Part shown: piece after piece, positions 1-40,589 of the stretch
How the letters are laid out: each line of letters opens with the position of its first letter
How positions within the stretch are numbered: the first letter of the stretch is position 1
Source of the DNA: Chloroflexota bacterium
Lineage (GTDB): Bacteria > Chloroflexota > UBA11872
NCBI GenBank assembly: GCA_026707585.1
Contig: JAPOWQ010000048.1
Location: 1-40,589 of the forward strand
Direction of reading: 5' to 3'
DNA length: 40,589 nt
Made by a program: the position numbers and the translations under genes
Notes under the pieces: model-generated
Told to the model about the DNA's origin: nothing
Databases searched by the model: none
What the model saw: only the letters and a program-made list of their open reading frames with translations

Positions 1-1489
1 GGGTGTGGAGATCTGCAGGAGAAACGGACCCGGGTCTAACGTTGGGCGATGCGCAGCTGCGGAAACTCGGAGATCTGGGCACTCGGGAGCGGCCCGATCC
101 TTCGAGAGCCGCTCGTCGACGGTCCGAGAACCGCCACGCGACGGTGGCCCGCGCCAGGCGTATGGGTTGCCGCGCGGGAAAGCGCAATCCTTGACGTATG
201 ACGTCGCGTCGACCGTCAGCAGTCGTCGAGACCGGGTCGCAGGTGCCGTCAGCAGGCACGGTGACCGGCATTGGGCGCGCGGTGGCGGCGCGAGGGACGG
301 TCGCTCGGGTCGACTCTTCGCCGGGACGAGGGATGACGTGTCCTTCTTGCGAGCCCGTCGTGGCGGCTCGTTCGCTTGCGACGCGCCGTAGCGACGCCGA
401 CAGTCTTGGGATGTTCGCAGGTGGCCACGCCCGTGCGTCGGACGCGGACGCTCCTCTGCATGGGAGCGTGCGCGCGCAGGCTTACAGACGAGGCTCACGC
501 GCCTACCAGCGGGCGTACGTCGACCCTGCGCTGTCTGACCGATGCGGACGCCGAAAAGACCTGGCAAACGCGGTGCCAGGTCGGAGTGTCTGGCGATCCG
601 AGTGCCCGAAGAATTGTTGGCGTCGAGGGCGGACCGCGCGTGTTCCCTCGAAGGCAGCTCCCGCCGAAGACCGATCTGCCGGGTGCCGGAGTTGGCCACG
701 ACCGACGCAGCGGTTAGCGTAGACGGTCGCGGCGTCCGAGTTGGGTGCTTCGGGCCGCGAGTGCTCGGTGCCAGCACGTGCCCAATCGATCCCGAGAGTG
801 CTCCACCAGCACTCGTTGAGCCGTGCTGGTCGAACGAATGCGGCACAGCGGCTCGACTCGCTGGCCGATGGCTCACTGACACAACGGCAATCTCGGGAAC
901 GGCGTCATTCGCTGTGTCGCGAGCACGGTTCGGCGGACGTCGTCCCGGACGTCGTGTTTCGTGGAAAGGCCGCAGGCGCCGGCACAGAGCGGCGTTTGTT
1001 GGTGCGTTCGTTCGCTCACGGCATGGTCATCGTCCGCACGAAACCCAAGGCTTGGAATCCAGAAATCTGTAATTGTCGCGGTGATCCCGCCTGAGCTATC
1101 GAATCTGCCTGGGTGGGCGCCTCGGGCAACGCATCCATAGTGCGAATGCTCGTCCCGCAGTCTGACCTGTCACCTTGGATGAAGTCTTGGACTCCGAACA
1201 GTCGCCACCTGGATTGCCGCACGCGTCTAGCGGTGTACGCGGGCGGCAACGTTCCGAAGCGGATTCGTGCTGTCTGTGAGCTTAATTGCTAAGTCAGCGG
1301 GTATCTCGGGCGCCCGGCGGATCCAACTGCGAACTGCGTGCATCGCGAAGCCAGCGCCGACGGTGCCAAAGAAAACCGGCTGAGCGATCAGGATTGGCCG
1401 CGCCTGTTTTGCCGATATTCGGGTGCAATCCCAGCAATGGACACAGTGTGCTCGGCCGATTCACGCCAGCCGCCGGCAGGTCGTACCGA
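1..1489. other. Gene-poor GC-rich stretch, no supported gene
   Basis: All six frames were inspected. The open frames here are Arg/Ala/Gly-rich, overlap each other on both strands, have no recognisable motif and no convincing ribosome binding site, as expected for chance ORFs in GC-rich DNA. I see no RNA gene or terminator. It may be decayed coding sequence of the accessory region, but I cannot name an ancestor. Confidence 0.5.
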
Positions 1490-1816
1490 CTAGATGCGTG
1501 CCTCAGCCCAGTGAACCACCGAATCCGCGACTCGAACGGCATCTGTGTACTCCTGCTCGGACACGGGCTGCGCCACGTCGGGATAGCGGGTCGTCGTGAC
1601 ATATGGATTGAGCCGCTCGGCTTCCCGGACTGTCACTGGCACTGACTCGCCCGCGTCCTCGAGAAGTGTCAGCAACAGGCCAATGTCGTGCACATAGGGA
1701 AACTCAACGCCACGCACGATCAACAAGGCCTTGATGGCCTTTTCCGCGGCCTGCTGCACATCGAAGCAGAGATCTTCGAGGTAGACGGCTGGGAGACGAC
1801 TCGCGGCTCTGGCCAT
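1490..1816 (-). CDS. HEPN-domain protein (toxin-like partner of MNT nucleotidyltransferase)
   Basis: The 108-residue ORF matches the small HEPN family: the N-terminal segment YLEDLCFDVQQAAEKAIKAL followed by an Arg-x7-His segment (RGVEFPYVH) is characteristic. HEPN partners of MNT proteins are usually RNases or RNA-binding toxins in type VII toxin-antitoxin pairs. It lies directly downstream of the MNT gene (1869-2231) on the same strand, the usual order. The first ATG is probably not the ancestral start: the same frame upstream reads PPDDPREWLNRARSN, which matches the normal HEPN N-terminus, yet no ATG, GTG or TTG precedes it back into the MNT gene. Expression may use a non-standard start, or the gene may be 5'-damaged. 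It ends with TAG. Function is inferred from the family. Confidence 0.8.
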   Translation of the reverse strand: MARAASRLPAVYLEDLCFDVQQAAEKAIKALLIVRGVEFPYVHDIGLLLTLLEDAGESVPVTVREAERLNPYVTTTRYPDVAQPVSEQEYTDAVRVADSVVHWAEARI

Positions 1817-1868
1817 ATTGCTGCGGGCGCGATTGAGCCACTCTCGCGGGTCGTCTGGTGGGAAACGC

Positions 1869-2231
1869 TCAGGCGGCTTCGTAGACCACCGTTCCTTCCT
1901 GCAAGGCGGGTTTAATCACCAGCGCATGGCTGTCCTTGTAGCGCTCGAGGTGTGCCGGGGCGACGACGATGGCGTCGACGGCGATCCGCACGCCGCGAAG
2001 CTTGCGGTGGATTCGCGCGGCGAGGCCGCGTGTGTCCTGGGCGTCCTTGACAATCAGCAGGTCGATGTCGCTGTTTGGGCCCATCTCGCCTCGTGCGGCG
2101 GACCCGAAAAGAATGATCTTCTCGGGCTGCGCCACTTCGACAACACGCTGCACGATATCAGCCAGCGCTTCCTGATCGAGCGTGTGGTCGTGCATGGGCG
2201 ACGCATTCCCGCGCTGGAGCTGTTCGGACAT
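1869..2231 (-). CDS. MNT-type minimal nucleotidyltransferase (antitoxin-like)
   Basis: A 120-residue protein with the nucleotidyltransferase signature GSAARGEMGPNSDIDLL, meaning the GS motif and the D-x-D metal-binding pair; a further acidic residue in VDAIVV fits the third catalytic Asp. MNT proteins of this size typically pair with HEPN proteins and neutralise them by AMPylation or binding. The HEPN gene follows after about 50 nt. A start at the second Met (2195) is possible, with GGGA about 11 nt upstream giving MHDHTLDQ as N-terminus; the first ATG has only an adjacent AGG. The stop TGA lies just ahead of the HEPN-homologous reading frame. The family call is secure; activity is inferred. 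Confidence 0.85.
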   Translation of the reverse strand: MSEQLQRGNASPMHDHTLDQEALADIVQRVVEVAQPEKIILFGSAARGEMGPNSDIDLLIVKDAQDTRGLAARIHRKLRGVRIAVDAIVVAPAHLERYKDSHALVIKPALQEGTVVYEAA

Positions 2232-2700
2232 CCTACGGGCCTACGAGTCCTCGATTGGGCGAGGATTGGCCGCTGGCAGCGATCGTGTGCACTGGCAATC
2301 TCCTCGAAAGCTCCAATCATTCCGAATGGTGACTAGCGCAACTTTTGATTCAACGCGGCTCGGGTGTCATGAGCAACATTACGCTTTGGAGGCTGTTGCC
2401 GTTGGTTACGCAAGTGTGCGCTACGGGTGAGGCTGCGTGCATCGGGCCTTCTTTGTGCTCTTGTTGGCCAACCCGGGCCCCGGTGGGATTCACCGTGTAC
2501 CGATGAGCGCGAGACGACGCGTCTCAGCGGGGCTCAACAGCGCCGTTCGGGCATCGAATAAAGTAAGAAACAACTGCAATTTGTAGAAAAGGAACGCATG
2601 TACATTGCTTGCGATTGTTTGCCAAAATCTTATATGAGCCGGCTGGTGCATGGCTCACCGGCATCAGTGTCAATGACGACTCTCCTAGTGAGTTGAACCG
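2232..2700. other. Intergenic stretch, no gene seen
   Basis: No frame shows coding character. Base composition becomes more AT-rich from about 2550. The only candidate signals are a weak sigma70-like promoter near 2609-2636 and the ribosome binding site of the next plus-strand ORF. Confidence 0.5.
2609..2636 (+). promoter_or_regulatory. Possible sigma70-like promoter
   Basis: TTGCGA (2609-2614), a 16-nt spacer and TATATG (2631-2636), about 75 nt upstream of the ATG at 2713. Both boxes deviate from consensus, so this is a weak prediction, supported mainly by its position in AT-rich DNA ahead of an ORF with a strong ribosome binding site. Confidence 0.25.
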
Positions 2701-2712
2701 AGGAGGATTGCC

Positions 2713-2946
2713 ATGTGGCGATCTGTTACTCGCATCGTGTTTGTCCTGATGGTTACAGCAGTCGGCGCATCCCTATTGATCGGGACCGTACATACGGAAC
2801 GTTCGGTGCCCGAAGCACTCATCCTTGAGCCCCTTGCGATCGGCGGACTGATCTGCCAGACCTTCACAGCCTCTCCACCGAGCTCAGGTGGCGTTGTGGA
2901 GCACGGGAGCGTTGATGTGCGAATGGTGACAGTACCCAGCGCCTAG
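2713..2946 (+). CDS. Small secreted or anchored protein, N-terminal part, ended by in-frame TAG
   Basis: A 77-residue ORF preceded by a strong GAGGAGG Shine-Dalgarno 7 nt before the ATG. Residues 1-27 look like a signal peptide or signal anchor: a basic start MWRSVTR, then a hydrophobic core VFVLMVTAVGASLLIG. The mature part is short and contains one Cys. The TAG at 2944-2946 is followed in the same frame by 132 more codons with protein-like composition up to a TAA at 3343-3345, so the original product was probably about 210 residues. I do not recognise a family. It is either a nonsense-disrupted gene or a gene with amber readthrough. Confidence 0.55.
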   Translation: MWRSVTRIVFVLMVTAVGASLLIGTVHTERSVPEALILEPLAIGGLICQTFTASPPSSGGVVEHGSVDVRMVTVPSA

Positions 2947-2967
2947 CCGGATGAAATTAATCCGAAC

Positions 2968-3345
2968 GTGGCAATGTCCAGTGACGACACCTGCGCGTAC
3001 ATCAAATACACACAGCGCAAGGTTTTCTGGTCAATGACAGAATGGTGCTTGGACGGCACCTACATTGCACGCGGGCATCCAGTACTGACGGAAGCGACAA
3101 ACGTCCATTCGTTCACGACCGCAACGGCGAACTACATTGAAACGGCCAAAGATTCGATTGTGCGGAAAGTGGCCGGCGGCTTCCAACACAAGCTTCACCA
3201 AGATAAGGGGTTGGCGCATCTCGTTGTGTGGGTTACCCCGCACTATGGACCAATAGCGCTAGTCTGCGAGACGTACAGCAACAAACTGTCAATTGAGAAG
3301 TGGCGGTTTGGTACAGGAGCATCGAGGGCAACCGGCGACGGCTAA
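2968..3345 (+). CDS. In-frame continuation of the 2713 ORF (C-terminal part)
   Basis: The reading frame continues from the ORF at 2713 after its TAG. Counted from GTG 2968 it is 125 codons; in-frame residues PDEINPN lie between the TAG and this GTG. The segment is soluble-looking, with aromatic and Cys residues (SMTEWCLDGTYIARG, WVTPHYGPIALVCETY), consistent with an extracytoplasmic domain. There is no Shine-Dalgarno before the GTG, so independent translation is doubtful. The most economical reading is the C-terminal domain of one secreted protein separated from its signal peptide by a single TAG. Family unknown. Confidence 0.45.
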   Translation: MAMSSDDTCAYIKYTQRKVFWSMTEWCLDGTYIARGHPVLTEATNVHSFTTATANYIETAKDSIVRKVAGGFQHKLHQDKGLAHLVVWVTPHYGPIALVCETYSNKLSIEKWRFGTGASRATGDG

Positions 3346-3405
3346 GTACATGTCATAGCAAAAGTACCGCGCCTTTCGGCGTGAGGTCCTCTCTTGTTAG
3401 AAGAT

Positions 3406-3561
3406 TCAAATCAAATACCCAAGACCGGCAACTAGGCCGAGGATTCCTAAACCTATAAGGATCCCACACAACCCACCACCGAACCACGACTCGACATATT
3501 CATCAGTGGGCATGTCGTCTGGTCTTGGTGGTGGATAGTCACCGCCCGGCCAGCCGGCCAT
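3406..3561 (-). CDS. 51-residue C-tail-anchored membrane protein (operon ORF6)
   Basis: The protein begins with a Pro/Gly/Asp-rich soluble segment (MAGWPGGDYPPPRPDD) and ends with one hydrophobic helix (residues about 31-51, LCGILIGLGILGLVAGLGYL), so it is probably tail-anchored. AGGAA lies 6 nt upstream of the ATG. The ATG overlaps the TAA of the preceding frame as TAATG, which implies translational coupling to the upstream ORF. It is the last gene of a six-ORF chain running from 4705. The stop is TGA. No family recognised. Confidence 0.55.
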   Translation of the reverse strand: MAGWPGGDYPPPRPDDMPTDEYVESWFGGGLCGILIGLGILGLVAGLGYLI

Positions 3562-3776
3562 TAGATTCCTGTCTTTCCATCGTGCTCGATTGTCGTCACC
3601 TGTCTTTCCTGAGCCGGCACCATAGCTCGATCGATGTCGGAGCCGTGGATCGTCGCTTCAACTGTCGCCTGCTACAACACCAGCGAGGAGATCGTCCTAG
3701 CAAGGACCACAACAATAGCTAAGGATAGAATCGCAAAGATTAGCGCACCGATGCCCAACAGGATGCTCTTTCGCAT
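3561..3776 (-). CDS. Small membrane protein with an in-frame TAG at codon 35 (operon ORF5)
   Basis: GAGGAGAGG precedes the ATG at 3776. Codons 1-34 encode one transmembrane helix (MRKSILLGIGALIFAILSLA and onward) and end at TAG 3672-3674. The same frame then continues 36 codons, through QATVEATIHGSDIDRAMVPA, to a TAA whose last base is the first base of the next ATG (TAATG). This exact junction argues that the full frame of about 70 codons was the functional gene. So the product is either a 34-residue truncated peptide or, if the TAG is read through, a single-TM protein with a 36-residue tail. Not assignable to a known family. Confidence 0.5.
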
Positions 3777-3961
3777 TGTTGGTTCCTCTCCTCAATGCTG
3801 CGGACGCGCTCTTCAAGGTCAAGCAGGCGTCCCGACTGATCACTGTTCTGCTAGATTGCCTGCATTGCCACATTCTGAGCCCAATAGAGACGGGCATCAA
3901 CAGATAAGATTTATGCAACGAATAAGACGCCCGCAATGAGAGTGACGCGTTTCGTTCTCAT
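3776..3961 (-). pseudogene. TM plus coiled-coil small protein frame broken by TAA and TAG (operon ORF4)
   Basis: The ATG at 3961 overlaps the TGA of the preceding gene as ATGA. The frame encodes MRTKRVTLIAGVLFVA, a TAA at codon 17, ILSVDARLYWAQNVAMQAI, a TAG at codon 37 (3851-3853), then a charged heptad-like segment QNSDQSGRLLDLEERVRSIE. At codon 62 CAA overlaps the next ATG (CAATG), in the same geometry as the TAATG junction downstream, so an ancestral TAA stop may have become CAA. There is no frameshift anywhere in the frame. It looks like a small protein with an N-terminal TM helix and a coiled coil that has gained two nonsense codons. Confidence 0.45.
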
Positions 3962-4416
3962 GTCGATCTCACGCCGAGGACTTCAATGAAGAACACTTGA
4001 TCTCCGAGGCCACGCTGTAGGTCATGTGGTGCGTTGTACGTGTACGCACCATTGGCCGGCACGGTGAAGTCGTCAGACCAATTGTAGCGAGCCAGGGCAT
4101 ATCCTTCAGCATCAAGAAACAGAATGCGTAGGTTATACACGTCTACGAGGGCTTCCTCATTCGTAGGGTTGCGTACCGTGAATCTAAATGACAGACGCGT
4201 TTCGTCATTGGTCTGCGAGATCAGCTTCCATTCAATGGAATCCTCAACAATCACAATGTTCTTGTTTTGATTGTCGTCGGCACGTGGGAGCAATCCTGCG
4301 CTGCGCACGATGGTCAAGCCAAACAAGTACAGCGACATGCCGATCGTCACACCTACAATAATGGTCAATAACAATAAGAGGTGTCCACCGATGCCGCGCA
4401 GGTGTTCCCTTCTCAT
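3958..4416 (-). CDS. Membrane-anchored protein with extracytoplasmic beta-domain (operon ORF3)
   Basis: The 152-residue product has an N-terminal hydrophobic helix (residues about 11-38, LLLLLTIIVGVTIGMSLYLF) followed by a soluble domain. The pattern LSFRFTVRNPTNEEALVDVY, then ILFLDAEGYALARYN and DFTVPANGAYTYNAP resembles FxLYD/LEA14-like immunoglobulin-fold domains found on bacterial surface proteins. Resemblance is by pattern only. The start ATG overlaps the TGA of the upstream gene (ATGA), and its own TGA overlaps the next ATG, so it is embedded in a tightly coupled operon. Likely an extracytoplasmic domain held at the membrane; substrate or partner unknown. Confidence 0.75.
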   Translation of the reverse strand: MRREHLRGIGGHLLLLLTIIVGVTIGMSLYLFGLTIVRSAGLLPRADDNQNKNIVIVEDSIEWKLISQTNDETRLSFRFTVRNPTNEEALVDVYNLRILFLDAEGYALARYNWSDDFTVPANGAYTYNAPHDLQRGLGDQVFFIEVLGVRST

Positions 4417-4625
4417 GCTTCTCTCCGATCATGCAATCCGGCTGCCGCTATGAGGGCGACAGCGCTAAAGAGCAGCCCTCCAGCAAGCCATGACTTGAAG
4501 CTGTATCCTTTCGCTGATGCCACGATAGCCGTATACACGGCTGTGGCGACGTAGGCGCTGATGATCCAGACAATTACCAACGCATTCAATATCATCGCCA
4601 ATTGCATCAGAGTGGGAGGGGTCAT
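4413..4625 (-). CDS. 70-residue membrane protein with two helices (operon ORF2)
   Basis: Two hydrophobic helices, residues about 8-32 (AMILNALVIVWIISAYVATA) and 47-63 (LAGGLLFSAVALIAAAG), are separated by a short polar loop (SAKGYSFKS). The start ATG overlaps the TGA of the 27-residue ORF upstream, and its own TGA overlaps the next ATG at 4414-4416. It has no good Shine-Dalgarno of its own, consistent with coupling to the upstream ORF. No known family recognised; the size and topology recall small holin-like or scaffold membrane proteins, but nothing else supports that. Confidence 0.65.
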   Translation of the reverse strand: MTPPTLMQLAMILNALVIVWIISAYVATAVYTAIVASAKGYSFKSWLAGGLLFSAVALIAAAGLHDRREA

Positions 4626-4705
4626 CGTGTGCTCGATGAGTTCTGGGCCTGGGAAATAGCAGCAACTAGAATTGGTTCAGAATTGCCGGTTATCTTCTGC
4701 CGCAT
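4622..4705 (-). CDS. 27-residue leader ORF of the mini-membrane-protein operon (operon ORF1)
   Basis: A 27-codon frame (MRQKITGNSEPILVAAISQA and seven more residues) with a near-perfect Shine-Dalgarno (AGGAGG at 4711-4716, 5 nt from the ATG). Its TGA overlaps the next ATG as ATGA. The strong site here and the weak site of the next gene suggest that ribosomes load on this short ORF and re-initiate downstream. Whether the peptide itself has a function is unknown. A lone perfect TTGACA lies upstream (4766-4771 on the minus strand), but no convincing -10 box at the right spacing was found. Confidence 0.45.
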   Translation of the reverse strand: MRQKITGNSEPILVAAISQAQNSSSTR

Positions 4706-4719
4706 GTGAGCCTCCTACG

Positions 4720-6000
4720 AGCAGCCAAGTAATGCCCGGCATGCAAAGCCATGTAGCACCATCAATGTCAAGGGCGGTCAGGTGCGTCAGGGCAAGACTG
4801 TCGGTGAGTTTGCACAGCTGAAGAGGCTCTTGCAAACCAACCCGTTGCCATTCGTGGCAGTTCTCGATTAGAACCGAGGGTCGGCATATTCGCAAAGCAC
4901 GGGCCTGAGTGAGAGGCCCGCTGATGACGGTCTGTGGGGAGGCAGGCGGCTGAACGGTGCTGGGTGGACGATTACCCAGCGTGCTGAAGAAGTCTCCAGG
5001 TGTGTCCCGTCGTGCGACCTCGGGGGCAGATGCTCGTGCCCACAACGTTGCGGTACGAGGTACTGAACTCGCAGGGTCAGGCAGATCGCCGACGACACTT
5101 TGCCCGGAGGCCTGTGGCCGCTGCTCCGCACGACCTGGACCGACCGCGTCCCGCTGACGTGGGACGACAGAAGATTGACGTCGCCCGACCCATACTCAAC
5201 GCAGGCGAGTGGGGGGCAATCACGTTTCGAGGTGCAAGTCGACTTTCCGTTGTCGGCCAGCGCGTCTCCGGCGTGGCTACCCTGGCATGGGCCATCGCGT
5301 GCCCGGCTTAGGCGGCACGTCAGGGAAACCCATCACCAGCCGAGGGCGATCTGGTCGACACGGCGTTGCGTCCGACGCCGGACATGCGCCACGGGTCGAT
5401 CGACCGTCGGCGACTCGTTGTTCCCTGAAGGCCCGGCGTCCCGCTGACCGAGCGCCGCGCCGCGCGCGTGGCCGACGCGGTCGCGCGGTACCGGCGGAGG
5501 CAGCGTGAGATTCCGTGCGGCTCGCGTGCCGTGTCGGCGTCGGCGACGGGCTCGATCACGAGCGCATCGATCCCCGTGTCAGTTCTCACGAACTGGACCG
5601 GTGCCATGCATGGCCGGGGGTGGATTCCAGACCTCTGCGGCCCATGGCGTGCCATCCGGGTCGGTGCGAGGCGACCGCTCGCCACCGGAGATCCGCGGCC
5701 GGTTGCGGCTTGTCGCTGATATCGAACGGCTAGCGCCCGAGCAGCTCGAGCGCGCCAGCGGTCACCGACCCGCGGCCACCGAGCAGTGCTGCATGGCCTG
5801 CGCGACGGGCGGCCCCTGGGTCGGCCACGGCCGACCAACGGCACATCGCCCTGCAGTGCTCCGGATGCCCGCATCGCCGACGCCTCACCAATCCTCGGCT
5901 ATGACTCGTGCCGCACGTTCGGCGGGGTCGCTCGCATTCGATCCACGCGTGGGGAGCCGCGACACGATGACCCGCGCTGACTGAGCGATGAGAGCTCGAC
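4720..6000. other. Gene-poor stretch with decayed coding remnants
   Basis: No intact gene is supported. The frames here are Arg-rich and overlap on both strands. A PIN-like remnant occupies about 5027-5360. Between 5460 and 6000 short fragments look protein-like (for example RLRLVADIERLAPEQLERA near 5700-5760) but do not join into one frame, suggesting older coding DNA broken by indels. No RNA gene or terminator recognised. Confidence 0.4.
5027..5360 (+). pseudogene. Possible decayed PIN-domain toxin
   Basis: One frame reads QMLVPTTLRYEVLNS. After a frame change the next reads VRQIADDTLPGGLWPLLR and PLTWDD. This order resembles the middle of VapC-like PIN toxins, where a conserved ...P..LRYEVLNAL segment precedes a helix and ...L....PLTW. 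The N-terminal catalytic Asp region and a clean C-terminus are not recoverable. It is offered as a remnant by pattern recognition only; the nearby MNT/HEPN pair makes toxin debris plausible here. Confidence 0.3.
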
Positions 6001-6002
6001 AC

Positions 6003-6524
6003 CTACGGCCTGAGCTCCGCCACGTGTGCGGTACCACGATTTTTTCTCGAGGCGTCGACTGTGGGCGAGACAAGACGGATCGGGCTCATTGACCCGGGTG
6101 GAGCGGCCGAGATCCGCTCGATCGCGGCTCGAAGGGCAATCGCCACCATCGCGCACACAACCGGCCGGTAGACCCGCGACAAATGCGAGCGGCTCATGCC
6201 CATCGTGCGGGCGATCGCGGCAATTGTCTCGCCCCGCGCGTACTGCTCCAGAAAGTCCCGCTTCTTTGCCGGTAGGGCAGGGAGCGACGCATCCACGGCC
6301 TCGCAGAGCAGGTCCTGGAGCGCCAGGACCTTCCCGTGCGGATGCCGCGGATAGCGTTGCCGCGCATAGGCGCCCACGCCGGTGTGGGTGGCCAGCGGCG
6401 ACTCGCGCAGGCGCACGGGGTCGCCCAGATGGCGGAGGCAGGCGTCGACCAGCCGGGCCCACTGGTCCAGGGACCGACGGCCGGGGCGCGCAGACGCGCG
6501 GCTGACCGTGGCAGCGCTGGGCAT
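6003..6524 (-). CDS. Helix-turn-helix DNA-binding protein near the recombinase
   Basis: The 173-residue protein has a helix-turn-helix segment at residues about 87-120: KKRDFLEQYARGETIAAIAR followed by TMGMSRSHLSR. It resembles sigma-region-4/LuxR-like helices. The N-terminal half is basic and then helical; the C-terminal tail is low-complexity. A good Shine-Dalgarno (GGAGG, 7 nt) precedes the ATG. It lies 98 nt downstream of the tyrosine recombinase on the same strand, so it may act as an excisionase-like or regulatory partner of the element. That role is inferred from position. Confidence 0.7.
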   Translation of the reverse strand: MPSAATVSRASARPGRRSLDQWARLVDACLRHLGDPVRLRESPLATHTGVGAYARQRYPRHPHGKVLALQDLLCEAVDASLPALPAKKRDFLEQYARGETIAAIARTMGMSRSHLSRVYRPVVCAMVAIALRAAIERISAAPPGSMSPIRLVSPTVDASRKNRGTAHVAELRP

Positions 6525-6622
6525 GTCTCAGCCTCCGTGTGGGCCCGCGGGCTGGCTACCCAGGATTCCCTATTGCGTCGACGACGGTTCGGCGCCGAGT
6601 GTCGACGCGCTGGGGCGGCCGA

Positions 6623-7717
6623 TCACCCCACCACCTCCAGGAGTTGGCCGGTCTCGGTCTGGACCACGATGGCCCCGCCCTCGGCGGCCACGAGGCGGGC
6701 GCGCCCGCGCTTGCGGCGGCGCGGGAGCCGACGAAAGGCCTGGAAGTTCGGGAGGCGATCGACGGGCGAGTGCGCCTGGTGCCGGGCCACGACATCGGAG
6801 GTGGCCAGGTGCAGGTAGTGGTTGACCATCACCAGGGTGGTGTGGCCGAGGATGCGCTGCAGGGTCAGCACATCGCCGCCGGCCCGAAGGTAGGCGACGC
6901 CGAACGTGTGGCGGAAGCGATGCGGGTAGAGGGGGGCGACGCCCGCGCGCCGGCCGATCTGGTCGACGATGCGGGCCAGCGCCTCCCGCTTGAGGGGGCG
7001 GCCGCGATGACTCAGGAACAGGGGCGCGTGCGGCTCGGCCGCCACGTCCCCGGCCTGGCGAAACACGCGGACGTATCGCACGACGACGTCGCGGCTCCGG
7101 CGCCCGAGCGCCACCACGCGGTCCTTCGCGCCCTTGCCGCCGAGCACGTGGACCTCGCCGGTGGCGAGATTGAGGTCCGCCAGGCGCAGGTGGCAGAGCT
7201 CGGAGGCCCGCAGCCCGGTGTCGAGCAGCACGCTCACCAGGGCCAGGTTGCGCAGGCCCGTGGCCGTGCGGGGATCGAGGCTTTCGATGATGCGGCGATG
7301 CTCCTCGTCGCTGAGCGGCTTGACGTCCTTCTTGGGGAGGCGGCCCGGCCGCAGCTTGGCGAGCGGATTGGCGGGCCGGTCGGTGTAGTCGGCGAGCCAG
7401 CCGGCAAACGTGCGCAGGGTGCGGCAGTAGCCGTGGACCGTGTGCGGCGCCAGGCGGCCGGACGTCGATCCCCGGCGGCTGCCGTGCGCCTTGACGTGCT
7501 CCGTGCGCAGGTAGCGCTGCCAGACCAGCGCCAGGTCCAAGGTCAGATCGGAGGTCCGGGTGGAGCCGCGGTGCGCGGCAAAGGCGACGAACTTCCCGAG
7601 CACGAGGCGATACAGGGCGAGCGTGGAGGCGGCAAAGCCCTCGGCTTCACAGTGGTCCAGATAGAGGGCAACGGCGTCGGCGAGATCGAACTCGATGGGC
7701 GGGGACATGCCCGGCAT
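6623..7717 (-). CDS. Tyrosine recombinase/integrase (XerC/D-like)
   Basis: A 364-residue site-specific recombinase with an N-terminal SAM-like core-binding domain (about 10-115) and a catalytic domain (about 135-310). The catalytic set is visible: Arg170 in DTGLRASEL, Lys195 in GGKGAKDR, His266-x-x-Arg269 in YPHRFRHTF, His292 in LGHTT, and nucleophile Tyr301 in VNHYLHL. The C-terminal ~55 residues beyond the Tyr are a basic extension (RLPRRRKRGRARL) unlike XerC/XerD. AAAGG lies 7 nt before the ATG. The gene lies 240 bp from a tRNA-Leu, a common integration site, so it is more likely the integrase of an accessory element than the chromosomal dimer resolvase. Confidence 0.93.
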   Translation of the reverse strand: MPGMSPPIEFDLADAVALYLDHCEAEGFAASTLALYRLVLGKFVAFAAHRGSTRTSDLTLDLALVWQRYLRTEHVKAHGSRRGSTSGRLAPHTVHGYCRTLRTFAGWLADYTDRPANPLAKLRPGRLPKKDVKPLSDEEHRRIIESLDPRTATGLRNLALVSVLLDTGLRASELCHLRLADLNLATGEVHVLGGKGAKDRVVALGRRSRDVVVRYVRVFRQAGDVAAEPHAPLFLSHRGRPLKREALARIVDQIGRRAGVAPLYPHRFRHTFGVAYLRAGGDVLTLQRILGHTTLVMVNHYLHLATSDVVARHQAHSPVDRLPNFQAFRRLPRRRKRGRARLVAAEGGAIVVQTETGQLLEVVG

Positions 7718-7820
7718 GATGCGGCCTTTCCGCCGGCGCCGGACCCGATCCGTGCGCCGGGCGTGCGGCGGATCGGCGGGCGCCGTGCGGGGACCGCGCG
7801 GTGGGCGTCAGCTTCGACCG

Positions 7821-7862
7821 CGCAGGCTAGTGGCCTGCGTAAGCCCTCGAGGCTAGTAGCCT
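7821..7862. repeat. Paired palindromic repeats sharing a core with tRNA-Leu
   Basis: Two direct copies of GGCTAGTRGCC start at 7825 and 7851, 26 bp apart, each inside a palindrome: CGCAGGC/GCCTGCG (7821-7827 with 7833-7839) and AGGCTA/TAGCCT (7850-7855 with 7857-7862). The same 12-mer GGCTAGTGGCCT occurs on the opposite strand inside the tRNA-Leu gene (7990-8001). Lying between the integrase gene and the tRNA, these are candidate recombinase binding or attachment sequences. Confidence 0.45.
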
Positions 7863-7955
7863 TGCGTCACGTCGACGCCGGATTCGTGGCCGTCGTCCCC
7901 TGCCCGCGGCGCCCGGATTCGGGCTCCCCAACAGGTTTGGACGCGTGTCGTCGGG

Positions 7956-8040
7956 TGCCGAGGGCGGGACTCGAACCCGCACAGCCCGAAGGCCACTAGC
8001 CCCTCAAGCTAGCGCGTCTACCAGATTCCGCCACCTCGGC
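7956..8040 (-). tRNA. tRNA-Leu (anticodon GAG)
   Basis: The minus strand folds as a class II tRNA. The acceptor stem is GCCGAGG with CCTCGGC plus discriminator A; the D-arm is followed by an anticodon stem CTAGC/GCTAG around loop TTGAGGG, giving anticodon GAG (Leu, codons CUC/CUU). A long variable arm precedes a T-arm containing GGGTTCGAGTCCC. The 3' end reads ACC rather than an encoded CCA. The extended variable arm matches Leu identity. Confidence 0.93.
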
Positions 8041-8061
8041 CTGGGCCCATTGTAGAGGGTG

Positions 8062-8808
8062 TCAGTGACTCTCCTTGCCCGCTCGTTCCTCGGCCGCGTC
8101 CACAAGCGCTTCGAATAGTGCACGGTGAGAAGCGGAGTCCAGCATTTCTTCCGGGTGCCATTGCACCCCCAAGACATATCGATGCGTCGGGTCCTCAAGG
8201 GCCTCAACCAGTCCGTCGGAACTCCACGCCGTGGGTTGCAGTCCCTGCCCGAGCGCGCGTACGGCCTGATGGTGGAATGAATTAGTTCCCAGGCGCTGGG
8301 ACCCAACGATTCGGTGCAGCAGCGACCCGTCCGCGATTTGGAGTTCGTGGCCGGCCGAGTGCGGATCGCCACGCTGGCTGTGGCGCAGGCCGTCGGGTCG
8401 CTGGGTCGGAAGGTCCTGCCAGAGCGTTCCGCCGCGTGCCACGTTGAGTAGCTGGTGACCCCGGCAGATTGCCAATATGGGCACGCGGCGACCGAGCGCA
8501 CTCCGGAGCAGGGCCAGTTCCAGCGCATCGCGCTGCGGGCTCGGGTCGACAGTATCGTTCAGCACCGCTTCCCCGTAGTTGGCGGGATCCACGTCCAGGC
8601 CGCCCACCAGCATGAGTCCGTCGATGCGCGACACCACCAGATCAGTTGCCGACGTGGCTTCTGGAGAGACGACGAGCGGAATCGCGCCCGCGCCGGCGAC
8701 TGCATCCAGGTAGTCTTGCTTCAGAGCGGCGTGGGGCCGATTGGGCACGCCTTCGGCTGATCGCTCGCGAAACGCATCCCCCGACGTGACGCCAATGATC
8801 GCGGGCAC
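8062..8808 (-). CDS. Gamma-glutamyl-gamma-aminobutyrate hydrolase family amidase (peptidase C26)
   Basis: A 248-residue class I glutamine-amidotransferase-like hydrolase. The nucleophile elbow AICRGHQLLN gives Cys115, and the second half of the triad is VQWHPEE (His218, Glu220). The internal segment DGLMLVGGLDVDPANYGE is typical of the PuuD/C26 branch, which hydrolyses gamma-glutamyl amides such as gamma-glutamyl-GABA in the cytoplasm. No synthetase domain is attached. The gene ends about 20 nt from tRNA-Leu and is divergent from the isomerase gene at 8871. The exact substrate is not determined by the sequence. Confidence 0.88.
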   Translation of the reverse strand: MPAIIGVTSGDAFRERSAEGVPNRPHAALKQDYLDAVAGAGAIPLVVSPEATSATDLVVSRIDGLMLVGGLDVDPANYGEAVLNDTVDPSPQRDALELALLRSALGRRVPILAICRGHQLLNVARGGTLWQDLPTQRPDGLRHSQRGDPHSAGHELQIADGSLLHRIVGSQRLGTNSFHHQAVRALGQGLQPTAWSSDGLVEALEDPTHRYVLGVQWHPEEMLDSASHRALFEALVDAAEERAGKESH

Positions 8809-8870
8809 GTCAGTTCCGTCGCACGGCGGCCCGCGTCGCGGCGCCGCCGATTCGATGCCACAATACGCTC

Positions 8871-9701
8871 ATGCGCTTCAGATTATCCGGATTCGGCGAC
8901 GAAATCTCGGACGAACTGTCGGTTCAGTTGCGAGTGATGTCAGAGTTGGGTGTCGACGCGCTGGAGCCACGACGCGTTCAGTTGCCGGGTGGCAATACCA
9001 AGAACATCGTCGAAATGTCCGATGCCGAGCTGCAAGTCATGCGTCGCATGCTGGACGACCACGGGATGGCCTGTTCGCAGATCGGATCGCCGGTGGGAAA
9101 GGCACCCCTTGATTCGGATCTAGAGGTTCAGGTTCAGCAGCTCGAGGGCGCGGTCCGCGCGGCTCATATCCTGGATGCGGACTACATTCGGGTTTTCGGA
9201 TTTCAGCCGGTGCAAGGGGATCCACTCCCGGCTGATCGCCCGGCGGCACTGGGCAAGTTTCAGCGTCTTGCCGAACACCTGGTCTCGCTAGGTCCGGGCC
9301 TCACGTTGAGTCTCGAAAACGAGCACGATTTGTACGATGACACTCCCGTCGCCTGTTCCGAGTTTCTGGCGCTCGGCGGGGCACCGATCAGCATGTGCTT
9401 CGATCCGGGTAACTTCGTGCGAGCCGGCGTGTCTCCGTTTGACGACGCATGGCCTGTGCTTGGCGCGGCAACTCAGATGATCCACGTGAAGGACTACGAC
9501 ACCAGCATCGCCGACTGGGCGCCCGCGGGCGCAGGTGACGGTCAACTGGCCGACGTGCTGGGCTCTGCCGATCCCAAAGCGGTGGCCTACCTGTCGCTCG
9601 AACCACACCTGGCGGGAACCGCGGCCGGTCGGGGGCGCGACCGGGCCGAGTTGTGGCGCGAGGCGCACGCCGCGCTGATGCGCGTTCTCAATTCCCAGTG
9701 A
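8871..9701 (+). CDS. Sugar phosphate isomerase/epimerase-like TIM-barrel protein
   Basis: A 276-residue protein of the AP-endonuclease-2/xylose isomerase-like TIM-barrel family. Family-type strands carry putative metal ligands: LSLENEHD (Glu), CFDPGNFVRAG (Asp), MIHVKDYD (His and Asp) and YLSLEPHL (Glu). It begins MRFRLSGFGDEIS, a common start for this group. Members isomerise or epimerise free sugars, sugar acids or inositol derivatives in the cytoplasm; the substrate cannot be told from sequence. Its TGA overlaps the GTG start of the MOSC gene. The nearby Gfo/Idh/MocA oxidoreductase and MFS carrier suggest a sugar or polyol catabolic neighbourhood. Confidence 0.87.
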   Translation: MRFRLSGFGDEISDELSVQLRVMSELGVDALEPRRVQLPGGNTKNIVEMSDAELQVMRRMLDDHGMACSQIGSPVGKAPLDSDLEVQVQQLEGAVRAAHILDADYIRVFGFQPVQGDPLPADRPAALGKFQRLAEHLVSLGPGLTLSLENEHDLYDDTPVACSEFLALGGAPISMCFDPGNFVRAGVSPFDDAWPVLGAATQMIHVKDYDTSIADWAPAGAGDGQLADVLGSADPKAVAYLSLEPHLAGTAAGRGRDRAELWREAHAALMRVLNSQ

Positions 9702-10129
9702 GCCTTCCGCCTCATGTGGCCTGGGTTAGGGTTTCACCGAGCCCGGGGCGTAACGAGGGGATGTCCAGTCTCAACCTGATTGAAGGGCTGGGTATCGAAG
9801 GCGATCGCCATGCTCGAGCGGAAAAGCGAAATCAAGTCCTGGTGATGGACGTTGAGACGCTGGACGAGTTCGGGCTACGGGCCGGCGACATTCGCGAGAA
9901 CATCGCGACCCGAGGTCTGGCTGTGGCCGACCTGGCCGAAGGCGACAGGCTCCGATTTGGAGTCGACGCCGAGGTGCTGATCTCGCATCCGTGCGCGCCG
10001 TGCTACAAGATGGACGCGCTTCGGCCTGGCCTGCAGGGTGAGATAGAGGGCCGCCGGGGAATGCTGGCCGTCGTAACGCACGGCGGGGCAGTTTTGCCAG
10101 GCGACGTGATTGAAGTCACCCGCAAGTGA
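9698..10129 (+). CDS. MOSC domain protein
   Basis: With a GTG start overlapping the upstream TGA (GTGA) the product is 143 residues. The MOSC pattern is clear: GLGIEGDRHA, RNQVLVMDVETLDEFGLRAG, IRENIATRGL, LAEGDRLRFG and the Cys-containing HPCAPCYKMD (the conserved MOSC Cys region), ending with GDVIEV. MOSC proteins carry molybdenum cofactor sulfur, as the MOCS3/YiiM-like sulfur-carrier domain. Coupling to the isomerase gene suggests co-expression but no obvious common pathway. A longer frame upstream lies inside the isomerase gene and lacks MOSC homology, so the GTG start is preferred. Confidence 0.87.
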   Translation: MSLPPHVAWVRVSPSPGRNEGMSSLNLIEGLGIEGDRHARAEKRNQVLVMDVETLDEFGLRAGDIRENIATRGLAVADLAEGDRLRFGVDAEVLISHPCAPCYKMDALRPGLQGEIEGRRGMLAVVTHGGAVLPGDVIEVTRK

Positions 10130-10152
10130 GACGGCGACCGCAGCGAGTCCGC

Positions 10153-11262
10153 CTAACTCTGCTGGATCGAAACTTCGCGCCCGCTTTCCGCCGACTCATA
10201 GGCCGCCTCAACCCAGCGATGGGTGCGTAGCGCCTCGTTCCAATCCGGAGAGTAGTCGGCGCCGGTGGCCACGCTGCGCACGAAGGCGCGTAGCTGGACT
10301 TCAAACGGGTCGACGGCGGTCGTCGTGACCGCGTCCCACCCGTCGAGGGGGTCTCCCTGTTCCGCGGCCGGGTCGTAGGAGAACAGCGGACCGTCGCCGC
10401 GCTGCACCCAGCAGCGGTTGGCTGTTACAAGCAGACCGCCGCCGCTGCAGTCGATCTCAATGGTCGGCACGTCTTCATGGCGGCGGCGGACCCAACTCGA
10501 AAAGACCTGGCCTATTGCACCGTTTTCGAACCGCAGGTTGACCGCGCAGGAGTCTTCGACGTCGCTGTGGAACGGCCCTGATTCCGGATCCTCGCGATCA
10601 GTAATGCCCTCGAAAGTCAGGCAGTGCGTGCTGGTTATGGGGCCGACCAGCCAGCCGAGCAGGTCGTAGAAGTGGGCCATCATGTCGTGCACCACGCCGC
10701 CGGCCGATTCCTCGCGCTTGAAGAACCAGGGCGGACGATTGCTAACTAGCGGCGGAACGAAGTATCCGAAAACCACGCGTGCATGAAACACGGTGCCCAG
10801 GTCGCCCGACTCCAGAATCGCCTTGGCTGCCTGCGGTCCGCCCTGGAACCGCATGTTCTGGATGATCCCGTGCCGCACGCCGGCAGTCTTGGCAGCCGCA
10901 AGTAGGTCCTCGGACTCTTCCAGCGTGGCGCCGAGCGGCTTGTCCGTGAATACATGCTTGCCCTCGCCAATGGCCTGCATCAGCGGCTCGTAGTGCAGCC
11001 GGTTCACAAGACAGTTGTCCACCACGTCCACGTCAAATCGGGCAACCGAGCCTTCCAGGTGGTCGCTTGAGAAGTCGGCGCCATAGGCGTGAAAGACCTC
11101 GCGCAGACGCTCAGGCGTGCGGCCGTAAACGCCGAGGCGAACCACAATCTCGTCACCATCGATGACCTCGGGCTGCGCGCGGATTCTGGCCAGGGCGGCC
11201 GCGTGCCGGTGGGCCATGCGGCCGGTTCCGAGAACGAGAAACGTAATGGGGTTGGCTGGCAC
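10153..11262 (-). CDS. Gfo/Idh/MocA family NAD(P)-dependent oxidoreductase
   Basis: The 369-residue protein has an N-terminal Rossmann fold (VLGTGRMAHRHAAAL, residues about 9-23) and the family catalytic motif variant TDKPLGATLEE (usual EKP/DKP), followed by the alpha/beta substrate domain. The conserved histidine helix appears as GGVVHDMMAHFYDLLGWL. Substrates of the family are inositols, sugars and their derivatives, oxidised or reduced in the cytoplasm. It is convergent with the MOSC gene (24 nt apart) and divergent from the MFS gene at 11509. Which polyol or sugar it uses cannot be told. Confidence 0.9.
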   Translation of the reverse strand: MPANPITFLVLGTGRMAHRHAAALARIRAQPEVIDGDEIVVRLGVYGRTPERLREVFHAYGADFSSDHLEGSVARFDVDVVDNCLVNRLHYEPLMQAIGEGKHVFTDKPLGATLEESEDLLAAAKTAGVRHGIIQNMRFQGGPQAAKAILESGDLGTVFHARVVFGYFVPPLVSNRPPWFFKREESAGGVVHDMMAHFYDLLGWLVGPITSTHCLTFEGITDREDPESGPFHSDVEDSCAVNLRFENGAIGQVFSSWVRRRHEDVPTIEIDCSGGGLLVTANRCWVQRGDGPLFSYDPAAEQGDPLDGWDAVTTTAVDPFEVQLRAFVRSVATGADYSPDWNEALRTHRWVEAAYESAESGREVSIQQS

Positions 11263-11508
11263 GGGCAGTCTCAGGGACGACAGTGGGCGAAGTCTATATG
11301 AGGGCAGGCCGTGATCGTTGGCCAGGGCGGGAGCGGCCGTCAGCCTCGGGTCGGACGGCCGTCGGCGTTTGGTGGCGCTGGCTGTTTGGTCTCCAGGAAG
11401 CCGCTCGGCTAGCCTTTCCTGTCAGGCGCGCACGGGACTGCGAATGGTCTCACCAGGAGGCAGGGGCGGCCTGACAGCGCGACGAGACGTTCGGCGGGCT
11501 GCGATGCC

Positions 11509-12843
11509 ATGAGCGTTGACGCACAGGTCGCTGAATCGCGCCCCTCAGGCTGGTTCTTCACTCGCATCAGCCTGTTTTGGGTTGGCCTCTCATTCATGTG
11601 GGGCGCAGTGAATATCCAGGTCTTGCCCTCGGTAGTGCCCGAGATGGTGGGCTCCGATCTCCAGGGCACCGCAATCGGGGCCATCGTCTTCGTGGGCCTC
11701 GCCATCGCGATCGTGGTGCAGCCCTTTGCGGGTGCGGTGAGCGATAGGGCCCAGTTCCGGGTGGGGCGCCGTCGACCGTTCATGCTCGCGGGCGTTCTAT
11801 TCGTGATTCCGTTCCTCGTGGTCATAGGGCTGACGCCCTTCTACTGGCTGTTATTCCTGGCCGTCGTCGGTGTCCAGGTCGGCGGAAATATTGCTCACGG
11901 GCCGTACCAGGGCGTGATTCCGGATCAGGTTCCAGCGTCAGCCCGGGGCCGAGCCTCGGGGTTCTTTGGCGTTGCCAATCTCATCGGTACGATCCTCGGC
12001 GCCGCGGTCGCCGGACAGTTCCTGGCCGAAGGCCAGGTGTTTCTGGCCTTGCTGACGATTGCCATCGTGCTGGTGGCCATGTCGTTGATGACCTGGGCTT
12101 TCGTGCGGGAATCGCCACCGCCGCCACCGCAAGCGTACGGCCCTGTGTGGCGGGAAGTGCGATGCCGGATTCGCGAACTGCGCGGAAAACAGGCGTTTGT
12201 GTGGCTGATGGGCTCGCGCCTGTTGTTCTTCATGGGCTTGCAGTCGATGGACAATTTTCTTCAGCTCTTTTTCCGGCAGGGCCTAGGCGACGATAGTCCT
12301 GAGGGCAAGACCACTATTGTGTTGGGTACCGTGTTGATCCTTGCCGTGCTCACGAGCATTCCGGCCGGCTGGGCGTCCGACCGCTTTGGTCGGTTGCGGC
12401 TGGTAGCGACAGGCTCGTGCCTTGGTCTAGGGTCGGCCGTCCTGCTGGTGTTTGCGCAAGACTTCATTCAGGTCGTTGCCTTTGCCAGTCTCCTGGGGAT
12501 TGGCCTTGGGCTCTTTACGGCCGCGGACTGGGCCGCAGCGATCGATCTGGTTCCCGATGTCCGCGCGGCAGGGCTCTACATGGGATTGACGAACGTAGCT
12601 ACGGCCGGCGGCGACGCCTTGGCAACGCTGTCGGCCGGAATAGCGCTCGATGTCGTGAACCAGATCGCGCCGGGCTATGGATTCCGTGCAGTGTTTGCCC
12701 TCATGGGGCTCTACTTTCTGCTGAGCGTGGTTGTGCTGGGCAAGGTACGTGCGCACGTGCACGCCGCCTCGGACTCCCCAGTGCTTGCTCCGGAGCCGCG
12801 GAGCTCCAATCAGCAGCCGTCACCTGATCGCACAGCTCCGTAG
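11509..12843 (+). CDS. MFS transporter, SLC45/sucrose-symporter-like
   Basis: A 444-residue integral membrane protein with about 12 hydrophobic helices. The loop motif SDRAQFRVGRRRPF after the second helix region matches the DR...GRRRPF signature of the SLC45/SUC and GPH-like sugar:cation symporters; a second half-motif (ASDRFGRLR) occurs near residue 290. It sits divergent from the Gfo/Idh/MocA gene, so uptake of a sugar or glycoside for that pathway is a reasonable inference. The C-terminal ~25 residues are a Pro/Ser-rich cytosolic tail. Confidence 0.86.
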   Translation: MSVDAQVAESRPSGWFFTRISLFWVGLSFMWGAVNIQVLPSVVPEMVGSDLQGTAIGAIVFVGLAIAIVVQPFAGAVSDRAQFRVGRRRPFMLAGVLFVIPFLVVIGLTPFYWLLFLAVVGVQVGGNIAHGPYQGVIPDQVPASARGRASGFFGVANLIGTILGAAVAGQFLAEGQVFLALLTIAIVLVAMSLMTWAFVRESPPPPPQAYGPVWREVRCRIRELRGKQAFVWLMGSRLLFFMGLQSMDNFLQLFFRQGLGDDSPEGKTTIVLGTVLILAVLTSIPAGWASDRFGRLRLVATGSCLGLGSAVLLVFAQDFIQVVAFASLLGIGLGLFTAADWAAAIDLVPDVRAAGLYMGLTNVATAGGDALATLSAGIALDVVNQIAPGYGFRAVFALMGLYFLLSVVVLGKVRAHVHAASDSPVLAPEPRSSNQQPSPDRTAP

Positions 12844-13021
12844 CGCGGCCCGGCGACCGTATCAACGTCGTGCTGCGTGGGAGCCGTCGCTCGGCAGTAT
12901 GCGCAAATCAGGGATGTTAGGCATAATCGCGTGAACGGCCCCGTCTGGCGTCTGGGCAGGGCCACATCGTCCGAGCCAGCACAGCCCAATCGCCTACGGG
13001 CCCAACTGGAGGCAGTCCGGC

Positions 13022-13132
13022 ATGCAGACAGTGGTTTTCTATCTCGTGATCGGGGTCTCGTTCGGAGGTCTCATCATCGGACTCCTCTACTGGATTTACT
13101 CGCTGATTCGCGGCTCGGCCGAGGACGAATAG
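13022..13132 (+). CDS. 36-residue single-pass membrane protein
   Basis: A short frame with a good ribosome binding site (GGAGG, 9 nt spacing). It encodes MQTVVFYLVIGVSFGGLIIG, continuing through a hydrophobic helix to the tail SLIRGSAEDE. The layout is a single TM helix of about 25 residues with a short acidic cytosolic end, typical of membrane microproteins. It is followed by a small hairpin (CCCCG 13139-13143 with CGGGG 13155-13159) and a modest T-rich run, a weak terminator. The gene stands alone between the MFS gene and the convergent hisF. Function unknown. Confidence 0.55.
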   Translation: MQTVVFYLVIGVSFGGLIIGLLYWIYSLIRGSAEDE

Positions 13133-13276
13133 GCAGAACCCCGACGTACCGAGCCGGGGCCTTGCTTTGGCAGGGGCTTAACGGCTCGTCGATCGCCGCA
13201 AGGCGCCTTTGCCTCAAGCTGGCCTGATCAAGTTTCGACGGGCGCCTGTGCGCGGTTCCACCTGGCAGCTATTGAG

Positions 13277-14056
13277 TTAGCCGTATGGGTCTAGCCGCAT
13301 AGGGATGCCCGCCGCTGCCATGAACTCCTTGGCTTCTTGCACGCTAAAGACGCCGAAGTGAAAGATCGACGCGGCCAGTACGGCGTGCGCGTTGCCCTGC
13401 CTGATCGCGTCCCGCAAATGCTCAAGAGATCCGGCCCCGCCTGAAGCGATAACCGGGATCGACACGACATCGGTAACGGCTCGCAGAAACTCGACGTCGT
13501 AGCCCTCGCGCGTTCCGTCCGCATCGATGCTGTTGAGTACGATCTCGCCAGCGCCCAGTTCCTGTCCGCGCTGCGCGGTTTCCACGGCGTCCAGGTTGGT
13601 TCGTACGCGCCCGCCGTTGAGGTAGATCGTCCAGCTTGGCGGATCGCTGTTTGGGTCACGCAAGGCGTCAATCGAGAGCACGACGCATTGCGAACCGAAC
13701 CGATCGGCGCAGGCGCGAATCAGGTCGGGGTCCTGATGCGCCGCGCTGTTGATGGAGACTTTCTCGGCGCCACTGCGCAGCATCAAATACATATCGTCAA
13801 TCGTTCGGACACCGCCGCCGACCGCGAGCGGAATAAAGACTTGCGATGCCACGCGCTCCACGAGGTCCACCATGATGCTGCGGCCCTCGGCCGATGCCGT
13901 GATGTCGTAGAAGACAAGCTCGTCGGCGCCTTCGCGGTCATACCGCGCTGCGAGTTCGACTGGGTCTCCGGCGTCTATGTCGGCCGAAAAGCGCACGCCG
14001 CGAACGTTGCGCCCGTTCTTCACGTCCAAACAGGGGATCACGCGGCGCGTGAGCAT
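13277..14056 (-). CDS. hisF: Imidazole glycerol phosphate synthase, cyclase subunit HisF
   Basis: The 259-residue (beta/alpha)8 enzyme turns PRFAR plus ammonia from HisH into imidazole glycerol phosphate and AICAR. It begins [18 protein letters not shown], containing catalytic Asp11. The second acid lies in [10 protein letters not shown], and phosphate-binding loops GGVRTIDD and ASGGAGS are present. Length is normal. It is the last gene of the long convoy and lies 2 nt after hisA on the same strand. It pairs with HisH, encoded three genes upstream. Confidence 0.96.
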
Positions 14057-14058
14057 GG

Positions 14059-14784
14059 CTAGGTGCGAGCAGCGCGTCGCGCGTCGGCCAGGGTCACCGC
14101 GCCGGTGTACAGAGCCCGTCCAATGATCACCCCGGCGGCCCCGAGTTCGGCGAGTCGCGCCACGTCGGTCTGGTTATGCACCCCGCCGGAAGCGATCACG
14201 TCCAGGTGCTGACCGTGGCGTCGAACCAACGCTGCGGTGCCCTCAAAGTTCGGCTGAGCCAGCATGCCGTCGCGGTTCACGTCGGTGAAAACCAGCGCCG
14301 CCGCGCCCGCGTTCTCTGCGGTTGCGGCCAGTTCCGTCGCCGTCATTGCACTATCTTCAGCCCACGCTTCGATTGCGACCTGGCCGTGGCGCGCATCCAC
14401 GCCCACGGCAATGCGACCTGGGAACGCCTCTGCCGCAGCAGGTACCAGGCCGGGATCGCGCACGGCGGCGGTGCCAATGACAACCCGGGCTGCGCCGGCG
14501 TCGAGAACTTCGCGGACCGCCTGCAGGTCTCGAATGCCGCCGCCGACCTGCACAGGAACGGAGCCGGCAAGGCGGATGATTTCGCTGATGATTGCGCCGT
14601 GCGTGCGCACAGCGCTGCGTGCGGCGTCCAGATCCACAATGTGGATCCAGTCAGTCCCGCAGTCCAGAAAGTAGCGCGCGGCCTCGCGTGGATCCTCGTA
14701 GAACATCGTCTCGCGGGCAAAGTCACCCTGGATGAGGTTGACGCACTTGCCCCCGCGTATATCGATGGCGGCGTAGATATCCAT
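14059..14784 (-). CDS. hisA: ProFAR isomerase HisA
   Basis: A 241-residue TIM barrel paralogous to HisF. The start [20 protein letters not shown] carries the catalytic Asp; VGGGIRD and ASGGVHN are the phosphate-binding loops, and FTDVNRDGM carries the second Asp. It isomerises ProFAR to PRFAR, the substrate of HisF/HisH. It is spaced 3 nt from hisH and 2 nt from hisF, so the three are surely co-transcribed. It ends with TAG, showing that the host uses TAG as a normal stop. Confidence 0.95.
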
Positions 14785-14787
14785 GGG

Positions 14788-15417
14788 TCAGTCGAACTCA
14801 GGCGCCGGAGTCTGGCCGGCCAGACGAATGAAATTGGCGTAGATCCGTAGTCCCACAAGACCGCTCTTTTCGGGGTGAAACTGGGTTGCGTAGAGGTGGT
14901 CGCGACGTACAACACTCGTGAACTCCAGACCATAGTCGGTCGTGCCGGATACGCGGGCCGAATCTGCAGGCCGAGCGTAGTAGGAGTGCACGAAATAGAA
15001 GTTGGAGTCCTGCGGCACGCCCGTGAACAGGGGAGAGTCCTCAACCTGTCGCACCTGATTCCAACCCATGTGGGGAACTTCCAAGCCTGTGGGAAAGCGA
15101 ACGACATCGCCCGAAAGCACGCCGAGGCACGGCGTCTCGTCGTCCTCTTCGCTGCGATCAAACAAGACCTGGAGTCCCATGCAGATGCCCAGATATGGGA
15201 CGCCGCGCATGATGGCCGCAACCACGGGCTCGTCCACGCGTGCGTTGCGCAGTCCTTGCATGGTGTCGGCCGCGGCACCGACACCGGGCAAAACAATGGC
15301 GTCGGCGGAGGCCACCACTGCTGGATCGTCGGTTACCGCGAACGTCGCGCCCACGCGAACCAGCGCGCGAGCCACGCTGTGGATGTTGCCCGCACCGTAA
15401 TCAACTACTGCGATCAT
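14788..15417 (-). CDS. hisH: Imidazole glycerol phosphate synthase, glutaminase subunit HisH
   Basis: A 209-residue class I glutamine amidotransferase. The triad is visible as Cys79 in YLGICMGLQ, and His181 and Glu183 in ATQFHPEKSG; the start MIAVVDYGAGNIHSVARAL is typical. It supplies ammonia to HisF. Its ATG overlaps the stop of hisS (15414-15417, ATGA), so translation is likely coupled to histidyl-tRNA synthetase. Confidence 0.96.
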   Translation of the reverse strand: MIAVVDYGAGNIHSVARALVRVGATFAVTDDPAVVASADAIVLPGVGAAADTMQGLRNARVDEPVVAAIMRGVPYLGICMGLQVLFDRSEEDDETPCLGVLSGDVVRFPTGLEVPHMGWNQVRQVEDSPLFTGVPQDSNFYFVHSYYARPADSARVSGTTDYGLEFTSVVRRDHLYATQFHPEKSGLVGLRIYANFIRLAGQTPAPEFD

Positions 15418-16682
15418 GTCTCTTCGGCCAGCACCGACTGAATGCCGTTAACCGCCTCGGCTTGAACGACCTCGACCTGAGCAGTGCCATTCAGCGGCTT
15501 CAATGCCACAACGCCCCGTTCCATCTCCCGCTGTCCGATCAGAGCCGCCACTCGCGCTTGCGAACGGCTCGCGCGACGCAGGTGCGAGCGCGGGCTCGCG
15601 CCTCGGAAGCCGCATTCCACGCCCACGCCTGTAATCCGCAGCCGGCGAGCCAGGCGCATCGCTTCCGCCACCGCAGCATCGGCCAGCGGCGCAACGTATA
15701 CGTCGATGGGCTGAGGCGGAAGCGCGGTTGTACCGCTACGCTCCAGGTTCAGCAACACGCGCTCGATGCCGCTGCCAAAGCCAACGCCCGGCACGTGGGC
15801 CGCGCCAATCAACTCGGCCAGATAGTCGTAGCGTCCGCCGCCGCCCACCGTGCTTTGCGATCCGGCGTCGGGTGGAACGAACTCGAACACTGTGCGGTTG
15901 TAATAGTCCAGCCCGCGTACCAGTCGGTGGTTAATCGTGTATGCAATCTCAAGTGACTCCAGCAATGCCTGCAGCGACTGAAAGTGGGCAAGCGCGGGTT
16001 CGCCCAGATAATCGAGTGACCGGGGCGCCCTTTCGCAGAGTTCGGTGACTGTCGGGCTCTTAGAATCCAGAATCCGGAGGGGATTGGACGTCAGCCGCTC
16101 GCGGCTTTCCGAGTCCAATCGGTCGGCCAGGGGCGTGAAGTAGTCCACGAGCGCCTGCCGATATGCAGGTCGGGTGTCCGGGTCGCCAAGCGAATTCAAC
16201 TCCAGCCGCAGGTCGTCGATTCCTAGGGCTCGATACGTGGACCAGAGCAGATCAATCACCTCGGCGTCGACGGCCGGACTGGCGTCCCCCAGCGCTTCGG
16301 CGCCAATCTGGTGGTGTTCCCGATAGCGTCCTGCTTGGGGTCGGTCGTAGCGAAATATGGGAGTGATGTAGTAGAGCTTCACGGGCTGCGGCAGGTTGTG
16401 GAGGCCATTTTGAACGTACGCGCGTACCACGGGCGCCGTGCCTTCGGACCGAAGCGTAAGCGAGTCCCCGCCACGGTCCTCAAAGCTATACATCTCCTTC
16501 TGCGCAAGGTCTGTTGCATCGCCGGTCGTGCGCGTGAACAGCTCACTTCGCTCAATCGTCGGCGTACTTATCGGCACAAAGCCGCGCAATTCGCACTGGC
16601 GCTGAAAGGTCTCGGTCACCAATCGCCAGGCAGGCGCCATGTCCGGCAGGCGGTCGGTGGTACCGCGCGGACGCTGGATCAT
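15414..16682 (-). CDS. hisS: Histidyl-tRNA synthetase
   Basis: The 422-residue class II aminoacyl-tRNA synthetase charges tRNA-His. Motif 2 is FRYDRPQAGRYREHHQIG, the histidine-A motif is LVRGLDYYNRTVFEF, and motif 3 is VGFGSGIERVLL. The C-terminal ~90 residues form the anticodon-binding domain (IDVYVAPLAD onward), so it is a true HisRS and not the shorter HisZ regulatory paralogue. It overlaps yggU by 4 nt upstream and hisH by 4 nt downstream, which ties histidine charging to histidine synthesis genes in one transcript. Confidence 0.95.
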   Translation of the reverse strand: MIQRPRGTTDRLPDMAPAWRLVTETFQRQCELRGFVPISTPTIERSELFTRTTGDATDLAQKEMYSFEDRGGDSLTLRSEGTAPVVRAYVQNGLHNLPQPVKLYYITPIFRYDRPQAGRYREHHQIGAEALGDASPAVDAEVIDLLWSTYRALGIDDLRLELNSLGDPDTRPAYRQALVDYFTPLADRLDSESRERLTSNPLRILDSKSPTVTELCERAPRSLDYLGEPALAHFQSLQALLESLEIAYTINHRLVRGLDYYNRTVFEFVPPDAGSQSTVGGGGRYDYLAELIGAAHVPGVGFGSGIERVLLNLERSGTTALPPQPIDVYVAPLADAAVAEAMRLARRLRITGVGVECGFRGASPRSHLRRASRSQARVAALIGQREMERGVVALKPLNGTAQVEVVQAEAVNGIQSVLAEET

Positions 16683-16963
16683 CCCGGGGCCCCCAGGCGA
16701 CTGATGGCCGCCTGCACGGCGGACGGATTGTCGGTGGTCACGGCGATTCTCTTGTCGCGAGCGTATGTGCCGCCTTCAATGCTGACATCGCGTCGCCGCA
16801 GGTCCAGAGTTTCCGCCAAGAGATCAATCAATGCGCGGTTGGTCCGACCGTCGAGCCGCGGTGCGGCGACTCGAGCGGCCAGCGACCCGTCAGGTAGTCG
16901 CCGCAGGTCGGTGGACTGCGCTCGTGGCGTAGCTCGGACGCATAATCGGATTGTGGTCGGCAT
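16679..16963 (-). CDS. DUF167/YggU family protein
   Basis: The 94-residue protein matches the DUF167 fold: MPTTIRLCVRATPRAQSTDL, then LAARVAAPRLDGRTNRALIDLLAETLDLRRRD, where the usual pattern is V.A.P..GKAN..L...LA..L. Here GKAN is replaced by GRTN. The family is widespread, near yggT/yggS in many genomes, and its function is unresolved. It overlaps hisS by 4 nt. Confidence 0.85.
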   Translation of the reverse strand: MPTTIRLCVRATPRAQSTDLRRLPDGSLAARVAAPRLDGRTNRALIDLLAETLDLRRRDVSIEGGTYARDKRIAVTTDNPSAVQAAISRLGAPG

Positions 16964-16986
16964 CTGGAGGCTCTGTCATCGATCGC

Positions 16987-17247
16987 TCATCCGAGCGCGA
17001 GTGAACGCACAAGGTTCCAGAGCACCTGAATGACCAGGATCGCAATAAGCGGTGAGAGATCGATCATCCAGGATTGCGGTAGTGCCCGTCGGATCGGACC
17101 CAGAATCGGCTCCGTCACGTCGATCAGTAGTCGCATGAATGGGTGTGATGGGTCGCGCACGAACCACGAGAGGATTGCACGACCGATGATGGCCAAGACG
17201 ATGATCGTCACCAGCCAGTCGAGAAGTTGGACGAGTGCTACGAGCAC
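16987..17247 (-). CDS. YggT family membrane protein
   Basis: The 86-residue protein has two hydrophobic helices (residues about 5-25 and 65-83) flanking the conserved YggT segment AILSWFVRDPSHPFMRLL and VTEPILGPIRRALP. YggT proteins are found beside yggS and near ftsZ in many bacteria and cyanobacteria, and are linked to septum or membrane organisation. It follows yggS by 6 nt on the same strand. Confidence 0.92.
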   Translation of the reverse strand: MLVALVQLLDWLVTIIVLAIIGRAILSWFVRDPSHPFMRLLIDVTEPILGPIRRALPQSWMIDLSPLIAILVIQVLWNLVRSLALG

Positions 17248-17253
17248 GCTGTG

Positions 17254-17964
17254 TTAGGGGTCCGGAGCCGGGGAACGCGCCCCAAAGATAGCGCGTCCAA
17301 CGCGGACGATCGTGGCGCCCTCTACCAGCGCCGCGTCGAGGTCGTCGGTCATGCCCATGGACAGTTCGGCAATCGGCTGGTTGGGCAGGCTGACTTGCAG
17401 GGCGTCGCGCTGTTCACGCAACTGGCGAAAGCAGGCGCGGCTGGCCGCCACGCCACCCCCCATGGGACCTATTGTCATCAGGCCGCGCAAGGTCAGATCC
17501 GTCTCCCGGTCAAGCACGGACGCCAATTCCGACAGACCTGAAGGCTCAATGCCACCTTGCGTTCGCGTACCGGTGAGATTGACCTGGATCAGCACGTCAC
17601 ACGGACGGCCTTCGCGCACAGCCTCCAGGCGGCGCGCCAGGCGCACCGAATCCACCGAGTGGATCAGCGAGAATAGTCGCGTTGCAACGCGCGCCTTATT
17701 GCGCTGGAGGCGGCCCACCAGATGCCACCGTCCGCCGCCGACCTGTGGGATCTTGACCTGCGCTTCCTGTACCCGGTTCTCGCCAAGTTCTAGAAGGCCA
17801 GCGGCCAGGCCGTGGCGCACCATGGTGGCGTCATAGGTCTTGCAGACGGCCACCAGCGTCACGGCTTCGGGCGAGCGGCCGGCGTCTCGACAGACCGAGG
17901 CGATTCGCCCGCGGATGGCTGCCACCCGCGCGGCCATCCCGGCGGCGACATCAGGCTGCGTCAT
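17254..17964 (-). CDS. YggS-type pyridoxal-5'-phosphate homeostasis protein
   Basis: A 236-residue PLP-binding single-domain protein resembling the alanine racemase N-terminal barrel. The PLP lysine lies in VTLVAVCKTYD (normally VAVSK), with the conserved region LGENRVQEA, then WHLVGRLQRNKAR, VLIQVNLTGT and LSMGMTDDLDAAL. It maintains the free PLP pool in the cytoplasm. The ATG is 17 nt after the ftsZ stop. Position next to ftsZ is a common arrangement. Confidence 0.94.
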   Translation of the reverse strand: MTQPDVAAGMAARVAAIRGRIASVCRDAGRSPEAVTLVAVCKTYDATMVRHGLAAGLLELGENRVQEAQVKIPQVGGGRWHLVGRLQRNKARVATRLFSLIHSVDSVRLARRLEAVREGRPCDVLIQVNLTGTRTQGGIEPSGLSELASVLDRETDLTLRGLMTIGPMGGGVAASRACFRQLREQRDALQVSLPNQPIAELSMGMTDDLDAALVEGATIVRVGRAIFGARSPAPDP

Positions 17965-17981
17965 GTCGCCCTGGGCGTGGG

Positions 17982-19175
17982 TCAGCGGCCCTCCGAGCGG
18001 CGACGCAGGAAAGCTGGAATCTCCATATCGCTCGACTCGCGCGAGTGGCTGGAGAAATCGAGTTCGCGGACCACCGGGCTGCGTGAATGCCGGGAACTGC
18101 GCCGCCTGGTGGCGCGCGCCTCGGCCGTGCCGGTCTGGAACCCCGTCGCAATCACCGTCACCTGCACGCGACCCTCCATGGCCTCGTCAATCACCGTTCC
18201 AAAGATTATGTTGGCATTCGGCTCCGCCGCCTTGGCCACGATGTCGGCGGCTTCATTCACCTCGTGAAGCGTCATGTCCGGGCCGCCGGTGAAGTTCAGC
18301 AGCACGCCTCGCGCGCCGTCCACTGACACATTGAGCAGCGGACTGTTCAGAGCTTGGTGCATCGCGTCGGTAGCTCGGTCTTCGCCCTGAGCCTCGCCGA
18401 TGGCCATCAGGGCAGTACCCGACTCAGTCATCACCGCGCGCACGTCGTTGAAGTCGAGGTTGATCAAGCCCGGCTGCGTGATCAAGTCGGACACTCCTTG
18501 GATGCCCTGGCGCAGCACGTCATCGGCCAGGGCAAAGGCTTCCGTCACGGACGTCTTTGGGTCGGCGACCGCCAAGAGCTGCTGGTTGGGAATCATGACG
18601 AGGGTGTCAACACGCTCTTGCAGATTGCGGATGCCTTCCTCGGCGTAGCGGGCGCGCGTACTGCCCTCGAAATCGAACGGTCGAGTTACGACCCCCACCG
18701 TTAGCGCACCCGTTTCGCGGGCCACGTCCGCCACCACTGGCGCGCCGCCAGTGCCGGTGCCGCCGCCCATGCCGGCGGCGATGAAGACCATGTCGGCGCC
18801 TTCCACAGCTTCGCGAATCTCGTCCAGGGACTCTTCGGCGGCCTTCTGACCTAGGGAGGGCTGGCCACCCGAGCCAAGTCCCCGAGTGGCCTTGTCCCCT
18901 ATCCGGATGCGGGTGGATGCACTGGATCGAACGAGCGCTTGTGCGTCAGTGTTGATCGCGATGAACTCAACGCCCAGCACATGTTCTTCAATCATCCGGT
19001 CAACGGCGTTGCTTCCGCCCCCGCCAATGCCGACGACCTTTAGCTCGGCGAGCGAGTCACCGCCAATTGGGTGACGCGACTCACGACCCGCCGCCGCCGG
19101 GCGCGGCTCACCATCGGAACCCGTCAGCCGCGTAATCCGACTTCCACCGCGGCCGTCACTCTCGGCCATGTCCAC
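17982..19175 (-). CDS. ftsZ: Cell division protein FtsZ
   Basis: A 397-residue tubulin-like GTPase that forms the division ring. The tubulin signature [12 protein letters not shown], nucleotide loop [15 protein letters not shown] and T7 loop [12 protein letters not shown] are intact. An N-terminal extension of about 44 residues (charged and glycine-rich) precedes the usual core. The C-terminus is a 45-60 residue linker ending in the conserved peptide [11 protein letters not shown], which binds FtsA and other partners. It follows ftsA after 104 nt. Confidence 0.97.
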
Positions 19176-19279
19176 TCACCCTTCCCAGGCGCGCCAAAAC
19201 TGGACGGCCAGACCGCTCACGATGCAACGCCACAACAGTAACGCCATTATGCCGAAACACAATCATCTGGGAGTGCCTT

Positions 19280-20527
19280 TCACCCGGTCGACGGCGAGAC
19301 CACCGATCGCATCCATCCGCCCAACCGGTCCAGGACGCCCTGTTGCCGGCGGCTTGCGCCGGCTACCCAGCCATCCGCTTCCTCGGCCGCAGCTGCCGTA
19401 AGGACAAGACCGATGCCGGTGCTGAACTCGGGCACTCGCAGGTTCTCGCCCAGGCCCCAAAGTGCGCGGGGCTGGCCCATCGTCACTGGCATATCCAGGA
19501 TCTCGCTCGCAAGATTCCGGAGACCGGCCATGCGCGAACCGCCGCCGGTAAGAACCGCGCCCGCTGGGAGAAAGTCGTAGTAGCCGCTACGTGTAATCTC
19601 GTCGCGCACCAGGTGTAGCAACTCTTCCACTCTGGCGGAGACAACCTCGGATAGATCGCGCCGGCGCACGGCCACCGGTGCCCCGTGGTCGAATCCCGGT
19701 GCGGCGACGGTCGCTGCGTGGTCGTCAGGCGGGACCGCGACGCTGCCGTGTTCAACCTTGAGCGCCTCAGCGACTTTAGTGGGAAGCCGGAGACCCCGGG
19801 CAATGTCCGCCGTCACCAGCGCGCCTCCCACAGGGAGCACGGCAATGTGCCAGCAGGCATCATCCACGAACAGCGCCACATCGGTTGTGCCGCCGCCGAT
19901 GTCGATCAGCACCACACCCTCGCGCCGCTGCTCTGGTGTCAGACACGCGCGCGCCGAGGCCAGTGGCTGCAGCACGCGGCCCTGCGTGGACAGACCTGCC
20001 TGATCCACGCAGCGCTCCAGGTTCGCCATGGCGTTCGTCGCTCCCGTAACCACGTGCGCCTCAACTGACAGCTGGCGTGCCGTCAAGCCTCGCGGATCCA
20101 ACACATCGGTCAGGTGGTCGGTAGCAAAGGTCTTGGGAATGACGGCCACGACCTCGCGGTCTTCGGACAGGCTCAGTAGCGTCGCGCCGCGAACAACGGC
20201 TCCTACGTGACGCTCGCGAACTTCACGCTCGTTCGATGGCAGGTGAACTTGGCCCTGCTGACTGTGCGACTGCAAGTGGCCGCCTGCAATCCCCGTGACG
20301 ACTTGTGAGGCTCGCAGCTTCGCAACTTTCTCGGCTCGAAAAATGGCCTCGTCAATGGCCTTCACGGTAAGCACGACGTCAACTACTTGGCCGCCCTTCA
20401 GCCCATACGAGGGAGCCGTACCCACACCGAGAATGTGGAGCTGGGCGCCGCGATATTCCTGCCCGATCACGGCGCACGTCTTGGTCGTCCCCACGTCAAG
20501 CCCCACGAAGGTGCGGTTGCGGCTCAT
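19280..20527 (-). CDS. ftsA: Cell division protein FtsA
   Basis: A 415-residue actin-like ATPase that tethers FtsZ to the membrane. Phosphate-1 loop FVGLDVGTTKTCAVIG, the 1C/SHS2 region, phosphate-2 loop VLIDIGGGTTDVALF and adenosine loop VLTGGGSRMAGL are present. The C-terminus (RLGGWMRSVVSPSTG) is amphipathic and could serve as the membrane-targeting helix. The gene is between ftsQ (55 nt upstream) and ftsZ. Confidence 0.95.
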   Translation of the reverse strand: MSRNRTFVGLDVGTTKTCAVIGQEYRGAQLHILGVGTAPSYGLKGGQVVDVVLTVKAIDEAIFRAEKVAKLRASQVVTGIAGGHLQSHSQQGQVHLPSNEREVRERHVGAVVRGATLLSLSEDREVVAVIPKTFATDHLTDVLDPRGLTARQLSVEAHVVTGATNAMANLERCVDQAGLSTQGRVLQPLASARACLTPEQRREGVVLIDIGGGTTDVALFVDDACWHIAVLPVGGALVTADIARGLRLPTKVAEALKVEHGSVAVPPDDHAATVAAPGFDHGAPVAVRRRDLSEVVSARVEELLHLVRDEITRSGYYDFLPAGAVLTGGGSRMAGLRNLASEILDMPVTMGQPRALWGLGENLRVPEFSTGIGLVLTAAAAEEADGWVAGASRRQQGVLDRLGGWMRSVVSPSTG

Positions 20528-20582
20528 GCCCGAACTCTCGCCTCTGCCTCGCGTGCCAGAATCAACAGTTTACATAACACAC

Positions 20583-21353
20583 CTAGGGCTCCTGCAACTC
20601 CCGAGACTTCGCCAGCGGGGGGGCGTCCACCGTCCGATACGTCGGCCGTTCAACTGGCCGGAGGTCTACGCTTGCAATCCGCTCTCCCAGGCGGTTTGCC
20701 TGCTCCAGCACGGCATGCAGCGCCATCAACTTTGCGTCCAAGTGCAGAGTGTCGCCGAAATCCAGCTCCCGACCCGCGTGGTCGACCACGGTCAACCTTC
20801 CCGCCGAATAGTGGATGCGGCTGGGAATCACGCGAAGCAGCGGCAGGTTGCTCTGCAGTTGATGAGCGGCGTACAGCGCCCCCACGTTTACCAGTGCGCC
20901 TGAGGCCAGCCCCGTCGGCGAGTCGTCTTCAATCGTGAGCGGGATGCCAGGCTCGAACTGTTCGGCCAGAACTTCGCCGGAAGCATTCACGAGGTAGCTC
21001 TGGCCGTTGACAATCCAGTTGGCGACTGGCGCTTCGTACGCGACCGTCACCGTGGCCCGTCCGTCAATCCTCACATGCACCAACGCGTCTGCAACGCCTG
21101 GGATGTCCCGAATTGCCCGCTGGAGCGCCGCTGCGTCGATGCGAAACGCGTTCATTCCCACGAGCGGACGCGCAGCCTTCTCGATAGCGGCCGGATCGAC
21201 CGCCGGCGGCGGCGACGAATCGGCCCGATGGACGACCACGTCTCGCACGTTGAACACCGGCGAATTGAGCAGCCAAATCAGCAGACCGGCCGTGAATCCC
21301 GCGATGAGGAGCGACAAGACCTTCGTGAATAGGCTGGCGTGTACCTCGGTCAT
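20583..21353 (-). CDS. ftsQ: Cell division protein FtsQ/DivIB
   Basis: A 256-residue bitopic protein with a short cytosolic start (MTEVHASLFTK), one TM helix (residues about 12-30, VLSLLIAGFTAGLLIWLL) and a periplasmic POTRA-type region beginning FNVRDVVVH and RDIPGVADALVHVRIDGRAT (usual P.V..A.V.R..P..L.I.V.E). The beta-domain follows with TVDLRP-like SVDLRPVERPTY near the end. It overlaps murB by 4 nt. Assignment rests on topology, POTRA pattern and position between murB and ftsA. Confidence 0.88.
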   Translation of the reverse strand: MTEVHASLFTKVLSLLIAGFTAGLLIWLLNSPVFNVRDVVVHRADSSPPPAVDPAAIEKAARPLVGMNAFRIDAAALQRAIRDIPGVADALVHVRIDGRATVTVAYEAPVANWIVNGQSYLVNASGEVLAEQFEPGIPLTIEDDSPTGLASGALVNVGALYAAHQLQSNLPLLRVIPSRIHYSAGRLTVVDHAGRELDFGDTLHLDAKLMALHAVLEQANRLGERIASVDLRPVERPTYRTVDAPPLAKSRELQEP

Positions 21354-22273
21354 GAAAAAAGCGCCTGCACGTGGCTGTTCCAGCGGCCCAGAAATCGAAC
21401 TTCGGGTGTCAGCCGAACGCCCGTGGCTTCGGCCACGCGTTCGCGCACGGCGATGGCCAGGTCCAGCACGTCGCGAGCCGTCCCACCCGGTCCGGCCGAG
21501 AGAAAGTTCGCGTGGATCGGCGAAACAAAGGCTCCGCCTAGCGCCTTGCCCTTCAGGCCCGTGGCTTCAATCAGCCGCCCTGCATAGTCGCCATCCGGAT
21601 TCATGAAGAACGACCCCGCGTTTTGCCCTTGGGGCTGAGTGGCGCGGCGTCGCCGTGCCAGCGTCAGCAACTCGGCGCGAAGAGCGACTGGGTTCGCCGT
21701 CTGAACGCGAAACGAGGCGGCCAGCACAGCTGGATTCGTGCCGTCACCCTGAAGATTGCTGTGCCGATAGGCGAATGCAAACTCGTCAGCAGCCATTTCC
21801 CGTTCGTCGCATCGCCGCCAGACGAGGGCAGATTCCAGCACGGCGGCAACATCGGAACCGAAAGCGCCGGCGTTTCCATAAACGGCGCCGCCAACGGTTC
21901 CCGGAACGCCGATGGCGAAGGAGAGTCCGCCCAGCCCGAGACGTGCGCAGCGGCCTGCCAGGCGTGCCATGCTGTGACCCGAGGCGACGCGGATACGATC
22001 GCCGGCCCTGTTTGGCTCAAAGTCCATACACCGGTTGTGGATCACCAGACCTTCGATGCCCGCGTCCGCTACCAGGATGTTGGTGCCATGCCCCAGGATC
22101 GTTCGCGAAATTTGAAGGCGATCTGCGGACTCCAGCGCTAGTCGGAGCGCGTCCAGGCTCCGAACTTCTACCCAGAAATCGGCGGGTCCGCCAACGCCAA
22201 ATGACGTGTGTCGAGCCATGGGCTCCTGGGTGCGAACTCGGAGCCTTGACGGAAAGTGCGTTGGGCCAGTCAT
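21350..22273 (-). CDS. murB: UDP-N-acetylenolpyruvoylglucosamine reductase MurB
   Basis: The 307-residue flavoenzyme reduces UDP-GlcNAc-enolpyruvate to UDP-MurNAc. The FAD-binding part shows NTSFGVGGPAD-like HTSFGVGGPADFW, LGHGTNILVAD and SFAIGVPGTVGGAVYGNAGA. The catalytic proton donor Ser221 is in AGSFFMNP, where a Lys usually stands in place of Met224; the catalytic Glu is in TPEVRFLG (Glu291). Overlaps murC and ftsQ by 4 nt each. Confidence 0.95.
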   Translation of the reverse strand: MTGPTHFPSRLRVRTQEPMARHTSFGVGGPADFWVEVRSLDALRLALESADRLQISRTILGHGTNILVADAGIEGLVIHNRCMDFEPNRAGDRIRVASGHSMARLAGRCARLGLGGLSFAIGVPGTVGGAVYGNAGAFGSDVAAVLESALVWRRCDEREMAADEFAFAYRHSNLQGDGTNPAVLAASFRVQTANPVALRAELLTLARRRRATQPQGQNAGSFFMNPDGDYAGRLIEATGLKGKALGGAFVSPIHANFLSAGPGGTARDVLDLAIAVRERVAEATGVRLTPEVRFLGRWNSHVQALFS

Positions 22274-23658
22274 TCGGTGGTAACCGGCGAGATTTCTGCG
22301 GCCAAGCGGTCGGCCAACGGTGTTACGGACTCCGGTCCCATGACCAAGATCAGGTCGCCAGCCATTGCCTCGGACAGCACACGATCGGCAATTGCTTCAA
22401 AGCTGGGCAGCGCCGCTGCGTTGGGGTGCCTAAGCGCCGCGGCCAGGTCTGCCGAATGGATCCCAATAGGTGCCTCGCGCCCCGGCGGCGAGTGAATCTC
22501 CGCCAGCAGCACCTGATCGGCGTCGCCGAACGCGTCTAGGAAGTCGTCAAAGAGCTCTCGCGTGCGGGACTGGAGCAACGGCTGATAGACCGCGAGTACC
22601 CGACGCGGTTTCAACTCGCGCACGGCCTGCAGGCTTGCACGCACGGCCGTGGGGTGATGCGCATAGTCTTCAAATAGTGAGACGCCTTGCGCGTTGGCAC
22701 GGAGCTGCAAGCGGCGCTCGGCACTCTGGAAGCCCTCAATCGCCCTGGCGGCTTCAGTTGGGTCAACACCGGCCAACGACGCGGCTGCCAGAGCGGCAAG
22801 CGAGTTGAGGGCGTTATGGCGACCCGGCATGGGAAGCCGTACCACCAGCGGACCGCGAGGGCCTGTGATGTCAAGCGTCGGGCCCGGAGTACCTGGCTGG
22901 TAATGCTCGATGTGCCAATCGCCGCCAGGGCCGAACCAGATCACCTCCCTCGGATGGCGCTCGGCCACTGAACGAAGCAGTGGCACATCCCGGCGGGCAA
23001 TGAGTATGGCGTTTCCGGGCAGCCGATCCACGAACGTCGCAAACGCGGCAACCATGCGATCCACAGTGCCGAAGAAGTCCAGGTGATCCGGTTCAAGGTG
23101 AGTAAGGACGGCCACGCGGGGCCGGTACGAGAGAAAAGCGTCGTCAAACTCGTCGGCCTCCAGCACCATCCAGGCTCCGGTATTGACTCTCCCGTTCATT
23201 CCACCCAGCGACGGGACGTCAGCACCGATGAGAAACGAGGGCGCGAGGCCGGCACGGTGCAGGATCGTTGCCGTCAAGGCTGACGTGGTGGTCTTGCCGT
23301 GGGTGCCCGCTATGGCTATGCCGCGACGATGGTTGAACAGAGAAGCGACCGCCGCCGCCCGCGTACGGACCGGTGCGCCAGCGGCGCGTGCCGCGGCCAG
23401 TTCAGGATTTCTTGCTGGAATGGCGGACGAGTGAATGACCATGTCTGCGTCCGCAATGTGATCCGCGCAGTGCCCAATGTTGATGCGGGCGCCGCGGCGA
23501 CTGAGACGTTCCGCCTGCGGCGAACGCTCGAGATCGCTGCCACTCACGGTCTTGCCCATGTCCAGCAATGCCGCACCGATGGCACTCATTCCTTTACCGC
23601 CGATGCCCACGATGTGGACATGGCGCACGGCTGGGTCTGTGATCTCCAGAGGGGTCAT
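22270..23658 (-). CDS. murC: UDP-N-acetylmuramate--L-alanine ligase MurC
   Basis: The 462-residue Mur ligase adds L-Ala to UDP-MurNAc with ATP. The N-terminal Rossmann part has HIVGIGGKGMSAIG (the usual GIGGxGMS) and SGSDLERS; the ATP loop is GTHGKTTT (118-125), followed by EADEFDDAFL and LTHLEPDHLDFF. The C-terminal ligase domain carries LFEDYAHHPTAV. MurD, MurE, MurF, Ddl and MraY are not in this cluster, so the rest of precursor synthesis must be elsewhere. Overlaps murG and murB by 4 nt. Confidence 0.96.
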   Translation of the reverse strand: MTPLEITDPAVRHVHIVGIGGKGMSAIGAALLDMGKTVSGSDLERSPQAERLSRRGARINIGHCADHIADADMVIHSSAIPARNPELAAARAAGAPVRTRAAAVASLFNHRRGIAIAGTHGKTTTSALTATILHRAGLAPSFLIGADVPSLGGMNGRVNTGAWMVLEADEFDDAFLSYRPRVAVLTHLEPDHLDFFGTVDRMVAAFATFVDRLPGNAILIARRDVPLLRSVAERHPREVIWFGPGGDWHIEHYQPGTPGPTLDITGPRGPLVVRLPMPGRHNALNSLAALAAASLAGVDPTEAARAIEGFQSAERRLQLRANAQGVSLFEDYAHHPTAVRASLQAVRELKPRRVLAVYQPLLQSRTRELFDDFLDAFGDADQVLLAEIHSPPGREAPIGIHSADLAAALRHPNAAALPSFEAIADRVLSEAMAGDLILVMGPESVTPLADRLAAEISPVTTE

Positions 23659-24773
23659 TCGTTCGTTGTCGATGAATAGCCCGCAAGCCGCAGGCCGATC
23701 GCCGCAATGCGGGCGGCGGCGTCGGGCTGGCCTCGCGACTTCGAGGCCGCGCCTAGCGCGCGCAGGCGCTTCGGCTCGGTCAGCAATCCCAGCAGTGTGC
23801 GAACAAGGCCTCCGGACGACAGCTCCGCCTCCGGAAGCATCAGGGCCGCGCCGGCAGTGGCCATGGCCCGGGCAGTCGCAATCTGATGTCCGGCGCCAAA
23901 CGTGCCGGGGATCAGCACAGCGGCCGTTCCTACCGCGCTTAGCTCCGCCACCGAGGTGGCGCCAGCCCGGCCGACAACAATGTCGGCCGCGGCCAGCAGG
24001 TCCGCAAACCCGTGCTCAACGAACGCGTGCAGGTGGTATCGCGGTCTCAGCGAAGCATCAAGACGGTCGCGTTCGCTCCTCAGTGACCGATAGTCTGGTC
24101 GGCCGCTCAAATGCACCACATGCGCCTTGGGGAGCAAGCGCGCGAGGTCCGCTCGCAGCGCCTCGTTGATGACATGTGCGCCCTGGCTGCCGCCCATGAC
24201 AACTATCAACGGTTCACCGTTCGCTACGCCATACTCGGCGCGCCCTCTGCTCGCATCGGGCTCGGCAAACGAGGCGCGAACCGGATATCCGGCCAGTTCG
24301 ACCGGCGTGCGCCAGATCTGGTGGCGTGCCTCGTCAAACGCAATGGTGGCGGACGACGTAAGCGGCGCCATGAGTCGGGTTGCCCAGCCCAGCGCCGCAT
24401 CGCCCGAGAAAATCACCGATGGAATGCGTTGCAGCCAACTCACCAAAAGCACCGGCGCGCTGACGTAACCGCCGCTGGCGATGACTGCAGCCGGACGTTG
24501 TCGGCTGAAATCGCGCCAAATCGAGAACAGCGATTGAATGAGCAGCCAGGCTCGCCACGGCAGCCGCCACCAGTCGACGCCCACCAGGCCGCGTGCCGGG
24601 AGCGGAAGTAATTCAAGGTCAGCGTCACGGTAAAGCAACCGATCCAGATCCCGGGATCCGCACACAGCGGTGAGCTTGGCCGTTGATCCCGCCATTGCGG
24701 CGACCTGTTGTGCAACGGCAATCGTGGGGAATATGTGGCCGGCCGTACCACCGCCAACGAGCACGAGTCTCAT
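23655..24773 (-). CDS. murG: Undecaprenyl-PP-MurNAc-pentapeptide GlcNAc transferase MurG
   Basis: A 372-residue GT28-type glycosyltransferase that converts lipid I to lipid II at the inner face of the membrane. Motifs: donor loop VGGGTAGHIFPTIAVA (residues 6-21), VIASGGYVSAPVLL, VMGGSQGAHVIN, and the UDP-GlcNAc-binding segment VGRAGATSVAELSAVG followed by HQIATARAM. Overlaps ftsW and murC by 4 nt on either side. Confidence 0.95.
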   Translation of the reverse strand: MRLVLVGGGTAGHIFPTIAVAQQVAAMAGSTAKLTAVCGSRDLDRLLYRDADLELLPLPARGLVGVDWWRLPWRAWLLIQSLFSIWRDFSRQRPAAVIASGGYVSAPVLLVSWLQRIPSVIFSGDAALGWATRLMAPLTSSATIAFDEARHQIWRTPVELAGYPVRASFAEPDASRGRAEYGVANGEPLIVVMGGSQGAHVINEALRADLARLLPKAHVVHLSGRPDYRSLRSERDRLDASLRPRYHLHAFVEHGFADLLAAADIVVGRAGATSVAELSAVGTAAVLIPGTFGAGHQIATARAMATAGAALMLPEAELSSGGLVRTLLGLLTEPKRLRALGAASKSRGQPDAAARIAAIGLRLAGYSSTTNE

Positions 24774-25912
24774 ACGTTTCGCCCGAGGTCGGATTGGCGG
24801 GCGACGTTCATTAGGACGCCCATCATGATCATGGATGCGAGCAGGGATGAGCCGCCACGGCTGATGAAGGGAAGCGTGATCCCGGTCACCGGCGTTAGCC
24901 CGGTTACAACAGCCATATTCACGAACGCTTGGAAGCAGAGTTGGGTCACGATGCCAATCGCCAGCATGCGGCCAAATACGTCATCGGTGGCGGCGGCGAT
25001 CTGAATTCCGCGCACAAATAGCGCCAGAAAGAGCACTAAGACCAAACCGGTGCCCACGAAGCCGAATTCCTCACCCAAAACCGCAAACACGGCATCGGAG
25101 TCCGGGATCGGCAGCCGGAACTTCTGTGTGCCCAGACCCAGTCCGCGACCCGTAATCCCGCCCGAGCCCATCGCGATCTGTGCCTGTGCGGCCTGGTAGC
25201 CGGTGCGAGATACATCCGGATCGCCGCTGAGAAACGTGAGCAAGCGTTCCCGCTGATAGGCGTTTTGCGAGATCGAGATCAGTGCCACGGGTACTAGCGC
25301 GGCGAAGCCCAGGATCAGGTGCCAAAGGCGGGCGCCCGCGGCAAAGATCATGACAAAGCCAACGAACGCGATGGTTATGGCGGCACCCAAGTCCGGCTCC
25401 AAGACAATCGGGAGCACCACAACGGCAACGACCCCACCCATAACGAAAATGGCGACGCGCAGCTCGCGGATTCGGCCGCCGAAGTGCTGCGCAAGTGCCG
25501 CCAGCATCACCACCATGCCGACCTTTGCGAACTCGCTGGGCTGCAGTGTGAGACTCCCCACGCGAAACCAGCGCCGTGCCGCGAAGAGACTCGTCGCATC
25601 TTCGACGAAGAGCACGCCTACCAGAGCAATCAACACGCCAGCCAGGCCAAACGGTGCGATCCTGGCGTAGCGGCGGTAATTCACCGCGCTCAGTCCCAGC
25701 GCCAGGGCAACGCCAACGCCGGCCAGGACCATTTGCTGAACCGAGACGCGTTCAAATACGGAGTCTTCGCCCAGCACCACCGGCACCCGAGCGCTCGCCA
25801 CCAGAACCACGCCCCCAAGCGGCAAGACAAACGTAAGGAGCAGCAGATAAGGATCTCGTGCCGGCCAACTGGGAAGCCGTCCGGTAAGCCACTGACCCGT
25901 GCGTGTGCTCAT
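24770..25912 (-). CDS. ftsW: Peptidoglycan polymerase FtsW (SEDS family)
   Basis: A 380-residue polytopic membrane protein with about ten helices. SEDS landmarks are RWFRVGSLTLQPSEFAK, the large loop with GITGRGLGLGTQKFRLPIPDSD, and the late motif LTPVTGITLPFISRGGSSL. It polymerises lipid II for the septum together with the class B PBP encoded immediately upstream in the operon (ATGA-type overlap at 25909-25912). Confidence 0.95.
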   Translation of the reverse strand: MSTRTGQWLTGRLPSWPARDPYLLLLTFVLPLGGVVLVASARVPVVLGEDSVFERVSVQQMVLAGVGVALALGLSAVNYRRYARIAPFGLAGVLIALVGVLFVEDATSLFAARRWFRVGSLTLQPSEFAKVGMVVMLAALAQHFGGRIRELRVAIFVMGGVVAVVVLPIVLEPDLGAAITIAFVGFVMIFAAGARLWHLILGFAALVPVALISISQNAYQRERLLTFLSGDPDVSRTGYQAAQAQIAMGSGGITGRGLGLGTQKFRLPIPDSDAVFAVLGEEFGFVGTGLVLVLFLALFVRGIQIAAATDDVFGRMLAIGIVTQLCFQAFVNMAVVTGLTPVTGITLPFISRGGSSLLASMIMMGVLMNVARQSDLGRNV

Positions 25913-27702
25913 GACTTTGGTGAGCGGGGGGGCACGCGGAGATGCGCAAACACGCGGCTCATCACCTTCGAAAACGTCGGAGACGCGACATATGCGCCAA
26001 AGAAGGCAGCCTGCGGTCGCTCGACGATTACAAGGGTTAGCACTTGTGGGAGCTCAAGCGGCCCAAAGCCGATATACGAAGCAATTGATGTGTCCTCCAG
26101 AAACCGGCCGCTCGAGGCGATCTCGGACGTCCCGGTCTTGCCTGCAGTTCGGTAGCCGGGCACGCGGGCAAGGTTTTCCAGCACGCCCGCCTCTGCGGCT
26201 TCCATCATCTTGATCAGCGTCTGGGCTGTTTCCCGCGACACGACGCGGCGTATCGGTTGCGAGGCAATCGTTTCTCGGCGTCCGTCGGCATGTGTAACCG
26301 CGCGGGCGACATGCGGTCGCATCATCACGCCGTCGTTCGCGATGGCGCCGACTGCCGTCGCCAGTTGCAGCGGTGTAACGGATATTCCCTGGCCAAACGA
26401 GTTGGAGGCGAGATCCGGCAGAAACCAACCTTGGTCTCCGCGACGTCGGACAATGCCTGGCACTTCGCCCGCCATGTCGACCCCGGTTCTGGTGCCAAAG
26501 CCGAAGCGCGCGATGTATTCGTAGAACGTGTTGGCGCCAATGGTGTCGGCCACAAATATGGTTCCGGTGTTGCTGGAGTGCTGGAGGACGCTGACCATCG
26601 TCTGTGCTGGATACGTGCGTTCGTCCCAGTTCTTGAACTCTTGCCCGAAATAGTCGACAGTCCCGGGGAGGTTGTGCGTCGTCTCAGGTCGTACGGCCCC
26701 AACGTCAAGCCCGGCCGCCATGGTCACCAGCTTGAAGGTGCTGCCGGGCTCGTAGATCAGGCTGCACGCACGATTCGCAAACTCGGGGCCAAACTCGCGA
26801 TAGGTGTGGACGCGGCCTGGGTCATAGGTCGGGCGGTTGGCGAGGCCCAGCACTTCGCCGGTTCGAGGATTGGTAATGAGAATCGTGCCCGCTGTTGCAC
26901 CAAACTGTTCAATCGCCGCCTCGAGCTCCTGCTCGGCGATGTGCTGGATCGTGCGATCGATGGATAGCGACACGTGCGAGCCGTGGCGCGGCGGCTGCAG
27001 CGCATAGCGGCCGATCGGAATGCGGCGGCCAAGCCGGTCAATGTCGGAACTCACCAGTCCGGATTGCCCGCCCAGCACGTCGTTGTACCAGGCTTCAACC
27101 CCGGCCTGACCCACAATGTCACCGGGACGCGCGGTGCCTTCGCCCACGAATCCCAGAACGTGTGCCGCCAGCTCCTGGTTGGGATAGACGCGAACGCGAT
27201 CCGGATCCAGGCGGATGCCCGGCAACTGCTCGTCCTGGATCGCCTCCGCAACCGCCCGCGCGGGCTCATCGACAAGTCCTCGCGCGACTTCCGAGTAGCG
27301 CAGGTTTGGGTTGCCCAGGCGTTCGGCCACAGTAGCGGGATCCAGATTCAGGATGCTGCTCAGACGATCGGCAACCTCGAAGGGATCGGACGATTCATGA
27401 ATCGCCAATGGGTCGGCCACGACCCGCACCGCGCCTCGGCTGATGGCTAAGACATCGTCATCGCGGTCAAGAATGCTTCCGCGCCTCGGCGTGATTTCAC
27501 TCCGTGCGAGCAACGAACTAGCGCCGCGCGCCGACAGTTCGGTGGACTGCTGCACGTGCCAGTCGAACAGGCGCCAACCCAGAACGCCAGCTGCGGCTAC
27601 GGCGCCGCCAAGCATGACCACCAGCCGCCGTGACGGATCGGGTGGCTCACTCGTGTCCGAGGGCGCTTGAGAGCTATTCCGCGAGCCGTGATATTCGCGC
27701 AC
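25909..27702 (-). CDS. ftsI: Class B penicillin-binding protein, FtsI/PBP3-like
   Basis: The 597-residue DD-transpeptidase has a single TM helix (residues about 27-44), a dimerisation/pedestal region (RGSILDRDDDVLA, about 74-86) and a transpeptidase domain with Ser321 in EPGSTFKLVT, the SSN motif at 376-378 and KTG at 522-524. It has no PASTA repeats. It would cross-link septal peptidoglycan on the outer side. The gene overlaps the ftsL-like gene by 29 nt and ftsW by 4 nt. Confidence 0.95.
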   Translation of the reverse strand: MREYHGSRNSSQAPSDTSEPPDPSRRLVVMLGGAVAAAGVLGWRLFDWHVQQSTELSARGASSLLARSEITPRRGSILDRDDDVLAISRGAVRVVADPLAIHESSDPFEVADRLSSILNLDPATVAERLGNPNLRYSEVARGLVDEPARAVAEAIQDEQLPGIRLDPDRVRVYPNQELAAHVLGFVGEGTARPGDIVGQAGVEAWYNDVLGGQSGLVSSDIDRLGRRIPIGRYALQPPRHGSHVSLSIDRTIQHIAEQELEAAIEQFGATAGTILITNPRTGEVLGLANRPTYDPGRVHTYREFGPEFANRACSLIYEPGSTFKLVTMAAGLDVGAVRPETTHNLPGTVDYFGQEFKNWDERTYPAQTMVSVLQHSSNTGTIFVADTIGANTFYEYIARFGFGTRTGVDMAGEVPGIVRRRGDQGWFLPDLASNSFGQGISVTPLQLATAVGAIANDGVMMRPHVARAVTHADGRRETIASQPIRRVVSRETAQTLIKMMEAAEAGVLENLARVPGYRTAGKTGTSEIASSGRFLEDTSIASYIGFGPLELPQVLTLVIVERPQAAFFGAYVASPTFSKVMSRVFAHLRVPPRSPKS

Positions 27703-28138
27703 TGATCTCTCGGGTCACGGATTCCCACCACGGGTACTCAGCAAGCGACTGCGTTGGCGCGGCCCATAACGGCAAATCAAATGAAACGCCAGGGGGAAGC
27801 GGTTGTGCTCGGGCGAACACGGGCCTGCGCGGCTCCCGCATTCCGAGTTCGGTGTACGCAATGCGCTGTACTCGCGAAAGGTCGTTGTGAACAGCCAACT
27901 CCGCAAGAATCTGCTGCCGTTCTAGTTCGACCGTCTCGAGCTGGCGCTCCAGTCGCTGAATCTCACCGCCGAGGCGCACCAGCGTCTGGGTCTGCTGAAC
28001 CCACACCATGGCGAGCACAAACGCCGCGACAATGATCACCAGCACGAGTCGTGAGAGCGGGATGGCAGTCGGCAGCAACCGCCCGACGCGGACAACCCAC
28101 GCCGTGTCGCGCAGGAGGGGTTCCTGCCGAAGGGCCAT
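27674..28138 (-). CDS. FtsL/DivIC-like division protein
   Basis: The 154-residue bitopic protein has a cytosolic ~30-residue start, one TM helix (about 30-48, LVLVIIVAAFVLAMVWV) and a coiled coil (TLVRLGGEIQRLERQLETVE and onward) with the AYTELGM segment typical of septum-initiator proteins. It fills the usual ftsL slot between rsmH and ftsI and would join FtsQ as a scaffold for FtsW/FtsI. Sequence identity to FtsL is always low, so the call rests on topology and position. Its 3' end overlaps ftsI by 29 nt; its start overlaps the rsmH stop by one base. Confidence 0.82.
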   Translation of the reverse strand: MALRQEPLLRDTAWVVRVGRLLPTAIPLSRLVLVIIVAAFVLAMVWVQQTQTLVRLGGEIQRLERQLETVELERQQILAELAVHNDLSRVQRIAYTELGMREPRRPVFARAQPLPPGVSFDLPLWAAPTQSLAEYPWWESVTREISARISRLAE

Positions 28139-29010
28139 CAGTCGCCGTTGGCCTTGGCAAAGACGCGGAGCCGAGCGCTCCGTGCACGCGGGTTTCGCCG
28201 GGACTCGGTTCGGCCAGATCGGATAGGACGTCGCGTCAGAACCTCTCCTGCACCATCGCCTGCCCAGGTGCGAAACGCGCGCTTGACGATCCGGTCCTCC
28301 AGGCTGTGAAAGGCGATCACTGCAAGCCGCCCTCCCGCTCGCAGCGCGAGGCGCGCTCCAGCCAGCCCTTGGTCCAGCACCTCAAGCTCCTCATTCGTTG
28401 CGATACGAAGGGCTTGAAAAGTCCGCGTGGCGGGATGAAGCCGTCGTCGTCCGGGAAACGCTCCCGCCACCACCCGGGCGAGTTGGGTCGTGGATTCGAG
28501 CGGACGGCTTGCAACGATTCGCCGTGCCACCGCGCGCGCCCGGCGTTCCTCGCCATAGTCGCGCAATAGCGCGGCCAACTCGTCTTCGGGAAGGCGGTTC
28601 ACCAGTCGCGCGGCCGGCGCGCCGGCCGTCGCGTCAAACCGCATGTCCAGCGGACCCTTCAGGCGGAATGAAAAACCACGCTCCGCTGTCGTCACCTGAC
28701 GCGACGACATCCCAAGATCCAGGAGGACGCCCGTCGGGCGTTCGGCCCCGAGCATTTGCGGCAGGTCCGCATAGCTGGCATGTATCGGCTGGACCCGAGG
28801 GTCGTCCCGAAAACGCCTGGCCAACTGATGAACGGCGTCGGGATCGAGATCGATAGCCACAACACGCGTGGCCCCGGCGTCTAGCAAGGCTTCTGTGTGA
28901 CCGCCGAGTCCGGCTGTCCCGTCCACAACAAGCCCGTTCAGGCATGGCCGCAGCGCTTCGACCACCGCTTCGGGGAGCACTGGCTCGTGCCGACTGGGCC
29001 CGGCCGTCAT
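28138..29010 (-). CDS. rsmH: 16S rRNA (cytosine1402-N4)-methyltransferase RsmH
   Basis: A 290-residue SAM-dependent methyltransferase (MraW) that modifies C1402 of 16S rRNA. The N-terminus HEPVLPEAVVEAL and SAM loop VDGTAGLGGHTEALL (residues 29-43) are classic; other family blocks are VLLDLGMSSRQV, ERGFSFRLKGPLDMRFD, RTFQALRIATNEEL and IAFHSLEDRIVK. No Shine-Dalgarno is visible near the ATG. Instead a 14-bp hairpin lies just upstream (29022-29057). Confidence 0.96.
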   Translation of the reverse strand: MTAGPSRHEPVLPEAVVEALRPCLNGLVVDGTAGLGGHTEALLDAGATRVVAIDLDPDAVHQLARRFRDDPRVQPIHASYADLPQMLGAERPTGVLLDLGMSSRQVTTAERGFSFRLKGPLDMRFDATAGAPAARLVNRLPEDELAALLRDYGEERRARAVARRIVASRPLESTTQLARVVAGAFPGRRRLHPATRTFQALRIATNEELEVLDQGLAGARLALRAGGRLAVIAFHSLEDRIVKRAFRTWAGDGAGEVLTRRPIRSGRTESRRNPRARSARLRVFAKANGD

Positions 29011-29021
29011 GGGATTCGGTG

Positions 29022-29057
29022 TGTGTGGGGCGCGGGGGAGGCGCCGCGCCCCACACA
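29022..29057. promoter_or_regulatory. Strong intercistronic hairpin between mraZ and rsmH
   Basis: A perfect 14-bp inverted repeat TGTGTGGGGCGCGG (29022-29035) and its complement (29044-29057) with an 8-nt loop fills the 54-bp gap between mraZ and rsmH. There is no T-run after it in the transcribed direction, so it is not a classical terminator. It could set the mraZ:rsmH ratio by RNA stability or translation control. Confidence 0.65.
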
Positions 29058-29064
29058 GAACACC

Positions 29065-29511
29065 CTAAGGAGAGTGCGGTACGCCTCCGCGGGCGCGCCG
29101 CATGATGTCGGACGCATCGGCGACGATGCGCACGTGACGGTTTTGCCAGGCCGCTGCGTCCCATAGTTCAATCACGTCACCCACGCCCATGACGACCACT
29201 TCCTTGGTCAGTCCCGCGTGGTCGCGTAGGTGTATGGGAATCGGAATCCGACCTTGCTTGTCGAACGTGACGTCCTCGGCGGATCCGAAGATCTGTCGTT
29301 TGGTATCGCGGGCGTCGGGGTTCAAGGGATCCAGCGTGCCCAACTCGCGCTCCACGTCGCTCCACAAGGCGGCCGGATAGAACGTCAGGCAGTTCTCGGC
29401 GCTGACGGTCACTGTGCCCCCCTCGGGAATCTGCGAGCGAAGTCGGCTGGGGAACGCAAGACGCGCCTTGGCGTCCAACTGGTGGACAAAAGTCCCCTTG
29501 AAGCTGGCCAT
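29065..29511 (-). CDS. mraZ: Transcriptional regulator MraZ
   Basis: A 148-residue protein with two SpoVT/AbrB-like half-domains (about 5-50 and 80-125): MASFKGTFVHQLDAKARLAFPS and then EDVTFDKQGRIPIPIHLRDHAGL, both carrying the D.KGR.P.P...R core. MraZ represses or tunes its own dcw operon by binding TGGGN repeats; four such repeats are located upstream (29536-29570). First gene of the 17-18-gene convoy. The stop is TAG. Confidence 0.96.
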   Translation of the reverse strand: MASFKGTFVHQLDAKARLAFPSRLRSQIPEGGTVTVSAENCLTFYPAALWSDVERELGTLDPLNPDARDTKRQIFGSAEDVTFDKQGRIPIPIHLRDHAGLTKEVVVMGVGDVIELWDAAAWQNRHVRIVADASDIMRRARGGVPHSP

Positions 29512-29535
29512 GACCCGTATTTCGGCCGAAGCCTA

Positions 29536-29570
29536 CCCCTTTGTTCCCCACAACAACCCACCAATCACCA
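29536..29570 (-). promoter_or_regulatory. MraZ operator: four TGGGN-like boxes with 10-bp period
   Basis: On the minus strand the boxes are TGGTG, TGGGT, TGGGG and AGGGG, each separated by exactly 5 nt, starting about 60 nt and ending about 25 nt before the mraZ ATG. This is the known MraZ-box layout (TGGGN repeats with 5-nt spacers). It lies downstream of the predicted -10 box, in the untranslated leader, where a bound MraZ would block transcription. Confidence 0.75.
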
Positions 29571-29594
29571 CTACAGTGACTGTTTGGCCGTAAA

Positions 29595-29623
29595 AGTGAA
29601 TCACATTCCCCACCGCCTGTCAA
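29595..29623 (-). promoter_or_regulatory. Sigma70-like promoter of the mraZ/dcw convoy
   Basis: A perfect -35 TTGACA (29623-29618), a 17-nt spacer and a degenerate -10 TTCACT (29600-29595), on the minus strand. Transcription would start near 29588, giving a leader of about 75 nt that contains the MraZ boxes. Confidence 0.55.
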
Positions 29624-29689
29624 CAGCAAACCACCGGTCCCCACGAGAATTTTTGGGTCTGGAATTCGATTCTGCGGCGGCGGCGGCGC

Positions 29690-30112
29690 TTAGAACTCGC
29701 TCGGGGTGTCCGGGGAGGTGCGGTCGAGGGCCCAGTTCGCCAGTCGATCAGCGAGCGAGTTTTCGGACCGCGCGACGTGCACGTAGCTGACCGGCACGTC
29801 ATTGGGCGCCGCTGCGTGCACTCGGGCCGCGAGGTTACGCAGGTTGGCGTTCTTGATCTTCCAGGCTCCGGACAGCTGCTGGGCGGCCAACTCGCTGTCG
29901 AGCCGAAACTCGATGGCGCTGGGTCGAAGCTGCTCAACGAGACGCATGCCGGCCAGAACTGCCTGGTATTCCGCCTGGTTGTTCGTCATCACACCCAAAC
30001 GCAACGCGATTCGCCCTGCGATGGCGCCGTAAGCGTCATAGATGACAACGCCTGCCGCGGCTTCGCCTGGGTTACCGCGGCAGGCGCCGTCGCAGTGGAT
30101 CCGGTAGCGCAT
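29690..30112 (-). CDS. Ribonuclease HI family protein
   Basis: A 140-residue RNase H-fold enzyme starting at MRYRIHCDGACRGNPG. The metal-binding acids are visible: Asp in CDGACRG, Glu in TNNQAEYQAV, Asp in FRLDSELAAQQL and Asp in NSLADRLAN. It cleaves the RNA strand of RNA:DNA hybrids. The short form without the basic handle resembles archaeal and actinobacterial single-domain RNase HI. A longer frame upstream of the chosen ATG lacks family similarity. It lies upstream of mraZ on the same strand. Confidence 0.9.
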   Translation of the reverse strand: MRYRIHCDGACRGNPGEAAAGVVIYDAYGAIAGRIALRLGVMTNNQAEYQAVLAGMRLVEQLRPSAIEFRLDSELAAQQLSGAWKIKNANLRNLAARVHAAAPNDVPVSYVHVARSENSLADRLANWALDRTSPDTPSEF

Positions 30113-30239
30113 GCGTGGGTCGATGCCGATCGCGGTGGAGGAGCACAATGCATGGTACGCCGGGGTGCAGGCATGAACGGATTTCCCACTGTCGGACCAA
30201 CCGCCGGAGCCGATCATCGTCACGCCGGGCGAATCGCCG

Positions 30240-30968
30240 GTGGCGGCGATTGATCCGCTTCGCCGTTTCGACGCGGAGCTTGAGGCCGGTTCGCACTGGT
30301 ATCTGGCAGCCCTGCGGGCATGCGGTGAATGGCGACTGGCGGATGAAGTTCACCAGGGGCGTCGTCTCACATATCTCGTGGCGGGCGAGGCGTTGGACCT
30401 AGTGCTGCTGATCGACCGCATCGCCAGTACCCGGCGGGACGCAGTGCCGAGGGTGGAGCGGGATGAGCTTCGGTTCCATGGGCGCCCGCCGGTATTCGTG
30501 CCCGGCGACACGTTCGCCAGTGCGCTGGGAGAGGCCCGATACACGGCGTACCTCAATCACTTCTATGGAGTCGACGTCGAGGAAGCTGTGGTGCACGCGG
30601 TTGAACTGGAGGCAGGGAAGGCCCATCTGCTTGATCGTGGGGCCGTGGACGCGTACTTCATGGTCTACGGCAAAACGCTTCAGGAATTGCTGGCGACCTA
30701 CCGTGCAGCGCGCGGATTGAGGGAGGCTGGTGGAGTGCGCTGGGTTGACTGGAAGGACTTTACGTACTGGTGTTTTCGGTTGCGATTGCGGACGCAGGTT
30801 CCGGCGCGGATCGCAAGCGACACGCGCAAGGGCATTGCCCTGCTCCAGCGGCTGCGCGGCGTTGGGCCCGACGAGTCGCCAGACCCGCGGCGTCCCGGTG
30901 CGGCGCCGCAGGAGATGCCAGAGGCTGCGGCTGACGTACCGATTGTTGACTTGCGCCGACACTTCTAG
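30240..30968 (+). CDS. Conserved hypothetical protein
   Basis: A 242-residue soluble protein with a likely GTG start at 30240 (MAAIDPLRRFDAELEAGSHW). It is rich in charged and aromatic residues and mostly helical in appearance, with no membrane helix. Segments such as VHQGRRLTYLVAGEALDLVLLIDRI, and AVDAYFMVYGKTLQELL with WVDWKDFTYWCFRLRLR, look well conserved, but I cannot assign a domain. It is divergent from RNase HI and convergent with the DHA2 exporter, with a 4-nt overlap of their 3' ends. Real gene by coding character; function unknown. Confidence 0.8.
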   Translation: MAAIDPLRRFDAELEAGSHWYLAALRACGEWRLADEVHQGRRLTYLVAGEALDLVLLIDRIASTRRDAVPRVERDELRFHGRPPVFVPGDTFASALGEARYTAYLNHFYGVDVEEAVVHAVELEAGKAHLLDRGAVDAYFMVYGKTLQELLATYRAARGLREAGGVRWVDWKDFTYWCFRLRLRTQVPARIASDTRKGIALLQRLRGVGPDESPDPRRPGAAPQEMPEAAADVPIVDLRRHF

Positions 30969-32398
30969 CGCTCGGTTCTCGAAGCCAGCAGCGGCGCGAC
31001 AGTTACGACGACTCCCAGGAGCACGACCGCGCCGGCGGCGCCGAAGACGATTCGGAATGCGCTGACCGTGTCGGGGCCGGCGGCGGCGTCCGGTCCGGGA
31101 ACGCCAAGTTGCAACACCACGATCGAGGCCCAGATGGTGCCCCAGAGGGCCTGGCCGGTGGCCTGGGCCATGTTGCGGGCCAGGGCCAGCACGGCGCTGG
31201 CCTGGTTGCGGTGCTCGGCGGCGGCGGCGCCCATGAGCATGCTGGCGTTGCCGCTGTTGAACAGGGCCATGCCGATGCCAATCACAGCCAGGCGGGGAAC
31301 GACGGCCCAGGGCGTGGTGTCGGCCGATAGCGTGGTCAGCAGGGCGAGGCCGACGGCGACGAGGCCGATGCCTAGGGCGCCGACGGTTCGGGGGCTGGTG
31401 CGGTCGGCCAGCATTCCCGCGGGTGTGCCGAGGAGTCCCATGAGGGCCGGGACTGTGACCATGAGAAGGCCGACCTGCTGGACCGGGAGTTCGAGCACGC
31501 GCTGGAGGTAGAACGGCAGTAGGAGGATTTGGGTGGCGGCGCCGGCGAAGGCCAGGTAGCCGGCCAACATCGAGGCGGTGAAGTCCGGCACGCGGAACAT
31601 GGCCGGCTGGATCGTCGGCCAGCGCGTTCGCGTCTGCCACCAGGCGAACGCAAGCAGCAGGGCAATGCCCGTCACGACCAACAGGATGACGATGGGGGAC
31701 GCGATGCCGAGCGTCTGGATGCGGTTCAGGCCCACGACCAGCAGGGTCAGGCCAATCGTTAGCAGGATGGTTCCGCGCAGGTCGAAACGGCCGCCGGTGC
31801 CTTGTGCGCCCTCGGGCAGGATTCGAGCGCCGAGGGAAATTGCCGCCACGCCAATCGGCACGTTGATCAGGAAGATAAACGGCCAGCCCAGGGATCCCAG
31901 AATCAGGCCGCCCACCACGGGCCCGCTGACGAGACCGATGGATACGGCCGAGAGGATGAAGCCGATGGCTTTGCCGCGTTCGCTGGGCGGGAAGGCGGTG
32001 ACGACCAGCGCCGGTCCCAGGGCCTGGGCTATTGAGCCACCAATGCCCTGGATTACCCGGAAAGCAATGAGCGCCCCGACGTTCGGCGCCAGGCCGCAGA
32101 GGAGGGAGCCGATGGTGAAGACCAGGAAACCAAACAGGTACAGCCGCTTGGCGCCCCGCATCTGGGCCAGACGTCCGGCGGGCAGGAGCAGGCTGGTGAT
32201 GGCGATGACGTAGGCCAGGGTGACCCACTGGACGCGGTCGAAGGGTGCGTCTAGCTCGCGGACGAGGGTGGGCAGCGAGACGTTGACGATGCTGGCGTCC
32301 AGCGTGGCCATGAAGACCCCGCTGGCGACGACGGCCATGGTGGCCCAGCGGGTGGCCACCGCCGGCTGTGGGTTGTCGTCGAGGTCCGTGGCGGTCAA
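30965..32398 (-). CDS. DHA2-family MFS drug/metabolite exporter (EmrB/QacA-like)
   Basis: A 477-residue transporter with 14 predicted helices. The DHA2 signs are present: motif D1 in helix 1 (ATLDASIVNVSLPTLVREL), WVTLAYVIAITSLLLPAGRLAQMRGAKRLY in the 2-3 loop (motif A, here GRLAQMRGAKR), GIGGSIAQALGPALV, and the motif C region GPVVGGLILGSLGWPFIFLINVPIG. It would export hydrophobic compounds by proton antiport; the substrate is unknown. It overlaps the upstream 147-residue gene by 4 nt. Confidence 0.92.
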   Translation of the reverse strand: MTATDLDDNPQPAVATRWATMAVVASGVFMATLDASIVNVSLPTLVRELDAPFDRVQWVTLAYVIAITSLLLPAGRLAQMRGAKRLYLFGFLVFTIGSLLCGLAPNVGALIAFRVIQGIGGSIAQALGPALVVTAFPPSERGKAIGFILSAVSIGLVSGPVVGGLILGSLGWPFIFLINVPIGVAAISLGARILPEGAQGTGGRFDLRGTILLTIGLTLLVVGLNRIQTLGIASPIVILLVVTGIALLLAFAWWQTRTRWPTIQPAMFRVPDFTASMLAGYLAFAGAATQILLLPFYLQRVLELPVQQVGLLMVTVPALMGLLGTPAGMLADRTSPRTVGALGIGLVAVGLALLTTLSADTTPWAVVPRLAVIGIGMALFNSGNASMLMGAAAAEHRNQASAVLALARNMAQATGQALWGTIWASIVVLQLGVPGPDAAAGPDTVSAFRIVFGAAGAVVLLGVVVTVAPLLASRTER

Positions 32399-32838
32399 GC
32401 GAGCGAGAGGCCGAACTGGACCAGGGCGGAGGCCAGGCGTTCCATGTCGGCGCCGCCCAATTCGACGCTGAGCGGCAGTTCCACCAGCGATTCGGAGTCG
32501 CCTGGAATGTGGGTTGGGAAGCGGGTCAGATCGTCGCGCAATTGGTCGATCTGCTCGGCGTCGACTCCACGGCGCAGGAGCAGGTCGAGGGCGACCTCGA
32601 TTCGCGCCACGGGGTGGCGGCGGTCGGGGGCGTAGACCCAGGCGACGGTGGTGAGGCGTTCGCCGTGGGGGGCCTGGAGGGCGAAGCCGCGCCGGGCGGG
32701 GCGCAGGGGCATGCCGGCCTGCTGCCAGCGGCCCATCAGGCCTTCCACCAGCGCGAATGTCTCCTGCGGCATGGCGCGCTGGAGGGCGCGAACTTCGGGC
32801 GCGTCGATGTCGTAGGTGCGGAATTCTTCCTCGAACAC
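32395..32838 (-). CDS. Hypothetical protein upstream of the exporter
   Basis: A 147-residue soluble protein (MFEEEFRTYDIDAPEVRALQ...). It is alternately charged and hydrophobic, with no TM helix and no recognised motif. Its stop overlaps the ATG of the DHA2 exporter by 4 nt, so the two are co-translated. It could be an accessory or regulator of the exporter, but no DNA-binding motif is visible. Confidence 0.75.
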   Translation of the reverse strand: MFEEEFRTYDIDAPEVRALQRAMPQETFALVEGLMGRWQQAGMPLRPARRGFALQAPHGERLTTVAWVYAPDRRHPVARIEVALDLLLRRGVDAEQIDQLRDDLTRFPTHIPGDSESLVELPLSVELGGADMERLASALVQFGLSLA

Positions 32839-32978
32839 GCGTGGTCTCCGGTCCCGTCGGTCGGGGTCACTTTATGTTGCGAGGGGTGTACCGGGGCAGC
32901 GAAGTCGGCGGTGGCGGGGATTGGTCGAGGCGCAGGGCGGGTTTCTGGGCGTGGAATTTGGTGGGGGGTGAAGGGGGG

Positions 32979-33036
32979 AGCGGGCGGGCGGGGGGCCGAA
33001 CCCCGAAGGGGTGGGACCTACCCACATGATGCACCC
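32979..33036 (+). repeat. Dispersed GC-rich repeat, copy 1
   Basis: A ~55-60-nt element. Its first 26 nt (32979-33004, GGGCGGGCGGGGGGCCGAAC core) recur perfectly in inverted orientation at 38073-38098. The matched GGGACCTA (33013-33020) and TGATGCACCC (33027-33036) recur as GGGACCTA and TGTTGCACCC at 38046-38069. Internally AACCCCGAAGGGGT can form a small hairpin. It bounds the AT-richer segment on its left. Confidence 0.7.
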
Positions 33037-33244
33037 GAAGTTTGATCAGCCGGTCGTAAGGCCGCTTCCCCGCCGTCCCTGCGGCGCAGACACCGGCGCT
33101 TCCTCCCGTTATGGGCCGGAAGCCGCCAGCAGCCGTGTCAGGCTGTCTGCGCAGGCTGTGAGTCGGTAAGCGGCGGAGGGTAACACAATGTCGCGGCCTT
33201 TGCGCGAGTCTAATTGGGTATCGACGAAACAGCACCATAACAAC
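33037..33244. other. Intergenic GC-rich stretch with short inverted repeats
   Basis: No gene is supported. The stretch contains GCGCAGACA and its complement TGTCTGCGC around 33092 and 33148, and resembles a dispersed GC-rich intergenic repeat rather than coding DNA. The overlapping open frame is Arg/Pro-rich with no ribosome binding site. Confidence 0.4.
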
Positions 33245-33502
33245 TTAACTTTCCTCGTCGTCTGGCTCAGGAAAGTCATACAGCAAAACCGACATTTCGA
33301 TTCCGTGGTCCTTAGCTATATCTGCGAAGTCCTGACTTCGCTCAAACGTCCTTTCAATATCGTCGGGGGTGACAGTGAAGTGATGCTTGCACTTGGGGCA
33401 GATGAGAAAGGGTCTGTCGTAAACGGTCCTACGGGTCTTGACGAAAGCGTGTCCGCACTTCGTACAGGTGATATTGAAAGGGCGATCAGGATTCTTAGAC
33501 AT
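33245..33502 (-). CDS. Small zinc-ribbon protein
   Basis: An 85-residue protein starting MSKNPDRPFNITCTKCGHAF. AGGA lies about 10 nt before this ATG; a longer upstream frame runs through an inverted repeat and is not credible. Two CxxC pairs, CTKC and CPKC, spaced about 22 residues apart, form a zinc ribbon; the acidic C-terminal half ends DFPEPDDEES. Such ribbons occur in transcription factors and accessory proteins of mobile elements. The gene is AT-richer than the core genome. Confidence 0.75.
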   Translation of the reverse strand: MSKNPDRPFNITCTKCGHAFVKTRRTVYDRPFLICPKCKHHFTVTPDDIERTFERSQDFADIAKDHGIEMSVLLYDFPEPDDEES

Positions 33503-33548
33503 TACAACAAATCCTGTGACAAGGACTTGAAATGATAGCAAATGCTTG

Positions 33549-33647
33549 TGCCCACTCTTCCCTAGCTGGCAAGCCCTGGCTCCGTGACGTTCATTGAACG
33601 GGGCGGGCATTTGCATACTACGCTTGCCAGCTAGGGAAGAGTGGGCA
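33549..33647. repeat. 25-bp perfect inverted repeat with 49-nt loop
   Basis: Arm TGCCCACTCTTCCCTAGCTG... (33549-33573) is perfectly complementary to 33623-33647. An additional GCAAATGC (33538-33545) pairs with GCATTTGC (33607-33614) inside the loop in a crossing geometry. The 99-bp unit has the form of a MITE or a very stable hairpin between two minus-strand genes. I see no flanking target duplication. Confidence 0.85.
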
Positions 33648-33675
33648 GACTGAATTACGACCCCGTTACCCTAAT

Positions 33676-34038
33676 TCATGCAGGATATTCTTCATGTCGA
33701 AGTTTCTCTATTAGCTCATCAGCCTTTTCTTTTTCATATACCTGTGAATAAAATTCAAGCGCCAAATCCACAACTTCCTGTACATGCTTGGGCTGGGTTC
33801 CTTGGTATTCCGGCTTTAGCTCTTTAGTCGTCGCAAGCATTATTGGCGTAAAGACTGTTCCTTCGATTACACTAGTTTCTGCAAGTCGAGCTAAATCCAA
33901 AATGAACTTGAGAACGTTGCGAGTGGCTCGTTTGGCAATCCAAGAGTCATTGGTCTCTAACGCTCGCCGGAGCTTTGTTTGTATAAGGCTTTCAACATCA
34001 TCATAACTGTATTGTGCTCTGGCTGTGTCGTTGTTCAT
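33676..34038 (-). CDS. Hypothetical helical protein
   Basis: A 120-residue acidic helical protein (MNNDTARAQYSYDDVESLIQ..., LALEFYSQVYEKEKADELIEKL near the end). No membrane helix or recognised motif. AT-richer codon use than the core genome. AAAGG precedes the ATG by about 9 nt. It resembles small proteins of phages and mobile elements in size and composition, but no homology can be claimed. Confidence 0.7.
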   Translation of the reverse strand: MNNDTARAQYSYDDVESLIQTKLRRALETNDSWIAKRATRNVLKFILDLARLAETSVIEGTVFTPIMLATTKELKPEYQGTQPKHVQEVVDLALEFYSQVYEKEKADELIEKLRHEEYPA

Positions 34039-34104
34039 CAGGGGCCTTTCTTTAGGCTGTCACCCCAACAACGCTAAGCCATTTCTAGCTAACCGTCAAA
34101 TGAA

Positions 34105-34128
34105 AGGGCGGGCCTTTCGGCCCGCCCT
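34105..34128. terminator. Bidirectional hairpin terminator
   Basis: AGGGCGGGCC (34105-34114), loop TTTC, GGCCCGCCCT (34119-34128), followed by a T-rich run on the plus side and by TTTCATTT on the minus side. It overlaps the 3' end of the 64-residue gene (stop TAG at 34127-34129) and would end its transcription. Confidence 0.75.
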
Positions 34129-34321
34129 ATTCCTTTTCGTCATCCTCTGGCATATCCGGTACTGGCGGCAATGAGTCCGGCGGCGTACGCAGGATCGCCG
34201 TCAGAAAACTGTCAAACGCTTCACTTTCTTCTTCGCTGTGTTCCTTTTTTTCGGCCTCGCCGCGTGACTCCCTTTCGCAATTGCCTGGCTTTACGCTTTC
34301 GCAGTTGTTTCCGTTGCCCAT
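34127..34321 (-). CDS. Small acidic protein overlapping the transposase 3' end
   Basis: A 64-residue hydrophilic protein: MGNGNNCESVKPGNCERESR, an Glu-rich middle, then FDSFLTAILRTPPDSLPPVP. The F..FL..LL..PP pattern is a recurrent motif of small bacterial proteins of unknown role. It overlaps the last ~100 nt of the transposase in another frame. It ends at the terminator with TAG. The protein-like composition in a different frame from the transposase supports it as real. Confidence 0.6.
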   Translation of the reverse strand: MGNGNNCESVKPGNCERESRGEAEKKEHSEEESEAFDSFLTAILRTPPDSLPPVPDMPEDDEKE

Positions 34322-35234
34322 GTTTCAAGTCCTCGTAGGTAAGGCGCGTGCCGTTGACGTGCTGCAAGAATACATCAAGGCGATCACCGTCTGGTAGTCG
34401 CCGCAGATTCCAGCGCAACTCAAACTCCCGGAGGTAGAGATCGCAGTGTTTCTGTGACCACTGGTGGTAAATGCCTTTGTGCGCTCGCTTGACAATGGCC
34501 CAGAACGATTCAATGGTCTGAGTGTGAACATCACCATTCACGTATTGTCCAATACTGTGATTTGTGTTTTTGTGTTTGTGTTGGGGAAGACGCTTATAGG
34601 CTCCATGCTCGTCCGTATACACGGTCGATCCGCGATACACGCGCCGCATAATGAATGCCTGCAAGGAATTCCGGTCACGATAGGGAACGCGATCAGTAAT
34701 GACCGCCCCATTGCGTTCAACGGCTCCAACAACAATGGTCTTCCCCTGCATCCAGTTGTTGTGCAGTTTCTTTTTTGCGTGTTTGTTCCTCTCCTTCCCG
34801 CCGATGAAGCACTCATCGACTTCAATAATCCCTTTCAAAATTTCAACTGCCATGTTATCAGCCACCTGGCGCAAGCGGGATAACATAAACCATGCCGTCT
34901 CCTGCTTCACGCTGATCTCACGCGCCAGTTGCGTTGATGGAATTCCTTTCCTGTTCGATGTGAACAGAAAAATTGCAGCGAACCACTTGCGCAGGGGAAC
35001 CTTGCTCTCTTCAAATATCGTGTCCTTGCGTGCCGAAAAGAACGTCTTGCAGTACGAGCACTTGAATCTGAGCTTTACTTTATAGGCGCGACCGACGACT
35101 CCACAGTTCGGACAGACTTCACCATTCGGCCATCGCATCCGAGCCAAGTGGTCTACACATACGCGCTCTGACGGGAAGGCTTCCAATACATCATAGACAC
35201 TTCTAACATTCCGACTCGGGGAGCGGTATTGCAT
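34221..35234 (-). mobile_element. IS1595-family transposase
   Basis: The 337-residue transposase has an N-terminal zinc ribbon (Cys41, Cys44, Cys59, Cys62) and the ISXO2/IS1595 DDE core: Asp140 in IIEVDECFIGGKERNKH, Asp208 in VYTDEHGAY, and Glu242 in HTQTIESFWAIVKR. The family's YHQWSQKHCDLYLREFELRWN block follows. The C-terminus is a basic extension (about 285-337) not essential to the core. I could not find convincing terminal inverted repeats on either side, so the insertion sequence may be degraded or its ends not obvious. The gene has AT-richer composition than the core genome. Confidence 0.92.
34221..35234 (-). CDS. IS1595-family transposase coding sequence
   Basis: Intact reading frame of the insertion sequence described at the same coordinates. 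The start at MQYRSPSRNVRSVYDVLEAF is supported by the conserved FPSERVCVDHLARMRWPNGEVCPNCG block beginning at residue 20, and by the AGGAGA-like sequence shortly upstream. All catalytic and zinc-binding residues are present, so the enzyme is potentially active. It would cut and paste the element with 8-bp target duplications as in its family. Confidence 0.9.
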   Translation of the reverse strand: MQYRSPSRNVRSVYDVLEAFPSERVCVDHLARMRWPNGEVCPNCGVVGRAYKVKLRFKCSYCKTFFSARKDTIFEESKVPLRKWFAAIFLFTSNRKGIPSTQLAREISVKQETAWFMLSRLRQVADNMAVEILKGIIEVDECFIGGKERNKHAKKKLHNNWMQGKTIVVGAVERNGAVITDRVPYRDRNSLQAFIMRRVYRGSTVYTDEHGAYKRLPQHKHKNTNHSIGQYVNGDVHTQTIESFWAIVKRAHKGIYHQWSQKHCDLYLREFELRWNLRRLPDGDRLDVFLQHVNGTRLTYEDLKHGQRKQLRKRKARQLRKGVTRRGRKKGTQRRRK

Positions 35235-35424
35235 ATTACCTCTCCTATAACAGGATGTCTAAGTATAACATATCTTGCATTTCCGGTCAAGTGCAGTATA
35301 TAAACGAAGCGTTCAGTAGCGGAGATACTAGGCATGGTGTCAAGCTTGACATTGACGACCATCTATTGACCTTCGAATAGGCCCTGTGTTAAGCTTGGCA
35401 GTCGTCACTTCAGGAGGATCCGAC

Positions 35425-35913
35425 ATGCGTACATATAAAAACAGACCGGAAGATTTATCGTCAAATATAGACAATGCACTACAGTTCGTATTGCCGTCAA
35501 TTGACTTAGCTGCTCGGCGATTTGCTGCCATTGATACGCGCATCCAGCGGATCATCACGGTTATGGCTACTGTGACCGTGGGTGTCCCAATTGCCGTGCA
35601 GACAGTGAATCCATGTATAGACCTACTGAATCCGCTGCTCTTCGCAGCAGTCGCCTTTGGCGTAGTGGGAATTATTGGTGGCGCATTTGCTCACACGCTC
35701 GACTCTCTAAAGATGATTCTGATACAACCTATCTACAAAGACTATATTTATGACTCATCGCACTTTTTCAAGAAAGAGGTACTGCGTCGGGCTGGCATAG
35801 TAGAGACAGCGAATTTGAAGCGTGTCAAGATTCGAGCCTGGGTTGCCACTGGATTGAGTGTGTTTCTGGGTATTGAGATTCTGCTATTCGTCCTCTGGCT
35901 CATCTTCGGGTAG
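35425..35913 (+). CDS. Three-TM membrane protein of unknown function
   Basis: A 162-residue protein; the start is fixed by AGGAGG (35412-35417), 7 nt before the ATG. A ~42-residue amphipathic helical N-terminus leads into TM1 (about 43-61), TM2 (70-90), a ~48-residue basic cytosolic segment (KDYIYDSSHFFKKEVLRRAG) and a C-terminal TM3 (139-161). The layout is reminiscent of small 2TM/3TM effector proteins seen in bacterial conflict systems, but no family can be assigned. Ends with TAG; the 3' end overlaps the minus ORF at 35884. Confidence 0.8.
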   Translation: MRTYKNRPEDLSSNIDNALQFVLPSIDLAARRFAAIDTRIQRIITVMATVTVGVPIAVQTVNPCIDLLNPLLFAAVAFGVVGIIGGAFAHTLDSLKMILIQPIYKDYIYDSSHFFKKEVLRRAGIVETANLKRVKIRAWVATGLSVFLGIEILLFVLWLIFG

Positions 35914-36090
35914 GTCATCACGTTGCGGCGGTTCTTCATCCCGTATGCTTCTGGAAATCTCCTGATCGCTTTCAAAAATGTCTCGTATTTCACCAATGCC
36001 ACCGTTTTCTTCACCATCATGGCCTTCTGATAGGCGCATCGACCATGAAATGAAGGCAATGTTCGTGTCGGCGTGTGGAGTGAGCATCAA
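35884..36090 (-). CDS. Small acidic protein (uncertain)
   Basis: A 68-residue hydrophilic protein with an acidic tail (RDDLPEDEPEDE). The start is TTG 36088-36090 or the ATG next to it. Its 3' end overlaps the convergent three-TM gene by 30 nt. Composition is protein-like and unlike the antisense frames, but there is no clear Shine-Dalgarno. It could be an acidic partner or inhibitor of the membrane protein; that is speculation. Confidence 0.35.
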   Translation of the reverse strand: MMLTPHADTNIAFISWSMRLSEGHDGEENGGIGEIRDIFESDQEISRSIRDEEPPQRDDLPEDEPEDE

Positions 36091-36188
36091 GCATCCGTTT
36101 CTAATGTCAGGGTGAGCAATTGTCGCACGATTCCCAGCCTCAGTCCAGTAGCGTGTCGGAGCCAGGTAGTAGTGGGCGGTTCATTGAT

Positions 36189-36779
36189 TTACTTTATCCA
36201 CTCAGGCTTCTCAACTGGCGGCATTTCGATGATAGCAAGCTGAAACGAATGAGTTGCAATGTTCATCCGTCTCAACACTTCGACGAAGGTCTGCTCCTGT
36301 ACCCGTAGATTCTCGGTCGTATTCCCGGCAGTCATTAGACCAAGTGCTGAGTCGATATTGACACAAGCTTGTGACAGTATTCCGCGAACCATGTCATACC
36401 GACTGGTACGATGTAGGCCATAGCCCAATACAGGGTATGGCGCGTCAATTGGGTCGTCGGCAACAGACATTCGTTCAAGTGTCGCCAACTCATTTAGATG
36501 CATGATGCAGCGCCGAGCTGCCGTTTCAAGCCTAGAAAGATCGAATGGCGGCCTGACTTCTGACGCATGTGGCGCAGCCAGGTAGTCTGCAAGCTGTACA
36601 GACTCCTCTCGAATCGTTTCAAGGGTCCGGTCGATCCCGACAGCGTTCTGCCATGCAATCTCCACAAATGATTTGTCGTAAATGTGCGTTCGGTCAACGT
36701 CGATTGAATTCTCTGAAGCAGTACAGGATATGAGGATCAGGATTGCGCTCGAAAGGACAAGGATGACTCGTTTCAACAT
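36189..36779 (-). CDS. Putative lipoprotein of unknown function
   Basis: The 196-residue product has a signal peptide (MLKRVILVLSSAILILISC) ending in a lipobox-like LISC, so Cys19 would be lipidated and the protein anchored on the outer face of the cytoplasmic membrane. The rest is soluble, helical and acidic (DKSFVEIAWQNAVGIDRTLE, LETAARRCIMHLNELATLERM). No domain recognised. Upstream lies a strongly structured stretch at 36803-36919. Confidence 0.75.
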   Translation of the reverse strand: MLKRVILVLSSAILILISCTASENSIDVDRTHIYDKSFVEIAWQNAVGIDRTLETIREESVQLADYLAAPHASEVRPPFDLSRLETAARRCIMHLNELATLERMSVADDPIDAPYPVLGYGLHRTSRYDMVRGILSQACVNIDSALGLMTAGNTTENLRVQEQTFVEVLRRMNIATHSFQLAIIEMPPVEKPEWIK

Positions 36780-36802
36780 AGCGATCTACTCCCTTAAACA
36801 GA

Positions 36803-36919
36803 GGCGGTCCTACGCCATGCCGCCGAAGTTGTGTCCTTGCCACAGGAGGCACATCCGGCAGCCGCGTAGGACCGCCAGGACACATGGGTGCAAACAAAGG
36901 CGCACCCGCCTCCTGTGGC
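36803..36919. repeat. Cluster of interlocking perfect inverted repeats
   Basis: Four sets: A GGCGGTCCTACGC (36803-36815 with 36864-36876), B GTGTCCT (36831-36837 with 36877-36883), C GCCACAGGAGGC (36839-36850 with 36908-36919) and D GGGTGC (36886-36891 with 36902-36907). A, B and C interleave, so they cannot all form one nested fold: alternative or pseudoknotted structures are implied. It lies in the divergent gap between the lipoprotein gene and the small gene at 37091. Confidence 0.8.
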
Positions 36920-37090
36920 GCACAATTCTAGCATTCTTGAATTTCGTGCTACAATTCACTAGGCGGCGGGCCGGTCCTGAGTGCCCACTCATCGTTGCTT
37001 AGAATCCTAAGCTGCGAAAACCGGCCTGCTGCCAGTGATTTGAGGAATTCGATGCTGCGAAAGGCAAATAGAGGTCCAAAGGAGACTTAA

Positions 37091-37279
37091 ATGCCTGATG
37101 AGGAAGTCGAAGGTTCAACGTACTGTTTTCAGATTCGACCAATGTTGACAGCTAGCTGGCCGCCAGTGATTCGTGTTTACGGTACTCGGCTGTCAGGATC
37201 GAAGGGAGTCTTTAGTGTATATAATGGCAAGAAGCAAGTAGCAAGTCTTACTAATGTTGGTGCATGGTGGATTGAGTGA
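37091..37279 (+). CDS. Small hypothetical protein
   Basis: A 62-residue protein with a good Shine-Dalgarno (AAAGGAG, about 7 nt before the ATG). It looks like a small beta-rich domain (YCFQIRPMLTASWPPVIRVY, VFSVYNGKKQVASLTNVGAW). No TM helix or known motif. A 12-bp bidirectional terminator follows. A possible extended -10 (TGCTACAAT, around 36947-36955) lies about 135 nt upstream. Confidence 0.6.
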   Translation: MPDEEVEGSTYCFQIRPMLTASWPPVIRVYGTRLSGSKGVFSVYNGKKQVASLTNVGAWWIE

Positions 37280-37292
37280 ACTTGGAACAAAA

Positions 37293-37324
37293 AAAGGCCC
37301 TGGGCACAGAGACCCAGGGCCTTT
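37293..37324. terminator. Bidirectional terminator between convergent genes
   Basis: AAAGGCCCTGGG (37293-37304), an 8-nt loop and CCCAGGGCCTTT (37313-37324), flanked by an A-run on the left and by TCTTGTATTTT on the right. It serves both the plus gene ending at 37279 and the minus gene ending at 37333. Confidence 0.9.
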
Positions 37325-37332
37325 CTTGTATT

Positions 37333-37614
37333 TTATGCGTCTGACCAACAATTCTCTGTCACGCGGTGCCATTCATTTCCTTCAGAATCGGTAATGACTT
37401 CGGCATCGCCAATTTCCTCGACCGTGATCTCGCCCAAATGAACAAAGCCGCCATCCACACAAATGTAGCCAGGTTCACTTGGCGCTTCGTCAAAAGGTTC
37501 AAAATCAGGCTCAATACTTGGTAACTGCTCTTCAAGAATGTCGCAGAGACGGCCAAGCGTCTCGTCGATTTCTTCAAGCCCGTCACTAATCGCCGCAAGC
37601 TGCTTCTTGCTCAT
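37333..37614 (-). CDS. Small acidic hypothetical protein
   Basis: A 93-residue protein starting MSKKQLAAISDGLEEIDETL with GGGAG about 7 nt upstream. The longer frame upstream is basic, unlike the acidic gene, and is rejected. The N-terminal half is helical (LGRLCDILEEQLPSIE), the C-terminal half probably beta (GYICVDGGFVHLGEITVEEI). No recognised family. Confidence 0.6.
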   Translation of the reverse strand: MSKKQLAAISDGLEEIDETLGRLCDILEEQLPSIEPDFEPFDEAPSEPGYICVDGGFVHLGEITVEEIGDAEVITDSEGNEWHRVTENCWSDA

Positions 37615-38014
37615 ACCAGACTCCCGAGTGCCCAACGGCCAAGATCGGCCACGATCAGCGTAGGCACAGGCAGGAATGGGTCGCAAGAGGTGAGACGTAG
37701 ACAAACTGTGGACAGTAAGGGCAGCCGCTCCCACGCAGCCGGACGATGCCGATTAAGCCGCGTAGCGTGCTTTTGGGCCGTCTGGTACCGTCTGCGGCAT
37801 GGCGATGGTGCGAGCGGCGGCGATCTCTCACGAGGCCTGCACTCCGCCGCTCGCACCGCGAGCAAAGCTCACTTGCCAACCTGTTATCCAGGCCGGCAGT
37901 CAGTATTACCACACACGCCGTATACACCTTCAACAGCTTTGTCATACCTCGTCTGAATGTGTGGGAACGGCTTAATAGCCTGCGTCCCGACGAGTGGCCG
38001 AATATTCAGCCGGT
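37615..38014. other. Non-coding stretch with a 14-bp hairpin
   Basis: No gene is supported. A perfect inverted repeat GGTGCGAGCGGCGG (37807-37820 with 37844-37857, 23-nt loop) lies in the middle, and the 7-mer CCGTCTG is repeated at a 10-nt period nearby (about 37778-37796). A short frame with a signal-peptide-like start (MTKLLKVYTACVVILTAG, minus from 37945) lacks a spaced ribosome binding site and loses protein character. Confidence 0.55.
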
Positions 38015-38043
38015 TTGACTCCCAGGTACACAAATGGTATACT
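38015..38043 (+). promoter_or_regulatory. Strong sigma70-like promoter reading out of the AT-rich segment
   Basis: TTGACT (38015-38020), a 17-nt spacer and TATACT (38038-38043): the best consensus match in the window. A start near 38050 would fall inside repeat copy 2 and transcribe rightwards into the polypurine field. No gene with a ribosome binding site follows for about 600 nt. Confidence 0.6.
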
Positions 38044-38045
38044 GT

Positions 38046-38098
38046 GGGTGCAACAGGCGGATAGGTCCCGAAGGGGTTCGGCCCCCCGCCCGCCCGCT
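38046..38098 (-). repeat. Dispersed GC-rich repeat, copy 2 (inverted)
   Basis: The inverted counterpart of copy 1 (32979-33036). It has 26 identical nt (38073-38098), then a short deletion relative to copy 1, then GGGACCTA (38062-38069) and TGTTGCACCC (38046-38055). Together the copies bracket the AT-richer segment. Confidence 0.7.
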
Positions 38099-38129
38099 TA
38101 GGCGCGTTTTTTTGGCGGGTCGGCGACGA

Positions 38130-38560
38130 ATGAGGAAGGAGTGAGCGGAGAGGAGTGAGGGGTGAGAGCGGAACGGGAAGGGAAAGGGGCCGGCGGGCGG
38201 GGAAGGAGGGGAGCACGAGAAGCTTGAGAAGAGGGAGGAGGCGGTGGAGGGCTGAGCGAGGAGTGAGCTGAGAGAAGTGAGCAGTGAGAGAAATCGGAAA
38301 CGGGAAAGCGAGGACGGGAAAGGCGGTGGGCATTGGGGTGGGGGTTGTGAGGATTACACAAGTAGAGTACACTATTGGGGAGGGGAAGTCAATCGTCGGA
38401 AGGGGAGAGGTGAGAGGGCAGAGGAGTGAGAGGGGGAATGGGAAGGGGAGGTGCGCTCGGGAGGCGTGCGTGGACTGGGTGTGGTTCGACAGGCTCAGGG
38501 CGAGAGTGCGAGGAGTGAGGTGATAGAAGTGAGCAATGAGAGTCGGAGAAGGAAAGGGGA
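38130..38560. repeat. Polypurine field with degenerate ~50-nt repeats
   Basis: The plus strand is almost only A and G. Units beginning AGGAGTGAG and running through GTGAGAG...CGG..GGGAAAG recur at about 38139, 38259 and 38511, with a related one near 38412. Strand asymmetry is extreme. No coding character; the Pro/Ser/Leu-rich antisense frames are a by-product. Confidence 0.75.
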
Positions 38561-38670
38561 GCATTTGGTCGGGCTGGATTGCCCCGGGGTGGCTTCAGTT
38601 GGGCAGCGCGAGTTGGTTGCTGTTTTCCGGCCGAAGACGCCGGGATGACGGGGATGGGGGCGGACCGGGG
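38486..38670. repeat. Common dispersed intergenic modules
   Basis: Two sequences that recur as intergenic repeats in many environmental genomes appear here: TTCGACAGGCTCAGGGCGAG (about 38486-38505) and CCGGCCGAAGACGCCGGGAT (about 38626-38645). They are recognised from memory of translated forms such as VRQAQGE and AEDAGMTG; other copies are expected elsewhere in this genome. Confidence 0.4.
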
Positions 38671-38947
38671 CTGGGGATGGTGGGTGCTGGCAATGATGGC
38701 AATGGCAGCCGTGCAAGTAGGGCATGCGTTGCTGGCACTGCTAGAAACGCGCCGGCGGACGGATTGCCCGGAAGGTGCTGGTGAGTCTGGCGAATCGCAC
38801 GTGAGCCGGCGTGACGGGGTTGTGGAGGGCGCTTCGGGCTTCGAGCGATGCCGGGGCGGCACGAGGTTTCTTCAGCGGGCGCGGTGGTCGCGCCGCTACG
38901 GGGGAATGCCTGAATGGCCGACTCGAACGCAAGAGGCGTGCCGCTGA
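38645..38947 (+). CDS. Questionable small membrane ORF
   Basis: A 100-residue frame with one hydrophobic stretch (WWVLAMMAMAAVQVGHALLA) followed by a basic, low-complexity tail. The start lies within a dispersed repeat and there is no clear Shine-Dalgarno. It overlaps the next ORF by 34 nt. It may be chance. Confidence 0.2.
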   Translation: MTGMGADRGWGWWVLAMMAMAAVQVGHALLALLETRRRTDCPEGAGESGESHVSRRDGVVEGASGFERCRGGTRFLQRARWSRRYGGMPEWPTRTQEACR

Positions 38948-39123
38948 CGCGGGTGGAGTTGCGGGAGGTGCAGGACGGTATCCGCGACGAGGTGGTGCGG
39001 AACTTCGCGACCAAGGCGGACTCTGCGAATCTCAAGACATGGATCGTTGGCACTCTGCTGGTTGCAGTGGTGAATCTGGTTGGGACGGCTGGGGTGATCG
39101 TTGCGGTTGTTCTGACTCGGTAG
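38914..39123 (+). CDS. Small coiled-coil/TM protein
   Basis: A 69-residue protein: an amphipathic charged helix (LTRVELREVQDGIRDEVVRN, FATKADSANLK), then a C-terminal TM helix (TWIVGTLLVAVVNLVGTAGV and onward). GGGGGA lies 8 nt before the ATG. The plan (helix with FATKAD..., then one or two TMs) is common in small bacterial proteins related to DUF1640/coiled-coil membrane families. Function unknown. Confidence 0.65.
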   Translation: MADSNARGVPLTRVELREVQDGIRDEVVRNFATKADSANLKTWIVGTLLVAVVNLVGTAGVIVAVVLTR

Positions 39124-39128
39124 CTCGC

Positions 39129-39422
39129 GTGGCCGAAGGGGATGCGCGATGGGCGGAGGGACACGAGATTCTGAAGCGCTTCGGGCGGGCGGTTCGTGAC
39201 CAGAGGGTGCAGGAGACCAAGGAAGCTGTGGCTCCGGCGGTAGCCGAAGTGAGGGCTAATTGCGCGGCGGGGCGGAGTGTCAACCTGCGGCTGAGTGAGT
39301 CGGGTCATCGCGAACATGAATGTCCGGCAAACCAGCGATTGCTGAGTTATTGCCGCCTAGTCATATCCAGTAAACCTCAAGCTTCAGGATGGCGCCACAA
39401 GTGGCCAAGTATTGAATACTGA
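39129..39422 (+). CDS. Hypothetical protein (uncertain)
   Basis: A 97-residue frame from GTG 39129, 6 nt after the stop of the previous gene. The first ~45 residues look like a real charged helical protein (ARWAEGHEILKRFGRAVRDQ, VQETKEAVAPAVAEVRAN); the tail (CRLVISSKPQASGWRHKWPS) does not, so the gene may be truncated. No Shine-Dalgarno. Confidence 0.35.
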   Translation: MAEGDARWAEGHEILKRFGRAVRDQRVQETKEAVAPAVAEVRANCAAGRSVNLRLSESGHREHECPANQRLLSYCRLVISSKPQASGWRHKWPSIEY

Positions 39423-39439
39423 TAGAGCCATGCTAATCT
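39412..39439 (+). promoter_or_regulatory. Possible promoter of the DUF4062 gene
   Basis: TTGAAT (39412-39417), a 16-nt spacer and TAATCT (39434-39439), about 35 nt upstream of the TTG start at 39473 in AT-richer DNA. Confidence 0.35.
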
Positions 39440-39472
39440 AGGCTTGAACTCTTGGGCGGAGAGTCAGACGAA

Positions 39473-40589
39473 TTGAGAGTTTTCATAAGTTCCGTGATCA
39501 AGGGATTCAGGCACTTTCGCGAAGCTGCGGCAGAGGGCGTTCGAACATTCAATCACGAGCCGGTCATGGCCGAAGATTTTCAAGCCGCTCCATCAACCCC
39601 GCAAGGCGCATGCCTTCAAGGCGTGCGGGAATCTGATGCAATGATCCTCATTCTCGGCGAACGATATGGCGCGATCCAATCGTCAGGTCTATCCGCAACT
39701 CACGAAGAATACAACGAAGCCATTCAGCGAATACCAGTTTTCGCATTCATCCAAGAGTCAACTAAGTCTGACAGTAGGCAACAAGGATTCATCTCCGAGG
39801 TGCAAGACTGGAATAAAGGCGCACTCACAAAGTACTTCAGCACTGGGAGAGAGCTACAACGGCTTGTTTCTCAAGCAATTCATGAATTCGATGTACGAGC
39901 AGTCATGAACGATGCAGATCGAGCTTCAATTGCATCCCGAGCGTCCTACCTAGCAAGCGAAGACTCGAATCAAGCCAACTGGTACAGCACCGACGTGACC
40001 AGACTATCGGTAGCCGTGGTCGGACATCCCGAGCAGCAGATCATTAGACCCGCTACTTTGGAGAGCACAGAGCTTCAAGAACAAATCGAAATGGCAATAG
40101 TATACGGTGACCACCGTCTCTTTGATCGACATCTCGGAGTTCAAATTCAATCCTATATGGACTCGATTGAATTCACTCAAAGCAGCGCGTCAGTTCGGCT
40201 CACAGAGACAGGATCGATAGGGGTCCGGCTGAACGCCGCTTATGGTTCAGACGATGACGCTGTGGGATTTCCGGCTATGGTCGAAGAAGACATGGGCGAA
40301 AAGATCCGAAAGTGCTTACAATTTGCCAGCTCAATTCTAGATAGCATCGACAGCAGTTTCCGAATGCAGCACATAGCCATTGCAGTTACCATCGTTGGTT
40401 CTATTGCCCATATCCCGTGGACAACCAGAGACACTTACAATCCATACTCGTCATACGTTCCCATGCGGACCGGAAATGCTCTGGCTCCAGAGACCCTCGT
40501 ATTGACTCGGTCTTCCTTTGGGCACGACGTCGCTGCGCACGCCGATGACCTAACAGTGAAGTTGCGCCGGGCTCTTGAGGCAAGAAGCA
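39473..40589 (+). CDS. DUF4062 domain protein, 3'-truncated by the window end
   Basis: An uninterrupted 372-codon frame from TTG 39473 (GGAGAG 9 nt upstream) to the window edge. The N-terminal ~95 residues match DUF4062: MRVFISSVIKGFRHFREAAA, then HEPVMAEDFQAAPSTPQGAC, LQGVRESDAMILILGERYG and a THEEYNEAIQRIPVFAFIQE segment. DUF4062 has a TIR/nucleoside-2-deoxyribosyltransferase-like flavour and is often the N-terminal effector or sensor domain of STAND/NACHT and other conflict proteins. The remaining ~270 residues are soluble and mixed alpha/beta, with no P-loop in the visible part. Codon use is AT-richer than the core genome. Its C-terminal architecture is unknown because the gene is cut. 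Confidence 0.85.
   Translation, partial: MRVFISSVIKGFRHFREAAAEGVRTFNHEPVMAEDFQAAPSTPQGACLQGVRESDAMILILGERYGAIQSSGLSATHEEYNEAIQRIPVFAFIQESTKSDSRQQGFISEVQDWNKGALTKYFSTGRELQRLVSQAIHEFDVRAVMNDADRASIASRASYLASEDSNQANWYSTDVTRLSVAVVGHPEQQIIRPATLESTELQEQIEMAIVYGDHRLFDRHLGVQIQSYMDSIEFTQSSASVRLTETGSIGVRLNAAYGSDDDAVGFPAMVEEDMGEKIRKCLQFASSILDSIDSSFRMQHIAIAVTIVGSIAHIPWTTRDTYNPYSSYVPMRTGNALAPETLVLTRSSFGHDVAAHADDLTVKLRRALEARS

Follow-up and report, generated by a model that had tools for sequence, protein, structure and literature searches.

A probable second, partly decayed copy of a modular envelope-protein locus on an integrative island of a Chloroflexota genome

The stretch of DNA analysed here (the window; 40,589 nucleotides) carries, on the minus strand between positions 4705 and 3406, six short frames. 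They probably belong to a modular envelope-protein locus that occurs in a Chloroflexota genus and in its sister genus, and of which the window would hold a second copy, borne on an island and partly decayed. A preliminary description had presented these frames as an operon of tiny, translationally coupled, mostly membrane-anchored proteins, and as the parts list of one small membrane complex. That description has the kind of operon right, but the six parts do not make up an intact complex, because f1 has no homologue, and f4, f5 and the convergent secreted-protein gene (SEC) are broken here by nonsense codons. The anatomy and the history of the locus are well supported; its biochemical role is read from that anatomy only.

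All six frames are present where they had been described, most of them with a membrane segment. The 27-codon f1 (4622..4705) lies 3′ of the one strong Shine-Dalgarno sequence (TAGGAGG), and is followed by f2, or module C (4413..4625, two membrane segments, intact), f3, or module D (3958..4416, 152 amino acids, intact), f4 (3740..3961, a membrane segment and a coiled coil), f5 (3561..3776, a membrane segment and a polar tail) and f6 (3406..3561, 51 amino acids, intact, with a Pro-rich start and a C-terminal membrane anchor). The junctions are ATGA for f1/f2, f2/f3 and f3/f4, CAATG for f4/f5 and TAATG for f5/f6, exactly as claimed. For Markov-1 sequences matched in dinucleotide content, the median length of the longest ATG frame in 1300 nt was 77 codons (95th percentile, 129), and ATGA, with 9 occurrences against 9.9 expected, was not enriched. 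Frame lengths and ATGA counts are weak evidence when taken alone, and the evidence that matters for the frames is their conservation. Scans for promoters and terminators gave no signal above that of shuffled sequences. No Pfam, NCBIfam or PADLOC family was found for the array members, which agrees with their having been called undescribed; a defence system was likewise rejected, as PADLOC had no match for the array.

Homologues of f3 were found in 10 of the 12 congeners, and a paralogue is present in the window's own genome. Those of f2 occur in two other loci, the second locus of the same genome (L016) and that of G009 (L017), in each case directly before D, and six other congener genomes carry f6 (G001, G004, G006, G008, G009 and G010). 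The Nei-Gojobori dN/dS ratios of f2 (about 0.16-0.20), D (0.07-0.39) and f6 (about 0.06-0.21) identify all three as protein-coding families, but these ratios are pairwise and do not separate the branch that followed the move, so that the frames in the window may already be unconstrained. As judged from such comparisons, purifying selection is acting on the three families.

The first frame behaved differently. It had been taken for a leader peptide, an assignment that is rejected, as no homologue of f1 was found. It shares the stretch TAGGAGGCTCACA with the second D gene of L017, at the start of that gene, and MRQK with gene A′ of L019 and L020, and the DNA of f1 resembles the 5′ starts of other array genes. 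It is probable, on these likenesses, that f1 is a remnant of the 5′ end of an array gene. In f2, conservation starts at about Met7 (4607) or Met11, inside the called frame, and hence the ATGA that joins f1 to f2 falls in non-conserved sequence.

The predicted model of D (mean pLDDT 82) consists of one helix (residues 6-40) and a beta-sandwich (62-147), in line with a single membrane helix followed by an Ig-like domain. In Foldseek, the domains that matched best were Ig-like ones from GH2 enzymes, from ApaG and from DUF1425, which indicates a fold, not a function. Sequence comparison with solved structures gave no credible homology. When a profile built from 17 D relatives was run against 400 genomes of the phylum, no match was obtained outside the genus; a weak match in G078, seen with a single-sequence search, was not recovered by the profile. 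The named records with D homologues are Chloroflexi/Chloroflexota metagenome-assembled genomes. A congener, G002, has two D-related domains, one of which ends a predicted lipoprotein and reaches 17.1 bits against the FxLYD model (NF038353), below the cut-off of 23; this arrangement and the sub-threshold match are consistent with an extracytoplasmic binding domain. The D of the window (P0001) had no FxLYD match even at E 1, nor had the aligned D relatives. Outside the membrane, D is predicted to have a beta-sandwich ectodomain similar to those of FxLYD proteins, DUF1425, ApaG and GH2 enzymes; D differs from FxLYD proteins in the lack of a match to the model, in having a membrane helix in place of a lipobox, and in its shuffled operon. 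The literature search returned no text with the term "FxLYD domain" and nothing relevant on this type of locus. A phage origin was considered and rejected: IMG/VR contigs contained no relative of D or f6, and PHROGs matched the integrase, with weak matches only elsewhere.

The window copy has four nonsense codons across three genes: f4 is broken by TAA at 3911-3913 and TAG at 3851-3853, f5 by TAG at 3672-3674, and SEC by TAG at 2944-2946. Homologues of f4 were found in two genomes, intact in G008 (64 amino acids, L022 8359-8553) and broken in G009, and proteins of the same plan, with a membrane segment and a coiled coil, occur in L062, L064 and L137; the dN/dS of f4 in the window is about 0.5 (Nei-Gojobori). 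For f5, the one homologue is that of G009 (L017), which is frameshifted. Other copies of the locus also carry breaks, in B and f4 (G009), SEC and f6 (G004) and SEC (G001 and G005). If the stops were read through or recoded, full-length f4, f5 and SEC could still be made, and all three frames do continue in recognisable homology past their stops. Against such recoding, sense codons stand in the intact homologues (TAC or TGG where f4 has its stops), the stops are of all three kinds and lie at different places in different species, and the Rfam search found the tRNA alone and no recoding element. Read-through is very improbable.

It could also be argued that the whole window copy is dead and that f2, f3 and f6 have merely not yet been hit. 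Three linked genes are broken, the lengths of the open frames are within reach of chance, and an apparently intact set (A-B-C-D-E2 with SEC) exists elsewhere in the same genome, on C38 and C19, two contigs whose ends are identical over 55 nt within SEC. Still, f2, f3 and f6 are open and their families have diverged mainly by synonymous changes over long distances (pairwise, not branch-specific, values), and we regard a wholly dead copy as unlikely.

The comparison with the congeners revealed where the locus usually resides and how it varies. The usual site is 3′ of a zinc-dependent dehydrogenase gene (MDR), and the array there is drawn from modules A, B, C, D, E2, f4 and f6. It reads A-B-C-D-E2 in the window's own genome (G000), A-B-C-D-f4-f5 with a second D in G009, A-D in G007 and G011, A′-D-f6 in G001 and G006 (with f6 truncated in G001), and D-f4-f6 in G008. 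G012 has A and a chimera in which the membrane part of B carries a coiled-coil tail, G004 has D and an f6 remnant, G005 has an f4-like gene, and at the MDR site of G010 a LysM/SH3 membrane protein (L119 1578-2627, minus strand) stands in place of the array. Each species thus has a different subset of modules, and single modules also occur alone. SEC or a SEC remnant lies opposite the array in every MDR-site locus examined.

The stop/start overlaps are conserved between species at the C-D, A-D, D-f4, D-E2 and f4-f6 junctions. The order C-D-f4-f5 is shared by the window and G009, and D-f4-f6 by the window and G008, where the last codons of f5 are fused to f4 (L022); f4-f5-f6 looks like the older order because of this fusion. 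In G010 an intact f6 overlaps, through ATGA, with an intact 116-amino acid protein of the f4 plan. The frames do co-occur in relatives, and the part of the preliminary description that placed them together stands. An intact, functional complex of six proteins, with f1 as its leader peptide, would fit the conserved order and overlaps of f2 to f6. However, f1 is not conserved, f4 and f5 carry nonsense codons, and the composition varies freely between species, with chimeras and lone modules; that complex is largely refuted and very improbable. The data are better described by a modular, shuffled locus than by the components of a single complex. In a genome of the sister genus (G017), B-, f6-, E2- and f4-like genes face an intact SEC, although the E2-like match is weak (E 0.02); the association of array and SEC is for this reason either older than the genus or has moved between genera.

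In most congeners the last 58 codons of MDR (residues 271-328) are duplicated beyond the array and SEC, mostly with 53-60% protein identity (L017 723-893, L019 10369-10542, L020 9109-9245, L021 3666-3815, L064 8148-8321, L066 8256-8429 and L119 2899-3072). The distance from the duplicate to the SEC start is mostly a constant 125 nt, and the duplicate may go back to an old insertion at the MDR 3′ end.

The preliminary description had also noticed a convergent secreted-protein frame opposite the array. SEC is indeed present, but is longer than noticed (2713..3345, plus strand, 210 codons), with the in-frame TAG given above. Intact homologues were found at L022 9340-9969, L017 1018-1647, L067 3104-3673 and L137 7987-8640. 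The SEC promoter and signal-peptide region lie in a near-constant element (2628..2814, plus strand), which in blastn is 76-93% identical to copies in 16 other loci. Across the loci examined, this element of ∼170-200 nt occurs about 20 times, often as direct repeats flanking the array; the G006 copy and that of the sister genus are 91% identical. SEC proteins overall are 25-42% identical to that of G008. The AlphaFold model of SEC was unusable (pLDDT 47). SEC-like domains, with WCWDG and GG motifs and paired Cys residues, are repeated within a membrane-spanning protein of G011 (L138 2795-4426, 4435-5571), and are also present in a single secreted protein of G029 (L139 3237-3848); they had no Pfam family match.

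From this anatomy, the membrane proteins may, as a tentative reading, display binding domains outside the cytoplasmic membrane, where they would contact the secreted partner or envelope or host surfaces. The main rival to a display role is an effector-immunity system, in which SEC would be an exported, bacteriocin-like antagonist with a diversifying mature part behind a constant signal peptide, the small membrane proteins would protect the producer, and mobile copies would decay once their partner was lost. In favour of this rival, every MDR-site locus examined, and the sister genus as well, has SEC opposite the array, the mature parts of SEC are 25-42% identical compared with 76-93% for the 5′ element, and the small membrane proteins have a mobile, patchy and decaying distribution. 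In its small secreted protein, with a constant leader and a diverse mature part, beside small membrane proteins, the locus is indeed like bacteriocin/immunity pairs. It differs from them in that SEC is convergent and not in an operon with the membrane genes, and in that the membrane proteins are several and structurally different, some without an adjacent SEC; neither SEC nor the membrane proteins matched a known toxin or immunity family in Pfam, NCBIfam or PADLOC, and tandem SEC-like domains within membrane-spanning proteins would be unusual for a toxin. The locus is unlikely to be of the effector-immunity type.

A tyrosine recombinase gene (6623..7717, minus strand; Pfam PF00589, E 6e-36) lies beside the 3′ end of a tRNA-Leu(GAG) gene (7954..8040, minus strand), the attachment site, and the integrase linkage noted earlier is thereby confirmed, with the recombinase on the same island as the array. 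Homology with eight congeners reaches the tRNA 3′ end and then ends, the island being absent there. A displaced 3′ half of tRNA-Leu (58 bp, 84% identity) is found on contig C63 of G000, where it heads the sequence that follows the tRNA in the congeners. Window positions 1-7953 are part of an integrative island, because the homology to the congeners breaks off at the 3′ end of the tRNA gene and resumes on C63 behind the displaced tRNA end; the island spans these positions and extends beyond the contig start, contigs C44 and C63 not being joined. The GC content of the array (0.52) is lower than that of its surroundings (0.69-0.73 at window positions 5001-8000, and 0.62 to the right of the tRNA), and the array therefore looks like a foreign patch within the island. 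The window island is like other tRNA-targeted integrative islands in having a tyrosine recombinase at the tRNA 3′ end, a displaced tRNA end on the far side, no counterpart in congeners and GC-deviant cargo, and differs from known ones in that its middle lies on unjoined contigs.

Two further observations concern this region. On the minus strand at 1490-1816 and 1869-2231, adjacent genes code for HEPN-domain and nucleotidyltransferase proteins (PF05168 and PF01909; MntA is matched weakly), and the two probably form a HEPN/MNT toxin-antitoxin pair carried by this island. In congener G012, the tRNA-Leu 3′ end is followed by a 3447-amino acid type I polyketide-synthase-like frame (L089 2049-12392), and the G000 region homologous to this post-tRNA region lies behind the displaced tRNA end on C63.

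It is likely, then, that the window holds a partly decayed second copy of a modular locus. In its intact form, one transcript would code for small proteins, each predicted to be anchored by one or two membrane helices and to expose a short part outside the cytoplasm (an Ig-like sandwich, a coiled coil or a Pro-rich tail); the amounts of these proteins would be linked by translation through the stop/start overlaps. The gene opposite, near-constant in its 5′ part, would supply a secreted protein whose mature domain changes. From species to species, modules would be added, lost or joined to one another, and recombination between the repeated ∼170-nt constant elements is the probable mechanism. 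One such unit would have been carried to the tRNA-Leu gene by the tyrosine-recombinase island, where f2, f3 and f6 stayed open and f4, f5 and SEC gained nonsense codons, presumably by decay, with an apparently intact set still held at the usual site. More speculatively, and with little confidence, the locus could be a cassette-shuffled system of Chloroflexota, pairing a secreted protein with membrane receptors (or an effector with immunity proteins), in which the constant element lets new mature domains and small membrane partners swap in, and which travels on tRNA islands.

Short overlapping membrane genes are easily missed by gene callers. The comparison made here shows that: i) several undescribed families (the A/D sandwich, C, B, f4, f6 and SEC) are real, and ii) they are carried along together and exchanged among species. 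If SEC and the membrane proteins are partners, this locus, known here from metagenome-assembled genomes alone, would give Chloroflexota a surface-interaction system that diversifies and that can be put to the test.

Follow-up and report, generated by a model that had tools for sequence, protein, structure and literature searches.

Interleaved helices define a probable family of 5′ leader RNAs in Chloroflexota

Results

The locus and its interlocking repeats

The window analysed here is a stretch of 40,589 nucleotides from a Chloroflexota genome (GenBank assembly GCA_026707585.1, contig JAPOWQ010000048.1). It contains an island of low GC content (about 48%, against 61–71%), bracketed by a 26-bp exact inverted repeat, in which an IS1595-type (ISXO2-like) transposase gene, a lipoprotein gene and a compact group of inverted repeats are found (Table 1). 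The first-pass annotation had described this group, from the sequence, as three perfect repeats of 13, 7 and 12 bp in the order A-B-C-A′-B′-C′. All three are present in that interleaved order, the 13- and 12-bp repeats as claimed, while B/B′ measures 8 bp, one more than reported. Nowhere else in the window does one perfect repeat of 10 bp or more interleave with another within 120 bp; such a pair appeared in three of 100 Markov-simulated windows, and one of at least 12 bp in none. Its folding z-score is −5.4 on the plus strand and −5.0 on the minus strand. Its three-interleaved-helix score, 33.3, was reached by none of 200 shuffles, and the same score computed over 5612 background windows peaked at 28.2, with a single window at 27.5 or above and none at 29 or above. 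The interlocking repeats are thus confirmed and far exceed what chance would produce.

Read on the minus strand, where C/C′, B/B′ and A/A′ become helices a, b and c, the element shows two extra pairings, namely a fourth helix d and a small hairpin h. The resulting order is promoter, a-h-b-c-d-a′-b′-d′-c′, AAGGGAG and the ATG of the lipoprotein gene. Nested folding recovers only part of this structure, either the long c/d hairpin or the a:a′ helix.

Table 1. Coordinates of the features of the element and its surroundings in the window
Feature	Coordinates	Strand	Remarks
Repeat A/A′	36803-36815/36864-36876		13 bp, perfect
Repeat B/B′	36830-36837/36877-36884		8 bp
Repeat C/C′	36839-36850/36908-36919		12 bp, perfect
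Leader promoter TTGTAG - 18 nt - TAGAAT	36925..36954	-	extended -10, TGC before; read in sequence
Helix a, 5′ strand	36908..36919	-	predicted RNA 5′ end; perfect 12 bp with 36839-36850; covariation
Hairpin h (GGGTGC...GCACCC)	36886..36907	-	between a and b; arms 36886-36891/36902-36907
Helix b, 5′ strand	36877..36884	-	8 bp with 36830-36837; 0 nt to c
Helix c, 5′ strand	36864..36876	-	13 bp with 36803-36815
Helix d, 5′ strand	36854..36862	-	nested in c; 9 bp with 36819-36827, two G-U
Helix a, 3′ strand (a′)	36839..36850	-	perfect repeat; covariation
Helix b, 3′ strand (b′)	36830..36837	-	repeat; covariation
Helix d, 3′ strand (d′)	36819..36827	-	helix list; covariation
Helix c, 3′ strand (c′)	36803..36815	-	perfect repeat; covariation
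Ribosome-binding site AAGGGAG	36789..36795	-	just 3′ of c′; read in sequence
Lipoprotein gene, 196 aa	36189..36779	-	signal peptide, LISC lipobox by eye; no Pfam match
IS1595-type (ISXO2-like) transposase	34221..35234	-	PF12762, E 1.6e-39; same low-GC island
26-bp exact inverted repeat, left copy	32979..33004	+	brackets low-GC island
26-bp exact inverted repeat, right copy	38073..38098	-	brackets low-GC island

Other structured stretches were observed in the window. Beside the element, at 36955-37040 on the plus strand, lies a second structured element, a near-perfect three-way junction with plus-strand G-U pairs and a z-score of −5.3, followed by a 62-aa open reading frame with a ribosome-binding site and then by a terminator at 37293-37324. 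Neither a search of 41 genomes with a model of this junction (R2) nor searches with the 62-aa frame brought up a convincing relative. Relative to GC content, no other fold of the window is as stable (z −9 on the plus strand) as that of a 26-bp perfect inverted repeat at 33549-33574/33622-33647 with a 47-nt loop. A sequence 78% similar to one of its arm regions exists in G005 (L024), in which no repeat of this kind was detected. A 14-bp perfect inverted repeat (GGTGCGAGCGGCGG) occupies 37807-37857, a stretch without a clear gene.

Relatives are recovered by structure

BLAST searches with the element DNA yielded no convincing homologue in the genus (13 genomes) or the class (41 genomes). Against genus, class and plasmids, the element DNA returned itself and chance matches, to which the whole island added the transposase and other stretches outside the element. 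A covariance model built from the window element alone and pairing c, d and h (R1) was run over the 41 class genomes and matched G004:C50 (E 4e-9) and G005:C20 (E 8e-4); a weak match (E 0.11) fell at the 5′ part of a lipoprotein-like paralogue located elsewhere in the window's own genome. When the strongest possible helices were compared between the window, G004:C50 and G005:C20, the top four proved to be a, b, c and d each time, interleaved alike and built of different letters. These three elements served to build a further model (R3), in which only c and d are paired, and which was searched over 40 relatives and, with stricter filters, over 400 genomes of the phylum.

The full a-b-c-a′-b′-c′ architecture was found in 11 of the 14 tested matches, each equalled by none of 200 shuffles. 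These complete members are the window element and C72 of the same genome, G004:C50, G004:C62, G004:C3, G005:C20, G006:C7, G015:C62, G015:C24, G016:C45 and G017:C10. One further member, G004:C7, is cut, as it starts inside the element at a contig end. Three degenerate copies (C65 of the window's genome, G006:C3 and G006:C16) lack the full architecture; G006:C16 has a helix score of 0 and was classed by eye as degenerate since it keeps the d region and an a′-like loop before a lipoprotein gene. In the R3 search, one taxonomic family was represented by 19 genomes (two genera, with the window's genome among them), and 7 of these contain full members.

Several candidates were discarded. G214, the sole match outside the family at E ≤0.01 in the 400-genome search, was dropped by eye because the architecture is absent, as were three pattern matches in other phyla, as well as C48 of the window's genome and G030:C9, whose helix lists do not contain it. 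Seven of eight weaker R3 matches, with helix scores of 0–21.8, were also removed. The pattern search gave 48 rows, six of which are known members, and its control gave 40; two exact patterns had no match in viral contigs.

Rfam 15 has no match in the window element at the gathering threshold, nor up to E 10 around it, the 11 rows up to E 10 near the element all lying at 37.2–37.35 kb. Likewise, no Rfam match was obtained at the elements of 12 other loci (gathering threshold) or of eight members (up to E 2), with C65 (L073) set aside. No description of the family was found in the titles and abstract starts of the open-licence PMC papers that the searches listed. A structured leader RNA is a known kind of element; the fold and setting of this one are apparently new within the Rfam and literature searched. 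We are highly confident that the element belongs to a new RNA family.

Covariation supports each helix on one strand

Helices c and d, to which the alignment was fitted so that their statistics lean in their favour, comprise 272 cells, 91.2% of them paired. Changes on both sides occurred in 35 cells, against 15.0 in shuffled alignments (matched by 0 of 500) and at most 9 in slid ones, and the covariation score was 0.436 against 0.245 (0 of 500) and at most 0.139. The covariance model contained no pairs for helices a and b; 88.5% of their 209 cells are paired and 39 changed on both sides, compared with 13.4 in shuffled alignments (0 of 500) and at most 10 in slid ones, with a score of 0.397 against 0.177 (0 of 500) and at most 0.093. 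Their column pairs were picked from rows that pair, a favourable bias which the slid control answers in part. A weaker covariation measure, that of further pair types, was equalled by 12 and 22 of 500 shuffles. Compensatory changes are present in each of a, b, c and d. The first-pass annotation had proposed a covariance search in relatives and an unrecognised structured, pseudoknotted RNA; the search produced relatives with such changes in every helix, which strongly supports that proposal.

When a, b and c were aligned by hand in the 11 complete members, in registers selected for their pairing, 378 of the 383 cells held standard pairs, with 33 G-U and one A-C on the leader strand. Such an excess of G-U on one strand indicates that the paired molecule is the RNA of that strand. 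Some letters within the helices are conserved beyond what pairing needs, namely CCAC/GTGG in a, GCGGCC in c and CGCTGG/TTCAGCG in d. Helix lengths vary across members from 10 to 16 bp for a, from 8 to 12 bp for b and from 11 to 16 bp for c; in G004:C3 helix a is unbroken over 7 bp, and in three members d is unbroken over 4 bp. A single rigid fold might not tolerate such variable lengths and so short a helix d. The gap between b and c is 0 nt in 10 of 11 members, with shared bases assigned to c, whereas a′ and b′ are separated by 1–5 nt, and three members have no room for h.

The element lies between a promoter and a gene start

The −10 box of the window promoter, which a consensus promoter scanner did not list, begins 11 nt before helix a. 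In all 12 readable members a TANNNT motif starts 11–13 nt before helix a; among 23,362 control points, 245 (1.05%) have one. The readable members are the 11 complete ones and G006:C3; G004:C7, whose 5′ end is missing, and C65 of the window's genome, in which helix a is indistinct, were left out. This would place the transcription start at about helix a. At the other end, a start codon follows c′ by 17–27 nt in 10 of the 12 members, with a ribosome-binding site identified by eye that is weak in G016:C45. In G004:C50 and G006:C3 a ribosome-binding site is present with no start codon directly behind it; an exported or membrane gene lies about 100 nt further on. Conserved structure between promoter and gene start is the broad hallmark of cis-regulatory leader RNAs, and this arrangement makes it very probable that the RNA is the leader of the downstream gene. 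The annotation had linked the element to both neighbouring genes. The link to the lipoprotein gene, on the leader strand, stands; that to the small gene on the other strand does not, as the relatives have their gene behind c′ on the leader strand, where the G-U pairs fall. In the window alone, and in excess of all 200 shuffles, a ten-base segment spanning the start codon of the lipoprotein gene is able to pair with the d′/c′ region on the minus strand at 36777-36825 (CGGCATGGCG/CGCTATGTTG).

The genes behind the leaders are mostly unrelated in sequence and, where scanned, carry almost no Pfam domain and no common one. The window lipoprotein, used as a query against 101 genomes, retrieved one weak paralogue in its own genome and nothing else, and no close relative was found among assembled genome contigs. 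An identifiable product is the superinfection-immunity-type membrane protein behind G015:C24 (L079; PF14373, E 1e-17). In readable members, the first gene or a later one of the short operon encodes a signal peptide, a lipobox or a membrane segment, as assessed by eye and, in 13 of the 15 cases, also from a hydropathy maximum with no background rate for comparison. The exported or membrane protein is encoded by a later gene of the same short stretch in G005:C20, G004:C3 and G004:C7.

Similar genes were noticed by eye behind leaders of different species. G004:C3 (L076 5554-6298) and G005:C20 (L085 4295-5036) precede alike two-gene operons, each encoding a soluble protein of 82-85 aa and a lipoprotein, and related small membrane proteins with the pattern LCAWVASERGR..W..LGLLLG..AFIPLA are encoded from L081 4230 and L075 648 onwards.

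Mobile context

IS1595-type transposases occur at 6 of the 14 loci, the window and five of the other 13, a plain count of co-occurrence within examined flanks that differ among loci from 0 to 7.9 kb. Paired terminal repeats enclose both transposase and element at G004:C62 (27/29), G005:C20 (24/26) and, more weakly, G015:C62 (21/26), and none were found around G004:C3. At G004:C62 the element lies about 37 bp inside a terminal repeat. The 26-bp inverted repeat that brackets the island of the window is possibly the end of a mobile unit, and is unlike the terminal repeats of the relatives.

The transposon at L085 3905-6868 illustrates such a unit: its terminal repeats enclose the RNA leader, the lipoprotein operon, an IS1595-type transposase and two tRNA-like genes, one for Ala (TGC) and one with an indistinct anticodon. 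At L033 2425-2640, between lipoprotein and transposase, inspection by eye revealed a long structured stretch with the complementary segments CTGAAGGGGCAG...CTGCCACCCCTTCAG and further ones, possibly a second RNA of the transposon.

Topology and coexistence of the helices

In 11 of the 14 matches, three helices each cross the other two, which is the ABCABC or pseudotrefoil order. We had initially supposed that the four helices were sterically unable to coexist, an idea contradicted by a rigid-body model with A-form helices and real linker lengths, in which linker paths, ions and folding order are ignored. In this model all four helices were placed within tolerance in 95 of 110 runs, and in at least 5 of 10 runs for each of the 11 members, whereas a zero-linker control gave no success in 10. 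At this coarse level the geometry would permit a, b, c and d to be present simultaneously. With straight-line linkers, 89 of the 95 accepted models were knotted, the knot type varying, and 5 of 10 models built from a, c and d only were called knotted too.

Discussion

Proposed mechanism and alternatives

We propose that the element is a 5′ leader of about 110–140 nt, extending from about the transcription start to just before the ribosome-binding site. As the RNA emerges, its short free 5′ end (helix a) would fold into the loop of the c/d stem and pack with b into one compact pseudoknot, hiding the 5′ terminus and blocking decay that depends on it, while the ribosome-binding site after c′ would stay single-stranded and translation open. 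Three observations point to a 5′ roadblock with open translation: the predicted 5′ end lies in helix a, the ribosome-binding site lies outside a–d, and RNase J is encoded, the TIGR00649 family being matched in all 19 genomes searched, in 18 of them above the cut-off, and also in 13 of the 14 control genomes, in 9 of them above it. For Bacillus, passages of PMC3997798 describe message stabilisation by 5′ roadblocks and explain it by RNase J1. The folded roadblock as the mechanism is plausible, at somewhat less than even chance in our judgement, and the explanation as a whole, a 5′ leader RNA family with an ABCABC fold and a roadblock, appears reasonably probable.

The first-pass annotation had favoured competing folds, and a switch, either kinetic or controlled by a ligand or protein, could have a and b pair first and c and d later replace them (or the reverse), thereby gating translation of the exported protein. 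Nested folds of the growing chain pass from a:a′ at 118 nt (−60.7 kcal/mol) to c:c′ at 126 nt (−71.4), as such a switch would; with the start codon included, the forced a:a′ and c:c′ folds are close (−71.3 against −74.7), and in a slightly longer window leader the a:a′ fold becomes the minimum (−76.8) and masks the start codon. The 10-bp masking helix of the window was equalled by none of 200 shuffles, but of ten members tested only the window has one that exceeds shuffles, so that it is not taken as a family mechanism. Moreover, the rival helices a, b, c and d share no strand, nested energies ignore pseudoknots, and the coarse three-dimensional model permits coexistence. For a riboswitch, no hint of a ligand was seen. 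Since each strand has one covarying partner of its own, a composite fold is favoured over a switch, which we regard as possible but unlikely. The leader might instead be a binding platform for a protein, from the host's RNA-binding repertoire or from the transposon, that controls the message, the knot-like fold merely presenting the site. The letters conserved beyond pairing need in a, c and d would suit such a role, but they are also explained by shared ancestry within one bacterial family and no candidate protein is linked to the element, the scanned downstream genes having no domain in common; we consider this improbable.

An independent small RNA acting in trans from its own promoter, the gene behind it being incidental, draws on the promoter directly at the element and on the two members without a start codon behind the ribosome-binding site; set against this, no terminator is reported in or directly after the window element and the start codon follows closely in most members, which makes it highly unlikely. 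The least credible reading is a DNA-level element, that is, a folded single-stranded recombination or transposon-end site resembling attC, in line with the recombination site suggested by the annotation. Copies do lie inside IS1595-type transposons, one of them near a terminal repeat, but the one-strand asymmetry of 33 G-U against one A-C largely refutes this reading, the −10 box before and the start codon after the element form a fixed frame, and the terminal repeats are separate sequences. The consensus boxes of attC are RYYYAAC (R″) and GTTRRRY (R′); the former occurs in none and the latter in one of the 14 elements, which do not resemble integron attC sites. A DNA inversion site was rejected as well, the A-A′ loop spanning just 48 bp and holding no promoter, and so was an intrinsic terminator, as there is no T run and none is reported at the window element.

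Relation to known systems

The proposed blocking of a 5′–3′ exonuclease by a fold recalls viral xrRNAs, which are ring-like; the present leader has no Rfam match. A compact triple-pseudoknot RNA just before a start codon is likewise found in the dicistrovirus IGR IRES, which, compared here by description, is viral and recruits ribosomes directly, whereas the present leader is bacterial and is followed by an ordinary ribosome-binding site. The ABCABC order of three crossing helices is that of the pseudotrefoil or triple knot, named as a topology in passages of PMC3390330 and PMC4885603; here it is found in a conserved family, with helices mostly of 8–16 bp. The 5′ stabilising elements treated in part of PMC3997798 are likewise placed at the 5′ terminus of a bacterial message where RNase J is present; they are Bacillus roadblocks, while here a conserved multi-pseudoknot is concerned, with a predicted effect.

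Whether RNAs tie knots is termed an enigma in PMC5381007, according to which a pseudoknot is able to knot when two of its helices reach about 11 bp, and knots in solved RNA structures are termed exceptional in PMC11218946. Compared with the knot candidates of the former, the present RNAs have three crossing helices supported by covariation, not all of which reach 11 bp; at least a and c usually come close to, or exceed, the length given for knotting. Our most far-reaching proposal, which we hold to be rather doubtful, is that in the finished leader the crossing helices a, b and c, each close to one full helical turn, are all formed at once. The leader would then be a naturally knotted and evolutionarily maintained RNA, tied by threading its free 5′ end (helix a) and spreading with transposon cargo as a portable, cap-like 5′ shield.

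The family illustrates that families defined by structure can escape BLAST, as none of the present relatives was retrieved in that way. Although small, it offers three evolutionarily kept crossing helices with covariation for each, in a leader accessible to in vitro transcription, so that the knot question can be addressed directly. For the bacteria that carry it, the promoter and leader seem to form a module common to unrelated exported proteins, some of them transposon cargo. A gene jumping with its own promoter and leader would be stably expressed wherever it landed, and this module may be how transposon cargo gets expressed at a new site.
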